Source: Bosea sp. 29B
GTDB lineage: Bacteria; Pseudomonadota; Alphaproteobacteria; Rhizobiales; Beijerinckiaceae
Length of the DNA: 64,000 nt
Direction of reading: 5' to 3'
Assembly: GCF_902506165.1 (NCBI RefSeq)
Contig: NZ_LR733817.1
Location: 1,286,255 to 1,350,254 of the forward strand
Within the stretch, counting starts at the first letter, position 1. The number at the start of each line of letters is the position of its first letter. Below the pieces are notes generated by a model. The model saw nothing but the letters and a program-made list of their open reading frames with translations. It had not been told where the DNA came from and searched no databases. This document shows, piece by piece, positions 1 through 64,000 of this stretch. The position numbers and the translations under genes are program-made.

Positions 1-392
1 AGCGGGGTCGCAGTATCCTGTCCGTCGATCAGCATGACGGCGATGCAGCCGCCATAGAGGCGAGCCCATTTCACCGTCTCCTCGACCGAGGCCCAGACAC
101 CGAGCTGGCGAAGCGCGTTCTGGACTGCCTCGGTGTTCTCCGCGTCGTCCTTCGACTTCAGGTCGACGCCGGCGCGGGTCATGTCCTCGGCAACGACGTC
201 GACCGCCTGGCCGATGACCCAGCTCGTTCGATACATCGCCTCGAGGCGGATGCGATCGCGCGAGATGAAGTTGTTCTGGTAGGTCGACGCGCTGAACTGG
301 TTGCCGGCGCCGTAGCCGAGACGAGCCTGAAAGTTGACGAAGCCGTCAGCAGTCAGCGCCCGCGAAGGGACGCGGATGCGAGGCTTGCTCAT
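1..392 (-). CDS. Phage portal protein, N-terminal part (DUF1073 / Acb1-like family), cut by window edge
   Basis: The first 130 codons are present, starting at ATG 392; the rest lies left of the window. The segment with RLEAMYRTSWVIGQAVDVVAEDM and a following short linker then LYGGCIAV is typical of the N-terminus of DUF1073 portals, the family some databases label anti-CBASS Acb1-like. The portal forms the dodecameric ring through which DNA enters the head. It lies 6 bp downstream of the large terminase gene on the same strand, the usual terminase-portal order, which supports the call. The anti-CBASS label is a family name only and is not evidence of that activity here. Confidence 0.85.
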   Translation of the reverse strand, partial: MSKPRIRVPSRALTADGFVNFQARLGYGAGNQFSASTYQNNFISRDRIRLEAMYRTSWVIGQAVDVVAEDMTRAGVDLKSKDDAENTEAVQNALRQLGVWASVEETVKWARLYGGCIAVMLIDGQDTATP

Positions 393-398
393 AGTCGG

Positions 399-1622
399 TC
401 AGCTCGCGAGTTTCGACCACACCCCGAGGCCGCCGCGGGCCTGAATGTATCCGTCCAGCCCATAGCGGACGGCGTCGATGCCGTGGTTCCACTTGTCGAC
501 GATGATCGGCAGGATATCGCCGCTGATCTTGTCGACCTTGTAGGCGTAGAGCCTGAATTCCTGCGCGATCCGGGGGCAGCGCTCGTGCACCACGATGCGC
601 TTGAACCCCTTCATGTGCGCGACGCCGTCTTCGACGCTGCCCGGCCATTTCTCCGCGGCTTCGATATTGAAGCCCTGCCGGCGCATGTAGCTGATGGTCT
701 CAGGCCGGGCGCCGTCCGCCTTGATCGGCCAGGAGCGCGAGCCCGGGACGCTGTCGAATAACGCGGGCGTTTCATCGATCTCGACGCCGTGCCCATAGGC
801 CTCGTGCGAGATGAAGAGGGTATCGTCGGCGATCCAGAAGCGGATCAGAGCCGTCGGGTCGTTGGCGAAGCCCCAGTCGCCACCGAAGAAGATGCGAGTG
901 CCTTCGACCGGCTCATCGAATGCCGTGACCTCGACGCGGCGGCGGAAGATGACGGCTTCCGAGATGGTGACATATTCGCCTTCCCAGACATGCCCGTAAT
1001 CGTCGGGCGTCCGGGCAAGGCAGATTTGGCGATCGAGTTCCAGCTCGTCCGGAAACCAGGGATTGTCGCGCCAGTTCGCCTCGACGACGATGCCGTGAGG
1101 GGCGCCGATTTTCTTGTCGCCACGAAAGAGCTTGTCGACCGGCGCTTCGGGGCTATCCGGGTTCCAGCTGAACCAGATTTCCGAACCCGGCTTGCGGATT
1201 GTCGGCGTGAGCAGCTTCAGGCTGTGAGTTGAGAGTGATTGCGCTTCCTCGACCCATCCGCCGTCGAACCCCTCCAGGGATTTGATCGACTCGGCCGTGT
1301 GGTTCTGCATGCCTTGGAAAATGATCACGCCATTGCCGGGCGTGATGATCTTCTCCCGCTGAACGTCGAAGTGCCTGCCGACGCCCAGCTTCTGGATCTT
1401 GTCTTCGATCAGCCGCTTGACCGACTGTTCCAGCGACTTCTGGATTTCGCGGATGCAGGCCCAACGCAGGCCCGGCTGCATCAGGGCGCGCTCGACGAGA
1501 GCCTCGGCCTTGAAATGTGACTTGCCAGAGCCGCGACCGCCGTGGGCGCCCTTGTAGCGGGCCGGTTCAAGTAGCGGGACGAACGCCCTAGGTGTCTCGA
1601 TGTTTAGGGTCAACGATGACAC
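399..1622 (-). CDS. Terminase large subunit (PBSX/T4-like packaging ATPase-nuclease)
   Basis: 407 residues. A Walker A motif GGRGSGKSH is near residue 30 and a Walker B-like acidic motif WVEEAQSL near residue 125; the C-terminal RNase H-like nuclease begins at FGGDWGFANDPTAL near residue 247. The enzyme pumps DNA into proheads and cuts concatemers. The start used is GTG at 1622, which overlaps the small-subunit gene by 35 bp, a normal arrangement for terS-terL. The length and motif order match PBSX-family large subunits. Expressed late, probably from the control region at 2146-2200 that precedes terS. Confidence 0.93.
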   Translation of the reverse strand: MSSLTLNIETPRAFVPLLEPARYKGAHGGRGSGKSHFKAEALVERALMQPGLRWACIREIQKSLEQSVKRLIEDKIQKLGVGRHFDVQREKIITPGNGVIIFQGMQNHTAESIKSLEGFDGGWVEEAQSLSTHSLKLLTPTIRKPGSEIWFSWNPDSPEAPVDKLFRGDKKIGAPHGIVVEANWRDNPWFPDELELDRQICLARTPDDYGHVWEGEYVTISEAVIFRRRVEVTAFDEPVEGTRIFFGGDWGFANDPTALIRFWIADDTLFISHEAYGHGVEIDETPALFDSVPGSRSWPIKADGARPETISYMRRQGFNIEAAEKWPGSVEDGVAHMKGFKRIVVHERCPRIAQEFRLYAYKVDKISGDILPIIVDKWNHGIDAVRYGLDGYIQARGGLGVWSKLAS

Positions 1623-2127
1623 GGCGGATCGTCTCGATCTTCAGCGGTTCGCCGTTCGGATCGCCGATACCGACCTGCTCGCGGAACGCCTGCACACCGA
1701 CATGCTTTCCGATCAGCTCGATGCGCTTGATGCGATCGCTGAGCTTGACCTTGCGGACGACTGCGACGACGGCGCCCTCTTCGCGGACTTCCTCGACATC
1801 GAGGCCGGCGACGAGGCCTTTGCGCCAGATCAGCGGCCAGTCCCTGACCGGCTTCAGCGTGCCGGTATCGTCGTAGAGATCGGCGACATCGGCATCGGCC
1901 TCTTCTGCGAGCCGGTTTAGGACCCAATCGGCATCGATCTTCGTGCGAGCGCTGCGACTAGCCTGCGCCTCGGAGACGGCCGCCTGAACCTCGGGGATCG
2001 CCAGGAGCTGGGAAGCCTGCGCTTTTGCCGACTTAGCGCTGTAGCCGGCCCGGATGGCCGCATCGGTGCCGTTCAGGTCGACAAGGTACTCCTCGACGAA
2101 GCGCTGCCTCAGAGGGGTAAGGGACAT
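1588..2127 (-). CDS. Terminase small subunit (Terminase_2 type)
   Basis: About 179 residues. The N-terminal block LTPLRQRFVEEYLVDLNGTDAAIRAGYS is the helix-turn-helix signature of small terminases (long motif at residues 3 to 30, key residues F, Y, N-G-T-A-A, R-A-G-Y). It recognises the packaging site and recruits the large subunit. The ATG at 2127 is preferred; a TTG at 2142 in the same frame would add five residues. There is no clear Shine-Dalgarno before either. The gene begins only about 20 bp from the palindrome at 2146-2168, so its promoter must overlap that operator-like site. Confidence 0.9.
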   Translation of the reverse strand: MSLTPLRQRFVEEYLVDLNGTDAAIRAGYSAKSAKAQASQLLAIPEVQAAVSEAQASRSARTKIDADWVLNRLAEEADADVADLYDDTGTLKPVRDWPLIWRKGLVAGLDVEEVREEGAVVAVVRKVKLSDRIKRIELIGKHVGVQAFREQVGIGDPNGEPLKIETIRRVIVDPKHRDT

Positions 2128-2145
2128 GAGGGTGGCGGCCAAAAT

Positions 2146-2168
2146 AAATACGAGGTTTCCTCGTATTT
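2146..2168. promoter_or_regulatory. Palindromic operator-like site 1 in divergent control region
   Basis: Perfect inverted repeat with 10-bp arms AAATACGAGG / CCTCGTATTT around a TTT centre. It sits right upstream of terS (leftward). Its core ACGAGG-N3-CCTCGT recurs at 2181-2195, 31 bp (three helical turns) centre to centre. This is the expected layout for cooperative binding of a dimeric HTH regulator; the XRE protein encoded at 2393 is the obvious candidate, by proximity only. Confidence 0.7.
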
Positions 2169-2171
2169 CGC

Positions 2172-2200
2172 TTGCGCGACACGAGGAAACCTCGTATAAA
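2172..2200 (+). promoter_or_regulatory. Sigma70-like promoter with an operator (2181-2195) in its spacer
   Basis: TTGCGC (2172-2177), 17-bp spacer and TATAAA (2195-2200) form a plausible promoter reading right into the 22-codon ORF and the XRE gene. The second palindrome, ACGAGG-AAA-CCTCGT at 2181-2195, lies exactly between the -35 and -10 boxes, so a bound protein would block RNA polymerase. A perfect leader hairpin (GTCAGGC / GCCTGAC, 2207-2226) follows, just before the ribosome site. Confidence 0.6.
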
Positions 2201-2245
2201 AATCCTGTCAGGCAATAACGCCTGACGAAGGACTAGGAGGAACCC

Positions 2246-2314
2246 ATGAGCTTCAAGCTCACCTTCCAAGTCCGGATCGGCAAGTGGAGACTGACACTCT
2301 CCATGAGCCGGTAA
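2246..2314 (+). CDS. Possible 22-residue phage microprotein
   Basis: ATG 2246 is preceded by an excellent Shine-Dalgarno, AGGAGGA at 2235-2241, itself just after a leader hairpin and a plausible promoter. The product, MSFKLTFQVRIGKWRLTLSM followed by SR, is short, basic and amphipathic with alternating hydrophobic residues. It could be a true small protein or a leader peptide controlling the downstream XRE gene (79 bp away). No homologue is recognised. The strong translation signal is the main support. Confidence 0.5.
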   Translation: MSFKLTFQVRIGKWRLTLSMSR

Positions 2315-2392
2315 GTCCGGGGGCCGGGGTGGTTGCAGCCATCCCGGTTCCCGCGACACAGAGAATAGCCCAAGGCCGCGGGAGAGACAACG

Positions 2393-2659
2393 ATGTGGAC
2401 CAAAGAGCGAATCGTCGCCTTCAGGGAGAAGGCTGAACTACGCCAGGAAGACCTGGCAGCCGCATTCGGCATGTCGACGCGCAGCTGGCAGGATATCGAG
2501 AACGGCGTGACCAAGATCAGGATGTGGCACATCCTCGCCCTCGATCACCTCACACTCATGCTCGCGGTCGAAAAAGGCGACGCTTCGCTCGTCGATCCAA
2601 TCACCGCCAAAACGGCGAGAGACTTTGCGAAGCTTCCGGCAAAACAAAGCCCCGCCTGA
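2393..2659 (+). CDS. Small XRE-family helix-turn-helix regulator
   Basis: 88 residues. Residues 5-40 hold an XRE-type fold: RIVAFREKAELRQEDLAAAF then MSTRSWQDIENG as the recognition-helix region. A GGGAGAGA ribosome site (2380-2387) precedes ATG 2393. It is downstream of two matching palindromes (2146-2195) and an intrinsic terminator follows it (2648-2684), so it looks like a self-contained regulatory unit between packaging genes and the early region. A role in late-gene control or autoregulation is inference from the location. Confidence 0.8.
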   Translation: MWTKERIVAFREKAELRQEDLAAAFGMSTRSWQDIENGVTKIRMWHILALDHLTLMLAVEKGDASLVDPITAKTARDFAKLPAKQSPA

Positions 2660-2684
2660 TCGACGGGGCTGCGCGGGCTTTTTT
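2648..2684 (+). terminator. Intrinsic terminator after the XRE gene, probably bidirectional
   Basis: AGCCCCG (2648-2654) pairs with CGGGGCT (2664-2670); an alternative pairing uses GCGGGC at 2673-2678 directly before a run of six T. On the other strand the same hairpin is followed by CTTTGTTTT, so it can also end the leftward NusG-like transcript that converges here. Confidence 0.75.
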
Positions 2685-2738
2685 CAAGCTCCCGCCGGAC
2701 AGGTGATTTCAAATCACCGCCCGGCTCGTGCTCATGGG

Positions 2739-3296
2739 CTACGCCACCTTTTCGAGCTTGGCAAGCGACGTCGTGATGCGGCCTGCAAGACGGGCATGCT
2801 TGATCACGATCTCGATGCGATGCTCGGTCGAAGCGCTGGCCACCTCCGCCAGGAACCCGGCGAACGGCCCTTCCATCACCTGCACCTTGTCGCCGCGCTT
2901 GGGCAAGCGGCTCGCCATCGCCTGGCCGTCCCTGATCCTGATGCACTCCGGATCGTCGAAGGTGCCGGCGTCTTCCGCCTGGCGTAGCGCCGCGATGATG
3001 TTGGCCGGCACCGGCAACGGCGCGCGGCTTCCGGCCGGCTGAATCATCCATTCGACGCCGATGGTGCGCTTGCACTCCGACATAAGCTTGCCGAGCTGCT
3101 CATTCGGATCGAAGCCGACGAAGAGATATCTGCCTAGCGCCGGTCTCATCACAACCTCCTTGCGGCGAGCGTGCGTGACGATCGTCTGCCGCATCGGCAG
3201 ATAGACGCCGAACTTCTTCCGCTCCAGCGCGTCGGCGCAGATGCGGTCCTGCTGGAACTTGGTGTGGATGATGAACCAGGAGTGATCTTGGAACAT
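2739..3296 (-). CDS. Phage NusG/RfaH-like transcription elongation factor
   Basis: 185 residues from ATG 3296, with AAGGG upstream. The N-terminal NGN domain starts with SWFIIHTKFQQDRICADALE and contains the typical ALGRYLFVGFD strand near residue 65; the C-terminal KOW domain is at PKRGDKVQVMEGPFAGF near residue 135. Such proteins bind RNA polymerase and alter pausing or termination. A phage copy, between the late packaging genes and the repeat cluster, is best explained as an antitermination or operon-specific factor. The longer ORF start at 3377 would add a non-conserved tail and was not used. Confidence 0.85.
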   Translation of the reverse strand: MFQDHSWFIIHTKFQQDRICADALERKKFGVYLPMRQTIVTHARRKEVVMRPALGRYLFVGFDPNEQLGKLMSECKRTIGVEWMIQPAGSRAPLPVPANIIAALRQAEDAGTFDDPECIRIRDGQAMASRLPKRGDKVQVMEGPFAGFLAEVASASTEHRIEIVIKHARLAGRITTSLAKLEKVA

Positions 3297-3419
3297 GCGG
3301 CGCCCTTCATGTTGGGCACTCGCGAAGCAGTCGGAAGGCGGCGATACCGTGATGCCAGAGCCGCCAGCCATGGGCAAGCGGCTGGTTTAGGATCGTATAG
3401 GGCGAAACTGGCCGCTGTC

Positions 3420-3676
3420 AGGTGTCGGCGCCCTTATCGAGTGATCGAGGGTTCGTTCGCATCTGTTCTCAAAACAGCAAAAACCCCCTAAGAAGCCGCC
3501 GACACCTGCTAAGTCATTGATATTAGAAATCACATATAATGATTTCAATAAGATAGGTGTCACCTAGGTGTCACCGTAGCTGTCACCGCCGTCGACACCT
3601 AGAACACATTTTCGCCATGATGCGCTTCAGGTGTCACCGCTGCGTCGACACCTAGATGACACCTGCGTCGACACCT
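3420..3676. repeat. Iteron-like repeat cluster around an AT-rich core (candidate phage origin)
   Basis: About ten copies of AGGTGTC or its complement GACACCT: forward at 3420, 3555, 3566 and 3629, a degenerate one at about 3581; reverse ending at 3507, 3600, 3653, 3664 and 3676. Two head-to-tail copies (3555, 3566) are 11 bp apart, one helical turn. The outer pair AGGTGTCGGCG (3420-3430) and CGCCGACACCT (3497-3507) is a perfect inverted repeat; CGTCGACACCT occurs three times. Between 3508 and 3554 the DNA is AT-rich and has its own inverted repeat GAAATCA / TGATTTC (3526-3546). This is what an iteron origin with an unwinding element looks like. It fills the gene-free stretch 3297-3674, which also contains TGTTCTCA at 3464-3471. 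A multi-operator promoter for the NusG-like gene is the alternative. Confidence 0.7.
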
Positions 3677-3968
3677 ATCGCGGTGCGGAAATGATGCTGG
3701 TACCGCGGATTTCGATCGGCAGGTAATGCGGGAAGGGCTGACCGCTACCGGTCAGATAGGTGCCGAGCAGGAGGCTGAATTGCCGTCCGCCGCATTTCGA
3801 GCAGCGACAGCGCGCCATCAGTCGAGCGAGCTGCATCCTGGCCTCGATGATCCGGAACTCGTCGAAGCGCACCTGCCCTTTGTGGAAGCACAGGATACAC
3901 TCCACGCGGAGCCATACCCAGCCCATGGATATGGCTTCTGCAGGCGTCTGCGGCGGTTGTTCGGGCAT
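3675..3968 (-). CDS. Small phage protein with a putative Zn-ribbon
   Basis: 97 residues from ATG 3968 (GTG 3983 would add five). Two cysteine pairs, CILC near residue 27 and CRCSKCGG near residue 55, suggest a zinc-binding fold. No family is recognised. Its stop codon overlaps the last iteron (3666-3676), and a perfect palindrome (3991-4007) lies just before its start, so it may be controlled together with the neighbouring repeats. Function unknown; a role in replication or regulation is possible from its location only. Confidence 0.55.
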   Translation of the reverse strand: MPEQPPQTPAEAISMGWVWLRVECILCFHKGQVRFDEFRIIEARMQLARLMARCRCSKCGGRQFSLLLGTYLTGSGQPFPHYLPIEIRGTSIISAPR

Positions 3969-3990
3969 GGAAGCGGGCGACACGGGTCAC

Positions 3991-4007
3991 GTTCTCAGAT
4001 TGAGAAC
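3991..4007. promoter_or_regulatory. Perfect palindrome GTTCTCA-GAT-TGAGAAC (operator-like)
   Basis: Seven-base arms and a 3-bp centre, directly upstream of the Zn-ribbon gene. The half-site TGAGAACA recurs at 16253-16260 and, reversed, at 3464-3471, all in intergenic control regions of the prophage. This suggests a third regulator target distinct from the CI/Cro sites. Confidence 0.5.
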
Positions 4008-4066
4008 ATAACAGGAACAATCAGGTCGTGGGAGTCAAGGGAGCGTGGTCGACGAAGCCGCGGCGA

Positions 4067-4744
4067 TCAGGGCGCCGCTGCCCACTCGGGAGGGCGATTG
4101 ACGACTTTGCCGCCTGGCAAATTGAGGAAGTCCGGAAACTGGGAGTTCGAAAGATGATTATTCGTGATGTGGTGGCAGAAATGAGCCTCTCTGGCGAGAC
4201 TTGCAGACGGCTTCGGCACAGGCGTCAGAAGGCCGATCGTCTTTCCGACCTCCGATCGAACAAGGCGAATTGGCTCGACGAGATCGGTATCATTGGTGAT
4301 GATCGCAGCTACATCGAAGCGGTCGTTATATGCATCTGAGAGCAGGTGCGAGGCCAGATTGACATCGCTTCCTTTCTCTTCGGTTTTGTGAACGCGTACA
4401 ACGTTTGGCCATGGTAGGAATGGCGGCTTGGCGTTTGGTTTCGCAGGATCTAGATCGGGATGGACAATCCCGGCCCATGTCTTGCTAACCAAGAAGTTGC
4501 CGAAGTGGCTTTCGATCTCGGGAATGGTCGATAACGCGGAGAGATAAGCCTGCTGCCTGGCTGGCGTCGTTGGGTCAAATCGCCCTGAAACGCGAGCTGT
4601 AAAGTACCTGACCTTGATGATTTGATTTTTCGGGCTTAAGACCTGCTTAGCGAGTTCGCAAAGATTTAACCATTTGAACTGCGGCTGGTCTTTCAAAAGC
4701 CTGTAATATAGATTGAACCCATCAACGTAGACGATGGTCCTCAC
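4067..4744 (-). CDS. NYN-domain (PIN-like, LabA/DUF88 type) putative RNase
   Basis: 225 residues. GTG 4744 is chosen because the conserved N-terminus IVYVDGFNLYY follows at once; a longer ORF start reads through hairpins. Acidic residues expected for metal binding are visible: D in YVDGFN (residue 7), D in KGSDVNLASHLL near 129, and the pair in IITNDTDLVEPIR near 149. NYN proteins are predicted metal-dependent RNases. Codon use is less GC-rich than that of its neighbours and the gene has its own promoter (4836-4863), so it resembles a moron, perhaps expressed in the lysogen. A protective role against other phages is only a guess. Confidence 0.82.
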   Translation of the reverse strand: MRTIVYVDGFNLYYRLLKDQPQFKWLNLCELAKQVLSPKNQIIKVRYFTARVSGRFDPTTPARQQAYLSALSTIPEIESHFGNFLVSKTWAGIVHPDLDPAKPNAKPPFLPWPNVVRVHKTEEKGSDVNLASHLLSDAYNDRFDVAAIITNDTDLVEPIRLVRSEVGKTIGLLTPVPKPSASLAREAHFCHHITNNHLSNSQFPDFLNLPGGKVVNRPPEWAAAP

Positions 4745-4766
4745 GGCTTCCGGCCCCTGATAAAGC

Positions 4767-4821
4767 AAAGGCCGCGCCGGATTTCTCCTTTGCGGCCTTT
4801 GGGCCCGCAGCACGCTGCGGG
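4767..4821 (-). terminator. Two hairpins between prim-pol operon end and the NYN gene
   Basis: CCCGCAGC / GCTGCGGG (4804-4821) is a perfect 8-bp stem, and AAAGGCCGC / GCGGCCTTT (about 4767-4799) a 9-bp stem followed on the minus strand by GCTTT. They can end the long early operon, whose last gene stops at 4987. They also lie downstream of the NYN promoter, so they would be in the NYN leader, where partial termination is possible. The T-run is weak. Confidence 0.5.
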
Positions 4822-4835
4822 TGGGTTATGGGCTA

Positions 4836-4863
4836 AATATAACGCAAAACGCGTCATTTTCAA
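4836..4863 (-). promoter_or_regulatory. Sigma70-like promoter for the NYN gene
   Basis: On the minus strand TTGAAA (4863-4858), a 16-bp spacer and TATATT (4841-4836) give a good match to the housekeeping consensus in locally AT-rich DNA. It lies about 92 bp upstream of the GTG start. The rest of 4864-4986 shows no gene; a TTGACA on the plus strand (4871-4876) has no convincing -10 partner. Confidence 0.5.
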
Positions 4864-4986
4864 TAGGGAGTTGACAGAATCAGATTTATGTGGCACCGCC
4901 TCGCTGCGGTTCTAGCGACGCTTCTCGGCGAACGCAGAGGCAAATTGCAATAATTTTGTCCTCGCGCCGCTATCCCCTTCCCCTTT

Positions 4987-7272
4987 CTAGGCCATCATGA
5001 CTCGCCGCGACACGCCGCCGGCGACCTTCCGCTCATCGACGACGATCACGCCTGAGCGCGACAGGGCATCGAGGGTGTTTCGGAGATCATTCGCGAAGCG
5101 GAAATGTCTCTGCATCGCCCGGTGCAGTTCCCGCATGCGGACGCCGCGCGGCCCGGCCGAATGGACCTTGGCAAGCAGCTTGCGCTCGAATTCTGCTGCG
5201 CCCAACGGGTCGACCATGAACCGGCCGGCGTCGCCGATAAGCCGCTCGGTCGACTGCCAGACGAGCGCTGCGGCCCAATCCATATCGTCGCCTGTCACGG
5301 TCGGGATATCGGGGTCGCGACCGCAGGCGCGGATCGTGGCGCACCTGACGGCAATCTCCGCCACGCGGGCCATGAACTGGCCGGTCTCCGCATCGGCGTC
5401 GATGCGCCGCTGCGCCGTCGACGACAGGTCGCGATAGATGTCCTCGGCTCTCTGGTCCTGCCACCTTGCGTGCAGGCCTTCAGGATCGGGGGCGGTGTTC
5501 TTGCAAACGTAGCCCGAGAGATTGCCGCGCCCGGTGGTGCCTGCGCGATAGAGGCGCATCATGCCGTCGCGCAGACTGTCCGGGACGTCTCTCAGCTTGC
5601 GTCTGGGCTCCACCTCGGCCACGCGCTCGCCGCCGTCGATGACGAGGAAGCGGTTCAGGAAGCCGTTGACGACGTCGCGGCCGCGCAGCGCCTCGTAGAG
5701 CTCTTCCGGCGTCGTCGGGCCGTAAAGGGACAGGCAGGGCGCCGCGATCTCCACGCTCGACGTGCTGGCGTACGCCGGGGTCCGCACGGTAGCAAAATTG
5801 GAACCCCAGAGCGAGCGCAGGACCATGCTGATGCCTTGCTCATGCGTAGACGCGCGCGGGTGCGACAAGCGTTTCAGCAGGGCGCCGAACTCATCCTGGG
5901 CGCAGATCGTCAGCGGCGAGTTGGCGACGTGCTTGACCAGCGCTGACATCGACATGAACTGCGACGGGCCGACATGACGCTGCAGTTCGGCCGCGCGCAT
6001 CAGCCGGTCGATCGCGTCGAGCTGGTGCTGCTTGCCGCCGCCGGTCGGATAGGTGGCGATGACATAGAGCTGAAGCCCGGCACCTGTTGGCGTCGCCATC
6101 CGCCTGCCCAGCAGCGTGGCGCACAGCGGCAGCGCGGCCGATAGCGCGAGCCGTCTATTCGGTCTCCGCGAGGTCGCGACGATGAAATCAATCACTTCGC
6201 CTAGCACGCCGTCGACATGCGTCAGCGCCTCGTCGATCGGCGGCGCCTCGCCCTCCTCGTCCTCCGGATCATCGTCGGCATCGTCGACAACCTCGCCAGT
6301 ATCGGCCACGATCGTCACGCCATTGACCTTCGTCAGCCTGATCTCGATCTCAGGGCCGCTGTCTGCGTAGCCCGCACGATCATCCAGCGCGGCGCGCGGC
6401 TTCTTTGACCCGCTCGCGAAGCCGGAGGCGATCGTCTTGCGGATCTCGGGCTGTCTCAGTCCGCACGCGAGCGCCGCCTCGGTCAGCGCGATATCGACTT
6501 CCGATTGGCCGCCCCATCCGCTGGCCACCATCTGCGCAAGGCTGAAGGCGGCGATGTTGAGGGTATGGTTGCGCTGCCCCTCGCCTGCCTGAGTGACCTT
6601 ACGGACCTCATCGGCAAGAGCGGCCTCGAATGCTGCCCGCTCGCGCGCGCCGGTCTCAGGCCTATGAGCCGGAGCGGCGGCTGGAACGCGACTAGTCGCG
6701 ATGATCTCAGCCGAGCGAGCGTCGTCGACTACCCTGCTGGCCAGCGTGGTTGCAAGCCACTGCGGCAGGTCTGGGATGGCATCGGCCTGCAGAGCCGTGA
6801 CCAGGCCATCGCCAAGGGGATGATAGTTGCGGCCGTCCGGCAGCTCCGCCCCTTCAGCGATGACGTAGCCGCCGCTGCCGCGCACGTCGATCCCGGCCGG
6901 GAGCGTGCCGCGGGCGTTGGTCAGCGCGCCATCCTGCCGGAAGAACACGTGCCGGCCCGTCGATGGCGTTTCCACCGTCGGCCAGTCGCGAGGGTCGTCA
7001 CCATTGTCCCTTGCGAGGGTCTCAAGCGCGATGACGCCGTCATCCTTGCCGTGGCGGTCGCAGTCGATCGCGACGAGCTTATGTCGGCCGAGCTCGAACG
7101 CGGGCAGCGACGAGGGCCACCGGCGCCACCACGCCTCGATGCGGCGAGGATCGGTCGATGCCTCGTCCTTCCAACGCACGCCTGGCTGCGGGCGCTTGGT
7201 CTGGTTGCATGGGAAGACCGCTATGCCGAGGTCGGCAAGACGTTTTGCGGCGGTGAGATTGGGGTTGTCCAT
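4987..7272 (-). CDS. Bifunctional primase-polymerase fused to a DUF3987-like helicase domain
   Basis: 761 residues. The N-terminal archaeo-eukaryotic primase (prim-pol) domain, residues 1-180, shows the catalytic pair in LVAIDCDRHG, then TGRHVFFRQ and GIDVRGSGGYVIAEG. A middle segment resembles the PriCT linker. The C-terminal half (from about 350) carries a P-loop ATYPTGGGK near residue 403 and an acidic CAQDEFG near 455, as in DUF3987 proteins of mobile elements. Such fusions prime and unwind DNA at element origins. It is the last gene of the leftward early operon and, with the DnaN homologue, forms the replication core. Start ATG 7272; no strong ribosome site. Confidence 0.88.
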   Translation of the reverse strand: MDNPNLTAAKRLADLGIAVFPCNQTKRPQPGVRWKDEASTDPRRIEAWWRRWPSSLPAFELGRHKLVAIDCDRHGKDDGVIALETLARDNGDDPRDWPTVETPSTGRHVFFRQDGALTNARGTLPAGIDVRGSGGYVIAEGAELPDGRNYHPLGDGLVTALQADAIPDLPQWLATTLASRVVDDARSAEIIATSRVPAAAPAHRPETGARERAAFEAALADEVRKVTQAGEGQRNHTLNIAAFSLAQMVASGWGGQSEVDIALTEAALACGLRQPEIRKTIASGFASGSKKPRAALDDRAGYADSGPEIEIRLTKVNGVTIVADTGEVVDDADDDPEDEEGEAPPIDEALTHVDGVLGEVIDFIVATSRRPNRRLALSAALPLCATLLGRRMATPTGAGLQLYVIATYPTGGGKQHQLDAIDRLMRAAELQRHVGPSQFMSMSALVKHVANSPLTICAQDEFGALLKRLSHPRASTHEQGISMVLRSLWGSNFATVRTPAYASTSSVEIAAPCLSLYGPTTPEELYEALRGRDVVNGFLNRFLVIDGGERVAEVEPRRKLRDVPDSLRDGMMRLYRAGTTGRGNLSGYVCKNTAPDPEGLHARWQDQRAEDIYRDLSSTAQRRIDADAETGQFMARVAEIAVRCATIRACGRDPDIPTVTGDDMDWAAALVWQSTERLIGDAGRFMVDPLGAAEFERKLLAKVHSAGPRGVRMRELHRAMQRHFRFANDLRNTLDALSRSGVIVVDERKVAGGVSRRVMMA

Positions 7273-7299
7273 GATGCGCCGCAGGCAGGCGTTGCGGGA

Positions 7300-7722
7300 T
7301 CAGAACGGACACTCACCGTTCTGCAGCTGTTGCTTGACCGAGGCGCCGAAGGCAACCAGCGCGGCCTCGACCTGAGCAGCCATAGGCGCCCTCAGGTTGG
7401 CAAGAGCAGAATTGACGTGCTCCGGCGAGGCGGCGGACAGATCGCGCACGCCTGCGTCCCACATGGCGCCCATCACCTCGTTGACGATCGCCTCGGTCAC
7501 CTTCTCAGCGGATGCCTCGCAGGCGCGTTGCTCGAGCGCGGTCAGTTCATTCGACTTCATGGTGACGAGCACTCCCGTGCAATCTGAGCAGGTGCGGTTG
7601 TTGCAGACCCATGCGACGACCGGCTTGTTCGGGCCTTCGTAGACGCCAAGCCCAACCGCCATGCGGCTGCAACACATGCAGAGCGCAGGATTTTTGGAGC
7701 GTTGGAGAAGGATGCCGGTCAT
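7300..7722 (-). CDS. Hypothetical phage protein with N-terminal cysteine motif
   Basis: 140 residues. Cysteines in ALCMCC (about residue 14) and NNRTCSDC (about 41) could form a zinc site; the C-terminal 80 residues are predicted helical. I recall DUF6511-like phage proteins with similar N-termini but cannot confirm membership. ATG 7722 overlaps the upstream gene by 4 bp (ATGA), so translation is coupled. It is inside the replication operon; function unknown. Confidence 0.65.
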   Translation of the reverse strand: MTGILLQRSKNPALCMCCSRMAVGLGVYEGPNKPVVAWVCNNRTCSDCTGVLVTMKSNELTALEQRACEASAEKVTEAIVNEVMGAMWDAGVRDLSAASPEHVNSALANLRAPMAAQVEAALVAFGASVKQQLQNGECPF

Positions 7723-7925
7723 GTCCGCGATCCTGACGGCGATTCGGCATGGTCAAATGTGTCAGTGCCGGCCCGTTTTTCGCGCTCGCTTTCCTTCTCG
7801 ACCTGAAGCGCCAGCGTATCCATGGCGATGAGCGTATCCTGGCTGGTCAGGCCGCCATGGGCTTCGTCGATCCGGAAGAAGCGGAGAGCGCGGCGCGCGG
7901 CCGAGAGCAGGGTTTCCTCGCTCAT
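7719..7925 (-). CDS. Hypothetical small phage protein
   Basis: 68 residues, mostly helical and charged, with no recognised motif. It overlaps the dnaN-like gene upstream (7922-7925) and the next gene downstream (7719-7722) by 4 bp each, which is the main evidence that it is translated. No function can be assigned. Confidence 0.6.
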   Translation of the reverse strand: MSEETLLSAARRALRFFRIDEAHGGLTSQDTLIAMDTLALQVEKESEREKRAGTDTFDHAESPSGSRT

Positions 7926-9034
7926 GCCGCGATATCCTGCGGCAGGTCGTGCTTCAGAGCGCCAGCCCTGGCAGGCATGACGACGCCGATACGAGACCCA
8001 TCACCTTCGATCCGGAGAGGATGACCGTCGCCGCCGGTCTTCACGACGACCTGGCCGCCGACAAAGGCGAGACCCTGCATCAGCAGGCAGGACTGGAACT
8101 GCAGGTCAAAGCGCCGATGCGTCTTGCCGCCGAAGGCGATCGAGATCAGCTCATTGTCCATTCCGCTGGCACTGCCGACGAGCCGCGAGCCGTCATAGCT
8201 CAGGCCGCAATAGCGCTTCCCGAACGCCTCCAGCCGCGCGAGCTTGCGATTGAAGGCGCCGGCATCGATCTCCAGCAGCGGCGGCGTATCGGCGGCAGGC
8301 ACGACGCGGTTGTAGTCAGGGTATTTGCCGTCGATCAGCTTGCTGGTCAGTTCGAAACCCGCCGTCTTGAACTGAACCTTCGCAAAGGTGAGCGCGACGT
8401 CGAGCGCATTGGCGCCCTTCGCATGGGCTGCGATCCAGTTGACCGCCCGGCGCGGGACGATGAACTGGCCGCAGTCGCCGTCATCGACGCGATCAGCCGC
8501 GCCGACGATCATGCCCAGCGTGTGACCGTTGGTCGCCACCGTGCGGGCCGTCTCCATGCCGACGTCGATGCAGACGCCATTGAGGTAGTAGCGCGTCTCC
8601 TCGGTGGAGATGAACGGGATCAAGTCCGCGAGCGAGGACGGCGGCATGGTGAGATTGAGCGGAGCCTTGCCTATATCCCAGCCTGAGCCGGGCCAGTCCG
8701 CGATTGGCAGGCTAAGGAACGAAGCGCGGGCATCGGTCATGTCGATGCGGACTCGATTGTCGGGCGCGGCGCCAATCCGGATCATCTCGCCGTCACTGAG
8801 ATGGCGCACGATCTTGGCCAGCGGAGCGAACGGCACGACGAAGCAACCTGACCCGGTCGACGCGACCGGCCAGCGCAGATACAGGTCGAGGTCGGTCGCC
8901 TCGACATAGGTCTGATCGTCGACCGTGCGGATGACGATGCAGGTGAGGACCGGGATCGTCGAATGCGTCTCGACAACGCCCCTGCAGGCGATGAGAGCCT
9001 TGCGCAACTCTCCGGCGAGGAAGGTGAGGCTCAT
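7922..9034 (-). CDS. dnaN: DNA polymerase III sliding clamp (beta subunit) homologue, phage-encoded
   Basis: 370 residues, the usual length for DnaN. Diagnostic pieces are present: TEETRYYLNGV in domain 2, IDGKYPDYNRVVP near residue 240 and the C-terminal VVMPARA motif that is part of the partner-binding pocket. The protein forms a ring around DNA and tethers polymerases. The prophage part seen here has no polymerase gene, so this clamp probably loads the host enzyme or recruits other clamp-binding proteins to phage DNA. It differs from a host dnaN by context: it is inside the phage operon, overlapping genes on both sides by 4 bp. Confidence 0.92.
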   Translation of the reverse strand: MSLTFLAGELRKALIACRGVVETHSTIPVLTCIVIRTVDDQTYVEATDLDLYLRWPVASTGSGCFVVPFAPLAKIVRHLSDGEMIRIGAAPDNRVRIDMTDARASFLSLPIADWPGSGWDIGKAPLNLTMPPSSLADLIPFISTEETRYYLNGVCIDVGMETARTVATNGHTLGMIVGAADRVDDGDCGQFIVPRRAVNWIAAHAKGANALDVALTFAKVQFKTAGFELTSKLIDGKYPDYNRVVPAADTPPLLEIDAGAFNRKLARLEAFGKRYCGLSYDGSRLVGSASGMDNELISIAFGGKTHRRFDLQFQSCLLMQGLAFVGGQVVVKTGGDGHPLRIEGDGSRIGVVMPARAGALKHDLPQDIAA

Positions 9035-9513
9035 GCGGCGCTCCTGGCAGGTTCATAGGAAAGGGTTCGGCAATAGGCGCAGTACGGCCCCGGCCCGGGC
9101 GCCGGCTCGCCGCAGAAGCGCTTGGCCTCGAACGGCGTGCCGAGGCTCCAGAGCGGCCAGCGACATTGACCTTCGCGGTGATCGAAGAAGCTGACACCTT
9201 GGCGCTCGATCGGCGTCGGAACGGGCGGCGACGGTGACGGTACGAGGGTAAGCTTGGGCAGCGGCGCCGGCTTGGTCCTTGGCGCAACGAGGCGAACGAC
9301 GCGCTCTTTCTTCGGCGCCGAGACACGATTGAGCTGCAGCTTGCGGGCGCTCCAGCCCTGCCGGTGTGCAAGGCCACAAATTGCGCTGCGCGAGGTTGCG
9401 AAGCGGTGATCGCGATCGAGCGCTTGCGCGACCTGGGAGGCCGAATAGCCCTCCACCTCCCAGAGCCGGCGCGCCTCGGCGATCATCTGAGCGGGCCAGG
9501 GCAGCGCCATCAC
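9031..9513 (-). CDS. gcrA: GcrA-family cell-cycle regulator homologue, phage-encoded
   Basis: 160 residues. The N-terminus has the GcrA helix-turn-helix pattern (RRLWEVEGYSASQVAQAL, then TSRSAICGLAHRQGW near residue 45). The C-terminus has the conserved block QCRWPLW, RFCGEPA and YCAYC, residues 115-150. In alphaproteobacteria GcrA binds sigma70 RNA polymerase and acts at promoters containing methylated GANTC sites. The gene overlaps the methyltransferase gene upstream by 4 bp and dnaN downstream by 4 bp. The pairing suggests that the phage adjusts or imitates the host CcrM/GcrA circuit; that is inference. Confidence 0.88.
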   Translation of the reverse strand: MMALPWPAQMIAEARRLWEVEGYSASQVAQALDRDHRFATSRSAICGLAHRQGWSARKLQLNRVSAPKKERVVRLVAPRTKPAPLPKLTLVPSPSPPVPTPIERQGVSFFDHREGQCRWPLWSLGTPFEAKRFCGEPAPGPGPYCAYCRTLSYEPARSAA

Positions 9514-10412
9514 GCAACCCTCGCCAGCAGATCGGTTGCCGGCCCCTCGCGCTCGGCCTTCTCAAGGTTTTTGACCGCCTGTCGAAAATAGGCGTCCTTG
9601 AGTTCTGTCCCGATAAATCTTCTCCCCATGCGTAGGGACTGGTAGCCCTCGCTGCCGATACCCATGAACGGCGAGTAGACCGTGTCGTCGCGATTGGAAT
9701 AGAGCGTAATCGCTCGCTCGATGACATCGAGCTGAAGCGGGCAAAGGTGCCGCTCATCTTTGTCGTCGCGAACGACCTTGACGTTGAGGACGTTCGTCTG
9801 GTCGACGGTCATCCAGACGGGCGAGGCGATCTCCTGCCATCGATCGACTGGATATTGGTTCGGGTCGTGGACGACCGGGTCAGGGGTCTTGCTGGTCGCC
9901 CCGTCGACAGGCTTCCGGAAGAAAGTCAGGTAGTCCGGCATGCCGGGGCGGCAGCGGCTCGCATCAGTTCGAAACGTCTTGTAGAGCAGGCCATGCGCTT
10001 TGGTCCGCTGCATTTCGACAACGGGATCTTTCCAGATCGTCACCTTGCCGGCGTAGATCCACCCTGCATCTTCATGGGCCTGCCGAATGTCCGAAGGGAA
10101 ATCACGCAGCCCGATCACGCCGTCGCGACTGGCGGTTGTCGGGATATCGCTCGAATGGACAGCAGTGACACGCCCTGGCTTCGTGACGCGGAGGAGGTCC
10201 GTGACCAGCGGAAGATAAGCCGCCCGGAACTCCTCGTAATCAGCGACATTGCCCATGTCGCGCTCACTCTCGCTGTAGACGAAGAGGTGGGCGAAGGGCG
10301 GAGAATAGACGCTGAAATCGACCGATGACGCCGGCATGCCGGCCGTAAATTCGACGGTGTCGACGTTGTAGGCGGCGAAGCGCTCGCCAATCTTCTGATC
10401 AAAGACCTGCAT
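9510..10412 (-). CDS. N4/N6-type DNA methyltransferase (D12/N6_N4_Mtase fold)
   Basis: 300 residues from ATG 10412, chosen because the conserved part begins there; it overlaps the SNF2 gene by 14 bp. The catalytic motif IV is SPPF (VYSPPFAHL near residue 35), and the AdoMet-binding motif I is at VYSPFMGIGSEGYQSL near residue 255, so the motif order is IV before I, as in beta-class enzymes. SPPF occurs in both N4-cytosine and N6-adenine enzymes, so the base modified is not settled. Likely role: protection of phage DNA or control of gene expression with the adjoining GcrA. Confidence 0.88.
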   Translation of the reverse strand: MQVFDQKIGERFAAYNVDTVEFTAGMPASSVDFSVYSPPFAHLFVYSESERDMGNVADYEEFRAAYLPLVTDLLRVTKPGRVTAVHSSDIPTTASRDGVIGLRDFPSDIRQAHEDAGWIYAGKVTIWKDPVVEMQRTKAHGLLYKTFRTDASRCRPGMPDYLTFFRKPVDGATSKTPDPVVHDPNQYPVDRWQEIASPVWMTVDQTNVLNVKVVRDDKDERHLCPLQLDVIERAITLYSNRDDTVYSPFMGIGSEGYQSLRMGRRFIGTELKDAYFRQAVKNLEKAEREGPATDLLARVA

Positions 10413-11817
10413 TGGCCATCCACGCCGGGAGCGTGGCCTCCTTGTCTGGGCTGTAAGGACTGAGAACGGCTTGCTCGACGGCGGCACGGCGCATGGCGGC
10501 AGCCATTTCCGCCTTCATGCGGTCATGGTCGCCGGCCTTGCGCTGAACGACCTCGACAATCGCGGCCTCGGTGTCCGCCATCACGACATGAGCCGAGACT
10601 GGGTGCGGTTGGCCAAAGCGCCAGAAGCGTCGGACGGCCTGATAGAAGGCCTCGTAGCTGAAGCTCAGGCCGGTGAAGACGGTCTGGTTGCAGTGCTGCC
10701 AGTTGAGGCCATAACCGGCGATCGACGGCTTCGTCAGGAGGACGCGCAGCTCACCGCGGCAGAACGCGGAAAGCCGCTCCTCCTTGACATCGGCGTGCAT
10801 CTTGCCGCTGACCTCAATCGCCTCCGGCACGGCGGCGCGAACGGCCTCCGCCTCGTAGTCGGTATCGACCCATATGCAGATGGGATCGCCGGTCGGAACA
10901 CCTGCAACAATCCCAGCGACATGCGCGGCCCGATCTGCTGCGGTCAGGCGCTTCTCCTTGTGGATCGACGTCGCCGATCGTTCCGGGATGCGGAACATGC
11001 GGAACTGGCCGTTCTTCTCCTCGCCGGCGTCCTGCATGCGATCGGCGCGCACCAGGTGCTTGACGATATCGAGCGCGGGGAGGTCATAGCCTTCGTCACT
11101 GAAGCCGAGATCTGATGGCTTCGATACGCAACGCGCCCAGCTGGCGACCCAGTCCCAGAACGGGCGAACGGCATGACCTTTGAGCCGCCATTCGCCGGTG
11201 TCGGCGCTATCGTGAAGGAAAAACCGCGTCAGCATCTTGGTCCGGCTGTCGACGCCAAGAAACTCGGAATGCTGGCCCAGCTCGGTATGGTCGTTCGGCG
11301 CCGGCGTGGCGCTGCCAGCGAGACGGAAAGGCGTCTGCCGGAAGGCCTCGATTAGCTTGCGCGTCGTGGCGCCGGTGAAGCTCTTCAGGATCGACGACTC
11401 GTCGAGGATGACGCCGGCATAATCAGCGGGGTCGAAGCGCTCCAGGCGCTCATAGTTGGTGATGACGATACGCGGCGATGATGGTGGCTGGCCGAAGCGC
11501 GAGATCGACGCATCAACGCCCATGGCTTCCGCCTCGCGCAGGTGCTGCTCACCAACGGCGAGCGGCGCCAGCATCAGCACCGGCTTGTTCATGTGCTCGA
11601 CGACACATCTGCCCCAGTCGAGCATCATGCGGGTCTTGCCGAGGCCTGTATCGTAGAAGAGCGCTGAGCGGCCGGCGCGCAGGGCGAATTCGACGCCAGC
11701 ACGCTGATGGTCACGCAGCGTGGCGTTGAGCTCTGGCGTGCGGCTGATACCTGCGCGCAGCGGCTCGGAACGCTTGGACGCACAGAGCGCGCGATAGGCG
11801 GTGAGATGATCGGTCAT
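10399..11817 (-). CDS. SNF2-like SF2 helicase/translocase
   Basis: 472 residues from ATG 11817 (ATGA overlap with the upstream gene). Motif I is YDTGLGKTRM (residue 55 region), motif II DESS in GVILDESSILK, motif III GSATPAPND, and the C-terminal helicase lobe shows AGYGLNWQHC and QAVRRFWRFGQ (motifs V, VI). Such genes commonly sit next to phage methyltransferases and replication genes. It may remodel protein-DNA complexes or assist replication. Motif set is complete, so it should be active. Confidence 0.88.
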   Translation of the reverse strand: MTDHLTAYRALCASKRSEPLRAGISRTPELNATLRDHQRAGVEFALRAGRSALFYDTGLGKTRMMLDWGRCVVEHMNKPVLMLAPLAVGEQHLREAEAMGVDASISRFGQPPSSPRIVITNYERLERFDPADYAGVILDESSILKSFTGATTRKLIEAFRQTPFRLAGSATPAPNDHTELGQHSEFLGVDSRTKMLTRFFLHDSADTGEWRLKGHAVRPFWDWVASWARCVSKPSDLGFSDEGYDLPALDIVKHLVRADRMQDAGEEKNGQFRMFRIPERSATSIHKEKRLTAADRAAHVAGIVAGVPTGDPICIWVDTDYEAEAVRAAVPEAIEVSGKMHADVKEERLSAFCRGELRVLLTKPSIAGYGLNWQHCNQTVFTGLSFSYEAFYQAVRRFWRFGQPHPVSAHVVMADTEAAIVEVVQRKAGDHDRMKAEMAAAMRRAAVEQAVLSPYSPDKEATLPAWMANAGL

Positions 11818-12443
11818 GCCGCCCTCGTTTCTTCGACAAGGCCGCCCCACTGGTCAGCCATCGCGTCGGCGATGCCGGAGAAGAAGCGCGAGCGTTCCCG
11901 CCAGCGATCAGGGCCGGGACTCATTCGGTGGACGCGAGGCGTGCGGCCTTCGACGACGCTGGTAGGAGTGAGCGGCGGCAGGTTCTTCAGCCAGAGGCAC
12001 GTCCGTTTGACCTCGCCATGGCCGAACTGCCACGGCTGCACGCTCTGCGCCGGCTCGCGGTAATTGACGATGCGGGCCTTCGCATGCCGGTGCATGACCG
12101 GGTTCTCGATGGCGATGCGCTCGATCGGCGCGTTCCAGAATGCGGAGAACAGAGCGGCGCCTTCGTCGAGATCGCGCCACATGTCGTCGAGCGATCGACC
12201 GGCCGGAGGCACTGAAAGCCAGCGCACCCCGCTGTTGCACAGTCGCGTGCAAGGCGGATGCGCGACCATCAGCAGATCCCAGCCATCGCTGAGGATCGCG
12301 CGGGCATCCCCTACGATATGGCGGTTACTGCGATCTTCGGCCGGCAGCAGGTCGCAGGACCATGCATCGTGGCCGCGAGCTGCAAAGGCGCGCCGCACGG
12401 TCCCGGAAAATTCGCAGGCGACGAGAACACGAAGCGCCTTCAT
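11814..12443 (-). CDS. C5-cytosine DNA methyltransferase-like protein, short phage type
   Basis: 209 residues. Motif I is LVACEFSGTVRRAF (near residue 7), the catalytic PC is in AHPPCTRLCNSG (near 62) and the ENP motif IV/VI is in IAIENPVMH (near 112). The usual C5 enzymes are longer and have a target-recognition domain; this short form, frequent in phages, lacks most of it. It may methylate phage DNA against host restriction. ATGA overlaps on both sides tie it to the early operon. Confidence 0.8.
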   Translation of the reverse strand: MKALRVLVACEFSGTVRRAFAARGHDAWSCDLLPAEDRSNRHIVGDARAILSDGWDLLMVAHPPCTRLCNSGVRWLSVPPAGRSLDDMWRDLDEGAALFSAFWNAPIERIAIENPVMHRHAKARIVNYREPAQSVQPWQFGHGEVKRTCLWLKNLPPLTPTSVVEGRTPRVHRMSPGPDRWRERSRFFSGIADAMADQWGGLVEETRAA

Positions 12444-12793
12444 CGTCCGGCCCTCATCCAGCCGAGGCGGACGGCGCCGAGATACGGCTTCGCGTCGAAA
12501 ATTCTGCGGAAGGGGCGCCAGGACTTACGGCCGGCGCGCTGTCGCTTGTCCTCTTCTCGCCAGTTCGAGGCGAGGCGGTTGATCGCCTTGAACACGCCGG
12601 CAGCCTGCGCCTCAGTCCGCTCGAACCGGTGCGCCATGTAGAGGTCGTAAAGCTCGGCGCCGCGCACGGCCCGGCGGTTATTGAAAGCCTTGCGGCATTC
12701 GGTCGTGCAGAAATGCACCTCGTCGTCGCGGGCCTGAAACTGCTCACCGCATTCGAGGCAGATGCGCGGTCTTGGGAAGCGGATGACAGTCAT
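12440..12793 (-). CDS. Small Zn-finger phage protein
   Basis: 117 residues from ATG 12793, overlapping the RNase H gene stop by 4 bp. A four-cysteine motif, CLECGEQF then HFCTTECRKAFNNRRA, within the first 40 residues looks like a treble-clef zinc finger; the rest is basic. Similar proteins sit in replication regions of alphaproteobacterial phages. Exact function unknown. Confidence 0.7.
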   Translation of the reverse strand: MTVIRFPRPRICLECGEQFQARDDEVHFCTTECRKAFNNRRAVRGAELYDLYMAHRFERTEAQAAGVFKAINRLASNWREEDKRQRAGRKSWRPFRRIFDAKPYLGAVRLGWMRAGR

Positions 12794-13308
12794 ACCGTCA
12801 TCTCGCCAGCCTGGCGCAGCTGGACCATGTGCCGCTTGGCGACGCGGTCGCACTGGCCGTTCACCCAGTTTCGACCGGTGCCGGACTTGTGGCCCTTGAT
12901 GTGGCGCAGGAAGAGGGGTCGGCCGCCAGCGGCGTCGCGGATAGTCGACAGCGATGCCATCTCGGAGGCCGATAGCCTCTGCTTGGTCGGTGCCGAGCTA
13001 CTATCCCGCCTATCGTCGCTGCGTGACCATGCAGCCGTCGGCAGGGACCGGACGATCGCCAGCGCGGCAAGGCTGTCGGACTGGATCACCAGGGTCTTGA
13101 TGCCGGTGAGATCTCCAGAGCCGGAGAGCTGCTGAAGCGCATTGGCGATGGCCGCGAGCTCGGCCTCGGTCGAGTTGATGGGCTTGCTGGTCAGCGGGCC
13201 GCCGAAGATGCGACCGCGCTCCCATTCCTCGCGCTTGGCCCAGGCTCCCCATCCAGCTGACAGGGTGCGAGAGCAATGCGAGGCGTCACAGAAGAGAGTG
13301 AGGATCAT
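12790..13308 (-). CDS. Ribonuclease HI-like protein
   Basis: 172 residues. The catalytic acidic residues fit the RNase H fold: D in LFCDAS (residue 8), E in STEAELAAI (about 48), D in IQSDSLAAL (about 78), then HIKGHKSG and NGQCDRVAK near 140 and 155. It degrades RNA in RNA-DNA hybrids, useful for removing primers made by the prim-pol protein. Overlaps both neighbours by 4 bp in the leftward operon. Confidence 0.85.
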   Translation of the reverse strand: MILTLFCDASHCSRTLSAGWGAWAKREEWERGRIFGGPLTSKPINSTEAELAAIANALQQLSGSGDLTGIKTLVIQSDSLAALAIVRSLPTAAWSRSDDRRDSSSAPTKQRLSASEMASLSTIRDAAGGRPLFLRHIKGHKSGTGRNWVNGQCDRVAKRHMVQLRQAGEMTV

Positions 13309-14975
13309 GCCGCGACCCTCCGCTCGACCGCACGAAGCTTCAGCTTCTCGTCGACCGCGAAGCCGTCCGAGCGCAGCCGCTCGACGACGCGCCAGTACTT
13401 GCCGTCGCGCTTGATGCGGATCGCGCTGCAGTTGATCTTGGCGTCACCGTCGCGGATCAGCCTATCGGCGCCGTCTACGTCGACGCCCTCCGCCGACATG
13501 CCGGTCATCCGCTTCCACCAGGCGGCCGCCTTCTCGCCGGGCCATCCGAACTGGCCGAGCGAGACCCAGTCGGTGTAGGCCTTCAGCCCGACGAAATAGT
13601 CGACGCGCAGAGAGGTGTTGCCGGCCGCAGAGACATGCGGGCGCGCGGAAATGCCGTCGACCGTCAGCCAACGCTCCTCGACCTCGCGGACCATGACGGC
13701 GGCTTCCTCGTCCGCCTTGGCCTCATGCTTGGGTTCGACGGGCCACTGATAGCCGCAGTCGAGACACTCCATGGTGCGCAGCGCGACGAGCTCGCTGCAC
13801 TGCGGGCAGGGCTTGGCCCTGACGGTTTCGACCTCTGTCTTCTCGCTCTTGCCGGCCTCCTGGCCGCGGCCGAGGATCTCGATGGCATCGACCGGGCCAT
13901 GGCGGCGGACGTTGCCGCTGTAGTCGAGGACGAGGCAGTTATCCTTGCCGGAAGCCAGCCGGGTGCCACGGCCGAGCATCTGCACGTAGAGGCCGGTCGA
14001 CAGGGTCGGGCGCAGCATGGCGATGAGATCGACATGCGGGGCATCAAAGCCGGTCGTCAGTACGCCGACGCTGGTCAGGGCGCGCAGCTGGCCGGCCTTG
14101 AAGGAGCGGATGGCGCGGTCCCGCTCGTCCTTCGGCGTCTCGCCGGTGACGCTGGCCACCGCAACGCCGTGGCTCGCCAATTCAGCGCGCACCGTCTCGC
14201 AGTGGTCGACGCCCGAACAGAACAAGATCCAGCCGCGGCGATCCTGGCCGCGCACGAGGATATCGGCGACCGCAGCCTTGACGAGCGCGTCCTTGTTCGC
14301 AGCCGCCTCGAGCGCGCTCGCCTTGAATTCTCCGCCCAGTTTGGCGATGCCGCGGGCGTCGATAATGCCAACCTCGAGGTTCGGCGACTTCAGCGGCGAC
14401 AGGAAGCCGTCGCGCACGCCTTCGCCGATGCCGTAGGAATAGACGATGTCGTCGAACAGCCGGCCGTCGCCTTCGTTCAAGCGCCCGGAGTCGAGGCGAT
14501 AGGGCGTCGCGGTCAGGCCGACGACGCGCAGCTCCGGCTCGGTCTCCCGCAGCTTGTTGATCAGCGTCAGATACATCCCGTCGCCGGAGCGCGGCACGAG
14601 ATGGGCCTCGTCGACGATCACGAGATGGCGCTTGCCGAGCGAATATCCGTCCTGCTTGAAGACGGACTGGATCGAGGCAAACAGAACCTGCGAGCGCAAA
14701 TCGCGACGGCCGAGACCTGCGGAATTGATCCCGGCCGGGCACTGCGGCCAAAGGCGCAGGGTGGCGCGCAGGTCCTGTTCGACCAACTCCTTGACGTGTG
14801 TCAGAACGAGCGCGCGGGCGTCGTAGTCCTCGACGACGTCGCGAACGAGCTGCGCCAGGACGACGCTCTTGCCGGTGCCGGTGGCGAGATCGACGAGCGG
14901 ATTGCCGCCGCCCTTCTCCCAATAGGCATGGACGGCGTCGATCGCCTCGCGCTGATAGGGGCGAAGCTCGGTCAT
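13305..14975 (-). CDS. SF2 DEAD/DEAH-box helicase (type III Res-like) with Zn-ribbon
   Basis: 556 residues. LRPYQREAI (Q-like motif), ATGTGKS (motif I, residue 33 region), IVDEAHLV (motif II), GLTATPYRLD (motif III) and QMLGRGTRL (motif VI) are all present. A Zn-ribbon CPQC / CLDCGYQW lies near residue 400. This is a common phage replication or repair helicase, like the T4 UvsW or COG1061 group. It starts 4 bp inside the small membrane protein gene before it. Host origin or loading substrate not known. Confidence 0.9.
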   Translation of the reverse strand: MTELRPYQREAIDAVHAYWEKGGGNPLVDLATGTGKSVVLAQLVRDVVEDYDARALVLTHVKELVEQDLRATLRLWPQCPAGINSAGLGRRDLRSQVLFASIQSVFKQDGYSLGKRHLVIVDEAHLVPRSGDGMYLTLINKLRETEPELRVVGLTATPYRLDSGRLNEGDGRLFDDIVYSYGIGEGVRDGFLSPLKSPNLEVGIIDARGIAKLGGEFKASALEAAANKDALVKAAVADILVRGQDRRGWILFCSGVDHCETVRAELASHGVAVASVTGETPKDERDRAIRSFKAGQLRALTSVGVLTTGFDAPHVDLIAMLRPTLSTGLYVQMLGRGTRLASGKDNCLVLDYSGNVRRHGPVDAIEILGRGQEAGKSEKTEVETVRAKPCPQCSELVALRTMECLDCGYQWPVEPKHEAKADEEAAVMVREVEERWLTVDGISARPHVSAAGNTSLRVDYFVGLKAYTDWVSLGQFGWPGEKAAAWWKRMTGMSAEGVDVDGADRLIRDGDAKINCSAIRIKRDGKYWRVVERLRSDGFAVDEKLKLRAVERRVAA

Positions 14976-15127
14976 GGCCGGCGCTCCAGATGTGGCCAGT
15001 CGCCATACACTTCGTCCGCCGCTTCAACGCTCTGGCGCGAGCGAGCGATCCAGAGAGCGCCAAGGACGATCAACTCGACGACGATCGTGACGATGCAGCC
15101 GAGGACAAACGCTTCGTGCTGAGTCAT
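14972..15127 (-). CDS. Small single-span membrane protein (51 residues)
   Basis: The start ATG 15127 and stop at 14972 each overlap a neighbouring gene by 4 bp, which supports translation. A hydrophobic helix, GCIVTIVVELIVLGALWI, spans residues 10-27; the C-terminus is polar. No family recognised. Confidence 0.6.
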   Translation of the reverse strand: MTQHEAFVLGCIVTIVVELIVLGALWIARSRQSVEAADEVYGDWPHLERRP

Positions 15128-15456
15128 GCCATCACCTCGTAGAAGCTGGCGATGCCGACGAGCGGGATCATGGCGAAGAGGACGATGGCGGCAGCGATCT
15201 CGCCGATACGGTCGCCTGCCCAGACATTGACGATGCGGCCATCGTCGACGGTTCGCTCCTCGATCACGATGGCGAACGGCTTGACCGGCCGGGCGCCGAG
15301 CAAGGCATTGCACTCGTCAGCGCGGCGCTGGCAGGCGGTTTCATCGCCATGCCAGGGCATGCGCGGCACGGCGCGGCGATGAACGGCTCGGGCGACGACG
15401 CCGGCCTCAGCGAGGGTCGCGGCGGGTATCCAGTAGGTGACGGTTCTCATGGCCAT
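15124..15456 (-). CDS. Hypothetical phage protein with C-terminal membrane segment
   Basis: 110 residues from ATG 15456, which overlaps the upstream stop by one base (TGATG). The N-terminal part is soluble; a hydrophobic stretch, IAAAIVLFAMIPLVGIASF, lies close to the C-terminus. Followed by another small membrane protein with a 4-bp overlap, so the two may work together at the membrane. Function not known. Confidence 0.55.
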   Translation of the reverse strand: MAMRTVTYWIPAATLAEAGVVARAVHRRAVPRMPWHGDETACQRRADECNALLGARPVKPFAIVIEERTVDDGRIVNVWAGDRIGEIAAAIVLFAMIPLVGIASFYEVMA

Positions 15457-15785
15457 CACTCCGCCGCCGGAAGGAACTGATGCGTCCATGCGGCGCGATC
15501 GGCTGAACGATCCACCCGGCGCTCGACGAGAGCATCCTCGTAGGCCTGCCGGACGAGGGAGCGATCTTTCGAGCCGCGAGCGCGCGGAGATGTGTCGCAC
15601 TCGACCCATTCCTGCACGCTGGCAAAGCCCGCCTTCGAAACGCCCTTCAGGCAGCTTTCGGCGTCGATCAGCTTAAAGCTGAAGCCGTCGTCATCAGTTG
15701 AAAGCTTCAGCGCCCAGTCGCCGGACAGGCAGTAGTTGCCGAGATCGAGATCGGAAGCCTCGTAGGTGAAGTCGAAGGTGCCCAT
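15456..15785 (-). CDS. Hypothetical phage protein (109 residues)
   Basis: An acidic N-terminal half (FDFTYEASDLDLGNYCLSGD) and a basic C-terminal half. It lies 9 bp from the preceding gene and overlaps the next by one base, inside the leftward early operon. No motif or family is recognised. Confidence 0.6.
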   Translation of the reverse strand: MGTFDFTYEASDLDLGNYCLSGDWALKLSTDDDGFSFKLIDAESCLKGVSKAGFASVQEWVECDTSPRARGSKDRSLVRQAYEDALVERRVDRSADRAAWTHQFLPAAE

Positions 15786-15794
15786 CAGAGCACC

Positions 15795-16100
15795 TCACGC
15801 GGCCTGACCGAAGACGAGCGTCGGCTTCATGCGCACGACGGTCGACTTGGTCTCCTTCTTGAACTGGTCGAGCGATCCTGGCCCGAAGAAGGCTTCGACG
15901 GCCTTCGTGTCGAGGCGGGTCGAAGTCTGCTCGGCGATCGTCAGCGTGACCTGACGGCCTTCGACGCGCTCCTCTTTGCGAGCGATCAGCTCGGCCTTGA
16001 TGGCGTCGATGCGCTCGGATCTTGCGTCGATCTCGCCTTTCAGCTGGCCATACTCGTCGGCGAGCAGGGCGCTGGAAACATTGTGGAAGGGGTTTGCCAT
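15795..16100 (-). CDS. First gene of leftward early operon; hypothetical phage protein
   Basis: 101 residues. A coiled-coil-like helix with many E, K and R residues occupies about residues 15-50, followed by a beta-rich end. Similar short proteins lead early operons of Rhizobiales phages, but no function is known to me. GGGAGACG lies before ATG 16100. The repressor-site cluster at 16131-16182 lies just upstream, so this gene should be switched off in the lysogen. Confidence 0.65.
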   Translation of the reverse strand: MANPFHNVSSALLADEYGQLKGEIDARSERIDAIKAELIARKEERVEGRQVTLTIAEQTSTRLDTKAVEAFFGPGSLDQFKKETKSTVVRMKPTLVFGQAA

Positions 16101-16130
16101 GAGTTCGTCTCCCGGTTGGGTGGAGACGTT

Positions 16131-16182
16131 GTCTCACAATATGTGACGTGTGACAATACGGGTGGAACAAAAAATGTGACAT
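16131..16182. promoter_or_regulatory. OL-like operator cluster for the leftward early promoter
   Basis: TGTGAC occurs at 16142, 16149 and 16175 (the last as ATGTGACAT, 16174-16182); the inverted half GTCTCACA lies at 16131-16138, making GTCTCACA-N2-TGTGAC. The same ATGTGACAT-type sequence forms the sites in front of the Cro-like gene (17326-17358). Position and shared motif suggest that the CI-like repressor binds here and shuts off the leftward operon. Confidence 0.7.
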
Positions 16183-16211
16183 CCTGATGTGCGCCGCCAT
16201 GGACGAGCGGC

Positions 16212-16230
16212 GAATCATTCGACTCGACTC
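16212..16230. promoter_or_regulatory. Cluster of three GANTC (CcrM-type) sites
   Basis: GAATC (16212-16216), GACTC (16221-16225) and GACTC (16226-16230) fall within 19 bp in the control region between the OL-like sites and the gene at 16285. GANTC is the target of the alphaproteobacterial methylase CcrM, and GcrA acts at methylated GANTC promoters; this prophage encodes a GcrA homologue. Function is inferred. Confidence 0.5.
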
Positions 16231-16284
16231 CTTGCACCGGTTCTGTCTTCAATGAGAACAGAAACGGAACATTAAGGATTGATC

Positions 16285-16527
16285 ATGAGTAGCGTGCGAC
16301 CCGCTCAATCCCCCAAGCCGACGCTAGCGGACTACGCAGCGCTGTTTATTCGATGCGAGGACTGCGGCAACGCAAAGCGCATGGGGCCTGAGACCCTCTC
16401 GTCGCTTTATGGAAAGGGCTTCCAGTGCGATGCGGATCTCAAGCCGAAGCTCATCTGCCAGCCATGCAAGGACCGCGGCGCCTATGGCCGCAACCTATTC
16501 CTCATCCCGACTTTCAGGCGCGGCTAG
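16285..16527 (+). CDS. Small four-cysteine phage protein next to the repressor
   Basis: 80 residues from ATG 16285 (AAGG at 16274-16277 is the ribosome site; a TTG at 16279 would add two residues). Cysteines in RCEDCGNAK and KGFQCD plus ICQPCKDRG fit a zinc-binding domain. The gene converges on the CI-like gene (4-bp overlap of stops). Upstream are TGAGAACA and the three GANTC sites. It could be an accessory lysogeny or anti-repressor protein; nothing proves it. Confidence 0.6.
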   Translation: MSSVRPAQSPKPTLADYAALFIRCEDCGNAKRMGPETLSSLYGKGFQCDADLKPKLICQPCKDRGAYGRNLFLIPTFRRG

Positions 16528-17258
16528 GCTAGGCCAGCTACTTCCTGCCAGGGGATGACCCGGAAAACTTGCCGCACTTCGCGCGAATCAAACTCGAGGC
16601 GGCCGAACGGGTTGTACTGCTCAACAATAATCAGTGCGGAGCTTCGGCTGATCAGGTTTTTGATGAACGATTTCCCCGGCTGGCCTTCTTCGGCCGGGTG
16701 CAGTTCGATTACGACATCGTCGCCGATAGCCGGTTTGCGCCGCTCGACATAAACGCGCTCGCCGTCTTTGAATTTTGGCCACATGCTATTGTTGGACACG
16801 CGCAACGCGAAGACATCCTTGCGATGAGCGAGGCCAGGTGGCCGAGGGACCAAGTCAACGACCTGCCCATTCATCTCGAACGCGCTTTCATCGTCGCCGA
16901 AGCCGCCGACGGTAGCACCGAGCTCTTGAATATCGCGGAGCATTTGCCCGACGGCGGGGAGGCGTACATCGCCGCCTTCAAACACCGCATTTGGCTCAAC
17001 ACGGTAGCCAGTCATCTGCGGTGCTTCCTTGGCCGTGAGCGCCAGAAGAACGTCAGACCCGGAGTGCATTTCGCCCCCAAGAATAAGAACGTGCGCCGGT
17101 ACCCCGAGGATCTCAGCCACTCGGACCGCGCGATCCCGCGGGAGCGGCACAGCTCCGGATGCCCAGCGTGACACGTTCTGCCGGCTAGTGCCGAGCTGAC
17201 GCGCCAATTCGCTGAGGCTGATCCCAGCTTTTTCAACAGCTTGCGCGAGCGGCGTCAT
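16524..17258 (-). CDS. CI-like phage repressor (HTH plus S24 peptidase domain)
   Basis: 244 residues from ATG 17258, where the conserved HTH begins. Residues 1-60 are an XRE fold with the recognition helix TSRQNVSRW; residues 120-244 are a LexA/CI S24 domain with the catalytic serine in VSNNSMWPKF and the lysine in KSFIKNL. Such repressors keep the lysogen silent and cleave themselves when RecA filaments form. The recognition helix is the same as in the divergent Cro-like protein, and matching operators exist at 16131-16182 and 17326-17358. A start at 17336 would add about 26 unconserved residues. Confidence 0.92.
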   Translation of the reverse strand: MTPLAQAVEKAGISLSELARQLGTSRQNVSRWASGAVPLPRDRAVRVAEILGVPAHVLILGGEMHSGSDVLLALTAKEAPQMTGYRVEPNAVFEGGDVRLPAVGQMLRDIQELGATVGGFGDDESAFEMNGQVVDLVPRPPGLAHRKDVFALRVSNNSMWPKFKDGERVYVERRKPAIGDDVVIELHPAEEGQPGKSFIKNLISRSSALIIVEQYNPFGRLEFDSREVRQVFRVIPWQEVAGLA

Positions 17259-17320
17259 GGCGCGGGACGCTCGCAAATTGCGACACAAATCGGAACGCAC
17301 ATAATTTGCGACGCTTCCGC

Positions 17321-17358
17321 TTGCGATGTCACTCATGATGTGACATAACGTGTGACAT
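17321..17358 (+). promoter_or_regulatory. OR-like operators and promoter of the Cro-like gene
   Basis: ATGTCAC-N7-GTGACAT (17326-17346) is an inverted repeat with perfect 7-bp arms, and TGTGACAT (17351-17358) overlaps the start codon at 17357. A promoter TTGCGA (17321-17326), 17 bp, CATAAC (17344-17349) is interlaced with the operator. Transcription from it would start at about 17356, giving a leaderless message. The rest of 17259-17320 has two near-palindromes around TTTGCGAC, possibly linked to CI transcription. Confidence 0.7.
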
Positions 17359-17554
17359 GAAACTCGCCGATTACCTCCGGACCCACGACATGAAGCCTTC
17401 CGAGTTCGCTCGGAAGGTCCAATCAAGTCGTCAAAATGTCAGCCGATGGATGCTGGGCCAGGCTGTGCCCCGTCCCGGCGACATGCGCCGGATCACTGAG
17501 GCAACTCGCGGCCAAGTCACCGCGAATGACTTCTATTTGGCGGAGGCCGCGTGA
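17357..17554 (+). CDS. Cro-like HTH regulator
   Basis: 65 residues: one XRE-type HTH, with SSRQNVSRW as the recognition helix. It is divergent from the CI-like gene and has an identical core recognition sequence (SRQNVSRW), the hallmark of a CI/Cro pair reading the same operators. No Shine-Dalgarno precedes ATG 17357 and the predicted start of transcription is at the A of the start codon, so the message may be leaderless. It opens the rightward early operon. Confidence 0.88.
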   Translation: MKLADYLRTHDMKPSEFARKVQSSRQNVSRWMLGQAVPRPGDMRRITEATRGQVTANDFYLAEAA

Positions 17555-17764
17555 TGTCAGTCGCGGCCCTCCCCTCGTCGTCGCCTTGGCTGCCGCGCCG
17601 CCCCAGATCGGCGGCTCAGGTTCAGTCGCTGCAGCCTGCGGCGCTGACGTTTCGCGATCATCGCCTGCAGGCCGGCAAGCAGGTCGGCGACGATCGCATC
17701 AAGTCTTCTCATTCGGACATCTCCGTCTCGGAACGCCCTGATCAAAACAGAAGGCGTTCCCGAG
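17555..17764. other. Spacer after Cro with a strong imperfect hairpin
   Basis: No convincing gene. Two ORFs exist (plus strand 17554-17838, low-complexity basic product; minus strand 17557-17745) but neither has a ribosome site or recognisable product. GACATCTC...CGGAACGCC (17716-17736) pairs with GGCGTTCCCGAGATGTC (17753-17769) around the start of the next gene, so the start at 17765 may be hidden in RNA structure. Confidence 0.5.
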
Positions 17765-18202
17765 ATGTCGGAATTTCACCCCGAGAAATCGGAAAATCAT
17801 CCCGAGCGCACGGTGTTGCTTATGAGTGCCGTTTGTGAAGCCTCCGATCTCATGCGGGCGCTGGCGCAGCCATGCCCGCCCGGAGACAGTATCAAATCCG
17901 CGATCAATCGCGCTGCCAGGCGGGCATCCCGCTTCCTCGCCAAGCCCATGTCTTTCGGCCGGGCCGAAGACATCTGGCGCAAGGAAGCCCGCGCGATCCG
18001 GGCTGAGGAAATGGACGCGCTGCGACGCGCATCGAAACGCGAACAGGAAACGCGCGATGAAGCTCAGGCTCTTGAGGCGCGTCTTGCGCGGATCGAGGCG
18101 GCGCTTGTCGCGATCGACCCGGATTTCCATAGCGACGCGATTGATGCGTTGCGGCGCGCTGCTCGCCCGATTGGGCAAGGCACTCATCAGGTGACGCCAT
18201 GA
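17765..18202 (+). CDS. Hypothetical phage protein, helical
   Basis: 145 residues. A conserved-looking core MSFGRAEDIWRKEARAIRAEEMDALRRA (key residues F-G, E-D-I-W, A-I-R-A) resembles proteins following cro in Rhizobiales prophages; a long charged helix follows. ATG 17765 lies 10 nt after AGAAGG; ATG 17822 is an alternative because the first 19 residues look poorly conserved. It overlaps the RusA gene by 4 bp. Function unknown. Confidence 0.65.
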   Translation: MSEFHPEKSENHPERTVLLMSAVCEASDLMRALAQPCPPGDSIKSAINRAARRASRFLAKPMSFGRAEDIWRKEARAIRAEEMDALRRASKREQETRDEAQALEARLARIEAALVAIDPDFHSDAIDALRRAARPIGQGTHQVTP

Positions 18203-18774
18203 CCGCACCGCTCCTGAACATGGCCGGGAGACCCGGCGATGCGCGCCCGGCGCTCCGGGTTACGGTTGATACGAGGCTCCATGGCGTAAGCTCAACTCGT
18301 GACTCATCTGGGAAACAGGCCCCGGCCTCGTCAGCTGGGGCCGCCCAGGGCTTCACGATCACGCTGCCTCTGCCTCCGTCGACCAACAATCTGTTCAAGG
18401 CTGTCGGGCGCGGCCGTGCAAAATCGCAGGACTATGCGCGCTGGATCGAGGCCGCCGGCTGGGCGCTCAAACAAGAGCGGCTGTCGCCAGTGACTGGCCC
18501 GTTCGCCTTCCTGCTGGCTCTCCCGCGCGGCATGCCCGGCGACTGCAGCAACCGGATCAAGGCGCCCGAGGATCTTCTCGTCGCGCACGGCCTGACGCCC
18601 GACGATCATTATGCCGACCTCGTCATGGCACACCGCTCGAATGCTGTCGCCGGCAAGGCCTGCATCGTGACGGTCGTCCCCATCCAACACGTTTCCGCTG
18701 CGCTCGCGAGCGTCGGCGGCGGCCCGAGGCCCCTTCCTGCTCTCCTCCCTCAGGAAGGGGCTGAGGCTGCATAG
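18199..18774 (+). CDS. rusA: RusA-like Holliday junction endonuclease
   Basis: 191 residues; the RusA domain starts near residue 52 with FTITLPLPPSTNNLFKAV. The pattern continues with DCSNRIKAPEDLLVAHGLTPDDHYADLVMA, where aspartates at about 115, 122 and 134 fit the metal-binding triad (D-x-x-N, K-x-x-x-D, D-D). RusA resolves branched DNA made during replication and recombination. The N-terminal 50 residues are extra and disordered; a downstream start was considered but no good candidate is visible. Starts by ATGA overlap with the gene before. Confidence 0.85.
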   Translation: MTAPLLNMAGRPGDARPALRVTVDTRLHGVSSTRDSSGKQAPASSAGAAQGFTITLPLPPSTNNLFKAVGRGRAKSQDYARWIEAAGWALKQERLSPVTGPFAFLLALPRGMPGDCSNRIKAPEDLLVAHGLTPDDHYADLVMAHRSNAVAGKACIVTVVPIQHVSAALASVGGGPRPLPALLPQEGAEAA

Positions 18775-18815
18775 CTGCGCCGGGGCTTCCCGCGTGAGCG
18801 GGGCGACATCCGGTT

Positions 18816-18856
18816 TCGTCTCCCGGTCCCCGGCGCGGACCTCAATCGGGAGACGA
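18816..18856. promoter_or_regulatory. Perfect 10-bp inverted repeat in leader of the Sak4-like gene
   Basis: TCGTCTCCCG (18816-18825) and CGGGAGACGA (18847-18856) can form a stem with a 21-nt loop, 30 bp before ATG 18886. There is no T-run, so it is not a normal terminator; it could be a protein-binding site, RNA-processing site or leader structure. Confidence 0.45.
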
Positions 18857-18885
18857 TCCGACAGAGACGAAAGAGAGACGCAACC

Positions 18886-19701
18886 ATGAGCTTCATGAGC
18901 AAGCTGCGGAAGATCGAAGCGATCGACCCGCCCCGCATCCTGATCTACGGCCCGCCCAAGATCGGCAAGACGACGCTGGCCAGCGAATTCCCCGACGCGG
19001 TCTTCATTCAAATCGAGGACGGGCAGAACACGTCCGTCTCGCTCGACGGCTGGGGCCGCTCGGAGATCCAGTCCTATGGCGACGTGATGGAGGCGATGCG
19101 CTCGCTTTACGAGGAGGAGCACGAATTCAAGACGCTCGTCATCGACTCGATCAGCGAGCTGCAGGTCATGATCTATGACGAGACCTGCGCGCGCGGCGAC
19201 GAGAAGGGCAACGCCAAGCAGCGCATCGAGGACTTCGGCTACGGCAAGGGCTACATCTACGCCCTGAACGTCTGGAAGGAGCTGATGGACGCGATCAACA
19301 TGCTGCGCACCGGGCGCGGCATGACGACGATCCTCATCGGTCACGCCAAGGTCGACCGCTTCGACGATCCGGAGACCGTCTCCTATCACCGCTACGAGAT
19401 CGACGTGCACGATCGGGCGCAGAAGCTCATCGAGCGCGAGATGGACGCCATCTTGCTGCTGAAGCGGGACGTCACGGTGAAGGAAGAAGACGCCGGCCCG
19501 AACAAGAAGCGGGCGCATGCCGAGGGCGGCGCGACCCGCTTCATCTACAGCGAGGGGCGCCCGTCGCAGGTTGCCGGCTCCCGCTACAAACTGCCGGCGA
19601 AGATCCCGTACCGCGAGGGCCAGGGCTATGCCGAGCTGGCCAAGTACCTGCCCGGCCAGCCTGAGCCGGCCGAACCCGCCAAGGTCGCCAAGGCGGCCTG
19701 A
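18886..19701 (+). CDS. Sak4-like RecA-fold ATPase (phage annealing/recombination)
   Basis: 271 residues. Walker A is YGPPKIGKTTLA (near residue 24), Walker B TLVIDSISEL (near 86), and a conserved ILIGHAK follows near 148. This is the AAA_24/Sak4 family of short RecA-like phage proteins, which promote single-strand annealing together with an SSB-like partner. The next gene is DUF669, the usual partner. AGAGAGACGC precedes the ATG; an internal ATG three codons in is also possible. Confidence 0.88.
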   Translation: MSFMSKLRKIEAIDPPRILIYGPPKIGKTTLASEFPDAVFIQIEDGQNTSVSLDGWGRSEIQSYGDVMEAMRSLYEEEHEFKTLVIDSISELQVMIYDETCARGDEKGNAKQRIEDFGYGKGYIYALNVWKELMDAINMLRTGRGMTTILIGHAKVDRFDDPETVSYHRYEIDVHDRAQKLIEREMDAILLLKRDVTVKEEDAGPNKKRAHAEGGATRFIYSEGRPSQVAGSRYKLPAKIPYREGQGYAELAKYLPGQPEPAEPAKVAKAA

Positions 19702-19730
19702 CCCAAACCCGAACGACAGGAGAGACGGCT

Positions 19731-20273
19731 ATGGCTAACCTCAATGGCTTCAATCCCGACGAAGTCCCGGACGACGACAATGGTAGTTTCGAGCCGATCC
19801 CGCCTGGTCGCTATGAACTGGAGGTCGTCGACAGCGACCTTGTCCAGACCAGGAGCGGCAAGGGTATGCTTCTCAAGCTCCAGCATCGCGTCGTCAGCGG
19901 CCCGCACGAGAACCGGCGCATCTTCTCGCAGCACAATTTCCAGCATGAGAACGCGACCGCGCAGGAGATCGGCCAGCGGGAGATCAAGAATCTCTGCGCT
20001 GCCATCGGCCACACCGGGCCGCTGGAGGACAGCAACGACCTGCACGGCATCGCGTTCATGGCGAGCGTGAAGATCGGCAAGACGACGCCTGAATACCCCG
20101 ACCCGAAGAACGAGATCAGCCGCTTCATCCCGCGTGATGGCGGCGCGAGCTCGCAACGCTCCGCCCCCGTGCAGCGGCCGGCACCGGCGCAGCAGCAGCG
20201 TCAGGCCGCTTCGGCGGCAACCGGTGGCGGCAGCCGGCCAGGGTGGATGAACCGCCAAGCCGGCGCCCGCTGA
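19731..20273 (+). CDS. DUF669 family protein, SSB-like partner of Sak4
   Basis: 180 residues. The DUF669 hallmark is seen: FEPIPPGRYELEVVDSD near residue 20, then GMLLKLQHRVVSGPHENRRIF and later FMASVKIGKT. The C-terminus is a flexible P/Q/A-rich tail ending in GWMNRQAGAR rather than an acidic SSB tip. It lies 29 bp after the Sak4-like gene with AGGAGAG before ATG 19731. Likely coats single-stranded phage DNA and loads the annealing ATPase. Confidence 0.85.
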   Translation: MANLNGFNPDEVPDDDNGSFEPIPPGRYELEVVDSDLVQTRSGKGMLLKLQHRVVSGPHENRRIFSQHNFQHENATAQEIGQREIKNLCAAIGHTGPLEDSNDLHGIAFMASVKIGKTTPEYPDPKNEISRFIPRDGGASSQRSAPVQRPAPAQQQRQAASAATGGGSRPGWMNRQAGAR

Positions 20274-20354
20274 CCTGATCAACTCGAACTGAAGCAAGGC
20301 GACGCCGCGGACCCTTCCACGGCGAACGGCGGAGCCTTGCCGGGAGAAACCGAA

Positions 20355-20780
20355 ATGGCTCGCATCTATCTCGCATCATCCTGGCGCAACCCGGAACAGC
20401 CCGCCCTGGTCGAGCGCCTGCGCATCGCCGGGCACGAAGTCTATGACTTCCGCAATCCGCCGCATTCGACCGGGTTCAAATGGTCGGACATTGGCCTGGA
20501 ATTGCCCTGCTCTGCTGCCGACTATCGCCGGGCGCTGCTCTCGCATCCGCGCGCGGCGCAGGGATTCAATGCCGATTTCTCGGCCATGCGCTGGGCCGAT
20601 ACCGGGCTACTACTGCTGCCCAGCGGACGCTCTGCCCATCTCGAGCTCGGATGGATGGCCGGCGCTGGCAAGCGCACGCTCGTCCTGACCCGCGACGGTG
20701 AAGAACCGGAGCTGATGGCGCTCCTGGCTGACAGGATCTGCATCTCGGTTGCCGAGGTTCTGCAGGAGCTGAGGTCATGA
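20355..20780 (+). CDS. Nucleoside 2-deoxyribosyltransferase-like protein
   Basis: 141 residues from ATG 20355 (GGGAGA upstream). IYLASSWRN at residues 4-12, VYDFRNP near 32, and the C-terminal GRSAHLELGWMAGAGK (with the Glu that would be the nucleophile in the family) fit the nucleoside 2-deoxyribosyltransferase fold. In phages such proteins are thought to act in nucleotide salvage, base modification or NAD-type signalling; the substrate here is unknown. Confidence 0.72.
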   Translation: MARIYLASSWRNPEQPALVERLRIAGHEVYDFRNPPHSTGFKWSDIGLELPCSAADYRRALLSHPRAAQGFNADFSAMRWADTGLLLLPSGRSAHLELGWMAGAGKRTLVLTRDGEEPELMALLADRICISVAEVLQELRS

Positions 20781-21319
20781 GCGATCAGGAGCGCGAATAC
20801 TGGCTCGCCGACGGCGAGGATAAGGCGAAGGCCGAGGCGTTCATCAAGGAGCGCAGCGACGCGCTGGTCGCCATGGCTGACATCGCCAAACGCCATGGGG
20901 GCGACGAATTCGTCACGCGCGGCAGCACCATCGCCGGGCTCTGCTTTCCTACTGACGAGTGCCCAGCCGGCTGGCGCGAAGTCACGCGTATGACGTTCGG
21001 CGACCGGCGCCGTCCGGTGTTTATGCCGAAGCGTACGACAAAGGCACTCAAGGCGATCTGCGCCGATCTGGCTTCCGTTCATGCCAAAGGAGCGAGCCAC
21101 TTCACCGCCCATATGGGCGGTAGGAGCACTATGAAAGCTGGCGACGGCTTGGGCATGCGGATCATGTACATGTCGTGGGAATTCATCGGCGACGCGCTGC
21201 TGTTGTCCGTCCCCGTGAGTGATAGCGAGACGCCCTGCTTTGCATCGGATCACTCGCGGAAGCTCGCCATGTCGGAATACTGGGCGCTGCGCGAGGCCGC
21301 AGAAAAAGCGGCGGCCTAA
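20777..21319 (+). CDS. Hypothetical phage protein (180 residues)
   Basis: It overlaps the previous gene by 4 bp and the next by one base, so it is clearly part of the rightward operon. The sequence is mixed helix and strand with no motif I recognise; FPTDECPAGWREVTRM and the final SEYWALREAAEKAAA are its most distinctive parts. Function unknown. Confidence 0.65.
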   Translation: MSDQEREYWLADGEDKAKAEAFIKERSDALVAMADIAKRHGGDEFVTRGSTIAGLCFPTDECPAGWREVTRMTFGDRRRPVFMPKRTTKALKAICADLASVHAKGASHFTAHMGGRSTMKAGDGLGMRIMYMSWEFIGDALLLSVPVSDSETPCFASDHSRKLAMSEYWALREAAEKAAA

Positions 21320-22284
21320 TGACCGCGCTCCCGTCTCTCCAATCACCGACCTCGCTCGCGATCGAGGCGCACCTTGACGGCAAGCCGCCGTACAAGGACG
21401 GCGAGAGTCTGCGCATCACCGGTCTTGCAACCGCATGCGACCGACGCCTCTGGTACTCCTATCGCTGGGCGCACAAGTCCTTCAGCCCGGAAGCTAGGCA
21501 GCGGCGTCTGATCGAGAGCGACATGTCGCGCAAGGCTGAGATCATCACGCTGCTGATGAATGCCGGCTTGAAGGTGCAGACACGCGACCCGCAGACCTGG
21601 TTCAAATTTTCGGCGCGCATGGCCGGCGGTCATCTGACTACGTTCTTCGACGGCACAGCAACAATGGTGCCGGAAGCGCCAGTGACCACACACCTCCTGC
21701 AGATCCGCATCTACAGCCGCAAGGACTGGGAGAACTGGCGCCGCAAGGGCATCCGCGAGAGCGAACCGAGCTACTTCATCAAGGCCCAGCTCGGTATGCG
21801 GGCGCTAGGTCTCACCCGAGCGCTGATCGTTGCCGAAAACCGCGACACGAAAGAGATCGAAGCCGAGCGCATCAGCTACGATGCAGCCTTGGCCACCGCG
21901 CACGAAGCTAGGGCCGAACGGATCGCGCTCGCTGACAGCCCGCCGGCCCGCATCAGCGATGATCCTGATTTTTGGGAGTGCAGGTTCTGCCCCGCTCGCG
22001 AGGTCTGTCACGGCGCGGCCGAGGCGCGGCGGAACTGCCGAACCTGCCTTGCATCCTGCGTCTCGGAAGGCGGATGGGGATGTGCCCGCCATGGCGTCGA
22101 CCTCTCGGCCGAGGAACAGCGGCAGGGCTGCGCCGTGCACCTTTACATCCCGGATCTCGTGCCGGGCGACCAGATCGACGCGGACGAGGCGGCGTGCACG
22201 GTCACCTATCGCATGCCGGATGGCTCGACATGGATCGACGGGCCTCAGGCGAGTGATCCGCGACTAGACGCGGCAGGAGAATAG
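21319..22284 (+). CDS. Cas4/RecB-like PD-(D/E)XK family protein with altered active site
   Basis: 321 residues. The architecture matches phage PD-(D/E)XK exonucleases: an N-terminal CDRRLWYSYRW, the core aspartate in TTFFDGTAT (about residue 115), then the second core strand near residue 130. In active relatives that strand carries E-x-K (as in LLEIKT); here it reads LLQIRIYSRKDW, that is Q and R. A Fe-S type cluster is suggested by CRFCPAREVC and further cysteines to residue 255. It is probably a diverged or catalytically weakened nuclease, perhaps a DNA-binding partner in the Sak4/DUF669 module. Confidence 0.72.
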   Translation: MTALPSLQSPTSLAIEAHLDGKPPYKDGESLRITGLATACDRRLWYSYRWAHKSFSPEARQRRLIESDMSRKAEIITLLMNAGLKVQTRDPQTWFKFSARMAGGHLTTFFDGTATMVPEAPVTTHLLQIRIYSRKDWENWRRKGIRESEPSYFIKAQLGMRALGLTRALIVAENRDTKEIEAERISYDAALATAHEARAERIALADSPPARISDDPDFWECRFCPAREVCHGAAEARRNCRTCLASCVSEGGWGCARHGVDLSAEEQRQGCAVHLYIPDLVPGDQIDADEAACTVTYRMPDGSTWIDGPQASDPRLDAAGE

Positions 22285-22287
22285 GCC

Positions 22288-22656
22288 GTGCTAGCCGCTG
22301 ACGGTTCCGTTACTGCTGACACCCCGCTGCGCCTGTCCACAGCCGCAGAGCTTGCATTTCCGGGCGGGGGGATGAAGGCTGCCGGGCTGCGCAAGGAGCG
22401 TGATGCCGGCCGGCTGGAAACGTGGTTCGTCGCCGGCAAGGAATACACCTCGCTCTCTGCGATCGAGGAGATGTTGAAGCAATGCCGCGCCCGTCAAAAG
22501 GACCGAGGCTCTACCTCCAGCCCGAAAGGCGCGACGACACCGGAACCGTCGTCGACCGCGCCAGCTGGGTCATCCGAGACGGAAACAATAAGCGTCGGAC
22601 TGGCTTCGCTGCTCATGAAATGCGAGCAGCCGAGGAAGCTCTCAGCCAATATCTGA
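22288..22656 (+). CDS. Putative excisionase / small DNA-binding protein
   Basis: 122 residues from GTG 22288 with AGGAGA upstream. The segment LRLSTAAELAFP, AGLRKERDAGRLETWFVAGKEYTSL (residues 15-60) looks like a winged-helix MerR/AlpA excisionase fold: a short HTH then a strand turn. The C-terminal half is low complexity and overlaps the integrase gene by 175 bp in another frame, so only the first 65 residues are well supported. Location next to int supports the excisionase idea. Confidence 0.55.
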   Translation: MLAADGSVTADTPLRLSTAAELAFPGGGMKAAGLRKERDAGRLETWFVAGKEYTSLSAIEEMLKQCRARQKDRGSTSSPKGATTPEPSSTAPAGSSETETISVGLASLLMKCEQPRKLSANI

Positions 22657-23690
22657 CCGAGAAGCACAATCCTGTGGTCGCCGTTGCGCTGTCGAGCGGT
22701 GACCCGAAAATTTACGATGTCCTCGCGCTGTATCTCGAACAGCGAGTTGAGAAACAGGCGCGGCCGTCAGAGGCGCGAGCGAGGATCAAGCGGCTCGCCC
22801 TATGGTGGAAGGAGCGCTGCTGCTCAGAGATCAAGCCGAGCACCTGCCAGGCTTACGCGAAAGAGCGCGGAGATGGTGCGGCGAGGCGCGAGCTCGAGGA
22901 TCTGCGCGCGGCCCTGCGGCATGCCTGGAAAGAGCGAGTCCTTCCACACCCTATCCCTGTCGAACTGCCGCAGGCCGGCCCGCCGCGTGAGCGCTGGCTG
23001 ACACGATCCGAGGTCGCACGCCTGCTCTGGGCGGCGTGGCAGTTGCGCGAGAAGCAAAAGCGCGTGCGGCGCGGCGACGATGGCGGGCCGCCGCTGGAGA
23101 CAGCCCGCTACACGGCCAGGCATGTCGCTCGCTTCATTCTCGTTGGCCTCTACACCGGCACCCGCGCCGGTGCCGTCTGCGCGGCAGCTATCCGCCCGAC
23201 TGTCGGCCATGGCTATGTCGACCTCGATCGCGGGGTCTTCTATCGCCGGCCACCGGGCACTCGGGAGACGAAGAAGCGCACCCCGCCGGTCGGGCTTGAT
23301 CAGCGCTTGTTGGCTCACCTGCGCCGCTGGGAGGCCAAGGGCTTGTCGAAGAGCTTCGTGGTCGAATGGAACGGCCAGCCGGTCGAGCGCGTACACAAAG
23401 CCTTCCGGGCGGTACGCGAAGCGGCCGGCCTTGGCGAGGACGTCACGCCGCACATCCTCCGCCACACGGCCGCGACCTGGGGCATGCAGAACCGAGCTGA
23501 TCCCTACGCCCTGTCCGGCATGCTCGGCATGACGCTGGAGACGCTTCAGAACGTCTACGGCCACCATCACCCCGACCATAACCGCGAGGCCGCTGCTGCC
23601 ATCGCCAAAAGGCCAAAGCGCGAACTCCGGACAGATATGGACAGAAACGCAGGAACAGAACGAGATCCGGAATTTGCAAAAGCCCGATAG
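22482..23690 (+). CDS. int: Tyrosine recombinase, phage integrase
   Basis: 402 residues from ATG 22482; a longer ORF start at 22422 lies in the excisionase-like gene and is not conserved. Catalytic residues are visible: R in TGTRAGA (about 235), H-x-x-R in HILRHTA (about 335), H/W region and the tyrosine in VYGHHHPDH (about 367). It integrates the phage at the tRNA-Pro gene; attR lies only 38 bp after the stop. The stop-proximal tail is charged. As the last gene of the rightward early operon it would be expressed with early genes unless it has its own promoter. Confidence 0.93.
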   Translation: MPRPSKGPRLYLQPERRDDTGTVVDRASWVIRDGNNKRRTGFAAHEMRAAEEALSQYLTEKHNPVVAVALSSGDPKIYDVLALYLEQRVEKQARPSEARARIKRLALWWKERCCSEIKPSTCQAYAKERGDGAARRELEDLRAALRHAWKERVLPHPIPVELPQAGPPRERWLTRSEVARLLWAAWQLREKQKRVRRGDDGGPPLETARYTARHVARFILVGLYTGTRAGAVCAAAIRPTVGHGYVDLDRGVFYRRPPGTRETKKRTPPVGLDQRLLAHLRRWEAKGLSKSFVVEWNGQPVERVHKAFRAVREAAGLGEDVTPHILRHTAATWGMQNRADPYALSGMLGMTLETLQNVYGHHHPDHNREAAAAIAKRPKRELRTDMDRNAGTERDPEFAKAR

Positions 23691-23728
23691 AATCGGCGTT
23701 CCCGCGCACCACATTCGCACCGGCTAGC

Positions 23729-23774
23729 GTTCGGGACGAGGGGGTCGCAGGTTCAAATCCTGCCACTCCGACCA
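23729..23774 (+). other. attR: 3' part of tRNA-Pro(CGG)
   Basis: From 23729 the sequence matches a tRNA-Pro from the anticodon loop on: loop TTCGGGA (23730-23736, anticodon CGG), 3' anticodon strand CGAGG, 5-nt variable loop, T arm GCAGG-TTCAAAT-CCTGC (23747-23763), acceptor CACTCCG, A, CCA. The 5' anticodon strand before it (CTAGC) does not pair with CGAGG and there is no D arm or CGGAGTG acceptor upstream, so the gene is split. The phage recombined in the anticodon stem-loop, a normal site for tyrosine integrases; the 5' half should be rebuilt at attL left of the window. Confidence 0.9.
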
Positions 23775-23807
23775 AATTTTCCCGAGATAGTCCAAGACGT
23801 TGCGAAA

Positions 23808-23830
23808 ACGGCCCTTCGGGGCTTTTTTTT
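23808..23830 (+). terminator. Intrinsic terminator of the tRNA-Pro locus
   Basis: GCCC-TTCG-GGGC (23811-23822) followed by eight T. It lies 36 bp after the CCA end of the tRNA fragment and originally ended the tRNA transcript. It now also terminates the integrase operon. Confidence 0.8.
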
Positions 23831-23940
23831 CGTTTCCGGACGGAGATGCCGACGGTTTCGACGAGCGCGGCCCGGTTCCGACGATCCGTAGGGCCGTCCA
23901 TCCCGTTCCGATGCCGCCGCGCTCCAGCCGAAAAGCCGCC

Positions 23941-25390
<1,450 letters not shown>

Positions 25391-25398
<8 letters not shown>

Positions 25399-25708
25399 TT
25401 GCAAGGCCCCTTGCCTGACGGATGCAAGATTGAGCCAGCGAACCGTCGACGACGAGCCAGGCACCGGCCCGATAGAGCGCGGCAGCGTAGTCCCGGCCGT
25501 CGCCGACGCTGATCGCGACGGCTGCAGTGGCGTCCAATTGGAGGATGCTGCCGCCCGCCTCCGCGACGGCGCGCGCCATCTCCGGCTGGGAGGTACCGGT
25601 CGGAAAGAAGGCAGCGATCGGCTGCCCGGGAACCGGCCAGGCCGCGACGAGGAAGGCGGCCAAAGCCATGGCCAGAGCGAACATCAGGCCGAAGCCGATT
25701 TCACGCAT
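25391..25708 (-). CDS. Small exported or membrane-anchored protein upstream of the chemoreceptor
   Basis: 105 residues. The N-terminus has a membrane helix or signal sequence, GLMFALAMALAAFLVAAW, followed by a compact domain with LDATAAVAISVGDGRDY and AGAWLVVDGS. Overlap of 8 bp with the chemoreceptor gene suggests the two are made together and might form one sensory unit. Family not recognised. Confidence 0.65.
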
Positions 25709-26017
25709 CGCGTGCCCCCCGGCATCCGATCCGCAGTTAAGAAACTGTCCAAAGAGTGCGACTGCTGGGCTTTACAACAGGTAAACGGAAGCGATTACTG
25801 TGAACCAGTGTTCACTTTCTCACCAGATCTGGATGCACACGAACAAGCGGCCCCGCCGCAGCGTCTCGCATGCAAGTCTGGGTAGAAGCCGAGAATTCCC
25901 TGCTCCGCCGCGTTGTCGCACGTAGCCCCCGCGTGCCGCGCGAGGAGCCCGTCCCGCGCAGTGGCGCGCAGTGGGCCACTTCGCTATGCTCGCGCCGCAA
26001 TCTGGAGCCGCGCTCGC
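25709..26017. other. Gene-free stretch with a perfect operator-like palindrome
   Basis: No credible ORF in 309 bp. GTGAAC-CAGT-GTTCAC (25800-25815) is a perfect inverted repeat, located about 90 bp upstream of the leftward chemoreceptor operon in its AT-richer promoter area, and could be a regulator site. The remainder is GC-rich without visible structure. Confidence 0.5.
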
Positions 26018-26161
26018 ATGAAATCCGCCTTCCGCCTCATCGCCATTCTCGGCCTCACGACGCTGCTCGCCGGCTGCGACCGCTGCGGCAACATGATGGA
26101 ACTCGACATGTTCCTGCAGCCGGTGAAGAAGGCCTGCACCGACCAGAAGCCGGCAGGCTGA
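26018..26161 (+). CDS. Small lipoprotein (47 residues)
   Basis: The N-terminal signal MKSAFRLIAILGLTTLLAGC ends with a lipobox LAGC, so cysteine 20 should be lipidated. The mature part is only 27 residues with two more cysteines (CDRCGN and KKAC). GGAG lies 11 nt before ATG 26018. Small lipoproteins of this type are widespread in Hyphomicrobiales; function unknown. Confidence 0.65.
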   Translation: MKSAFRLIAILGLTTLLAGCDRCGNMMELDMFLQPVKKACTDQKPAG

Positions 26162-26192
26162 CACAGAACGCCGGAAGCTTCCGGACAACAAA

Positions 26193-26217
26193 AAAGCCGG
26201 GGCAACGCCCCGGCTTT
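26193..26217. terminator. Bidirectional intrinsic terminator
   Basis: AAAGCCGGGGC-AAC-GCCCCGGCTTT (26193-26217) with A-rich and T-rich flanks ends the lipoprotein gene from the left and bioY from the right. A separate perfect 14-bp palindrome CCGGAAGCTTCCGG lies at 26171-26184. Confidence 0.85.
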
Positions 26218-26240
26218 CTGATTCCATGGAGTCGATCGGT

Positions 26241-26867
26241 TCAGCCGCGGCGCTTCAGCACCGACCAGCCGGCGCCGACCAGGCTCGCAGCCAGCGCCGC
26301 CTTGATCAGGTCGCCGAGCAGGAAGGGCTCGACGCCCGCCGCCCAGGCCTTGGCGAAGCCGAGGCCGGTCGCCCCGCTCGCCATCTGCGCGCCCAGCGCC
26401 AGCCAGGCGAAGCCGAGCGCCATCAGCACGATCTCGGCCAGCACCACGCCGCCGGCGAGGCGCAGGAGCGAGGCGCCGCGCGAGCCGGCCCAGCCGGCGA
26501 TCGCAGCCGCGGCGACGAAGCCGATCAGGAAGCCGCCGGTCGGTCCGAGCAGATAGAGCGGGCCGGCCGCGACTGGTGGGGTGTTGGTGAAGACCGGCAG
26601 GCCGAACAGGCCGTAGGCGATGTAGAGCGCGACCGTCGCAGCGCCCAAGCGCGCGCCATAGGCGGCGCCGAGGCCGAGCACGGCCAGCGTCTGAAGCGTC
26701 ATCGGCACCGGCCAGAACGGCACCTTGACCTTGGCGGCAGCGACGATCAGCAGGCTGCCGATGACGGCGAGCGCGACATTGCGCAGGACGCGCGTGCGCG
26801 GATCCGACAGGGCCGGCAGGGCCGCGTTGACCATGGAGGTGGCGGGCAGTGGCAGCGTCTCGGCCAT
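26241..26867 (-). CDS. bioY: BioY biotin transporter substrate-binding subunit
   Basis: 208 residues with six hydrophobic helices. Family motifs are visible: VPFWPVPMTLQTLAV near residue 50, YGARLGAATVALYIAYGLFGLPVF, and GPTGGFLIGFVAAA near 110. BioY is the S component of an ECF-type biotin importer and in many alphaproteobacteria works alone or with BioMN; no bioMN is next to it here. Start ATG 26867. It diverges from the MBL-fold gene across an 87-bp gap and ends at a strong terminator. Confidence 0.92.
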   Translation of the reverse strand: MAETLPLPATSMVNAALPALSDPRTRVLRNVALAVIGSLLIVAAAKVKVPFWPVPMTLQTLAVLGLGAAYGARLGAATVALYIAYGLFGLPVFTNTPPVAAGPLYLLGPTGGFLIGFVAAAAIAGWAGSRGASLLRLAGGVVLAEIVLMALGFAWLALGAQMASGATGLGFAKAWAAGVEPFLLGDLIKAALAASLVGAGWSVLKRRG

Positions 26868-26954
26868 CGGATCTCGTCCTTCTTCTTCGGGCGCCGTCGA
26901 CGCCCGGCCTGTTCGTCTATAGGAAATGGCCCGCCGGCCGACAAGCCGGAGATC

Positions 26955-27911
26955 ATGCCGCTTCCGGATGTGCAGATGACCAGCCCTACTCCCGAGACCG
27001 ACGAGCCGCTCGATTTCGACCGCGACCCCGGCGCGGCCTCCGGCGAGCTCGTCCAGCTCTCGCCGCTGGTGCGCCGCCTGATCGCCGGCAATGGCGGGCC
27101 GATGACCTTCACCGGCACCTGCAGCTACATCGTCGGGCGCGGGCGCATCGCGATCATCGACCCCGGCCCGGACGATCCCGGCCATGTCGAGGCCCTGCTC
27201 GCGGCGGTCGCTGGCGAGACCGTCACCGACATCGTCATCACCCACACCCATCGCGACCATTCCCCGGCGGCGCGGGCGCTGAAGGCGGCGACTGGCGCGC
27301 GCATCGTCGGCTGCGGCCTGCACCGGCCGGCACGCGAACTCGTTCTCGGCGAGATCAATCCGCTCGACGCCTCCGCCGACCGGGACTACGCGCCCGATCT
27401 GATCATGGCCGAGGGCGATGCCGTTTCCGGCCCGGGCTGGACGCTCCAGGCACTGGAAACGCCCGGCCACACCGCCAACCACCTCGCCTTCGCCCTTCCG
27501 GAGGAGAACACGCTGTTCTCGGGCGACCATGTCATGGCCTGGTCGACGACGATCGTCGCCCCGCCCGACGGCTCGATGGTCGCCTATATGGCCTCGATCG
27601 AGAAATTGCGCGGGCGCGAGGACCGGCTCTACTGGCCCGGCCATGGCGGCCCGGTGCGCGAGCCTCAGCGCTTCCTGCGCGGGCTGGTCCAGCACCGCCG
27701 CCTGCGCGAGGCCGCAATCCTCAGCCGTCTGCAGGCCGGCGACGAAACGATCGCCGAGATGGTGCCGCCGATCTATCAGGAACTCCCACCTCGCCTGCTC
27801 GGCGCCGCATCGCTCTCGGTGCTGGCGCAGCTCGAGGATCTGGTCGAGCGTGGCGTCGTCCTCTGTGACGACGGGGCACCGCTGCTGGCGAGCCGCTACC
27901 GGCTGGCGTGA
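26955..27911 (+). CDS. MBL-fold metallo-hydrolase (LACTB2-like)
   Basis: 318 residues. The metal-binding signature is THTHRDHS near residue 97, with further ligands H in ETPGHTANH, D in FSGDHVMAW and H in YWPGHGGP. A C-terminal winged-helix-like part (from about 255, PPRLLGAASLSVLAQLEDLVERG) matches the LACTB2/COG0491 group, some members of which act as RNases or thioesterases. The substrate is not known. ATG 26955 fits the frame; an ATG six codons later is possible. Confidence 0.85.
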   Translation: MPLPDVQMTSPTPETDEPLDFDRDPGAASGELVQLSPLVRRLIAGNGGPMTFTGTCSYIVGRGRIAIIDPGPDDPGHVEALLAAVAGETVTDIVITHTHRDHSPAARALKAATGARIVGCGLHRPARELVLGEINPLDASADRDYAPDLIMAEGDAVSGPGWTLQALETPGHTANHLAFALPEENTLFSGDHVMAWSTTIVAPPDGSMVAYMASIEKLRGREDRLYWPGHGGPVREPQRFLRGLVQHRRLREAAILSRLQAGDETIAEMVPPIYQELPPRLLGAASLSVLAQLEDLVERGVVLCDDGAPLLASRYRLA

Positions 27912-27919
27912 AGCACCAT

Positions 27920-28006
27920 CGTCATTGCGAGGAGCATAGCGACGAAGCAATCCAGGGCGGCAGCGCTCTACGTCCCCTGGATTGCTTCGCTACGCTCGCA
28001 ATGACG
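27920..28006. repeat. Long palindromic intergenic repeat (REP/BIME type), family A
   Basis: CGTCATTGCGAG at the left end pairs with CTCGCAATGACG at the right end, with inner arms GAAGCAATCCAG and CTGGATTGCTTC. This 87-bp hairpin element lies between the convergent MBL and DUF1499 genes and has the form of the dispersed repeats common in Rhizobiales. It may also work as a transcription end. Confidence 0.75.
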
Positions 28007-28016
28007 GCAATGCAGC

Positions 28017-28793
28017 TCAGCGCAGCTCGACCAAAAGCTTCACCTCTTCCTCGAACGCTGCGATGCGCTTGGCGTTGGCGCCGAAATCGAAGCCGCCCAG
28101 CCGCGAGGCCGAGCGGATGTCGATGCGGCTGCCGTCGGCGCGCGGCCTGATGCGGATGGTGATGTCGTCGACGAGGCGCAGCACGCGCGAGCGCGCCACC
28201 GCATCGAGCCGCCCCGCCCCGCTGCGCCCGCCCGGCGCGGCGCCCTCCAGCACCTGCCAGCCGAGCGTGACGCAGGCTTTTCGGGCGATGTCGTAGGCAA
28301 TCTCGGCCGGCAGTTCGAGCACGATCGGCACCGCCTTCGGATAACCCTGGCGCTGCGCCTTGCGCCGCTCGGCCGGAACATCGGGGGGCACCCGCCCCTC
28401 GCGTGCGGTCAGGGCCACGCGCGAGCGGCTGAAGGCCGGCGGCTCGTCGACATCGGTCGAGACGTCGGCAAGGAAGGGCAGCGTCGCGAGCTGGAAGCCG
28501 CCATAGGCGACCGGTGCCAGCAGCAGCAGGCAGAGCAGGAAGGCCTGCACGGCGATGCCGATGCCGCGATGCCCGTCCTGCCAGATGCGGACGAAGGCGG
28601 CGAGCGCCAGCAGGAAGGCGAGCAGCACGAAGATATAGGCGCCGGCGATCGGTGCCAGCCGCTCGACCGAGGGCTGGCCGAAGCGGAAGATCAGCACGGC
28701 GAGCACGACGACCGTCAGCCCGAACAGCGCCAGCCGCCGGCTCCAGATCGCCGCGCGCGAGATTGGCTCCTCGAAGACGAGACGACGGTGCAT
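28017..28793 (-). CDS. DUF1499 family membrane protein
   Basis: 258 residues from ATG 28793. Three hydrophobic helices (near 20-40, 52-75, 82-105) are followed by a periplasmic or cytosolic DUF1499 domain (about 125-258) with VLELPAEIAYDIARKACVTLGW and the end block ADGSRIDIRSASRLGGFDFGANAKRI. DUF1499 proteins are widespread but of unknown function. Flanked by palindromic repeats on both sides. Confidence 0.82.
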   Translation of the reverse strand: MHRRLVFEEPISRAAIWSRRLALFGLTVVVLAVLIFRFGQPSVERLAPIAGAYIFVLLAFLLALAAFVRIWQDGHRGIGIAVQAFLLCLLLLAPVAYGGFQLATLPFLADVSTDVDEPPAFSRSRVALTAREGRVPPDVPAERRKAQRQGYPKAVPIVLELPAEIAYDIARKACVTLGWQVLEGAAPGGRSGAGRLDAVARSRVLRLVDDITIRIRPRADGSRIDIRSASRLGGFDFGANAKRIAAFEEEVKLLVELR

Positions 28794-28850
28794 CTCTCTT
28801 AGGTGCTTGAGCCTCGGGAAGAAAACAAGGGATCGCTTGAAACTGACCGA

Positions 28851-28958
28851 GTCGTCCCGGGCGGAGCGTAGCGCAGACCCGGGACCCATGCCGGAACGTT
28901 TATCGGTGAAGCTCAGGAATGGATCCCGGATCTCCGCTTCGCTACGTCCGGGATGACG
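28851..28958. repeat. Palindromic intergenic repeat, family B
   Basis: GTCGTCCCGGGCGGAGCGTA at 28851 is the inverted counterpart of TACGTCCGGGATGACGG ending at 28958; inner arms ACCCGGGA / TCCCGGAT also match. The element fills the gap before the convergent or tandem gene end at 28978. Typical REP/BIME layout. Confidence 0.75.
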
Positions 28959-28977
28959 GTGGTGGTTCAGAGGAAAA

Positions 28978-30315
28978 TCAGCGCACGACGATCCGCGCCG
29001 TCGCCTCGACCACGCCCGGCACGGCCCGCAGTTTCTCGATCAGATCGAGCACCTCGTCCGGCTGTAAAGTCGCCGCATCCTCGGCAGCGCTCGGCGCCGC
29101 CTTGAGCCAGCGCTCGCGCAAGGCCGCCGGCAGCTCGGCGTCGGTGCCGAAGCAGGCGAACAGGTTCTCGAAGGCCGCGTCGAGCACGATGTCGTTCAGC
29201 CCGAAATCATAGGGGTAGGACTGGCCGCCGGCGCGCAGCACACTCCTGCCCTCCTCGCCGCGCACCGGCAGCACGACCGAGGCTGTGCCGTCAGGCGCCA
29301 GCACCCAGCAGGACAGCCGCGTCCCGGCCTTGCCCTCGATTCGGACATCGAGCCGCCTCCCTTTCGCGAAAGGCGACGCCGCCGGCAGCAGAGCGAGCCG
29401 AGATCGATCCGAACCGGCGGTGGCGGCGACATGCTCGAGAAAGGGCCTTACCGCCGGGTCGCAGCCCAGCCCTTCGACCGGGATACGATTGCGCCCGCTC
29501 GGCGCCAGCACGGCGCCGCCGCGGCGGAATTCGAGCTCCATCCAGCTCTGGCCGTCGCGGTCCCGGTCGAAACGGCCGCGCGTCGTCACCTCGGCGCCGA
29601 CAGCGCCACACTGGCCAGGAGCCGCCTTGCGGATCTCCAGCGGCCGTGAGCGCAGGACGCGATCGTCGGAACGCGATTCAGCGTCGAGCGCCAGCAGCAG
29701 CCGCTCGCCGAGCGCTGCGCTGCAGCCGCTGTAGCCGCTCACTGCAGCGAAGGGGCAGATATCGACCCGCCTGAGATCGGGCGCTGCGCGCGCGAGATTC
29801 TCGACCACCCGGCTCATCACCTGGTCGACGTCAACCACGCCGGGCTTGATCCGGATCGCGATCTCGACTGGCTCGCTGGTCGCCTTGCAGTCGCCGGTCT
29901 TGGCGATCGCTTGCAGGCGGAAACTCGCTTTGTCCTCCTGCCGCGCCGGCTCGGTGAAGAACACGCTGGCATCGCCGTCGAACGCCCTGCGGATCTGCGC
30001 CTCGGCTTCGCCTTGCTTCTGCAGATTGAGGCTGTCGCGCAGCGTCTTGATGCGGACGACATCGGCGCTCGCCGCCAGCCTGACCCGACCTTCGCTCTGC
30101 AGGCGGCTCTCGATGGCGAGCCTGACCTCGTCGGCCTGCGTGCGCGACAAGACCTGCTGGCCGCCATCGAAGCCGACCACGGCGAGCGAGAGATCGCGTT
30201 TGCCCGAGCAGACTGCGACATTGTCGAGCCAGGTCGACAAGGCGTCGGCGCGCGCGGCGCCGCCGGCGGCGAGGAACAGTCCAGCGATGAGGAGGCTTCG
30301 CAGCAAACCGCTCAC
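28978..30315 (-). CDS. Exported protein paired with the caspase-like protease (FlgO/DUF4384-like parts)
   Basis: 445 residues with a signal peptide (LLIAGLFLAAGGAARA at the N-terminus). The first half, LSLAVVGFDGG...QADEVRLAIESRLQ, resembles FlgO/CsgG-type domains that sense or build cell-envelope assemblies. The second half (about 290-390, with SCWVLAPDGTASVVLP) resembles DUF4384, a domain often found beside caspases. The stop of the caspase gene lies 9 bp upstream of this start, so the two are co-expressed. Probably periplasmic; function of the pair is unknown. Confidence 0.6.
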   Translation of the reverse strand: MSGLLRSLLIAGLFLAAGGAARADALSTWLDNVAVCSGKRDLSLAVVGFDGGQQVLSRTQADEVRLAIESRLQSEGRVRLAASADVVRIKTLRDSLNLQKQGEAEAQIRRAFDGDASVFFTEPARQEDKASFRLQAIAKTGDCKATSEPVEIAIRIKPGVVDVDQVMSRVVENLARAAPDLRRVDICPFAAVSGYSGCSAALGERLLLALDAESRSDDRVLRSRPLEIRKAAPGQCGAVGAEVTTRGRFDRDRDGQSWMELEFRRGGAVLAPSGRNRIPVEGLGCDPAVRPFLEHVAATAGSDRSRLALLPAASPFAKGRRLDVRIEGKAGTRLSCWVLAPDGTASVVLPVRGEEGRSVLRAGGQSYPYDFGLNDIVLDAAFENLFACFGTDAELPAALRERWLKAAPSAAEDAATLQPDEVLDLIEKLRAVPGVVEATARIVVR

Positions 30316-30324
30316 AGCCGGGTC

Positions 30325-32373
30325 CTAATGCTCCTGCTCCAGCGACCGCGCATAACCATCGAGCGCCCGGACAAAGACGGGGTTGAAGCGGCCATCGATC
30401 GCGCCGCTGTAATGATCGGCCTTCTGGGCGGCCCGTTGCAAGGCGCGCACCGTCTCCGGCTTCAGCTTCTGCTCGGAGACATCGCTGGCGGAGATCGCCG
30501 CGGCGCCCGCCTCTCCCTTCTCCAGCGCCTTCATCAGCATCTGCAGCGAATTCGCGCCGGGGAAGAAGGAGCCGAAGCCGTTGTCGATCAGCGTCGCCGT
30601 CGAGACCATCGCGATCGGATCGCCCTTGTCGGCGGCCTGGCGGAACAGGTCAAAACCCTTCTGCGGATTCTTCGGAAAACCCGGACGCCCTTCGAGATAG
30701 GCCGGCACCAGCTTGGCGATCGAAAAGGCGTCGCCCGCCTCGGCTGCCTTCTGGTACCAGCGTAATGACGCCGCCTCGTCGCGCGGCCGGCCGCGGCCAT
30801 ATTGCAGCATGCGCCCGACATTGCTCATCGCGATGGCATTGCCGGTGCCGGCAGCCTGCTCATAGAGCGTAAAGGCCTTCTGCAGCTCGACCTTATTGCC
30901 CTGGCCATTCTCGTAGAGCGCACCGAGATTGTTCATCGCCGCGGCACTGCCGGCATCGGCCGCCTTGTCGTAAGCCGCGAGCGCCTCCTTGTAGCGCTCG
31001 GCTTTGTCGTAGGAGCGGCCGAGCTGGTAGGAGAGCCGCCTGATCTGCGGCTGCGACTCCGCCGCCTGCTTGCAGGCCGAGATCGCGGCGCGGGCATCGA
31101 TCCGCGCGAACTTCACGCCCTTGACGCCCTCGCGCCTGTCGGGATCGTTGGGATCGCCCGCGAGCTCGTCGCAGTCCAGCACGCGCGGATCGCGCGAAGC
31201 GTCGGTGCGGCCGAGATAGCCTTCGGCGAGGGAGCGATAGGCGCAGACCGCGCCGCAGCCCTTGAGATAGTCCTCGTACTTGCCGGAGCCGCCGAGCCTG
31301 ATCCAGTTCTGCTCGTCGCTCGCGGCTTCGCCGCTGCGGCGCTTGTCGAGCAGCAGCGCCATCGCCGCCTCGCGATAGCCGCAGGTCTCGCCGCAGCGCG
31401 CGACATAGGCCTCGAGCACGCTGCGCTCGCCAGCCGCCTTGGCCCGCTGCCAGTTGGCTTCATCGCGCGCCGATGCGACGGCACGCGCCACGGCCGGCAC
31501 CGGCTGCGCCACCGGCAAGGCGATCCAGGCGAGGTCGATCTCCGGAGCCTGCTCGCGGCCGCTGTCGCGCCGGGCCGCCGCCTCGACGCTGTCCTTGAGA
31601 TAGCGCTGCAGGTCGGACCAGGCGAGCGGGCCGGTCTCAGGCGCTCCCGCTGGCCGCGCCAGCCCGGCAGCGCCCATCAAGAAGCGGCTGGTGAACAGGC
31701 CGAGCTTCTGGTTCTCGTCCCAGTTGGCCGGGGTCGTGCCGGAGGTCGCGACCAGCTTGACGATACCGCCGCCCGTGCGTGGCTTGGCCGGCGTGAAGCC
31801 CGGCGCCGAGACCGCAAGCAGGCTCTCGCCCTTGCGCCCGGTCTCGCCGGTGAAGCAGGCGTCGATCATCGCGATCAATTGCCGCTGCGGCCCGATCTTC
31901 TGCCGGACTAGCTCGAGATTGCGGTAGAGCGTCTGCAGGGCGTAGCCGCTCTCGCTGGCGTTCGGGTTGCCGTCCTGCGGCAAGAGGAAGGGCTGGCGCG
32001 TGGCGAGATCAGGCACGCCATGGCCGGAATAATAGACGAAGACGTTGGAGCGGCCCTCGACCGCGCTGCGCCATAGCTTGCCGCCTTGCGGATTGGCCTC
32101 GCTGCCGAACATCTGGGTGAGCTCGCCGAGCGTCGCATCCTTCAGCAGAAAGACGTTCTGTTCGCGGAAACCGAGCGTGCCGGTGAGCCAGGCCTTGATC
32201 GCCTCGGCGTCGTTATGGGCGAAGTCGACCGTGCTGGTCTGCTTGTAACTCTTGTTGCCGACCACCACCGCGATCGACTCGGCATTGTCGGAGAAGGTTG
32301 CCGGCGGGGCCTGCGCGATCGAACTGGAGGCGAGCCCGAGCCAGAGCAGGATCGCGATCAGGAATGCCGGCAA
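30325..32373 (-). CDS. Exported caspase-like (C14) protease with Sel1/TPR repeats
   Basis: 682 residues. After a signal peptide comes the p20-like domain: SIAVVVGNKSYK (residue 35 region), catalytic His in VYYSGHGVPD (about 118) and catalytic Cys in AMIDACFTGE (about 170). A middle part has cysteine-containing repeats (GETCGYREAAMALL and GAVCAYRSLAEGYL). Residues 440-610 are Sel1-like repeats (AAMNNLGALYENGQG and relatives) for protein binding; the final 60 residues resemble a peptidoglycan-binding or scaffold end. The dyad is intact. Such orthocaspases occur in alphaproteobacteria with little known about their targets. Confidence 0.85.
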   Translation of the reverse strand: MPAFLIAILLWLGLASSSIAQAPPATFSDNAESIAVVVGNKSYKQTSTVDFAHNDAEAIKAWLTGTLGFREQNVFLLKDATLGELTQMFGSEANPQGGKLWRSAVEGRSNVFVYYSGHGVPDLATRQPFLLPQDGNPNASESGYALQTLYRNLELVRQKIGPQRQLIAMIDACFTGETGRKGESLLAVSAPGFTPAKPRTGGGIVKLVATSGTTPANWDENQKLGLFTSRFLMGAAGLARPAGAPETGPLAWSDLQRYLKDSVEAAARRDSGREQAPEIDLAWIALPVAQPVPAVARAVASARDEANWQRAKAAGERSVLEAYVARCGETCGYREAAMALLLDKRRSGEAASDEQNWIRLGGSGKYEDYLKGCGAVCAYRSLAEGYLGRTDASRDPRVLDCDELAGDPNDPDRREGVKGVKFARIDARAAISACKQAAESQPQIRRLSYQLGRSYDKAERYKEALAAYDKAADAGSAAAMNNLGALYENGQGNKVELQKAFTLYEQAAGTGNAIAMSNVGRMLQYGRGRPRDEAASLRWYQKAAEAGDAFSIAKLVPAYLEGRPGFPKNPQKGFDLFRQAADKGDPIAMVSTATLIDNGFGSFFPGANSLQMLMKALEKGEAGAAAISASDVSEQKLKPETVRALQRAAQKADHYSGAIDGRFNPVFVRALDGYARSLEQEH

Positions 32374-32475
32374 GATCGCCTCCGAAATCAGGGCGCGCCA
32401 GCGCGGGACCGCACGGGTGCGTCGATGCGGCTTTTGTCCGGACGATCCGTGGCGAAGATGTGACGCTCGGTTCGT

Positions 32476-33375
32476 TCAACCTGCACCTTGCCTAGCCGAA
32501 CGATCCTGCTCGTCCGTCGTCGCGAGCCAGATGCCGATACCGACGACGACGATCCCAATGACGAGATTCCAGCCGATCGGCTCGTTCAGCAACACGGCGG
32601 CTACCAGCGAGGCCGTGACCGGGTTGATGGTGACGGTGACTGCAACGCTGGTCGGCGACGCCCGCCCCAAGGCGAAGGCCCAGAGATAGAAGGTCAGCGC
32701 GGCGCCGATCACGCCGAGATAGATGGCCGCCGACCATTGCGGGACGGCGAATTGCGAGACCGCATCGAAGCTGCCGCGCAGCGCCGAGATCAGAACCAGC
32801 GCCACAGCACCGACCGCCATCGCGACCGTGGTGAACGGGATCGGTCCGCAGCGGCTGATCACCGGCTTCGACCAGATGCCGTAAAGCGCCATGCAGAGCG
32901 CCGCCGCGATCATCAGGAGGTCGCCGCGCCAGGCCTGCGGCGGCGCGTGGCCGAGGCCGGAGAGCAGCGCGAAGCCGACGCCTGCCATGGCGACCAGCAC
33001 GCCGATGGTCTTGCGCGCCGTCAATCGCTCGCGGCCGAGGGCCGCGCCGACCATCAGCGACAGCAGCGGCAGGGTCGAGAGGGCCAGCGCCCCACGCGCG
33101 CTGCTCGTATAGATCAGCGCGGCGTTGAACAGGATCGGGAAGATCGCGAAGAAGAGCAGCCCGAGCCCGGCGGTCTGAAGCCAGTCGCCGCGTTCAGGCC
33201 AGCGCCGGTCGCCGAGCAGGGCGACTGGAGCAAGCAGCAGGCAGCCGATGCCGAAGCGGAAGGAGCCGATCGCGAGGGGATCGAGATGGCCGACGAGATA
33301 GCGCGTCGCGGCGATGGAGGTCCCTCCAAGCGCGCTCGACGCTGCCGCGGCCACCACACCCCAGAGCTCGCTCAT
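32476..33375 (-). CDS. EamA-family (DMT superfamily) transporter
   Basis: 299 residues with about ten hydrophobic helices and two EamA repeats, the second ending in VAAVLLNEPIGWNLVIGIVVVGIGIWL. Typical half-repeat signature GERLTARKTIGVLVAMAGV is near residue 115. Likely exports a small metabolite; substrate not predictable. Lies 27 bp after ilvD on the same strand, so it may be read from the same promoter. Confidence 0.85.
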   Translation of the reverse strand: MSELWGVVAAAASSALGGTSIAATRYLVGHLDPLAIGSFRFGIGCLLLAPVALLGDRRWPERGDWLQTAGLGLLFFAIFPILFNAALIYTSSARGALALSTLPLLSLMVGAALGRERLTARKTIGVLVAMAGVGFALLSGLGHAPPQAWRGDLLMIAAALCMALYGIWSKPVISRCGPIPFTTVAMAVGAVALVLISALRGSFDAVSQFAVPQWSAAIYLGVIGAALTFYLWAFALGRASPTSVAVTVTINPVTASLVAAVLLNEPIGWNLVIGIVVVGIGIWLATTDEQDRSARQGAG

Positions 33376-33402
33376 GCCGGGGCCTCCGCTGGCTTTGTCA
33401 GC

Positions 33403-35244
33403 TCAATCGATCGCGCGCACCGCCCCCTTGGCCGCGCTGGTCGCCAGCGCCGCATAGGCTTTCAGCGCGGTCGAGACCTTGCGCTTGCGCGGCGCCACCG
33501 GCTTCCAGCCATCCTTGCCCTTGGCGTCCATTGCGGCACGGCGGTGCGCCAGCTCTTCGTCGGAAACCTTGAGGACGATGCTGCGCCTGGGGATGTCGAT
33601 CTCGATCACGTCGCCGCTTTCGACCAGGCCGATCGCGCCGCCCTCGGCCGCCTCGGGTGAGACATGGCCGATCGAGAGGCCCGACGAGCCGCCGGAGAAG
33701 CGCCCGTCCGTGACCAGCGCGCAGGCCTTTCCGAGACCCTTCGACTTCAGATAGCTGGTCGGATAGAGCATCTCCTGCATGCCCGGCCCGCCGCGCGGTC
33801 CCTCATAGCGGATCAGCACGATCTCGCCGGCCTTGACCTTGTTGTTGAGGATGCCCTCGACCGCCGCGTCCTGGCTCTCGAAGATCACCGCCGTGCCCGA
33901 GAAGGTCAGGATCGAGGCATCGACGCCGGCCGTCTTCACGATGCAGCCGTCGAGCGCGATATTGCCGTAGAGCACGGCGAGGCCGCCATCCTGCGAATGC
34001 GCATGCGCCTTCTCGCGGATCACGCCCTTTTCGCGGTCGAGGTCGAGCTCCTCATAGCGCCGGTCCTGGCTGAAGGCCGTCTGCGTCGGCACGCCGCCGG
34101 GCGCGGCGCTGTAGAAGGAGCGCACCGCCTCGCTCTGCGTCTGCCTGATGTCCCAGCGCTCGAGCGCCTCGCCCATCGTCGCGCTGTGCACCGTCGGTAG
34201 CGAAGTGTCGATCAGTCCGGCGCGGTCGAGCTCGCCCAGGATCGCCATGATGCCGCCAGCGCGGTGGACGTCCTCCATATGGACGTTTGCGACGGCCGGC
34301 GCGACCTTGCACAGCACCGGCACATTGCGCGAGAGACGGTCGATATCGGCCATGGTGAAGTCGATCTCGGCCTCGTGCGCGGCCGCAAGCAAATGCAGCA
34401 CCGTATTGGTCGAGCCGCCCATCGAGATATCGAGCGTCATCGCGTTCTCGAAGGCCTTGAAGCTCGCGACATTGCGCGGCAGCACGCTCTCGTCGTTCTG
34501 CTCATAGTAGCGCTTGGCGATGTCGACGATGAGGTGGCCGGCCTCGACGAACAGGCGCTTGCGGTCGGCATGGGTCGCCAGCGTCGAGCCGTTGCCCGGC
34601 AGCGCCAGGCCAAGCGCCTCGGTCAGGCAGTTCATCGAATTGGCGGTGAACATGCCCGAGCAGGAGCCGCAGGTCGGGCAGGCCGAGCGCTCGATAACCT
34701 CGACTTCGCTGTCCGAGTACTTGCTGTCGGCCGCAGCGACCATGGCATCGACCAGATCCACCTTCTTCAGCACGCCCTCGGCGATGTACTTGCCAGCCTC
34801 CATCGGCCCGCCCGAGACGAACACGACGGGGATGTTCAGGCGCATCGCCGCCATCAGCATGCCGGGCGTGATCTTGTCGCAATTGGAGATGCAGACCATC
34901 GCGTCGGCGCAATGGGCGTTGACCATGTATTCGACGCTGTCGGCGATCAGCTCGCGCGAGGGCAGCGAATAGAGCATGCCGTCATGGCCCATCGCGATGC
35001 CGTCATCGACCGCGATGGTGTTGAACTCCTTGGCGACGCCGCCGGCCTTCTCGATCTCGCGCGCGACCAGCTGGCCGAGGTCCTTCAGGTGGACATGGCC
35101 CGGCACGAACTGGGTGAAGGAATTCACCACCGCGATGATCGGCTTGCCGAAGTCCGAGTCCTTCATGCCGGTGGCGCGCCAGAGGCCGCGAGCGCCGGCC
35201 ATGTTGCGGCCATGGGTGGTGGTGGCGGATCTCAGCCTCGGCAT
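33403..35244 (-). CDS. ilvD: Dihydroxy-acid dehydratase
   Basis: 613 residues, full length for the long IlvD type. The iron-sulfur cysteines are in CISNCDK (about 123) and [11 protein letters not shown] (about 195). The C-terminal [14 protein letters not shown] and [15 protein letters not shown] blocks are the family signatures. It dehydrates 2,3-dihydroxy-isovalerate and -3-methylvalerate in branched-chain amino acid synthesis. The gene is divergent from a LysR gene over a 135-bp gap with a near-perfect 19-bp palindrome (35317-35335), so local control by the regulator is plausible. Confidence 0.96.
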
Positions 35245-35316
35245 GCTTGACCTCGTTGACGCGACGCCCGAACAGAAGGGTTCGCCCTATAGCTAGCGGG
35301 CGTGCCCGGCCAGCCA

Positions 35317-35335
35317 AAATTGAATTATTCGATTT
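35317..35335. promoter_or_regulatory. LysR-type operator between ilvD and the LysR gene
   Basis: AAATTGAAT-T-ATTCGATTT is a 19-bp near-perfect palindrome (8 of 9 pairs) with the T-N11-A style spacing of LysR boxes, in the AT-rich middle of the divergent region. Matching the regulator to this site is inference. Confidence 0.55.
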
Positions 35336-35379
35336 GGATGATCGGCGCCGTCCATGCTGCGGGCGCGAAAGGCCTTGCG

Positions 35380-36240
35380 ATGCTGCGCAATATCGACATC
35401 GACCTGCTGCGTTCCTTCGTCACCATCGCGGAACTGCGCTCCTTCACCCGCGCCGCCGCCGCGCTCGCCCGCACGCAGTCGACGATCTCGACGCAGGTGC
35501 GCAAGCTCGAGGAGATCGCTGGCCAGACCCTGCTGCAGCGCTCGCCACAGGAGGTCCTCCTGACCCGCGCCGGCGAGGATTTCCTCGGCTACGCCCGCCG
35601 CATCGTCGCGCTGCATGACGAGGCGCTCGACGTCGTCCGGGCACGAAACGTCTCCGGCCGCGTCCGGCTCGCGGTGATGGACGACTACGCCACCGTTGTC
35701 CTGCCCGAGACGCTCGCCCGTTTCGCCCGCTCCCATCCCGAGGTCGAGCTCGAGGTGACCACCGGCTTCACCCGCGACCTGATCGGCAGCCTCGGCGAGG
35801 CCTTCGACCTCGTATTGGCGACGCAGAAGGCAGGGGACGGCAGCGGCGAGGTGCTGCGCAGCGAGCGTACCGCCTGGGCCTGGTCCGACCGCCACGACTT
35901 TCCACCGGCAGGACCATTGCCGCTCGCCTTGCTCACGGCACCGAACATGTACCGCGAATGGGCGCTCGCGGCGCTGAACGAGGCCGGCCGGCCCTGGCGC
36001 ATCCTGTTCTCCTCCTCCAGCATCGGCGCGGTCGAGGCGGTCGCCGCCGCTGGCGCGGCGCTCACCGTGGTCAAGGCCGGCACGGCCCGCGAGGGATTGC
36101 GCCTGCTCGGCGAGGCCGATGGCCTGCCTCCCCTGCCCGCCTCGGAGATCGCCTTGCATCTGGCTCCAGGCCGCCCCGCTCCGGCCGCTCGCGCCTTCGC
36201 GGTCTTCCTCATCGAGACATTGAAGGTTGGCGCCGGGTGA
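35380..36240 (+). CDS. LysR-family transcriptional regulator
   Basis: 286 residues from ATG 35380, where the HTH begins (IDIDLLRSFVTIAELRSFTRAAAALARTQSTIS, residues 5-38). The C-terminal effector domain shows the usual VRLAVMDDYATVVLPETLARF near residue 88. Divergent from ilvD. The effector is unknown; control of ilvD or of the exporter beyond it is plausible. An upstream ATG would add 26 unconserved residues. Confidence 0.9.
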   Translation: MLRNIDIDLLRSFVTIAELRSFTRAAAALARTQSTISTQVRKLEEIAGQTLLQRSPQEVLLTRAGEDFLGYARRIVALHDEALDVVRARNVSGRVRLAVMDDYATVVLPETLARFARSHPEVELEVTTGFTRDLIGSLGEAFDLVLATQKAGDGSGEVLRSERTAWAWSDRHDFPPAGPLPLALLTAPNMYREWALAALNEAGRPWRILFSSSSIGAVEAVAAAGAALTVVKAGTAREGLRLLGEADGLPPLPASEIALHLAPGRPAPAARAFAVFLIETLKVGAG

Positions 36241-36733
36241 AACACAGGCCAGGCTCGTGGGGTGCTTTCGGCGGTGGCGACAGGCGTTCTCGAAGACTTG
36301 GCCGTAAATACTACACAGGTTGTATAATCATACAAGAACGCGCAATACGTGTATTCATGCGCTACATATCGATCATGGCCTCGCCGCGATGAGATGGCAT
36401 CGCCCGATCCCGCATCGGAATCTCAGCTTCCACTGACGACTGGTCATACAGGTTAGTAAAAGATCCTGAACCTTCAGTAAAAATTTACTATCCCGCTTCA
36501 GGATATGCCTAGAAAAGCGGCACTCTGGATACCAGCATGCTCGATCGGAGCAGCGTTCAACCCTTCCGAAACGACGCGTCCCTGCGGCCCTGCGAACGCA
36601 TCGCCACCAGGGTTCCCGCGACCAGACGCGGGTTCCGGCGTCCTACCGATTGATCGCCCCAATCGCTCCGAACCTGGTCGCGCTTCGCCCGGCTCGACCT
36701 TCCCTTATGTCATGTCCTACTGGGATCAAAAGC
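36241..36733. other. 493-bp gene-free region with several AT-rich palindromes
   Basis: No ORF with a ribosome site or family resemblance. TTGTAT-AATC-ATACAA (36320-36335), AATACGTGTATT (36344-36355) and AGTAAA-AA-TTTACT (around 36476-36489) are perfect inverted repeats in unusually AT-rich DNA. They probably belong to the promoter region of the chemoreceptor gene at 36734, but a small RNA is not excluded. Confidence 0.5.
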
Positions 36734-38932
36734 ATGCGCCTGGCAGCCAATCTCACCATCAAGCAGATATTCCTGTGCATTGCAGGACTCTTCGCCGCCC
36801 TGATCGCGGCCATCATCGGGGCGTGGTATTTCCAGCAGCAGGCTGTCGGTGCCCGGGCCGGCGCCTATCGCCAGGCCCACACATCCTATTTGCTCGCCGA
36901 CGAATTTCGGCAGAGCTCAGACGACCTGACGCGGCTGGCGCGAACCTTCGCTGTCACCGGCAATGCGCGTTACGAGCAGCAATACCTCGAAGTCATCGCC
37001 ATGCGCAGCGGCGAGAAGCCCCGTCCCGTCGAGCCGCATCGGATCTACTGGGACCTCGTCCTCGACAATGCCGTGCGCCCCCGCGGCCCGGGCCAGACCA
37101 AGGCTCTGCTGACCGAGATGAAGGAGGCCGGTTTCACCGAGGCTGAATTCGCCAAGCTCGGCCAGGCCGCCGCCAAATCGGATGGTCTCGTCGCTCTCGA
37201 AACCCGCGCCATGAACGCCGCCAAGGGCCTGTTCGAGGATGGCAGCGGCAAATACACCGTCAAGAAGGAGCGTGACCTCAACCTCGCCCGCGAGCTGCTG
37301 TTTTCAGCCGATTACGATCGGATGAAGGGCGAAATCATGAAGCCGGTCGACGAGTTCTTCGGGCTGGTCGAGGCCCGCACAAATGCGCGCCTCGATGCGA
37401 CCGGCGCCACCGTCAGCCAGATCCAGTGGGTGTTCAACCTGCTGCTCGGCACGCTGGTCGCGCTGATGCTTGCGACCGGCGCCCTGATCGTCTCGCGCGT
37501 CATCCGGCCGCTCGCCGCGATCAAGACCAGCATCGACGGGCTCTCCAATGGTGAGCTCGAGACGCCGATCCCGCAGACCGGGCGGCATGACGAGGTCGGC
37601 GCCGTCGCCACCGCGCTGCTGCTGTTCCGGGACAAGCTGGTGCAAATCCGCGCCCTGGAGGCTCAGGAGCGGGCCGAGGCCGCAGCCCGCGCCGCCCGGG
37701 CCGAGGCGATGTCGCGCGTGGTCTCCGATGTCGGCGAGGTCGTCGCCGCCGCGGCCGATGGCGATTTCTCGGCCCGGCTGCAGATCGACGATGCCGACGA
37801 GCAGATGCAGAAGCTGGTCGCCGGCATCAACGAGATCAATGCCGTGGTCGACGGCGCCACCACCGAGTTCGTCGCCGTGCTGCAGCGTGTCGCCGATGGC
37901 GACCTGACGCAGGATATCGCCACCCAGTATCGCGGCCGCTTCGGCGAGTTGAAGAGCGCGGTGAACGAGACCGTCGAGCGCCTGTCCTCGACCGTGAAGA
38001 CGATCCAGCTCACCTCCGCCGATGTCGGGCTCTCGGCCCGGGAGATCGCGACCGGCGCGGATGATCTGTCGAAGCGCACCGAGGAGCAGGCCTCCTCGCT
38101 GGAGGAGAGCGCCGCGACGACCGAGGAGCTCGCGGCCTCCGTCAAGGCGTCTGCCCAGGCCTCGCGCCAGGCGGCGACCACCGCCGAGGAGGCGATGCGC
38201 GCAGCCGAGGGCGGCGGCGAGATCGCCGGCAAGGCGGTCAGCGCCATGGCCCGGATCGAAGAGGCCTCGAAGAAGATCTCCGATATCACCCGCGTCATCG
38301 ACGACATCGCCTTCCAGACCAACCTTCTCGCCCTCAACGCCGCTGTCGAGGCCGCCAGGGCGGGCGATGCCGGCAAGGGCTTCGCGGTCGTCGCCTCGGA
38401 GGTACGCACCCTGGCGCAGCGCTCGGGCGAAGCCGCCAAGGACATCTCGACGCTGATCTCCTCCTCGAACGTCGAGGTCGGCGAGGGCGTCAAGCTGGTC
38501 CGCCAGGCCGGTGACGCGCTGACGCAGATCCTGGCGGCGTCACAGAAAGTTGCCTCGACCATCGCCGACATCTCCTCGGCCGCGGCCGAGCAGGCCAACG
38601 GCATCGAGGAGATGAGCCAGACCGTCGCCCATATGGACGAGATGACCCAGCAGAACGCCGCACTCTCCGAGCAGAGCGCCGCCAGCGCCAATGCGCTCAA
38701 CCAGCGCATCACGCAGCTCAATGACCTCGTCGCGGCCTTCAAGACCGGAGGCGACGCTGCCGCCACCGCGTCCATGTCTCACGCCGCACCGGCCCGCTCG
38801 GCCGCCGTGCGCAAGCCTGCGGCTGCCGAGCCGCAGCGCCTGCAGCAGCTCGCCGCGACCGCCTTCAGCCCGGCCCCGCGCAAGGTCGCCAATGCCGGCA
38901 AGCATGGCGACAGCGGCTGGGCCGAGTTCTGA
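36734..38932 (+). CDS. Methyl-accepting chemotaxis protein with tandem HAMP and CheR/B tether
   Basis: 732 residues from ATG 36734. A membrane helix ([20 protein letters not shown]) is near residue 15, a roughly 190-residue periplasmic sensor follows, the second span ([18 protein letters not shown]) is near 240. The first HAMP follows at once ([20 protein letters not shown]) and a second HAMP-like unit lies near 385-430. The signalling tip ([18 protein letters not shown]) is at about 540. The C-terminus GWAEF matches the W-x-x-F tether that binds CheR and CheB. Ligand unknown. Confidence 0.92.
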
Positions 38933-39030
38933 CCCCACCGCCGGCCGCCCAAGGGCGGCCGGCGTCCTTGCGAAAGGGTCCGGCACAGGCAGAATGGCCG
39001 CCCTGACAATTGCCGGCAGAGCTTTCCTGA

Positions 39031-39816
39031 GTGACCACGATCGACCAACGGGATGCCCTGCTCCGGCTCGGCGAGCACCAGCTCTTCACGCGCAGCTGGA
39101 CGCCCTCGGATCCCAAGGCGGACCGGCTCACGCCGGTTCTGCTCTTCCACGACTCGCTCGGCGCGATCGAGCTCTGGCGCAGCTTCCCCGAAAAGCTGGC
39201 AACCGCGACCGGCCGGCGCGTCGTCGCCTATGACCGCCTCGGCTTCGGCCGTTCCGATCCGCATCCGGGAACGCTCGGCCTCGATTTCGTCGCGGACGAG
39301 GCGGAGAGCGTCGTCCCGCAGCTCTGCGACCAACTCGGCCTCTGCGATTTCATCGCCTGCGGCCATAGCGTTGGCGGCTGCATGGCGATCGAGACGGCGG
39401 CGCGCTGGCCCGGCCGCTGCCAGGCCCTCGTCACCATCGCCGCCCAGACCTTCATCGAGGATCGGACGCTGGCCGGGATCAGGGTGGCGCAGCAGGATTT
39501 CCAGAACCCGGACAACTTCGCCCGGCTGGCGCGCTATCACGGCGACAAGACGCCCTGGGTGCTCGAAGCCTGGATCGGGACCTGGCTCTCCCCCGCCTTC
39601 GCGGACTGGACGCTCGACCGGCCGCTGGCCGCGATGCGCTGCCCGGTCCTCGCCATCCATGGCGAACTGGACGAATACGGCTCGCTCCGCCATCCCCCGC
39701 GCATCGCCGAGGGGCGCGGCGAGACGCTGATCCTGCCGGGAGTAGGCCATGTCCCGCATCGCGAGGCAGAAGATGTTCTCGTCGCGGCGATCGCGGGTTT
39801 CCTGGCCGCAATTTAA
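39031..39816 (+). CDS. Alpha/beta hydrolase
   Basis: 261 residues from GTG 39031. The nucleophile elbow is CGHSVGG (Ser about 113), preceded by VVAYDRLGFGRSD; the acid D is in AIHGELDEYG and the His in GVGHVPH near the end. Substrate unknown; the lid region with ARYHGDKTPWVLEAW suggests a small ester, amide or haloalkane-like substrate. It stands alone between a chemoreceptor and the EAL gene. Confidence 0.85.
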   Translation: MTTIDQRDALLRLGEHQLFTRSWTPSDPKADRLTPVLLFHDSLGAIELWRSFPEKLATATGRRVVAYDRLGFGRSDPHPGTLGLDFVADEAESVVPQLCDQLGLCDFIACGHSVGGCMAIETAARWPGRCQALVTIAAQTFIEDRTLAGIRVAQQDFQNPDNFARLARYHGDKTPWVLEAWIGTWLSPAFADWTLDRPLAAMRCPVLAIHGELDEYGSLRHPPRIAEGRGETLILPGVGHVPHREAEDVLVAAIAGFLAAI

Positions 39817-40002
39817 TCCGCGGTGCTGCCTTCATCCCCGCTCCCCGCGATTTTCCTCCCGAAAACGCCTCGACAAAAGACCGCGATCTTACGGTTATCA
39901 AGCTCTTTCAGTAGAGTATATAATTGCACAAATACAATCAAACTGAACATCGTGCGAATATCTGCTAGGATAAATCCGGATACTCTCCGGAAAGGTATTT
40001 TG

Positions 40003-41577
40003 ATGCGCCGCCGCTTGATCCTGCCCATCGCGATTGGGCTTGGCATCAGCTTGGGCTTGCTACCTCTGGCAGCTGCCTATTACCTGTCGCAGCAGCGGGC
40101 CATTGCGACCGAACGCGTACATTTGAAGGATTATGCGAGGTGGACCTTGCAGCGGGCCGACCTGGTGGTCACGCGAGCCAAGGATGCTTTGCGCCGGCTG
40201 GTGATGGAAAACCATGCGCTGTGCTCACCGCTCCACCTGGAGCGATTGCAGCAATTGACCAAGGATGTCCTCTCCGTAGAGAAAATCGATGTTTTCAAAG
40301 ATGGGACGTTGGTCTGCGACAGTTGGGGGGCCTCGACGAGTCCGGAGCCGATGCGAAAGCCGGATATCGTCCTGTCGCAAGATTTTGGCCTCGTCATAGC
40401 TTCGGGGCCGACGTTGCAGCGTCCGCCCGCCGAGATGGTAGCGGTCGCATACGGGCCTTACCAGGCGCTCATCAAGAAGGAACGCCTGATCGACGTCCTG
40501 CACGACACCCCGATGGTTATCGGGATCGCCACATATGACGGCAGACTCCTCGCCTTGTCAGGGCGCACCGATCCTCTTCTGGTGCGGCAGCTCTCGCTGG
40601 AGGAGACCAGTGGTACAACTGGTCAGAAGGTGTTCTCGTCGCTGCGCAGCGCTGATTTCATTGCTTTCGCCATCTCGGACCACAGCGTCGTCGCCTGGCG
40701 CACCGATAGCGAGCTCTGGAAACTCATCCCAATCGGCTTGGCGATGTCGGCGAGCATCATCGCATTGATCATCTGGGCATCGCGCCAGCGCATGTCGCTG
40801 GCAGGCGAGCTGAAGACAGGAATCGTCTACCGCGAGTTCGTGGCGCACTATCAGCCCATCATCGAGCTTGCGACCGGCAGATGCGTTGGAGCTGAAGCGC
40901 TTGTCCGATGGCCCAAACCGGACGGCACCTGGGTCCGGCCGGATCTTTTCATCACCTATGCTGAAGACCATCACATGATCGCACCCGTGACCGACATCAT
41001 GATCGCGCGGGTGCTGGAAGACATGGCGACGGCGCTGCGAGCCGATCCCTCGTTGCACATCGCGATCAACATCTCGGCCGAAGACATCCAGAGCGGCCGC
41101 TTCCTGGACGTGCTCTCCCCCGCCCTCGAGAAAGCGCAAGTCGACCCGGCGCAAGTCTGGCTCGAGGCAACCGAGCGCAGCTTCATCGAGGCCGACGCGG
41201 CTCGCGCCACGCTCGAGCGGGCACGGCAACTCGGGCACACCATCGCGATCGACGATTTTGGAACGGGGTATTCCAGCCTGTCCCTTCTGGAAAGCCTGCC
41301 CCTCAATGCGCTCAAGATCGACAAGTCATTCATCGATGCCATCGGCCGCGAGGCTGCGACCAGCATCGTGACGCCATCCATCATCGACATGGCGCATACC
41401 CTGACATTCGTCGTCGTGGCGGAAGGTGTGGAGAAGGCGGAGCAGGCAGCCTATCTGAAAGCCGCCGGTGTCGAGTTCGCGCAGGGCTGGCTCTACTCCA
41501 AGGCCTTGCCACCCGGAGAGTTTCTTCGGTTTTACAGGCAACGCAACGAAGGGGCTCCGGTACCGGAAGCAGCGTGA
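40003..41577 (+). CDS. CSS-motif EAL-domain c-di-GMP phosphodiesterase
   Basis: 524 residues from ATG 40003 (GGAAAGG upstream). Two membrane helices (residues 4-24 and about 240-258) bracket a periplasmic CSS domain with cysteines in ALCSPLHLERL and LVCDSWGAS. The EAL domain (about 275-515) keeps EALVRW, the N in AINIS, E in LEATER, the DDFGTGYSS loop, K in LKIDKSF and E in VAEGVE, so it should be active. In E. coli relatives a disulfide in the CSS domain inhibits, and its reduction activates, the phosphodiesterase. Substrate is c-di-GMP. Confidence 0.9.
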   Translation: MRRRLILPIAIGLGISLGLLPLAAAYYLSQQRAIATERVHLKDYARWTLQRADLVVTRAKDALRRLVMENHALCSPLHLERLQQLTKDVLSVEKIDVFKDGTLVCDSWGASTSPEPMRKPDIVLSQDFGLVIASGPTLQRPPAEMVAVAYGPYQALIKKERLIDVLHDTPMVIGIATYDGRLLALSGRTDPLLVRQLSLEETSGTTGQKVFSSLRSADFIAFAISDHSVVAWRTDSELWKLIPIGLAMSASIIALIIWASRQRMSLAGELKTGIVYREFVAHYQPIIELATGRCVGAEALVRWPKPDGTWVRPDLFITYAEDHHMIAPVTDIMIARVLEDMATALRADPSLHIAINISAEDIQSGRFLDVLSPALEKAQVDPAQVWLEATERSFIEADAARATLERARQLGHTIAIDDFGTGYSSLSLLESLPLNALKIDKSFIDAIGREAATSIVTPSIIDMAHTLTFVVVAEGVEKAEQAAYLKAAGVEFAQGWLYSKALPPGEFLRFYRQRNEGAPVPEAA

Positions 41578-41650
41578 CGGCCAAACCCGCTCCGTCGCAG
41601 GCCTGGGCTCTCCGGCGCTCATCATCCTCGGAGGAGTTCGACGCGTCGCC

Positions 41651-42436
41651 CTAACGCATCATGTCCGCAAGTGCCTCGCGCATCGCCTCACTGGAGATAT
41701 GGAACACCCCCTGATAGGGCAGGCTGAGGTCGACGATCATGAACATGATGCTCGAGACGGAGAGCACCCCGATCGCCAGGACGGCGGCGCTGAGTGCTCG
41801 GCGCGGGATCTGCAGGCCGAAGCTCAGGAAGACCAGGCTGAGCCAGAAGCTCAGGATGCCGACAAAGAAGGCGCCGGATGGCGCGTTGGCATCCTCGATC
41901 ACGTTCCATCTTGCGGATGAGACGTCGGCATAGGCCGCCCGACAGCGGGTCGCTGAATGTTCGAGGCCCGTGGTTGGCAGGATATCCACATCTGCGCCGA
42001 TGTCATTGATCAGCTGCGACAGACTCCGATCCTCGCCGCGTATCGCCATACGGCGCGTGTCGGGCATACCCGCGACCACAGGTGCTGTTTCACGGGGCCA
42101 CGTGCTGGCGATAACTGCAGCCGTGTACTGTTGAAGTTTCAGCCTGGTCGGGTCGGCGACCGTTTTGAAGATGCGCAGGCACTGATCGAGATTGGCGAGG
42201 CGCGCGGCATAGCTGGAACGATTGCCGCTGGTGACGTCGAAACGTGCCCGGGTCGTCGATAATTGCAGGCTGAGGATGAGTGCGGCGAAGGTGACCATCA
42301 GCCCAGTCACCAGCCTGATCGAATCCATGTTCTCGCTGGTCAGGTGATGTTCGTGCAGGAGTTTCCGCAAAGCCATGCCTGCCAGCGCGCTCAGGCTGAA
42401 CAGCGCGAGAAATGCGAGGACCAGGAGGAGTTCCAT
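41651..42436 (-). CDS. DUF4239 (bestrophin-like) membrane protein
   Basis: 261 residues. Four hydrophobic segments: 1-20, about 45-62 (GLMVTFAALILSLQL), about 195-212 (ILSFWLSLVFLSFGLQI) and 218-238. The layout and the STTRARFD motif after the second helix fit DUF4239. Function is unknown; an ion-channel-like role is suggested only by distant bestrophin similarity. Confidence 0.75.
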   Translation of the reverse strand: MELLLVLAFLALFSLSALAGMALRKLLHEHHLTSENMDSIRLVTGLMVTFAALILSLQLSTTRARFDVTSGNRSSYAARLANLDQCLRIFKTVADPTRLKLQQYTAAVIASTWPRETAPVVAGMPDTRRMAIRGEDRSLSQLINDIGADVDILPTTGLEHSATRCRAAYADVSSARWNVIEDANAPSGAFFVGILSFWLSLVFLSFGLQIPRRALSAAVLAIGVLSVSSIMFMIVDLSLPYQGVFHISSEAMREALADMMR

Positions 42437-42503
42437 ACGATCTCCCTGGCTCGGCCTCTGGATCAGGACACCCAGTCGGTGTGAGCCTCAGCTTCTCCCG
42501 ACT

Positions 42504-42548
42504 CCCTCACCCCGGCAAGCGATGCCCCTGAACATCTCCCGCAGCGCC
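42504..42548 (-). repeat. Relic copy of the acyl-CoA ligase 3' end (left 45-bp direct repeat)
   Basis: It matches 44002-44047, the last codons of the acyl-CoA ligase gene, at about 41 of 46 positions, including CCCTCACCCCGGCAA and CCTGAACATCTC. A one-base gap puts the relic out of frame. The two copies flank the SDR gene and the ORF at 43490, so the segment between may have been inserted or exchanged. Confidence 0.7.
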
Positions 42549-42577
42549 AATCGTTGCCGCCAGCGGATGAGCCGGGA

Positions 42578-43327
42578 TCAGGGTCCGACGAGCTGCCCGC
42601 CATCGACAACGATGGTCTGGGCGGTGACCCAGCTCGCCTTGTCGGAGGCCAGGAAGAGCACGACCTCGGCAACCTCCTCCGGCTTGCCCATCCGGCCGAA
42701 GGGGATGCTGGCCAGGGTCGAGCGATAGAGTTCGGGGTTCGAGGTCTTCCGATCCTCCCATGTCCCGCCGGGGAACTCGATCGAGCCGGGCGCGACGCCG
42801 TTCACCCTGATGCCCTGCTTCGCCAGCATCTTCGCCTGGCTTGCCGTGTAGTGCATCACCGCCGCCTTGATCGCGCCATAGGGCGCCGAGCGCGACGATG
42901 CCCGCAGCGCCGAGATCGAGGAGATGTTCACGATCGACGAGCCCGGCTTCAGATGCGCGATCGCGGCATGGCTGCCGCGGACGATCGCCATCATGTCGAT
43001 TGTCAGCGAGGCGGCCCAGCCCTCCTCGTCATCGGAATGGCCGAAGCCGGAGGCGTTGTTGACGAGGACATCCAGGCCGCCGAGAGCCTTGACCGCCTCG
43101 GGTACATAGGCCTCGATCGCGCTTGCATCGGCGAGATCGACGCTGGCCGCATGTGCGGTCACGCCGAACGCCTCGATCTCCCGGCGCGTCGCTTCGAGCG
43201 GCCCCGTACTCCGCGCACAAATTGACACCGCGGCACCTCGCGCCGCGAACCCCAGCGCGATCGCGCGCCCGATGCCGCGGCTGCCGCCCATCACGATCAC
43301 GCGCTTGCCGGCGAAGTCCTGGGCCAT
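42578..43327 (-). CDS. Short-chain dehydrogenase/reductase (SDR)
   Basis: 249 residues. The NAD(P) motif GGSRGIGRAIA is at residues 14-24, NNAS at about 90, the catalytic serine in NISSISAL (about 137) and YGAIK (Y about 150, K 154) close the classical SDR active site. The C-terminal TIVVDGGQL is also typical. Substrate unknown. It lies between 45-bp direct repeats made from the neighbouring ligase gene end. Confidence 0.9.
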   Translation of the reverse strand: MAQDFAGKRVIVMGGSRGIGRAIALGFAARGAAVSICARSTGPLEATRREIEAFGVTAHAASVDLADASAIEAYVPEAVKALGGLDVLVNNASGFGHSDDEEGWAASLTIDMMAIVRGSHAAIAHLKPGSSIVNISSISALRASSRSAPYGAIKAAVMHYTASQAKMLAKQGIRVNGVAPGSIEFPGGTWEDRKTSNPELYRSTLASIPFGRMGKPEEVAEVVLFLASDKASWVTAQTIVVDGGQLVGP

Positions 43328-43489
43328 ATGGGCGATTCCTTACTGACGTTTCGACATCTAGATAACCGCGGCGCAAGGCTTGCCTTCAAGGCTCGCCGCC
43401 CGCCATCTGCGCATGGCAGGTACCTGCTCGGAGGCGGCTCACTCAGTGGCATACTGGCTCATCCGTCAGCTGTGGTTTAGCTTTCTGGA

Positions 43490-43981
43490 ATGAAGGAAAT
43501 TAAGGACGCCCTTAGTCGAGGAGCAGACCGGGTTGGCGGCTGGAGCAATCATTTCAGGCGAACCAAACGATGGGAAGAGCGCGCAGTACACGCGCTAACA
43601 AACCTCCCAGCGACCGAATTTAACACGGCGCTTGACTATGCTCTCGCGTACTTCATTTGGAGCCACTCTCTCCGTGAATGGCTCATTGGTGATGGCATTT
43701 TTCTCAAAGATGAGCTTGATCTGGCCTTAAGGCGATATCCAGAGTGGAGGATCGTTCGCGACCTGGCTAACAGGTCAAAGCACTTGATTCTTACTCAGAA
43801 TCCAACAGATGGAGATTGGGTTGTGTTTAGGGAGTATGACCATTTCGCGCCTCAAGTCGAAGGGCGGGAAAGGCATCATCTAAACCTGTATTTTGATGGG
43901 AAGAAATATCTCCTGCTAGATGTTATATCCTCGACAAGGTCGATGTGGGAAAAAATCCTATCGGATAAAGGGCTCATTTAG
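43490..43981 (+). CDS. Hypothetical protein of lower GC, possible HEPN-like
   Basis: 163 residues. Base composition is clearly lower in GC than the flanking genes, with AT-rich codons (AAT, GAT, TTT), suggesting transfer. ATG 43490 has only a weak ribosome site. RDLANRSKHLIL near residue 95 resembles the helix found in HEPN-like and other defence-associated proteins, but no catalytic pattern is certain. It lies between the SDR gene and the ligase end within the direct-repeat islet. Confidence 0.65.
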   Translation: MKEIKDALSRGADRVGGWSNHFRRTKRWEERAVHALTNLPATEFNTALDYALAYFIWSHSLREWLIGDGIFLKDELDLALRRYPEWRIVRDLANRSKHLILTQNPTDGDWVVFREYDHFAPQVEGRERHHLNLYFDGKKYLLLDVISSTRSMWEKILSDKGLI

Positions 43982-44004
43982 CGGCGAACAGTAAGATACC
44001 CCCC

Positions 44005-45627
44005 TCACCCCGGCAACCGATACTCCCTGAACATCTCGCGCAGCGCCGTCTTCTGGATCTTGCCGGTCGCGGTGTGCGGGATCGCTTCGACCAGCACGAC
44101 ATCGTCGGGCAGCCACCATTTCGCGACCTTGCCGGCCATGAAGGCGAGCATCTCGTCGCGGCCGGGCGTCCTGCCGGGCTTGGGCACGATCACCAAGAGC
44201 GGCCGCTCGTCCCATTTCGGATGGGCAACGCCGATCACGGCGGCTTCCGCCACATCGGGATGGCCGATGGCGAGGTTTTCGAGCTCGATCGAGGAGATCC
44301 ATTCGCCGCCGGACTTGATCACGTCCTTGGAGCGGTCGGTGACCTGCATGTAGCCGTGCGGGTCGATCGTCGCGACATCGCCAGTGTCAAAGAAGCCGTG
44401 CTCGTCGAGGATCGGCTGGTCATGCCTGTAATAGGCGCCAGCGACGGCGGGCCCACGCACCTTCAGGCACCCGAAGGTCTTGCCGTCCCAGGGCAGGTCG
44501 GCGCCATCATCATCGGTCAGGCGGAATTCGACACCGAACTGCGGATGGCCCTGCTTGACCTTGAGGTCGTAGAGCGCATCGCCCGTGAGATCGGCATAGA
44601 TCGGCTTGATCGAGCAGAACGAGCCGATCGGGCTCATCTCGGTCATGCCCCAGGCATGGTCGACGGTGACGCCGTACTTTGTCTCGAACGCCTCGGTCAT
44701 CGCCCGCGGGCAGGCCGAGCCGCCGATCACCACGCGCTTCAGCGTGTCGAGCTTGCCGCCGGTCGCTTCCAGATGCTGCAGCAGGCCGAGCCAGACCGTC
44801 GGCACCGCCGCGGTCAGCGTCACCTTTTCATCGTTGAGCAGTTCGAGGAGCGAGGCGCCGTCGAGCTTCATGCCGGGCATCACCAGCTTCGCCCCGGTCA
44901 TCGGCGCCGAGAAGGCGAGCGACCAGCTGTTGGCGTGGAAGAGCGGCACCACCGGCAGGACGACGGTCCGTGCCGACAGGCCCATATAGTCCGGCTGGGC
45001 GCAGCCCATGGCGTGCAGCACGTTGGAGCGGTGCGAATAGAGCACGCCCTTGGGTCCGCCGGTCGTGCCCGAGGTGTAGCAGAGCCCGGCCGCAGTGCTC
45101 TCGTCGAACGCGGCCCAGGCGAAATCGGCATCGACCTCGGCGAGCCAGTCCTCGTAAGCGACGGCGTTCCGGAGCGAGGTCTGCGGCATATGCGCGGCGT
45201 CGGTCAGGACGATGTAGCGCTCGACTGATGGCAGCTTGTCCTGCAGGCCTTCCATCAGCGCAACGAAGGTCAGGTCGAAGAAGACCAGCCGGTCCTCGGC
45301 ATGATCGATCAATTGGGCGATCTGCTCCGGGAAGAGCCGCGGATTGACGGTGTGGGTGATCGCACCCATGCCGCTGATGCCGTACCAGAGCGCAAGATGC
45401 CGGTCGGTGTTCCAGGCGAGCGTTGCGACGCGGTCGCCGAGGCGGATGCCTTCGCGCGTCAGCCTCTTGCCGATCCTGAGCGCGCTCTGGCGGATATCGG
45501 CATAGGTCGTGCGCCGGATCGGCCCTTCGACGCTGCGGGAGACGACTTCACGCGTGCCATGCTGGATCGCTGCATGATCGATGATCCGGTGGATCAGCAG
45601 CGGCCAATTCTGCATCAGCCCGAGCAT
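44005..45627 (-). CDS. Acyl-CoA synthetase (AMP-dependent ligase), medium/long-chain type
   Basis: 540 residues. The AMP-binding P-loop is [12 protein letters not shown] (about 185), then [10 protein letters not shown] (A5, about 325), [32 protein letters not shown] (positions about 415-445, with the hinge D and the G-G-E-W motif), and the catalytic lysine in [12 protein letters not shown] near the C-terminus. It forms acyl-AMP and then acyl-CoA. It is divergent from a MarR regulator with an operator between them, so fatty- or aromatic-acid-responsive control is likely. Confidence 0.92.
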
Positions 45628-45718
45628 GCGTTTCTCCCTGTCGTCTTGCTTCGCTTTTTGGCAGCATAGCCAGCGGACGGCTCGCGGCGAAAGCCCTCGC
45701 CTCCCGATTGGAGATGAG

Positions 45719-45733
45719 TTAGTTTACAACTAA
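45719..45733. promoter_or_regulatory. MarR-type operator between ligase and MarR genes
   Basis: TTAGTT-TAC-AACTAA is a perfect inverted repeat in the 117-bp divergent gap, 11 bp before the marR start. MarR dimers bind such short palindromes; it may control both directions. Confidence 0.7.
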
Positions 45734-45744
45734 ACGATCTAGGG

Positions 45745-46221
45745 ATGAACGCCTTGTCAGTGCCGCGCCCAATCCCCGCCCCGGAACCCATCGAGCCGGA
45801 TCGCGTCTGGTTCCGCTTCATGCGCCTGCATCAGCGCATGCTCGGCCAGATGACAGCGCGCATCCGCGAGCTCGGTCTCTCCATCCCGCAATTCGACCTG
45901 CTCTCGACCCTGAGCGAGCGCGAGGGCATCAGCCAGAGCGAGCTCGCCGAGCGGCTCTACGTCACCAAGGGCAATGTCTCCGGCCTGGTCGACCGGCTGG
46001 TGCAGGCGGGACTGGTCGAGCGCCGCGCCATCGTCGGCGACCGGCGCTCCTATGCGATGCACCTGACAGCAGAAGGCCGGCGCCTCGCCGACGCCGGCAT
46101 GACGACGCAGCGCGATTATGTTGCCCAGACGCTCGGCAAGCTCCCGCACGAGGACCTCGCCGAGCTCGACCGGCTGGTGCTGGCCTGGCGCGAGCGCGCC
46201 CGCGCCCTCGACACGCCCTGA
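45745..46221 (+). CDS. MarR-family transcriptional regulator
   Basis: 158 residues. Winged HTH at about 45-110: LSIPQFDLLSTLSEREGISQSELAERLYVTKGNVSGLVDRLVQ (key residues Q, F, L, S-Q-S-E-L-A, K-G-N-V-S), followed by the wing ERRAIVGDRRSYAMHLT with the D-R-R tip. Divergent from an acyl-CoA ligase gene, so it may sense an acyl-CoA or aromatic acid. Its stop overlaps the start of the patatin gene (TGATG), so both are translated together. Confidence 0.9.
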   Translation: MNALSVPRPIPAPEPIEPDRVWFRFMRLHQRMLGQMTARIRELGLSIPQFDLLSTLSEREGISQSELAERLYVTKGNVSGLVDRLVQAGLVERRAIVGDRRSYAMHLTAEGRRLADAGMTTQRDYVAQTLGKLPHEDLAELDRLVLAWRERARALDTP

Positions 46222-47069
46222 TGTTCGCCGGCCTGGCTTACGCCGGCGGCGGCAATCGCTGCTACTGGCAGGGCGGCTTCTACGAGACCGTCGCGCCCCA
46301 CATCGGCCTGAAGCCGCGCCGCATCGTCGGCGCCAGCGCCGGCGCCGGGGCGATGCTCTATAATGCGCTCGGCGTCGGCCCCACCGTGCGCGAGATGCTG
46401 CGCCAGGCCTGCACCGGCCGCACCTCCGAGGTCGACTGGGCCGCCTTCCGCCGTGGCGGACGGCTCTTCCCGGTCGCGGAGATGTACCGCAGCATGCTGG
46501 CGAGCCTGTTCACGCCCGAGCGGCTGGCAGTGCTGAAGGGCCAGGCCGATTTCCTGATCGCGATCTCGCGGCCGCCGCGCTTCTGGCCATTGCCCGTCAT
46601 CACCACGATCGGGATCGGCGCCTACCAGCTCGAAAAGCGCCTGCGCCGCCCGGTCCACCCGACCGTCGGCCGCAAGCTCGGCTTCCGGCCCGACCTGATC
46701 CGCATCGCCGACTGCGCCGATCCCGAAGAGCTGGTCGATGCGCTGATGGCGAGCGCCGCCGTGCCGCCCTTCATGCCGGCGGGCAATATCGGCGCCCGTG
46801 CCGCGCTCGATGGCGGCCTCGTCGACAGCGCCCCGGCCTGGGCGCTCGCCGAGATGGAGGCGGCCGGCGAGCAGACGCTGGTGCTGCTGACCCGCCCCTT
46901 CGCCGAGGTGCCTGATATCAAGAACCGCACCTATGCCCGCCCCTCGCAGACCATTCCCGTCAGCCAGTTCACCATCCGCAACTGGGAAGGCATCCGCTTC
47001 GCCTACGAACTCGGCGTCAGGGATGGCGAGGACTTCCTGAGAGCGATGGAGCGGCGGAAGGCGGGTTGA
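46221..47069 (+). CDS. Patatin-like phospholipase
   Basis: 282 residues. The oxyanion loop is AYAGGGNRC, the nucleophile elbow GASAGAG (Ser about 40) and the dyad aspartate DGGLVD (about 195). It should hydrolyse acyl esters of lipids. Its start is coupled to the MarR gene by a one-base overlap, linking lipid release with acyl-CoA formation by the divergent ligase. Confidence 0.87.
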   Translation: MFAGLAYAGGGNRCYWQGGFYETVAPHIGLKPRRIVGASAGAGAMLYNALGVGPTVREMLRQACTGRTSEVDWAAFRRGGRLFPVAEMYRSMLASLFTPERLAVLKGQADFLIAISRPPRFWPLPVITTIGIGAYQLEKRLRRPVHPTVGRKLGFRPDLIRIADCADPEELVDALMASAAVPPFMPAGNIGARAALDGGLVDSAPAWALAEMEAAGEQTLVLLTRPFAEVPDIKNRTYARPSQTIPVSQFTIRNWEGIRFAYELGVRDGEDFLRAMERRKAG

Positions 47070-47096
47070 ACGCAGCTAAGGCAATGCCAGCCACCT

Positions 47097-47190
47097 CGTC
47101 ATGCTCGCCCTCGTGGCGAGCATCCACGTCTTGAACACCGCACTGCGTCCGGAAAGACGTGGATGGTCGGGACAAGCCCGACCATGACGG
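47097..47190. repeat. Dispersed palindromic repeat, family C (copy 1)
   Basis: CGTCATGCTCGCC...GGCGAGCAT, then GACGTGGATGGTCGGGACAAGCCC and GACCATGACGG. A second copy with the same order is at 52841-52932 and a related piece at 57590-57630. It occupies the patatin-amidase gap. Confidence 0.75.
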
Positions 47191-47251
47191 GTGCGGTTCC
47201 GCCGCCTGCCGCAATGCACTACGATTCGAGTCCCTCCCGCCGGAATCCGCG

Positions 47252-48742
47252 ATGGCCTCGATCGATCTGACCGCCTCCGCCACCAGCCTGCGCGCCGGAC
47301 TACTCGCCCGCCGCTTCAGCGCCATGGATCTGCTCGAAGCGACCTTCGCCCGCATCGACGCGCTGAACCCGTCGCTCAACGCCATCGTCGCGCAGGATCG
47401 CGACGCGGCACGAACGATGGCGGCGGAATCGGATCGGCGCATCGCTTCCGGCAAGGCCCGCGCCCTCGAAGGGCTGCCGATCACGATCAAGGACGCCTTC
47501 GATATCGCCGGCCTGCCCTCCTCCGGCGGCCTGCCCGCCTATAAGGAGCGCATCCCGCAGGAGGACGCCGCCGCCGTCGCCCGCCTGCGCGCCGCCGGTG
47601 CGATCATCCTCGGCAAGACCATGGTTCCGGTCTTCTCCGGCGACTTCCAGAGCTACAACCCGGCCCATGGCGTAACCAGCAACCCGTGGAATCCCGACTA
47701 TTCGCCGGGCGGCTCCTCGGGTGGCGCGGCGGTCGCGGTCGCCACGGGGATGAGCGCCTTCGAGCTCGGCTCCGATCTCGGCTCCTCGATCCGCTGGCCG
47801 GCGCAGGCCTGCGGCGTCTTCGGCCTCAAGACCAGCTGGGGCATGGTCTCGACTTGGGGCCTGATCCCGCCGCCGCCGGAGCGGCGCACCTTGCGCAATG
47901 CCGATCTCGTCGTCGCCGGCCCGATCGCCCGCGCGACCGAAGACCTCGACCTGATCCTACCGGTGCTGACCGGCCCGCGCGATCCGAACGTCGCCGGCCC
48001 GGCCTTGCCGGTGCCGCGCCACCGCGAGGCGAGCGGCCTGCGTGTCGCGGTCTGGGCGCAGGAGCCATTCGCGCCGGTCACGAAGGAGGTCTCGGACACG
48101 GTGCGCGAAGCCGGCCGGCGCCTCGCCGAAGCGGGCGCGCTCGTCGACGAGACCGCCCGCCCCGGCTTCCGCTTCACCGAGGCCTATGAGGTCTATGCAC
48201 TCTTGAACCACGCCGTCGTCGCCTATGGCCTGCCGCCAAAAGTGCGCGCCCGCATCCAGGCGCAAGCGGCGAAGTATGCGCCCGGCGATCTTTCGCATCA
48301 GGCATTGCAGGCGCGCGGCGCCCGGATGACACCCGGCCTCTACCAGCAGCTCCACCAGCGCCGCCTCGCGCTGAAGCGGCAATGGGCCCGCTTCTTCCAG
48401 AGTTGGGACGTATTGCTCTGCCCGCCGGCGCCGGTCGCAGCGCAAAGGCACGACCATCTGCCCGATTTCCACGCCCGCCGACTCGACATCGACGGAGTCG
48501 AGCGCCCCTATCTCGACTTCCTGTGCTGGGCGAGCCTCGCCACCGGCGCCGACCTGCCGGCACTCTCGGCTCCGGTCGGTCTGTCCAAGGCTGGTCTGCC
48601 GACCGGCGTGCAGATCATCGCACCCTTCGGCGAGGACCGGACGGCGATCGCAGTCGGCGCGATGCTGGAGAAGCAGGGCGGTGGATTTAGGGTACCGCGA
48701 CTGGCCGAAGCGTCGTTACTGGAGGAGCCAGCAACAGGGTGA
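47252..48742 (+). CDS. Amidase (amidase signature family)
   Basis: 496 residues from ATG 47252. The Ser-cisSer-Lys triad is visible: K in PITIKDAFDIAG (about 76), the cis-Ser in SPGGSSGGAAVAVATG (about 152), and the nucleophile in SDLGSSIRWPA (about 176; most relatives have G-G-S-I-R, here G-S-S-I-R). Substrate is unknown; the family covers many carboxamides. An in-frame upstream stretch belongs to the repeat element and was not included. Confidence 0.88.
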   Translation: MASIDLTASATSLRAGLLARRFSAMDLLEATFARIDALNPSLNAIVAQDRDAARTMAAESDRRIASGKARALEGLPITIKDAFDIAGLPSSGGLPAYKERIPQEDAAAVARLRAAGAIILGKTMVPVFSGDFQSYNPAHGVTSNPWNPDYSPGGSSGGAAVAVATGMSAFELGSDLGSSIRWPAQACGVFGLKTSWGMVSTWGLIPPPPERRTLRNADLVVAGPIARATEDLDLILPVLTGPRDPNVAGPALPVPRHREASGLRVAVWAQEPFAPVTKEVSDTVREAGRRLAEAGALVDETARPGFRFTEAYEVYALLNHAVVAYGLPPKVRARIQAQAAKYAPGDLSHQALQARGARMTPGLYQQLHQRRLALKRQWARFFQSWDVLLCPPAPVAAQRHDHLPDFHARRLDIDGVERPYLDFLCWASLATGADLPALSAPVGLSKAGLPTGVQIIAPFGEDRTAIAVGAMLEKQGGGFRVPRLAEASLLEEPATG

Positions 48743-48824
48743 CTGCCTCCCATAGGCTAGCGCTTTACAGGCGCACGTCACTCCGCTCCACTAAGCACCT
48801 TAAAGAGCTTGGTGGAGGCGTCTG

Positions 48825-49073
48825 GTGCTGGAGCGTTTCTTACGAGCCCTCGATCCGCTTTACGGAGCGGACATCGCAGCCAAGAAGTTTTTCTTCACCA
48901 AAGGCGCATCACAAGTCCTCCTCGTGGCGCTGGTTCGCGAAAAGGAGGATTCCAAATTCGTGTTTGCCTTGCCGGAGACAGAAAACTCCGTACGGACAAA
49001 AATAGCGCTGACGCCTGAAGCAGTAGATGGGTTGATCGAATTTCTGACCGATTGCCGAAAAGAAATCGGCTGA
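48825..49073 (+). CDS. Hypothetical 82-residue protein
   Basis: GTG 48825 lies 8 nt after GGAGG, a good ribosome site. The product is a mixed alpha/beta sequence (KKFFFTKGASQVLLVALVREK, then FALPE and PEAVDGLIEFLTDCRKEIG) of lower GC than neighbours. No family recognised. It runs convergent to the DmpA-type gene with an 11-bp gap. Confidence 0.55.
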   Translation: MLERFLRALDPLYGADIAAKKFFFTKGASQVLLVALVREKEDSKFVFALPETENSVRTKIALTPEAVDGLIEFLTDCRKEIG

Positions 49074-49084
49074 ATCGGCTCAAC

Positions 49085-50113
49085 TTACAGACAATCCGCC
49101 AGCGAAGGCCTTCGGTTGCCGTCACGCCCGACCGTCTCCGGCGCCGCCAGCATGGCGTTCAGCACTGCTTCCTGCGTCGCCTCGGCTGCGGCGCGGAAGG
49201 GCAGGTCGATCCGGTTCTCGTTGAGGACGGTGAGCGGGACGAGACCGGCCTCGTCGTCATGGGCGATCCGGCCTGCGGTCGAGAAGGCGATGGCGATGTC
49301 GCCGCTGCCATGGCCCCAGAAGGCACCAAGGCGCGCCAGCCCCGCGCCGCAGCGCCGGGCGATCCGCGTGAGCTGGCGGCTCTCCAGCGGCAGGTCGGTC
49401 GCCAGCACGATGATGACTGAGCCGCGCTCCGGCGGCTGGGCCGAACCTGCGGCGGGCGGCACCGGTCGGCGCCCATCGGGCAAAACCAGATCGCCGGCAT
49501 TGCCGAAATTCGCCTGCACCAGCACGCCGAGCGTGAAGCTGCGGCGGTCGAGCTCGATCAGGCGCGAGGCCGTGCCGATGCCGCCCTTGAAGCCGAAGGC
49601 GCTCATGCCGGTGCCGGCGCCGACCGCGCCTTCCTCGACCGGTCCTCCGCTGGCAGCATCCAGCGCAGCTTCCGCATCCGCCACCGTCAGGCGCCGCGCC
49701 CTGATATCGGAGAGGAAGCCGTCATTGCATTCGAGCACGAGCGAGTTGACCGTGCCCGTGCTGCGGCCGATCTCCGGATTGCCGGCGAGCGCCCGCCCGA
49801 CCAGCGCCTCGGTGCCGGCGCCGACCGAGAAGGTGTTGCCGAGCAGGATCGGCGTCTCAATCTGGCCGAGTTCGGCGAGCTGCATCAGCCCGGCGCTCTT
49901 GCCGAAGCCATTGATCACCTCGATGCCGGCCCTCACCTTCTCGCGGAAGAGATCACCCGGATGCGGCAGCACCACGGTGAAGCCGGTGCGGATATCGTCT
50001 TCGCGCAGGGTGCGGTGGCCAACGGTGACGCCCGGTACGTCGGTGATCGCATTGAGCGGGCCGGGCGGCAGCGCGCCGCAGATCAGGCCGTAATCGCGCG
50101 CCCGCTTGCTCAA
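49085..50113 (-). CDS. P1/S58 family peptidase (DmpA-like)
   Basis: 342 residues. N-terminal NAITDVPGVTVGHRTL and VEEGAVGAGTGMSAFGFKGGIG (near 155) are typical. The autocleavage site with the N-terminal nucleophile serine is visible as ERGS followed by VIIVLATDLPL (about residue 230), as in DmpA, where Gly-Ser is cut. Members cleave N-terminal amino acids or beta-peptides. Start ATG 50113; followed downstream on the same strand by nothing for 11 bp. Confidence 0.9.
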   Translation of the reverse strand: MSKRARDYGLICGALPPGPLNAITDVPGVTVGHRTLREDDIRTGFTVVLPHPGDLFREKVRAGIEVINGFGKSAGLMQLAELGQIETPILLGNTFSVGAGTEALVGRALAGNPEIGRSTGTVNSLVLECNDGFLSDIRARRLTVADAEAALDAASGGPVEEGAVGAGTGMSAFGFKGGIGTASRLIELDRRSFTLGVLVQANFGNAGDLVLPDGRRPVPPAAGSAQPPERGSVIIVLATDLPLESRQLTRIARRCGAGLARLGAFWGHGSGDIAIAFSTAGRIAHDDEAGLVPLTVLNENRIDLPFRAAAEATQEAVLNAMLAAPETVGRDGNRRPSLADCL

Positions 50114-50131
50114 GGGGACCTCCCGTTCCGA

Positions 50132-50551
50132 TCACATGGCCGCGTTGAACACGGCCTCGATGTTGTGGCCATCGGGATCAATGACGAAGGCCGCATAGTA
50201 GTGCGGGCCGTAATGCGCCCGCAGGCCCGGCCCGCCATTGTCGCGCCCGCCATGCAGAAGTGCCGCCCGATGGAACGTATCGACCGCTCCCCGGCCGGGA
50301 GCCGCGAAAGCGACATGGAACCCCGGCCCTGGCGGCCGCTGCCCGTCCGGACGGTGCTTCAGCGCCAGCCCGTCGCCGCCGCCTGGAACACCATAGCCGA
50401 CCGCCTGATTGCTCTTGCCGGGTCGAAGGTCGCTCCAGACCCGGACGTAACCCAGCGGCGCGAGCACGGCATCGTAGAAGGCGACGGCTCGCTCGATATC
50501 GGCCACTCCAAGCGACAGGTGATGCAGCATCGGCCGGCTCGCCTCGCTCAC
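50132..50551 (-). CDS. VOC family (glyoxalase/dioxygenase-like) protein
   Basis: 139 residues, one double beta-alpha-beta-beta-beta module: LHHLSLGVADIERAVAFYDAVLAPLGY at the start and FVIDPDGHNIEAVF at the end, with metal-type H and E residues at about 10 and 134. It starts in a 4-bp overlap with the gene upstream. Function unknown beyond the fold. Confidence 0.85.
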   Translation of the reverse strand: MSEASRPMLHHLSLGVADIERAVAFYDAVLAPLGYVRVWSDLRPGKSNQAVGYGVPGGGDGLALKHRPDGQRPPGPGFHVAFAAPGRGAVDTFHRAALLHGGRDNGGPGLRAHYGPHYYAAFVIDPDGHNIEAVFNAAM

Positions 50552-51078
50552 GCCGCCGCCTTGACCTTCGCCACGGTCACACGCGGCCGTCCGCCCGCAA
50601 GCTCCTCGCGTAGGACCAGCCGCTCATCGGCCGCGATCAGGCCGAGCTGCACATCATGGTCCGGCATGACCGCCGTCGCCGACTTGTTGAGGAAGACGAT
50701 GACCGGGCGATTGCCGGCGGCGGCCCAGCGGCGCAGCTGGGTGAGATAGGGCTCCTTGCGCCAGGCCTGCGGCGCGCCGGGATCGAGCTGGACGAACAGC
50801 CAGTTCGTCGCCGGGTCCATGGTCAGCACGAAGCGCGCCTTGTCAGGCTTCCATTCCGGGCCGAGGAAGCTCTGCGTCATCCAGAGGCAGAAGAAGGCGC
50901 GGCAATGGTCCGGCCGCGTCGCATGGATGCCGCAGCCCCGGCCGGGCAGGCAGTGCTTGCACCAGCTGCCGGCGACGCTCTCCACCGCCGGCACGTCATA
51001 GACCTTGCAGCACAATGTGCACGTGCCGCAGTCGCGGCCGGGCGCCGGCTGGTTCACCATACGGGCGGGATCGATCAT
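50548..51078 (-). CDS. YkgJ-like cysteine-cluster protein
   Basis: 176 residues from ATG 51078. CGTCTLCCKVYDV, SWCKHCLPGRGCGIHATRPDHCRAF and the following C in FFCLW give the Zn/Fe-binding cysteine pattern of the YkgJ (CxxCxxCC) family. The rest of the protein is a small alpha/beta domain. Overlaps the VOC gene by 4 bp. Function is not established in the family. Confidence 0.78.
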   Translation of the reverse strand: MIDPARMVNQPAPGRDCGTCTLCCKVYDVPAVESVAGSWCKHCLPGRGCGIHATRPDHCRAFFCLWMTQSFLGPEWKPDKARFVLTMDPATNWLFVQLDPGAPQAWRKEPYLTQLRRWAAAGNRPVIVFLNKSATAVMPDHDVQLGLIAADERLVLREELAGGRPRVTVAKVKAAA

Positions 51079-51171
51079 GCCTGACCTCTTCGAAGAGCGC
51101 GGAACCATGCGCAGAGCGGCGGCGGCTGGCAAGCCGGTTTGGAATGATTCCAGGCGCGATATCCGCCTCTC

Positions 51172-51290
51172 AGCCCTCATCCTGAGGAGCAGTCATCAGG
51201 CTGCGCCTCGAAGGATGCTCTAGTGGGCTCCTGAGCCATCTGGAATATCCTTCGAGACACGACCCGCGATCGCTCCTCAGGATGAGGGCT
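51172..51290. repeat. Palindromic intergenic repeat, family D
   Basis: AGCCCTCATCCTGAGGAGC (51172-51190) is repeated inverted at 51272-51290; inner arms CCTCGAAGGAT and ATCCTTCGAG also match. The element takes up most of the 359-bp gap 51079-51437; the remainder contains the aminotransferase promoter region with no other feature seen. Confidence 0.8.
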
Positions 51291-51437
51291 GCGGATTGGA
51301 AGTCGCCTCAAGATTCCGACGAGCCGGGCCCGTCCCGCGCCAGACTCTGCCCTGATCTGCAGGAAAATCGCTCAGCGCTTGCGCCGATCGCGGTCTATGC
51401 TCGCATAAACAACGCGTAAATAAGCAGGAGCCGGGAA

Positions 51438-52820
51438 ATGCTGACCAACCTCGCCGTCCGCGACATCGAGACGCTCGTCCACCCCTACACCAACCTGGCG
51501 ACGCATCGCGAAGTCGGCCCGCTGGTGCTCGAGCGCGGCAAGGGGGTCTTCGTCTACGACACCACCGGCAAGGACTATATCGAGGGCATGGCCGGGCTCT
51601 GGTGCACCTCGCTCGGCTATTCCAACCAGGAGCTGGCCGAGGCCGCCTATGAGCAGCTGAAGAAATTGCCCTTCACCCATCTCTTCTCCGGCCGCAGCCA
51701 TGATCCGGCGATTGAGTTGGCCGAGAAGCTGAAGGAAATCGCGCCGGTGCCGATCTCCAAGGTGTTCTACGGCGCCTCCGGCTCGGACGCGAACGACACC
51801 CAGGTCAAGCTGGTCTGGTACATGAACAATGCGCTCGGCCGGCCCAAGAAGAAGAAGATCATCTCGCGGCTGAAGGGTTATCACGGTGTCACCGTCGCCT
51901 CGGCCTCGCTGACCGGCCTGCCGGCCAACCATACCGATTTCGACCTGCCGCTCCCCGGCATCCTGCACACCTCCAGCCCGCACCATTATCGCTTTGCGCA
52001 GCCGGGCGAGAGCGAACTGGACTTCTCGGCGCGTCTCGCCGCCGAGCTCGACGAGATGATCCAGCGCGAGGGGCCGGACACCGTCGCCGCCTTCATCGCC
52101 GAGCCGGTGATGGGCGCCGGCGGCGCGGTCACTCCGCCCGAGGGCTATTTCGAGGCGATCAACGCCGTCCTCGCCAAATACGACATCCTCTTCATCGCCG
52201 ACGAGGTCATCACCGGCTTCGGCCGCACCGGCGAGATGTTCGGCACCACCACCTACAAGATGAAGGCCGACACGCTCTCCTGCGCCAAGGCCCTGACCTC
52301 GGCCTATTTCCCGCTCAGCGCCGTGCTGATCAACGAGCCGGTCTATGAGGTGCTCGTCGACCAGAGCAAGAAGATCGGCACCTTCGGCCACGGCAACACC
52401 TATGCCGGCCACCCGGTCGGCTGCGCGGTCGCGGTCAAGACGCTGGAGATCTACCAGCGCGACAAGATCATCGATCACGTGCGCAAGGTCGCGCCGAAGT
52501 TCCTGCAGCGCCTCACCAAGCTCGCCGAGCACCCGCTTATCGGTGAAGCCCGCGGCGTCGGCCTGATCGGCGGCATCGAGTTCGTCAAGGACAAGGCGAG
52601 CAAGGCCCAGTTCGAGGCCAAGAAGGGCGTCGCCCTCAAGTCGACCAGCTTCGCCCAGGAAGAAGGCCTGATCCTGCGCGCGCTGGGCGGCGACCGCGTT
52701 GCCTTCTGCCCGCCGCTGGTGATCAGCGAAGCCGAGATCGACGAGCTGTTCGACCGCTACGAGCGTGCGCTCGCCAAGACGCTCGACTGGGTCAAGGCCG
52801 AGGGGCTGCTCGCGGGCTGA
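51438..52820 (+). CDS. Class III aminotransferase (omega-transaminase type)
   Basis: 460 residues. PLP-binding features: YGASGSDAND (about 112), YHGVTVAS (about 150), IADEVITGFGRTG (about 255) and the Schiff-base lysine in LSCAKALTSAYFPLSA (about 284). The family includes omega-amino acid:pyruvate and taurine or putrescine transaminases; the substrate is not fixed by sequence alone. AGGAG lies before ATG 51438. Confidence 0.92.
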   Translation: MLTNLAVRDIETLVHPYTNLATHREVGPLVLERGKGVFVYDTTGKDYIEGMAGLWCTSLGYSNQELAEAAYEQLKKLPFTHLFSGRSHDPAIELAEKLKEIAPVPISKVFYGASGSDANDTQVKLVWYMNNALGRPKKKKIISRLKGYHGVTVASASLTGLPANHTDFDLPLPGILHTSSPHHYRFAQPGESELDFSARLAAELDEMIQREGPDTVAAFIAEPVMGAGGAVTPPEGYFEAINAVLAKYDILFIADEVITGFGRTGEMFGTTTYKMKADTLSCAKALTSAYFPLSAVLINEPVYEVLVDQSKKIGTFGHGNTYAGHPVGCAVAVKTLEIYQRDKIIDHVRKVAPKFLQRLTKLAEHPLIGEARGVGLIGGIEFVKDKASKAQFEAKKGVALKSTSFAQEEGLILRALGGDRVAFCPPLVISEAEIDELFDRYERALAKTLDWVKAEGLLAG

Positions 52821-52840
52821 TCCGCACACCCGAACCACGA

Positions 52841-52932
52841 CGTCATGCTCGCCCTTGTGGCGAGCATGACGTCGTGGACACCGCATGCCACGGAGGAAGA
52901 CGTGCATGGTCGGGACAAGCCCGATCATGACG
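52841..52932. repeat. Dispersed palindromic repeat, family C (copy 2)
   Basis: Same order of blocks as 47097-47190: CGTCATGCTCGCC, GGCGAGCATGACGTCGTGG, then CATGGTCGGGACAAGCCCGA and TCATGACG. It follows the aminotransferase stop by 20 bp. Confidence 0.75.
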
Positions 52933-53124
52933 AGAAAAAGCGGCTGGCGCTGATTTCAGCCTGCCTACCAGCGAAACTGTGCCAAAGCTGACCAAAGCCT
53001 CGGTGTGACGATGAAAACGTCACAAGAAATTCAAAATGCCGCCGCCGGCCCGACCCGATCGGCAGCGACATTGGCGGTGCTGACGGCCAGGAACCGTCGG
53101 CGCCACAACCGGAAATCGAGGATC

Positions 53125-53322
53125 ATGTCTACGCATAAGCCGCGCCACCCCGCGCACCGCTCCGCCAGCTTCCATGATGCCAGCGCACGTGAGGCTTATG
53201 CATCGCGCTTTCGTCCGATCGCGATTCCTGCCATTCTCGCGGGAACCCGCTGGACCCCGGCCGCGTTGACCTCGCAGCACAGGGACGTTCCGGCGCTCCT
53301 GCGCAACGGTTTCGAAGATTGA
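53125..53322 (+). CDS. Doubtful small ORF upstream of an intrinsic terminator
   Basis: 65 codons from ATG 53125 with GAGGATC before it; the frame is open from 53005. The product is basic and has no recognised motif. It is listed because it ends 34 bp before a very strong terminator-like hairpin (53356-53396) that otherwise lies oddly inside the next gene. The rest of the gap 52933-53349 shows no other feature. Confidence 0.25.
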   Translation: MSTHKPRHPAHRSASFHDASAREAYASRFRPIAIPAILAGTRWTPAALTSQHRDVPALLRNGFED

Positions 53323-53349
53323 TACGACCACCTCCCATTGAGACCCCAA

Positions 53350-54258
53350 ATGCTTGACCGGCGCAGAGTTCTTCAGACTCTCGCCGGTCTTTTTTTGTCC
53401 GGCATCGGGCTCGGCGGCTATGCCTATGCCTGGGAGCCAACCCATCAGGGCGTGACCCGCTACAAGCTCCGGCCAGCCGGCTGGCCGGAGGGCAGGCGGC
53501 TGAGCCTCGCCGTCCTCAGCGACATCCATGTCGGCAGCGGCTATATGCCGATCTCGCGCGTAGGCGAGATCGTCGACCAGACCAATCAGCTGAAACCGGA
53601 CCTCATTCTCCTGCTCGGTGATTTCGTCGCCAGCCGCGATTGGCGTCCGAGTGATCCGCAGCCCGTCGAATGGGCGCTGCAGCTCGCCCGGCTGCAGGCC
53701 CCCAATGGCCGTTTTGCCGTGCTCGGCAATCATGATTGGTGGCATGACGAGCGCGCCCAGAGCGCGCGCCGCGGCCCGACGCTGGCTGGCTCGGCGCTGG
53801 CGGCGGTCGGTATTCCGGTGCTGGAGAATCAGGCGCTCAAGCTCAACACCGCGGCCGGGCCGGTCTGGCTCGCCGGACTCGGCGATCAGTGGGCCTTCCC
53901 ACGCTGGCTACAGCCGCCGGGGATGCCCAGAGCCCATCGCGGCATCGACGATCTCGCGAGCACTCTCGCCATGGTCACAGACGATGCACCGGTGATCCTG
54001 ATGGCGCATGAGCCCGATATCTTCACCAGGGTGCCGGCGCGCATCGCTCTGACGGTATCGGGCCATACCCATGGCGGCCAAGTCAGGCTGTTCGGCTGGT
54101 CACCCGTGGTGCCGTCCCGCTACGGTAACCGCTACGCCTACGGTCACATCGTCGAGAACGGTTGCAACCTGATCGTCTCAGCAGGCCTCGGCGTCAGCAG
54201 CAAAATGCCGATCCGGCTGGGCGCACCGCCGGAGATCGTCCTGATCGAACTGGGTTGA
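53350..54258 (+). CDS. Tat-exported metallophosphoesterase (YkuE/YaeI-like)
   Basis: 302 residues from ATG 53350. LDRRRVLQTLAGLFLSGIG is a twin-arginine signal. The metal-binding motifs of calcineurin-like enzymes are complete: LSDIHVGSG (about 62), LLLGDFV (about 93), LGNHDWW (about 126), AHEPD and SGHTHGGQ (about 238). Relatives act on phospholipids or UDP-sugars at the membrane surface. No convincing ribosome site precedes the start, and its first 16 codons form a strong terminator hairpin. Confidence 0.88.
   Translation: MLDRRRVLQTLAGLFLSGIGLGGYAYAWEPTHQGVTRYKLRPAGWPEGRRLSLAVLSDIHVGSGYMPISRVGEIVDQTNQLKPDLILLLGDFVASRDWRPSDPQPVEWALQLARLQAPNGRFAVLGNHDWWHDERAQSARRGPTLAGSALAAVGIPVLENQALKLNTAAGPVWLAGLGDQWAFPRWLQPPGMPRAHRGIDDLASTLAMVTDDAPVILMAHEPDIFTRVPARIALTVSGHTHGGQVRLFGWSPVVPSRYGNRYAYGHIVENGCNLIVSAGLGVSSKMPIRLGAPPEIVLIELG
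53356..53396 (+). terminator. Perfect intrinsic terminator inside the start of the phosphoesterase gene
   Basis: GACCGGCG-(c)-AGAGT pairs with ACTCT-CGCCGGTC: 13 base pairs with one bulged C and a 7-nt loop, followed directly by seven T (53390-53396). It begins 6 nt after the ATG at 53350. By structure it is as good as any terminator in the window. Confidence 0.75.
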
Positions 54259-54282
54259 GGGCGACGCCGCAGCGTCATCCGA

Positions 54283-54879
54283 TCAGCGGACGATGACCTT
54301 TCCGCCGACCGCAGCGCGGTTGTAGAGGTCGATCGCATCGATATTGCGCATCCGGATGCAGCCGGACGAGGCCGAGCGGCCGATCGTCTCCGGCTCATTG
54401 GTGCCGTGGATGCGGTAGAGCGTGTCCTTGCCGTTCTGGTAGAGATAGAGGGCGCGGGCGCCGAGCGGATTGTCCGGCCCGCCCTCCATGCCGCCGGCGC
54501 GCGGCGCCAGATGCGGCCAGCGCGCGATCATCTCGGCCGGCGGCGTCCAGCGCGGCCACTCGGCCTTGCGCTGCATCACGGCCGTACCAGTCCATCCGAA
54601 GGCTTCGTCGCCGGTTGCGACGCCGTAGCGGATCGCCTTTTTGCCCGGCAGGACGAAGTAGAGGAACTTTTCGGTGGTATCGACCACGATCGTGCCGGGC
54701 TCTTCGCCGGTCGGGTCGGTGATCTCGTAAGGCAGATGCGTGAGCTGCGTCTCGAAATTCGGGACGAGCGCCATGTATTCGGCATCGCGCGCCGACAGCG
54801 ACGGCGCATGAACCGTCTTGTACTGGCAGGCGCCAAGAAGCACCGACAGGCCGAGCACCGTAACGAGAGTCTGCTTCAT
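54283..54879 (-). CDS. L,D-transpeptidase (YkuD), lipoprotein
   Basis: 198 residues from ATG 54879. Signal peptide with lipobox LLGAC (Cys about 18). The YkuD domain (about 55-198) has IHGTNEPETIG and the catalytic SSGCIRMRNID (Cys about 177). It forms 3-3 peptidoglycan cross-links or attaches proteins to peptidoglycan in the periplasm. It converges on the phosphoesterase gene. Confidence 0.92.
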   Translation of the reverse strand: MKQTLVTVLGLSVLLGACQYKTVHAPSLSARDAEYMALVPNFETQLTHLPYEITDPTGEEPGTIVVDTTEKFLYFVLPGKKAIRYGVATGDEAFGWTGTAVMQRKAEWPRWTPPAEMIARWPHLAPRAGGMEGGPDNPLGARALYLYQNGKDTLYRIHGTNEPETIGRSASSGCIRMRNIDAIDLYNRAAVGGKVIVR

Positions 54880-55112
54880 AGGGTCCACCGCCGGCACCGA
54901 AACGGTGCTCGTTATGATGAATGCATCGTTAAAAAACGGTGACCCGACGAGACAAGGCCCGGGTCGAACACAAGCTGGTCTTACGGCGCAAATGACTCTC
55001 AGGCAATGAAGTTCAGCACCTGCTCTGGCGTCTTGCTGCATTGCAGTGACAATATGGTCACGCTTGCGGGCTACCCCGTTTGGAAAGCTTCGCGACTATC
55101 GGAGACTTGCGC

Positions 55113-56042
55113 GTGACGACGCTGCTGATCAGCCATCCTTCCAGCCTCCGCCATGTCACGCCGCCGGGCCATCCCGAGCGCGCCGACCGCATCCGCGCCG
55201 TCGAGCAGGCGCTGGAGGAGGAGCGATTCGCGCATCTGCAGCGCGTCGATGCCCCGGAAGGCACGCTCGCCCAGGTCGCGCTCTGCCACCCCGCCGCCTA
55301 TGCGCAGGCTATCGTCGATGCCGCGCCGCAGGAGGGCATGGTCCAGGTCGATGCCGACACCATCATGTCGCCAGGTACGCTCGCTGCGGCGCTTCACGGC
55401 GTCGGGGCTGCCGTCCACGCCGTCGACGAGGTCATGAGCCGACGCGCGACCAACGCCTTCAGCGCCATGCGCCCGCCCGGTCACCATGCCGAGAGCGACA
55501 AGGCGATGGGCTTCTGCTTCTTCAACAATGCCGCCATCGCCGCCCGCCATGCCCAGAATGCCCATGGCGCCGAGCGCGTCGCCATCGTCGACTGGGACGT
55601 CCATCACGGCAATGGCACGCAGGAGATCTTCTGGGGCGACGCTAGCGTGCTCTACGCCTCGACCCATGAGATGCCGCTCTATCCCGGAACCGGCGCGCCC
55701 TCCGAACGTGGCGAGCACGGCACGATCGTCAACGCACCGCTTCGGGCCGGCGACGGCGCCGACGCCTTCCGCGACGCCTTCGAGAGCGCGATCCTGCCGC
55801 GGCTCGCAGCCTTCCGGCCGGATCTGGTGATCATCTCGGCCGGCTTCGACGCGCATTGGCGCGACCCGCTCGCCAACATCAACCTGAAGGAAGCCGACTT
55901 CGCCTGGGCGACGCAGAAGCTGATGGAGATCGCCGACCGCCATGCCGGCGGACGGCTCGTCTCGATCCTGGAAGGCGGCTACGACCTCGAAGGCCTGTCG
56001 AAATCGACCGCCGCTCATGTCATGGCGCTGATGCGGGGGTGA
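55113..56042 (+). CDS. Histone deacetylase-like hydrolase (acetylpolyamine amidohydrolase group)
   Basis: 309 residues from GTG 55113 (GGAG 8 nt upstream); a TTG at 55080 would add 11 residues. Zn and catalytic residues: PPGHHAE (His pair about 130), FCFFNNAAIAA, VDWDVHHGNGTQ (D and H about 168), AGFDAHWRDPL (D about 255) and EGGYD. Bacterial members deacetylate polyamines or other small amides. Substrate not known. Confidence 0.9.
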   Translation: MTTLLISHPSSLRHVTPPGHPERADRIRAVEQALEEERFAHLQRVDAPEGTLAQVALCHPAAYAQAIVDAAPQEGMVQVDADTIMSPGTLAAALHGVGAAVHAVDEVMSRRATNAFSAMRPPGHHAESDKAMGFCFFNNAAIAARHAQNAHGAERVAIVDWDVHHGNGTQEIFWGDASVLYASTHEMPLYPGTGAPSERGEHGTIVNAPLRAGDGADAFRDAFESAILPRLAAFRPDLVIISAGFDAHWRDPLANINLKEADFAWATQKLMEIADRHAGGRLVSILEGGYDLEGLSKSTAAHVMALMRG

Positions 56043-56071
56043 GGCGAGCTGCCGGCTCGCGAGGAAACACG

Positions 56072-56218
56072 CCGTCTTTCCGGGGCTTCGCGCAGCGAGG
56101 AGCCCGGAACCCAGAACCGATGCAGCCTCCAAAGAAGCGCGAACATCGCCGCCCTATCGAGAAAGGACATCGGTTCTGGGTTCCGGGCTCGAGCCGACGG
56201 CCCGCCCCGGAAAGACGG
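56072..56218. repeat. Palindromic intergenic repeat, family E
   Basis: CCGTCTTTCCGGGGC and GCCCCGGAAAGACGG are the outer arms; GAGCCCGGAACCCAGAACCGAT and ATCGGTTCTGGGTTCCGGGCTC are long inner arms. The 147-bp element lies exactly between convergent genes, so it may also serve as their terminator. Confidence 0.85.
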
Positions 56219-56222
56219 AGCC

Positions 56223-57509
56223 TCACTCCAACGGCGCGGTCTCGGCGATCTCGATGCCGAAGCCCGAGAGGCCGACGAAGGCGCGGGTCGAGGACGCCAG
56301 GTTGACGATCGAGGCGACGCCGAGATCGCGCAGGATCTGGGCGCCGAGGCCGACCTCGCGCCATTGCTGCGAGCGCAGCGCGTCCGAGCCCTCCTCGTCC
56401 TCGACGCTCTTGATCGGCACGCCCGCCGAGCCGTCGCGCAGATAGACCAGCACGCCCTTGCCCTCCTGCTGGAAGCGGCGCAGCACGCACTGGATCGAGG
56501 AGGCGCCGCCGAGCACGTCGGCGACGACATTGGCGCGGTGCAGCCGGGCCGGAACCTTCTCGCCATCGCCGAGCTTGCCCATGACGAAGGCGAAATGCTG
56601 CGTGTCGTCAAAGGGCGTGATGTAGACATGGCCGGTCATCTCGCCGAACTCGGTCTTGACCGGGAAGGAGTGCACGCGCTCGACCAGCTTCTCGCGCGCC
56701 TGGCGATAGGCGATCAGGTCGGCGACCGTGATCTGCTTAAGATTGTGCTTCTGGGCGAAGGCCGTGATCTGCGCGCCCTTCATCACCGTGCCGTCGTCAT
56801 TGGCGAGTTCGCAGATCACGCCGACCGGCGGCAGGTCGGCGAGCTTGCAGAGATCGACCGCGGCCTCGGTATGGCCCGAGCGCATCAGGACGCCGCCATC
56901 CTTGGCGATCAGCGGGAAGACATGGCCGGGCCGGACGAAATCGGCGGCGCCCATATTGCCGTTGGCGAGCGCGCGCACCGTATTGGTCCGCTGCTCCGCC
57001 GAGATACCGGTGGTCAGCCCGTGCTTGACGTCGACCGTGATGGTGAAGGCGGTGCCGAGCGGGGCATCGTTGGAGGAGACCATCGGGTCGAGCCGCAGGC
57101 GGCGCGCCTCACCCGACGTCAGCGGCGCGCAGACGATGCCGCAGGTGTTGCGGATGATGAAGGCCATCTTCTCCTGCGTGCAGAGCGAGGCGGCGACGAT
57201 GAGATCGCCCTCGTTCTCGCGATCGTCGTCATCGGTGACGATGACGATCTCGCCGCGCGCGAAGGCTTCGACGGTCTCGGCGACATTGCTTGCGGTCATG
57301 ACAGCCTCGCGCGGGCCCTGCAGGCCCAGAAAATCGTTGGGGGTGACAGCGCCGCCGGTCGCGGCGGCGATACGCTCGGCGCTCTCGCGTGAGATCCAGG
57401 CGGTCGGATCGTTGCAGAGCGCCGTGACGCTGGCGGGCGAAAGGCCGACCTGCCGCGCGAAGGCGCTGCGGGCGGTCTTGGTTTGCTGGAGCCAGACATC
57501 GAGCTTCAT
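56223..57509 (-). CDS. ribB: RibBX-type 3,4-dihydroxy-2-butanone 4-phosphate synthase with N-terminal HTH domain
   Basis: 428 residues. Residues 1-62 form a Cro-like HTH (FARQVGLSPASVTALC, then ERIAAATGGAVTPNDF). Residues 75-285 are the DHBP synthase: VTDDDDRENEGDLI, then GHVFPLIAKDGGVLMRSGHTEAAVDLCKLA with the catalytic acidic and His residues. The C-terminal 130 residues resemble GTP cyclohydrolase II but lack the Zn cysteines (HRANVVADVLGG in place of the Cys cluster), the RibBX pattern. It makes the riboflavin precursor in the cytoplasm. The HTH and a perfect palindrome 52 bp upstream suggest autoregulation. An internal ATG at residue 70 would give an ordinary RibBX. Confidence 0.9.
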   Translation of the reverse strand: MKLDVWLQQTKTARSAFARQVGLSPASVTALCNDPTAWISRESAERIAAATGGAVTPNDFLGLQGPREAVMTASNVAETVEAFARGEIVIVTDDDDRENEGDLIVAASLCTQEKMAFIIRNTCGIVCAPLTSGEARRLRLDPMVSSNDAPLGTAFTITVDVKHGLTTGISAEQRTNTVRALANGNMGAADFVRPGHVFPLIAKDGGVLMRSGHTEAAVDLCKLADLPPVGVICELANDDGTVMKGAQITAFAQKHNLKQITVADLIAYRQAREKLVERVHSFPVKTEFGEMTGHVYITPFDDTQHFAFVMGKLGDGEKVPARLHRANVVADVLGGASSIQCVLRRFQQEGKGVLVYLRDGSAGVPIKSVEDEEGSDALRSQQWREVGLGAQILRDLGVASIVNLASSTRAFVGLSGFGIEIAETAPLE

Positions 57510-57560
57510 GAAGAGAAGCTAATACGCCTCCGCTTCATCCGCAATGAAGGGAGGAAAATT

Positions 57561-57577
57561 TTTCAGTAATACTGAAA
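57561..57577. promoter_or_regulatory. Palindromic operator-like site upstream of HTH-ribBX
   Basis: TTTCAGT-AAT-ACTGAAA is a perfect inverted repeat, 52 bp upstream of the ATG at 57509, in AT-rich DNA. It is a good candidate target of the enzyme's own HTH domain. Confidence 0.6.
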
Positions 57578-57586
57578 TGATCATCC

Positions 57587-57697
57587 CGAGCCGTCATGGC
57601 CGGGCTTGACCCGACCATCTCTTGCCGGAAAAAGCGCCTACCAGCACCTTCCCGTTCTGAGATTCTCGGGTCTGCGCTTCGCTTCGCCCGAGAATGA
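57587..57697. repeat. Palindromic repeat remnants (families C and B)
   Basis: GCCGTCATGGCCGGGCTTGACC...GACCAT resembles part of family C, and ATTCTCGGGTCTGCGCTTCG with CGCTTCGCCCGAGAATGACG resembles family B. They lie between ribBX and aroC, which are on the same strand. Confidence 0.6.
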
Positions 57698-57702
57698 CGC
57701 GG

Positions 57703-58821
57703 TCAGCCCTCGAACGGCCAACGCGGCTCGATCACGCCGACCTGAGCGCGGTGGCGCAGATACTGGTCGGCGAGCACGCAGGCGACCATGGCCTCGCCCA
57801 CCGGCACGGCGCGGATGCCGACGCAGGGGTCGTGCCGGCCTTTGGTGAACATCTCGGTCTCGCCGCCGGTGCGGTTCACCGTGGCGCGGGGCGAGAGGAT
57901 CGAGGAGGTCGGCTTCACCGCGAAGCGCGCCACGATCGGCTGGCCGGTCGAGATGCCGCCCAGGATGCCGCCGGCATGGTTCGACAGGAACAACGGCTTG
58001 CCGTCATTGCCGGCGCGCATCTCGTCGGCATTCTCCTCGCCGGAGAGTTCGGCGGCAGCGAAGCCATCGCCGATCTCGACGCCCTTGACCGCGTTGATGC
58101 TCATCAGCGCCGCGGCGATCTCGGCGTCCAGCTTACCGTAGATCGGCGCGCCCAGACCCGCCGGCACGCCCTCGGCGACGATCTCGAGCACGGCACCAAT
58201 CGAGGAGCCGGACTTGCGGATGCCGTCGAGATAATCGGCGAAGCGCTCGGCCGCCTTGGCATCCGGGCAGAAGAACGGGTTGTTGCCGACCTCGGCCCAG
58301 TCCCAGTTGCCACGATCGACCTTGTGCGGCCCCATCTGCACGAGGGCGCCGCGCACCAGCATGCCCGGCACGACCTTGCGGGCGATCGCCCCGGCCGCGA
58401 CCCGCATCGCCGTCTCGCGCGCCGAGGAGCGGCCACCGCCGCGATAGTCGCGGATGCCGTATTTCACGTCATAGGTGAAATCGGCATGGCCGGGCCGGTA
58501 CTTGTCCTTGATCTCGGAATAGTCCTTCGAGCGTTGGTCGACATTGTCGATCATCAGCCCGATCGAAGTGCCGGTGGTGACCTGCTCGCCGTCTGCCTCC
58601 CGCGCGAAGACGCCGGAGACGATGCGGACCTGATCCGGCTCCTGGCGCTGCGTCGTGTAGCGCGACTGTCCGGGCCGGCGCTTGTCGAGGTCGCGCTGGA
58701 TCTCGGCCTCGCTCAGCGGGATCAGCGGGGGGCAACCGTCGACGACGCAGCCGATCGCAGGCCCATGGCTCTCGCCGAAGGTGGTGACGCGGAAGAGATG
58801 GCCGAAAGTGTTGTGAGACAT
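57703..58821 (-). CDS. aroC: Chorismate synthase
   Basis: 372 residues, full length. Family signatures are present: [20 protein letters not shown] at the N-terminus, [23 protein letters not shown] (about 120-142, with the R-G-G-G-R-S-S core) and the C-terminal FAVKPTSSI and [16 protein letters not shown]. It converts EPSP to chorismate with reduced FMN, the last shared step to aromatic amino acids. Its FMN need makes the neighbouring riboflavin gene a sensible neighbour. Confidence 0.96.
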
Positions 58822-58853
58822 GGAAACCTGACGAGACTTGAAGCGCTGGCTTC

Positions 58854-59300
58854 TTACCCGGTTTCCGGCAACGGGGGCAGCCCCTGAAACGGATCCCGTG
58901 CGGAAACGCCCAAAGGCGCGAAATGTCGGAGATTCCTGGTCAGCACGATCAAGCCGTGTGCCTCGGCCGTTGCAGCGATGGCGATGTCTTCGAAACCGGG
59001 TCGATGCGCTCGCGCCCGATCGAGCATGCCACCGGCGAGATGGGCACAGCGCAGATCAAACGGCAGCACCTTCGTTCCGTAGAAGTGCTCGACCGCCTGC
59101 CACCATTCGGCCAGCACGCGCGCCTTGGTGCCAGCGCCCTCCCGTTCGGCCTTTGCGATGCCCGCTGCCACCTCGGCGGCCGTGATCACCGAGAGGAACA
59201 GATTGGGACTCGCCCGATCGAGCCAGACGGCCAGTTCTCCCGCCTCCGCCCGCTTCGAGGGGGCCAATGCCGAGATCACATTGGTGTCGAGCAGGAACAT
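58854..59300 (-). CDS. vapC: VapC-type PIN-domain toxin
   Basis: 148 residues. The four acidic residues of PIN RNases are seen: D in [10 protein letters not shown] (residue 5), E in TAAEVAAG (about 43), D in [11 protein letters not shown] (about 104) and the N/D region of VLTRNLRHF (about 120). Its start touches the antitoxin stop at 59300. It should cleave RNA when free of antitoxin. Confidence 0.9.
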
Positions 59301-59542
59301 CAGAGATCGACGGGTCGAGTCGGCTCCCTGCTGCGTTCGGGAATATCCTCCGGCTCACCCGGGAAAGCCGCCAGCAAACGCCCGAAGCTCGGCGCGCGCG
59401 AGAGCCGCTCATAATCCTCGAACGACAGGATGACTGCATCCTTGCGACCATGGCGCGTGATGATCGAGGGCATTCCGCCAACCGCTTGGTCGACCACCGC
59501 AGACAGGGTGGCCTTGGCGTCCTTGAGTTGGATTTCTCGCAT
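59300..59542 (-). CDS. Phd/YefM-type antitoxin
   Basis: 80 residues from ATG 59542. MREIQLKDAKATLSAVVDQA is the DNA-binding N-terminal fold, with VGGMPSIITRHGRKDAVILSFEDYERL typical of the family (positions 20-47); the C-terminus is the toxin-binding tail. A perfect palindrome at 59555-59573 is the likely operator, bound by the antitoxin-toxin complex. Confidence 0.9.
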   Translation of the reverse strand: MREIQLKDAKATLSAVVDQAVGGMPSIITRHGRKDAVILSFEDYERLSRAPSFGRLLAAFPGEPEDIPERSREPTRPVDL

Positions 59543-59554
59543 CGCCGTTTCCGA

Positions 59555-59573
59555 TATGACCACTATGGTCATA
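59555..59573. promoter_or_regulatory. Operator of the toxin-antitoxin pair
   Basis: TATGACCA-CTA-TGGTCATA is a perfect inverted repeat with 8-bp arms, 13 bp upstream of the antitoxin ATG. Conditional cooperativity is typical for this family. Confidence 0.75.
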
Positions 59574-59640
59574 TAATGTCGGAACACGCTGAAGGCAATG
59601 TGGCCAGGCCGACGGGCAGAGAGTTGTCGGTCGTGCGACC

Positions 59641-62600
59641 TCAGTGCCCGCTTGCCGGCACAGCCGGAGCGCCCTCCCAGCGGGTGTTCGCCGGCAGGTT
59701 CTCGCCCTTCATGATCACGGTAAGCAGGCCGATCTGGGCGTAGTCGCCGACATGGGTGTCGTAGAGCACGGTCGCCCCGGCGCCGACGCAGACGCCCTTG
59801 CCGAGCGTGACCTTGCCGACCTTCATCACCCGGTCCTCGTAGAGATGCGTCTGCAGGGCCGAATGGGCGTTGACGGTGCAGAAATCACCGACCTTGATGC
59901 AGTCGAACTCGGTGATATCCGTCGAATCCAGCCAGACGCCCTGGCCGTATTGCGCGCCGAACAGGCGCAGGAACCAGGGCAGGAACGGCGTACCGCGCAG
60001 ATAGTCGAACAGCACCTTGCCGCCCAGACCCCAATAGAGCACGGCGATCGCCTCGGTGCGCATCGCCCAGAACGACCACATCGGCTTCATCACCGGCTTG
60101 TAGACGCCCATCAGCAGCCATTTCATCAGCGCGCAGATCAGCGCCTGGGTGATGGCAATCAGAACGGCGCAGCCCATGAAGGCGAGCGCCAGGCCAGTCC
60201 AGTCGCGGTCGAAGATCTTCTGCTGCAGCACGAGATCGACCGCCAGCGTGCCGAAGGTGATGAACAGCATCGCCGGGAAGGAGGTGTGCAGCGCCTCGAA
60301 GACGGCACGCGCCAGCTTCTTGCCCGTCGAGGGCTTGTAGGTCCAGTCGGCACCGAGATCGACCTTCTGCCGCGTCGGCAGCTTGATCGGCGGCGAGCCG
60401 AACCAGGTGTCGCCGGCGCTCATCAGATCGTTCGCGGGCGGCTTCGACTTGATACCGATCAACACCTTGTCGGGGATCACCGCACCCGGCGGCACCACCG
60501 CATCGTTGCCGACGAAGACCTGCTCGCCGGTCCGGGTCATGTCGAGGCGCATATAGCCGCGCCGCATGTCCTCGTCGCCGAAGATCACCTCGTCGGCAAT
60601 GAAGTTGCCGGCGCCGATCCCGGTGATGTCATAGCGCCCGGAGAGGTTGGTCGAGATCTCCGCGCCCTGCCCGATCCTTGCGCCCATCATCCGGTACCAG
60701 AAGCGCATATAGATCGTCGCGAACAGCGAGGAGAGCGTCTCCAGCGTCACCTCGGTCGCCAGCGCTACCGTCCATTTGCGGGCGTAGAAGCTGGAATGGA
60801 TCGAATAGCTGCCGGAGGAGACGCGCGGCAGGATCGCCCAGCGCAGCGCGCAGATCAGGAAGACCGTGACGGTGATCAGGCCGATCGCCGTCGGCCAGGT
60901 CAGGATCGGCAGGTACCAGAGATAGCTGACATCGGACCAGGTCGCGACCCAGTTGTCGATCCTGTCGAACAGCCAGAAGGCCGGGAAGATCGGCAAGAGG
61001 CTGATCGGCGGCAGCACGATCAACATGACGATGTAGAACAGGGTCATCGCCGCCCGCCGGCCGGCGCTCGCTTCGGCTTGCGGCGGCAGGGACTCGACAT
61101 CGACCGTGCCGGTCTTGCGGGCGGGTGAACCATCCCAGATCTCGGCCGCGCCGATCTGCGCGCCCGGCGCGATCGCCGTGAGGTCGCCGATCTCGGCGTG
61201 ATCGCCAACGGTGCAGCCATGGCCGAACACCACCGAGGACCCCGCATAGACGTCCTTGCCGAGGGTGATCCGGCCGATGATGAAATCGGCCCCGATCGCC
61301 TCGGCATTGGCGAAGGTGGTCTTCGATCCCAGCGTCGTGCCGTCGCCGAGCTCGACGAGGTCGATCGCGCCGGCCTCGTAGTCGGAGATTATGACGTCGC
61401 GCCCGACCTTGGCGCCGAGCAGGCGCCAGTAGAAGCGCATCACCGGCGTGCCCTGCAGCCATTTGATGTGCACGAGCCCGGCGACGCGCGAGGCAAACCA
61501 CCAGCGGAAATAATAGACGCCCCAGAGCGGATAGGTGCCGGGCTTGGTCCGGCCGAGCACCAGCCATTTCAGGCCAATCGCGATGAAGCCGGTGACGAGC
61601 GTGATCGCGACATAGATGCCGAGCAGCGCGAAGACCTGCGCCATCGCCGACAATTCTTCGCCCGAGAGCAGCATGTAGCTGACGAAGATGCCGAGCCATT
61701 GCGCCGTCGACAGGCTGATGATGATCGGCAGCGCGATCGCCTGCGCCAGGCCGCAGAAGAAGCGGCGCCGCAGCGGCGGCGGCGTGAAGGAGAGGTCTTC
61801 CTCGGCGCGCACGCCGCGTGAGTCGAGCAGTCCCGCCATCGCCCGCAAGGTGCGCGCGCCGTAGACGTCCTGCAGGGTGATGCCGGCATAGGCCGGCGTC
61901 TCGCGCACGATCGAGATGAAGCGCGCCGCCAGCAGCGAATGACCGCCGAGATCGATGAAGAAGTCGGCCTCCAGCGGCAGCGCCTGCGCACCGAGCACGC
62001 GCTTGGCCGCGTCGAGCAGGGCGGCCTCGGTCTCGTTGCGCGGCGGCTCCTGCTCGCCGCTCGCGGCCGGCGCCGTCAACGGCGCGGCCTTCAGCATCTT
62101 GCGGTCGACCTTGCCGGAGATCATGCGCGGCAGCGAGCCGACCGGCTCGAAATGCGCCGGGATCATATAGGGCGGCAGCTTCTCGCGCAGCGACGCCCGC
62201 AGCACCGAGCCCTCGATCTGCACGCCTGGCTCGCCGACCAGGAAGGCGACAAGCCGCTCGATGCCGTCGTCAGTGCGCAACACCACGGCGGCCTGGCTGA
62301 TACCGGCCTCGTCCGACAGCGCCGTCTCGATCTCGCCGAGCTCGACGCGGAAGCCGCGGATCTTGACCTGGTCGTCGATGCGGCCGTGGAAGACGATGTT
62401 GCCGTTCTCGTCGAGGCTGACGGCGTCGCCGGAGCGATAGAGGATCGGATCGCTGCCGCTTCCGCCGAACGGATTGGCGATGAACTTCTCGGCCGTGAGC
62501 TCGGGGCGCAGATGATAGCCCTTGGCGACGCCGGGACCGCCGATCAGCAGTTCGCCCTGCTGGCCGACGCCAGTCAGCTTCATCTCGTCGTCGACGATAT

Positions 62601-63648
62601 AGGCGGTGTAGTTCGGGATCGGCCGGCCGATCGTCACCGTCTCGCCCGGCTCGACCGGGGCGGCTGTCGCCACCACCGTCGCTTCCGTCGGCCCGTAGGT
62701 GTTGAAGATGCGCCGGCCGGGCTTCGACCATTTCTGCACGATCGAGGGCGGCAACGCCTCGCCGCCAAGCAGGATCAATGTCAGCGAGGGCACGTCGGAG
62801 GGCAGGATGCCGAGCAGGGTCGGCACAGTGTCGATCACGGTGACGCCGGCATCGTTCAGGATCAACGGCAGCTTCTCGGCATCGCCCATCATCTGCGGCG
62901 TCGCGACGAACAGGGTCGCGCCGACGAGATAGGGCGTCCAGATCTCTTCCATCGACAGGTCGAAGGCGACCGAGGCGCCCTGGAAGACGACGTCCTCCGG
63001 ACCCATCCCGTAGAGCGCATTCCCCGAGCGCAGGAAATGGCAGATGTTGCGTTGGCTGATGACGATCGCCTTGGGCACGCCGGTCGAGCCAGAGGTGTAG
63101 ATCAGATAGGCCGGGTGATCCGCCGTCAGCCCGGCAGGGCGGGTCGGCATCGGCTTGCCATCGCTCGCCTGGGCCAGTTGCTGCGGGCACCAGACCGTGC
63201 GTTCAGTCGCTGCGGCGCGCGCCTTCCAGTCGGTCTGCGTCACCAGCCCCTTGGCGCTGGCATCGTTGAGGCAGATGGCGATGCGCTCGACCGGCGCTTC
63301 CGCGTCGAAGGGCAGCCAGGCGGCGCCCGACAGCGTGATGGCGATCTGCGCCACCAGGAGCTCGATGCCGCGGGGCATCCACAGGCCGACCATGTCGCCG
63401 GGCCCAACACCAGCGAGCGCGAGGCCACGGGCCTGGGCCTGGGCCTGCTCCCAGACCTGCACATAGCTCAGCCGGCGATCACCACAGATCATCGCCGGGT
63501 GATCGGGACGTGCAGCGACGCTCGCTGCGAAGATCTCGGCGAGCACTTCGTCGCGCAGCAAATCGGGCCGCTTCTCGCCGGCCAGCATCGCGAGCGCCGT
63601 CACGCCCGAGCCGGCTGTACCGGCCGAAACTGTGGTGATGTCGTTCAT
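59641..63648 (-). CDS. Pls/PosA-type nonribosomal peptide synthetase (A-T-membrane and beta-helix domains)
   Basis: 1335 residues from ATG 63648. The adenylation domain (about 35-530) has LIYTSGSTGVPKA (A3), AFDLSMEEIW (A4, with the Asp that binds the amino group), FNTYGPTEATV (A5), YRSGDAVS (A7), RIDDQVKIRGFRVE (A8) and SGKVDRK (A10). The thiolation serine is in LGGHSLLAARF (about 590). The last 700 residues alternate membrane helices (such as LFYIVMLIVLPPISLLPIF) with hexapeptide beta-helix repeats of the LpxA type, in three blocks. This is the plan of Pls and related enzymes that make poly-amino acids such as epsilon-poly-lysine. No condensation domain or tailoring gene lies next to it. 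Confidence 0.9.
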   Translation of the reverse strand: MNDITTVSAGTAGSGVTALAMLAGEKRPDLLRDEVLAEIFAASVAARPDHPAMICGDRRLSYVQVWEQAQAQARGLALAGVGPGDMVGLWMPRGIELLVAQIAITLSGAAWLPFDAEAPVERIAICLNDASAKGLVTQTDWKARAAATERTVWCPQQLAQASDGKPMPTRPAGLTADHPAYLIYTSGSTGVPKAIVISQRNICHFLRSGNALYGMGPEDVVFQGASVAFDLSMEEIWTPYLVGATLFVATPQMMGDAEKLPLILNDAGVTVIDTVPTLLGILPSDVPSLTLILLGGEALPPSIVQKWSKPGRRIFNTYGPTEATVVATAAPVEPGETVTIGRPIPNYTAYIVDDEMKLTGVGQQGELLIGGPGVAKGYHLRPELTAEKFIANPFGGSGSDPILYRSGDAVSLDENGNIVFHGRIDDQVKIRGFRVELGEIETALSDEAGISQAAVVLRTDDGIERLVAFLVGEPGVQIEGSVLRASLREKLPPYMIPAHFEPVGSLPRMISGKVDRKMLKAAPLTAPAASGEQEPPRNETEAALLDAAKRVLGAQALPLEADFFIDLGGHSLLAARFISIVRETPAYAGITLQDVYGARTLRAMAGLLDSRGVRAEEDLSFTPPPLRRRFFCGLAQAIALPIIISLSTAQWLGIFVSYMLLSGEELSAMAQVFALLGIYVAITLVTGFIAIGLKWLVLGRTKPGTYPLWGVYYFRWWFASRVAGLVHIKWLQGTPVMRFYWRLLGAKVGRDVIISDYEAGAIDLVELGDGTTLGSKTTFANAEAIGADFIIGRITLGKDVYAGSSVVFGHGCTVGDHAEIGDLTAIAPGAQIGAAEIWDGSPARKTGTVDVESLPPQAEASAGRRAAMTLFYIVMLIVLPPISLLPIFPAFWLFDRIDNWVATWSDVSYLWYLPILTWPTAIGLITVTVFLICALRWAILPRVSSGSYSIHSSFYARKWTVALATEVTLETLSSLFATIYMRFWYRMMGARIGQGAEISTNLSGRYDITGIGAGNFIADEVIFGDEDMRRGYMRLDMTRTGEQVFVGNDAVVPPGAVIPDKVLIGIKSKPPANDLMSAGDTWFGSPPIKLPTRQKVDLGADWTYKPSTGKKLARAVFEALHTSFPAMLFITFGTLAVDLVLQQKIFDRDWTGLALAFMGCAVLIAITQALICALMKWLLMGVYKPVMKPMWSFWAMRTEAIAVLYWGLGGKVLFDYLRGTPFLPWFLRLFGAQYGQGVWLDSTDITEFDCIKVGDFCTVNAHSALQTHLYEDRVMKVGKVTLGKGVCVGAGATVLYDTHVGDYAQIGLLTVIMKGENLPANTRWEGAPAVPASGH

Positions 63649-63870
63649 CCTGCTCCGCCGCAGGTCCCGGCCGACGCCTGGACTGCACCTCATGCCGGGC
63701 GGCCGCCACCCCATGACGACACGTCCATCAAACCTAGGCCGGACACCCCGCAGCCGCGCGGAAGCTCGCTTGCCGGCCGTATAGGAGCAGATGTGGCTTA
63801 ACCGCGGCTGAACGGCAAGCCTGAAGACCCGGGTGCGATCACGTGACCGTCCGCTTTTGGCGGCCGAACG

Positions 63871-64000
63871 TCACATCCAGGTCGCCTTGCCGCCTTCGAC
63901 CACGAGGATCTTGCCCTGCCAGATCTCGACGCGCGCCGCATCGGCCGTGCCGACGGCGCCGATCAGCGCCAGCACCGCCCGCGCCACACCGCCATGGCTG
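63871..64000 (-). CDS. Histidine phosphatase superfamily protein, C-terminal end, cut by window edge
   Basis: Only the last 42 codons are present, ending with TGA at 63871. SHGGVARAVLALIG matches the second catalytic His block of phosphoglycerate-mutase-like phosphatases, and the following EIWQGKILVVEGGKATWM is a normal C-terminus. The intergenic space to the Pls gene (63649-63870) shows no other gene. Confidence 0.75.
   Translation of the reverse strand, partial: SHGGVARAVLALIGAVGTADAARVEIWQGKILVVEGGKATWM

Follow-up and report, generated by a model that had tools for sequence, protein, structure and literature searches.

A repeat array beside a PrimPol-helicase gene in Bosea sp. 29B as a probable iteron origin of a temperate phage

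A 257-bp repeat array in a 64-kb window of Bosea sp. 29B DNA (the window being the whole stretch analysed) raises two questions: what the array does, and which protein recognises it. The original prediction took it for an iteron origin of a phage, saw no initiator among the phage genes, and proposed recognition by the neighbouring Zn-ribbon protein or another unlisted protein. The first part of this proposal is well supported by comparison with relatives. The second part is replaced here, as the bifunctional primase-polymerase/helicase (prim-pol) is itself the likely initiator and the array changes with the helicase/C-terminal half of that protein. We put the probability at roughly 80% that a temperate phage starts its replication at the array and that its PrimPol-helicase, rather than the Zn-ribbon protein, recognises the site. 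The features concerned are collected in Table 1.

Table 1. Positions of the array, its parts and the genes discussed in the text, in window coordinates.
Feature	Position	Strand	Remarks
Iteron array, candidate replication origin	3420..3676	.	exact and near-copy units
Exact AGGTGTC/GACACCT units	3420, 3501, 3555, 3566, 3594, 3629, 3647, 3658, 3670	+, -, +, +, -, +, -, -, -	
Near-copy unit	3578-3584	+	one mismatch
AT-rich core, candidate melting site	3512..3553	.	42 bp, GC 0.21
Homology end point	3400		DNA match to L002 and L003 both ceases; 20 bp outside array
Stretch without DNA homology to L002	3401..6026		helicase/C-terminal half of prim-pol, NYN, Zn-ribbon, array
Bifunctional primase-polymerase/helicase, putative initiator	4987..7272	-	761 aa; PF09250; phrog_3022 in helicase half; weak C-terminal winged-helix match
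Helicase and C-terminal half of prim-pol	4987..6240	-	417 aa; 70% identity to L039; iteron sequence seems to follow this half
NYN-domain protein between prim-pol and array	4067..4813	-	no match in 150 fetched loci
Zn-ribbon-like protein (name from the original prediction)	3675..3983	-	no Pfam/PHROG match; no match in 150 fetched loci
NusG-like antiterminator	2739..3296	-	185 aa from its ATG; kept in L002 and L003 though array is not
Phage clamp	7922-9034		
S24-type CI-like repressor	16524-17426		
Integrase	22422-23690		

The array contains nine exact AGGTGTC/GACACCT units, in both orientations, and one near-copy, in agreement with the ten or so units originally counted. Exact AGGTGTC occurs 13 times on the two strands of the window, where 3.95 would be expected, and nine of the 13 copies fall inside the array; the 64 kb holds no second cluster. 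The iteron can be written as AGGTGTCACC. An 11-bp phase had been described and steps of 11 bp do occur, but they alternate with 12-bp steps, both in the units at 3554/3565/3577 and in the unit starts at 3647/3658/3670. The exact inverted pair and the triple repeat that had been noted were both recovered, the former as a perfect 12-nt match (3419-3430 against 3497-3508) and the latter as CGTCGACACCT at 3590, 3643 and 3666. The AT-rich core, at first given as 47 bp, is slightly shorter (Table 1) and carries the predicted perfect inverted repeat with 7-nt arms (3526-3532 and 3540-3546). Two exact units stand to its left and seven exact units plus the near-copy to its right, and the lowest-GC 40 bp of the array lie below every random segment of the same length drawn from the first 20 kb. 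A repeat score that uses no preset motif places the two 1-kb scoring windows of the array at the top of 187 (94 kb), though not far ahead of the next (23.6 and 22.8 against 21.4). The array has a copy number of one in its own genome, which was also the sole match when 200 genomes were searched with the array DNA; a 21-bp double unit was absent from all viral contigs searched, and the window contains no Rfam family at gathering score. As predicted, no likely gene fills the stretch. The overlaps are confined to its edges, where the stop of the Zn-ribbon-like frame (3675) takes in two bases at the end of the final unit, and a plus-strand ORF called mechanically (3171-3491), in part antisense to the NusG-like gene, reaches into the left end.

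Reading leftwards, the gene order is prim-pol, NYN, Zn-ribbon-like ORF, array, NusG-like gene, terS and terL, so that two genes and about 1.3-1.4 kb lie between prim-pol and the array. Beyond terS/terL the chromosome carries portal and head-morphogenesis genes, and across 7.5 kb this late region shares 89.6% DNA identity with the 38-kb viral contig belonging to L002. Because of that identity we regard the element as a phage and not as a satellite; the few ORFs scanned there included no identified major capsid or tail gene. The terminase pair, the portal and head-morphogenesis genes and the late-region match together argue against the status of a phage-inducible chromosomal island (PICI). The NusG-like protein found its own genome only in a search of 397 genomes at E 1e-20 and had no match among genome contig records or among phage records, and in the 111 loci first fetched it matches six entries, which represent three distinct contigs. 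The helicase half of prim-pol likewise matched its own genome alone in 385 genomes at E 1e-30, although there are relatives (P0002-P0007) that share 81-96% identity with this half.

The core of the argument is what appears to be a natural swap of the helicase half together with the array, and it rests on three single contigs. Two of these, L002 and L003, encode NusG-like proteins 95% and 94% identical to that of the window. Window DNA matches L002 over 2667-3400 and 6027-9696, with nothing between, and position 6027 lies inside prim-pol; the match to L003 also ends at 3400 and restarts at 7300, past the prim-pol gene. AGGTGTC is absent from L003 and occurs once in L002, distant from the place of the array, and on the 3' side of their prim-pol genes both carry different arrays, each surrounding an AT-rich tract. 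According to the original prediction, an origin would be refuted if close relatives shared the replication genes but had lost the repeats. The repeats are indeed gone from L002 and L003, but both differ in the helicase half or in the whole prim-pol gene and both carry another array. A search of related prophages for the same array near prim-pol had also been suggested; arrays do lie near their own PrimPol-helicase genes, but those of L002 and L003 differ in sequence. Compared with the window protein, the PrimPol half of L002 is 80-100% identical per 40-residue bin to residue 360 (one bin 65%), and beyond residue 400 the helicase/C-terminal half is 17-47% identical per bin. In L003 the array occupies +30 to +266 from the prim-pol stop. 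The third contig, L039, is the converse case. It belongs to a genome (G206) of the same family as that of the window, its helicase half is 70% identical to that of the window, its iteron is AGGTTGTCACC, and its array stands directly 3' of prim-pol, as in L003. By the matrix measure the iterons of the window and L039 are only moderately alike, with a similarity of just 0.53 because an extra T interrupts the match (window and L002, 0.37; median of all pairs, 0.34; 95th percentile, 0.66). The helicase half and the array are exchanged jointly, and since L002 swaps both and L039 keeps similar versions of both, the iteron seems to follow the helicase/C-terminal half of prim-pol. The comparison with L002 amounts to a natural domain swap that points to this half as the specificity part.

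A wider comparison was made with 31 loci picked for having an array, after three of 34 motif loci with a score of 14 or less had been dropped; motif regions were set by hand for the window, L002, L061, L071 and L087. By Pearson, iteron similarity correlated more strongly with similarity of the C-terminal 420 aa (0.595) than with that of the N-terminal 330 aa (0.470), but the order was reversed by Spearman (0.240 and 0.365, respectively). Partial Mantel tests gave r 0.44 for the C-terminal part when the N-terminal part was controlled for (0 of 2000 permutations), and 0.15 for the N-terminal part when the C-terminal part was controlled for (48 of 2000). As the loci share ancestry, the correlation with the C-terminal part supports the proposed specificity and does not prove it.

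The PrimPol half of the window protein matches ORF904 of plasmid pRN1 by profile (E 4.6e-6), and weak profile matches (E 0.005) suggest a C-terminal winged helix. PF13148 is precomputed in many relatives and PF09250 is the only family given for the window protein itself, the motor of which is DUF3987-related. From the anatomy of the array and its position beside PrimPol-helicase genes in many relatives, we infer the following course of initiation. The PrimPol-helicase would recognise the array through its C-terminal, probably winged-helix, part, with copies binding the iterons on both sides of the AT core. A helicase ring would then assemble at the array and the core would melt, the fused PrimPol domain would make the first primer, and the phage clamp and a polymerase would extend it.

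Two other functions for the repeats are both improbable, and about equally so. They might form an operator array that binds a phage regulator, such as a partner of the NusG-like protein or the XRE or CI-like repressor, and controls the leftward NusG/terminase unit. The array does lie a short way upstream of the NusG-like gene and overlaps six promoter-like sites, where 0.6 are expected (in 3000-4100), and another array-bearing phage contig, L097, has a distant NusG-like match (9047-9595; 27.6%, E 8e-6) about 320 bp past prim-pol. L002 and L003 nevertheless retain the NusG-like gene with its leader from 3400 onwards but have a different array, the array of L003 adjoins prim-pol at about 1 kb from the NusG-like gene, and the few NusG matches in the 111 loci further weaken a link to that gene. 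The nearest exact AGGTGTC is, moreover, over 700 bp away from the XRE gene and over 7 kb away from the CI-like gene. An operator of the NusG-like gene and a set of CI operators were accordingly rejected as candidates.

The array might instead be a secondary cis element, for instance one resembling crr of phage P4 or a site for copy control or partition, to which the same initiator binds while replication starts elsewhere. P4 offers a precedent, as crr lies just 3' of alpha and the annotated origin, with more type 1 repeats, is 2.1 kb past the alpha 5' end; GC skew also shows no clear turn at the array, which is only 3.4 kb from the window edge. Set against this, the array ranks first in 94 kb by repeat score, has an AT core and is without a second AGGTGTC cluster in the window to serve as the start site, and the origins of SaPIs and gram-negative PICIs are directly downstream of the initiator gene in passages of PMC7581432 and PMC6092414. 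Recognition of an origin by the Zn-ribbon or NYN protein is very improbable, for although L002 differs throughout the stretch that holds both genes and the array, neither protein has a tblastn match (E 1e-4) in the 150 fetched loci (111 plus 39), L039 with its similar iteron included. The XRE protein was also rejected as initiator, its sole match in the same search being L156, a Rhizobium phage with one AGGTGTC and no prim-pol annotated in the stretches read.

An origin recognised by the PrimPol-helicase is of a kind already known from satellites and P4; what is new here is its occurrence in a phage, the kind of motor and the exchange as a cassette. The SaPI origin is recognised by the C-terminal domain of Rep (passages of PMC6092414 and PMC7581432), and gram-negative PICI origins consist of an AT-rich region between two iteron sets (PMC6092414, in part). 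The window resembles the pri-rep-ori arrangement of SaPIs and PICIs in that its array follows prim-pol on the 3' side, within the stretch exchanged along with part of that gene (in L003 and L039 the array comes directly after the gene), and its layout is PICI-like, with two exact units, a 21% GC core, then seven exact units and a near-copy. It differs in being a candidate origin, in belonging to a phage with terminase, portal and head genes, in combining PrimPol with a DUF3987-related motor, and in having two genes between initiator and array. P4 alpha is a fused primase-helicase (PMC7145576, in part). In P4 (NC_001609) the crr iteron region starts about 50 bp 3' of alpha, on the same side of the initiator gene as in the window, and the same score finds both. 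P4 differs in its iteron, in its much shorter gene-to-array distance and in having a separate, distant region annotated as origin. The SCCmec Cch2 helicase binds AAGTG direct repeats just 3' of its gene through its C-terminal domain (a passage of PMC7581432), which is similar in the helicase and in the repeats downstream of its gene, but it has three iterons only and its primase is a separate protein.

Iterons of the lambda O type of origin lie within the initiator gene, whereas the window array is outside prim-pol. The proposed origin of pRN1 begins 54 bp downstream of the ORF904 gene and is a stem-loop, and the authors argue for a stem-loop, not iterons, in phage BIP-1 (passages of PMC4234260). 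The likeness to pRN1 lies in the PrimPol half, as noted above; the arrays described here are iterons, in contrast to that stem-loop. The array region also folds more strongly than 200 shuffles (z -5.7), for which its inverted units alone would suffice. PrimPol-PV1 primases are fused to DUF3987, DUF927, RepA, VirE and D5 motors, and a C-terminal winged helix has been speculated to find the origin in the PolpTN2-like family (PMC5862659). Further context is found in parts of PMC7145576, PMC8718748, PMC10111431 and PMC6563490.

The generality of the arrangement was examined by comparing the best repeated 9-mer at -250 to +750 around the gene 3' end with that in control windows of the same size from the same locus. 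The first sample comprised 40 hand-chosen places, minus L078 (no blast hit) and plus six viral contigs. In 20 of these 45 relatives the gene end exceeded all controls (1.72 expected). A second sample came from a phylum-wide draw in which PF09250 occurred in 40 of 348 genomes; PrimPol matches with an open frame of at least 600 aa were used, one hit with an internal stop and places already used were left out, and three of 37 loci were dropped where the gene end or the next 500 bp ran off the contig. Here 10 of 34 loci passed (1.39 expected), or 8 of 30 (1.27 expected) without four loci from G082, a genome also in the first sample; in addition, the iteron of L147 equals that of L042. The strict criterion was missed by 25 of the 45 relatives and 24 of the 34 further loci, among them L002, where 2 of 32 controls are equally high. 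By the same score P4 crr, the positive control, ranks first. In ten named phages other than P4, a pair count put the locus-wide top window within -400 to +600 of the gene end once (Ssp-JY40); three of the ten (L082, L084 and L087), chosen after that scan, were given the 9-mer test, in which Birtae and Ssp-JY40 rank first and pCB2051-A does not. For 20 of 46 loci, against 3.08 expected, a scan for pairs matching at seven of eight positions had its top window in the same interval; the remaining 26 include the window analysed here, whose array is 1.4 kb away from the gene end.

Iterons differ between most loci, and an AT dip within the lowest 5% of random segments is present in 17 of the 31 array loci and missing from 14. 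A Pfam scan covered 37 distinct proteins, of which 26 came from loci passing the strict test, one from the window, two from loci falling short of that test (L002 and L066) and eight from loci in which it gave no array. The motors seen with arrays were DUF3987, AAA_25, D5/DUF5906, DUF927 (L117 only) and VapE (L131 only); those of the DUF3987 and AAA_25 kinds also occur among loci without an array. L044 has a strong array, and its 470-aa protein matches the helicase part alone, with no PrimPol domain.

These results lead us to favour, by a narrow balance, a more general rule. In bacterial mobile elements, PrimPol proteins are joined to motors of at least five kinds (DUF3987, AAA_25, D5/DUF5906, DUF927 and VapE, with a single array locus each for DUF927 and VapE), and whichever the motor, an iteron origin private to the protein may often follow directly on the 3' side of the gene. 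Motor, C-terminal DNA-binding part and origin may be swapped between phages as one cassette, so that replication identity can change while the primase stays. Among the full-text literature matches listed, judged by title and abstract opening and including few subscription papers, none was recognised as stating this rule for phages across motor types. For a phage group in which none was apparent, the window supplies both a likely initiator and a likely origin. If the rule is true, the origins of many prophages and islands could be read directly from sequence, and DUF3987, described in parts of the literature as an uncharacterised, predicted helicase, would become testable as a self-loading origin helicase.

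Several minor observations were made at related loci. In the Vibrio phages L079 and L088 the strongest repeat cluster is about 2.1 kb 3' of prim-pol, inside a gene annotated as TolA protein or fibrinogen binding protein; because they are located inside downstream coding genes, these clusters are probably coding repeats and not an origin. In the window the XRE gene and its flank (2104-2666) break the homology between terS and the NusG-like gene, where L002 has different sequence over about 0.5 kb and L003 no more than about 25 bp. A 22-aa ORF (2246-2314, plus strand) lies upstream of this XRE gene, and 4 of its 22 residues are changed in Rhizobium phage RHph_TM3_3_3 (L156 from 3017). The counterpart there adjoins an HTH gene (47.5% match to the window XRE protein) with a NusG-like gene nearby, and some 140 bp separate the small ORF from a tRNA-Met gene (L156 2799-2874). 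A further stretch of the same phage (L157; MN988468.1, 42000-53608) has one AGGTGTC and no prim-pol annotated in the stretches read, and in it DUF1376, DnaA-like and HNH genes precede the NusG-like gene and a spacer of about 30 bp.
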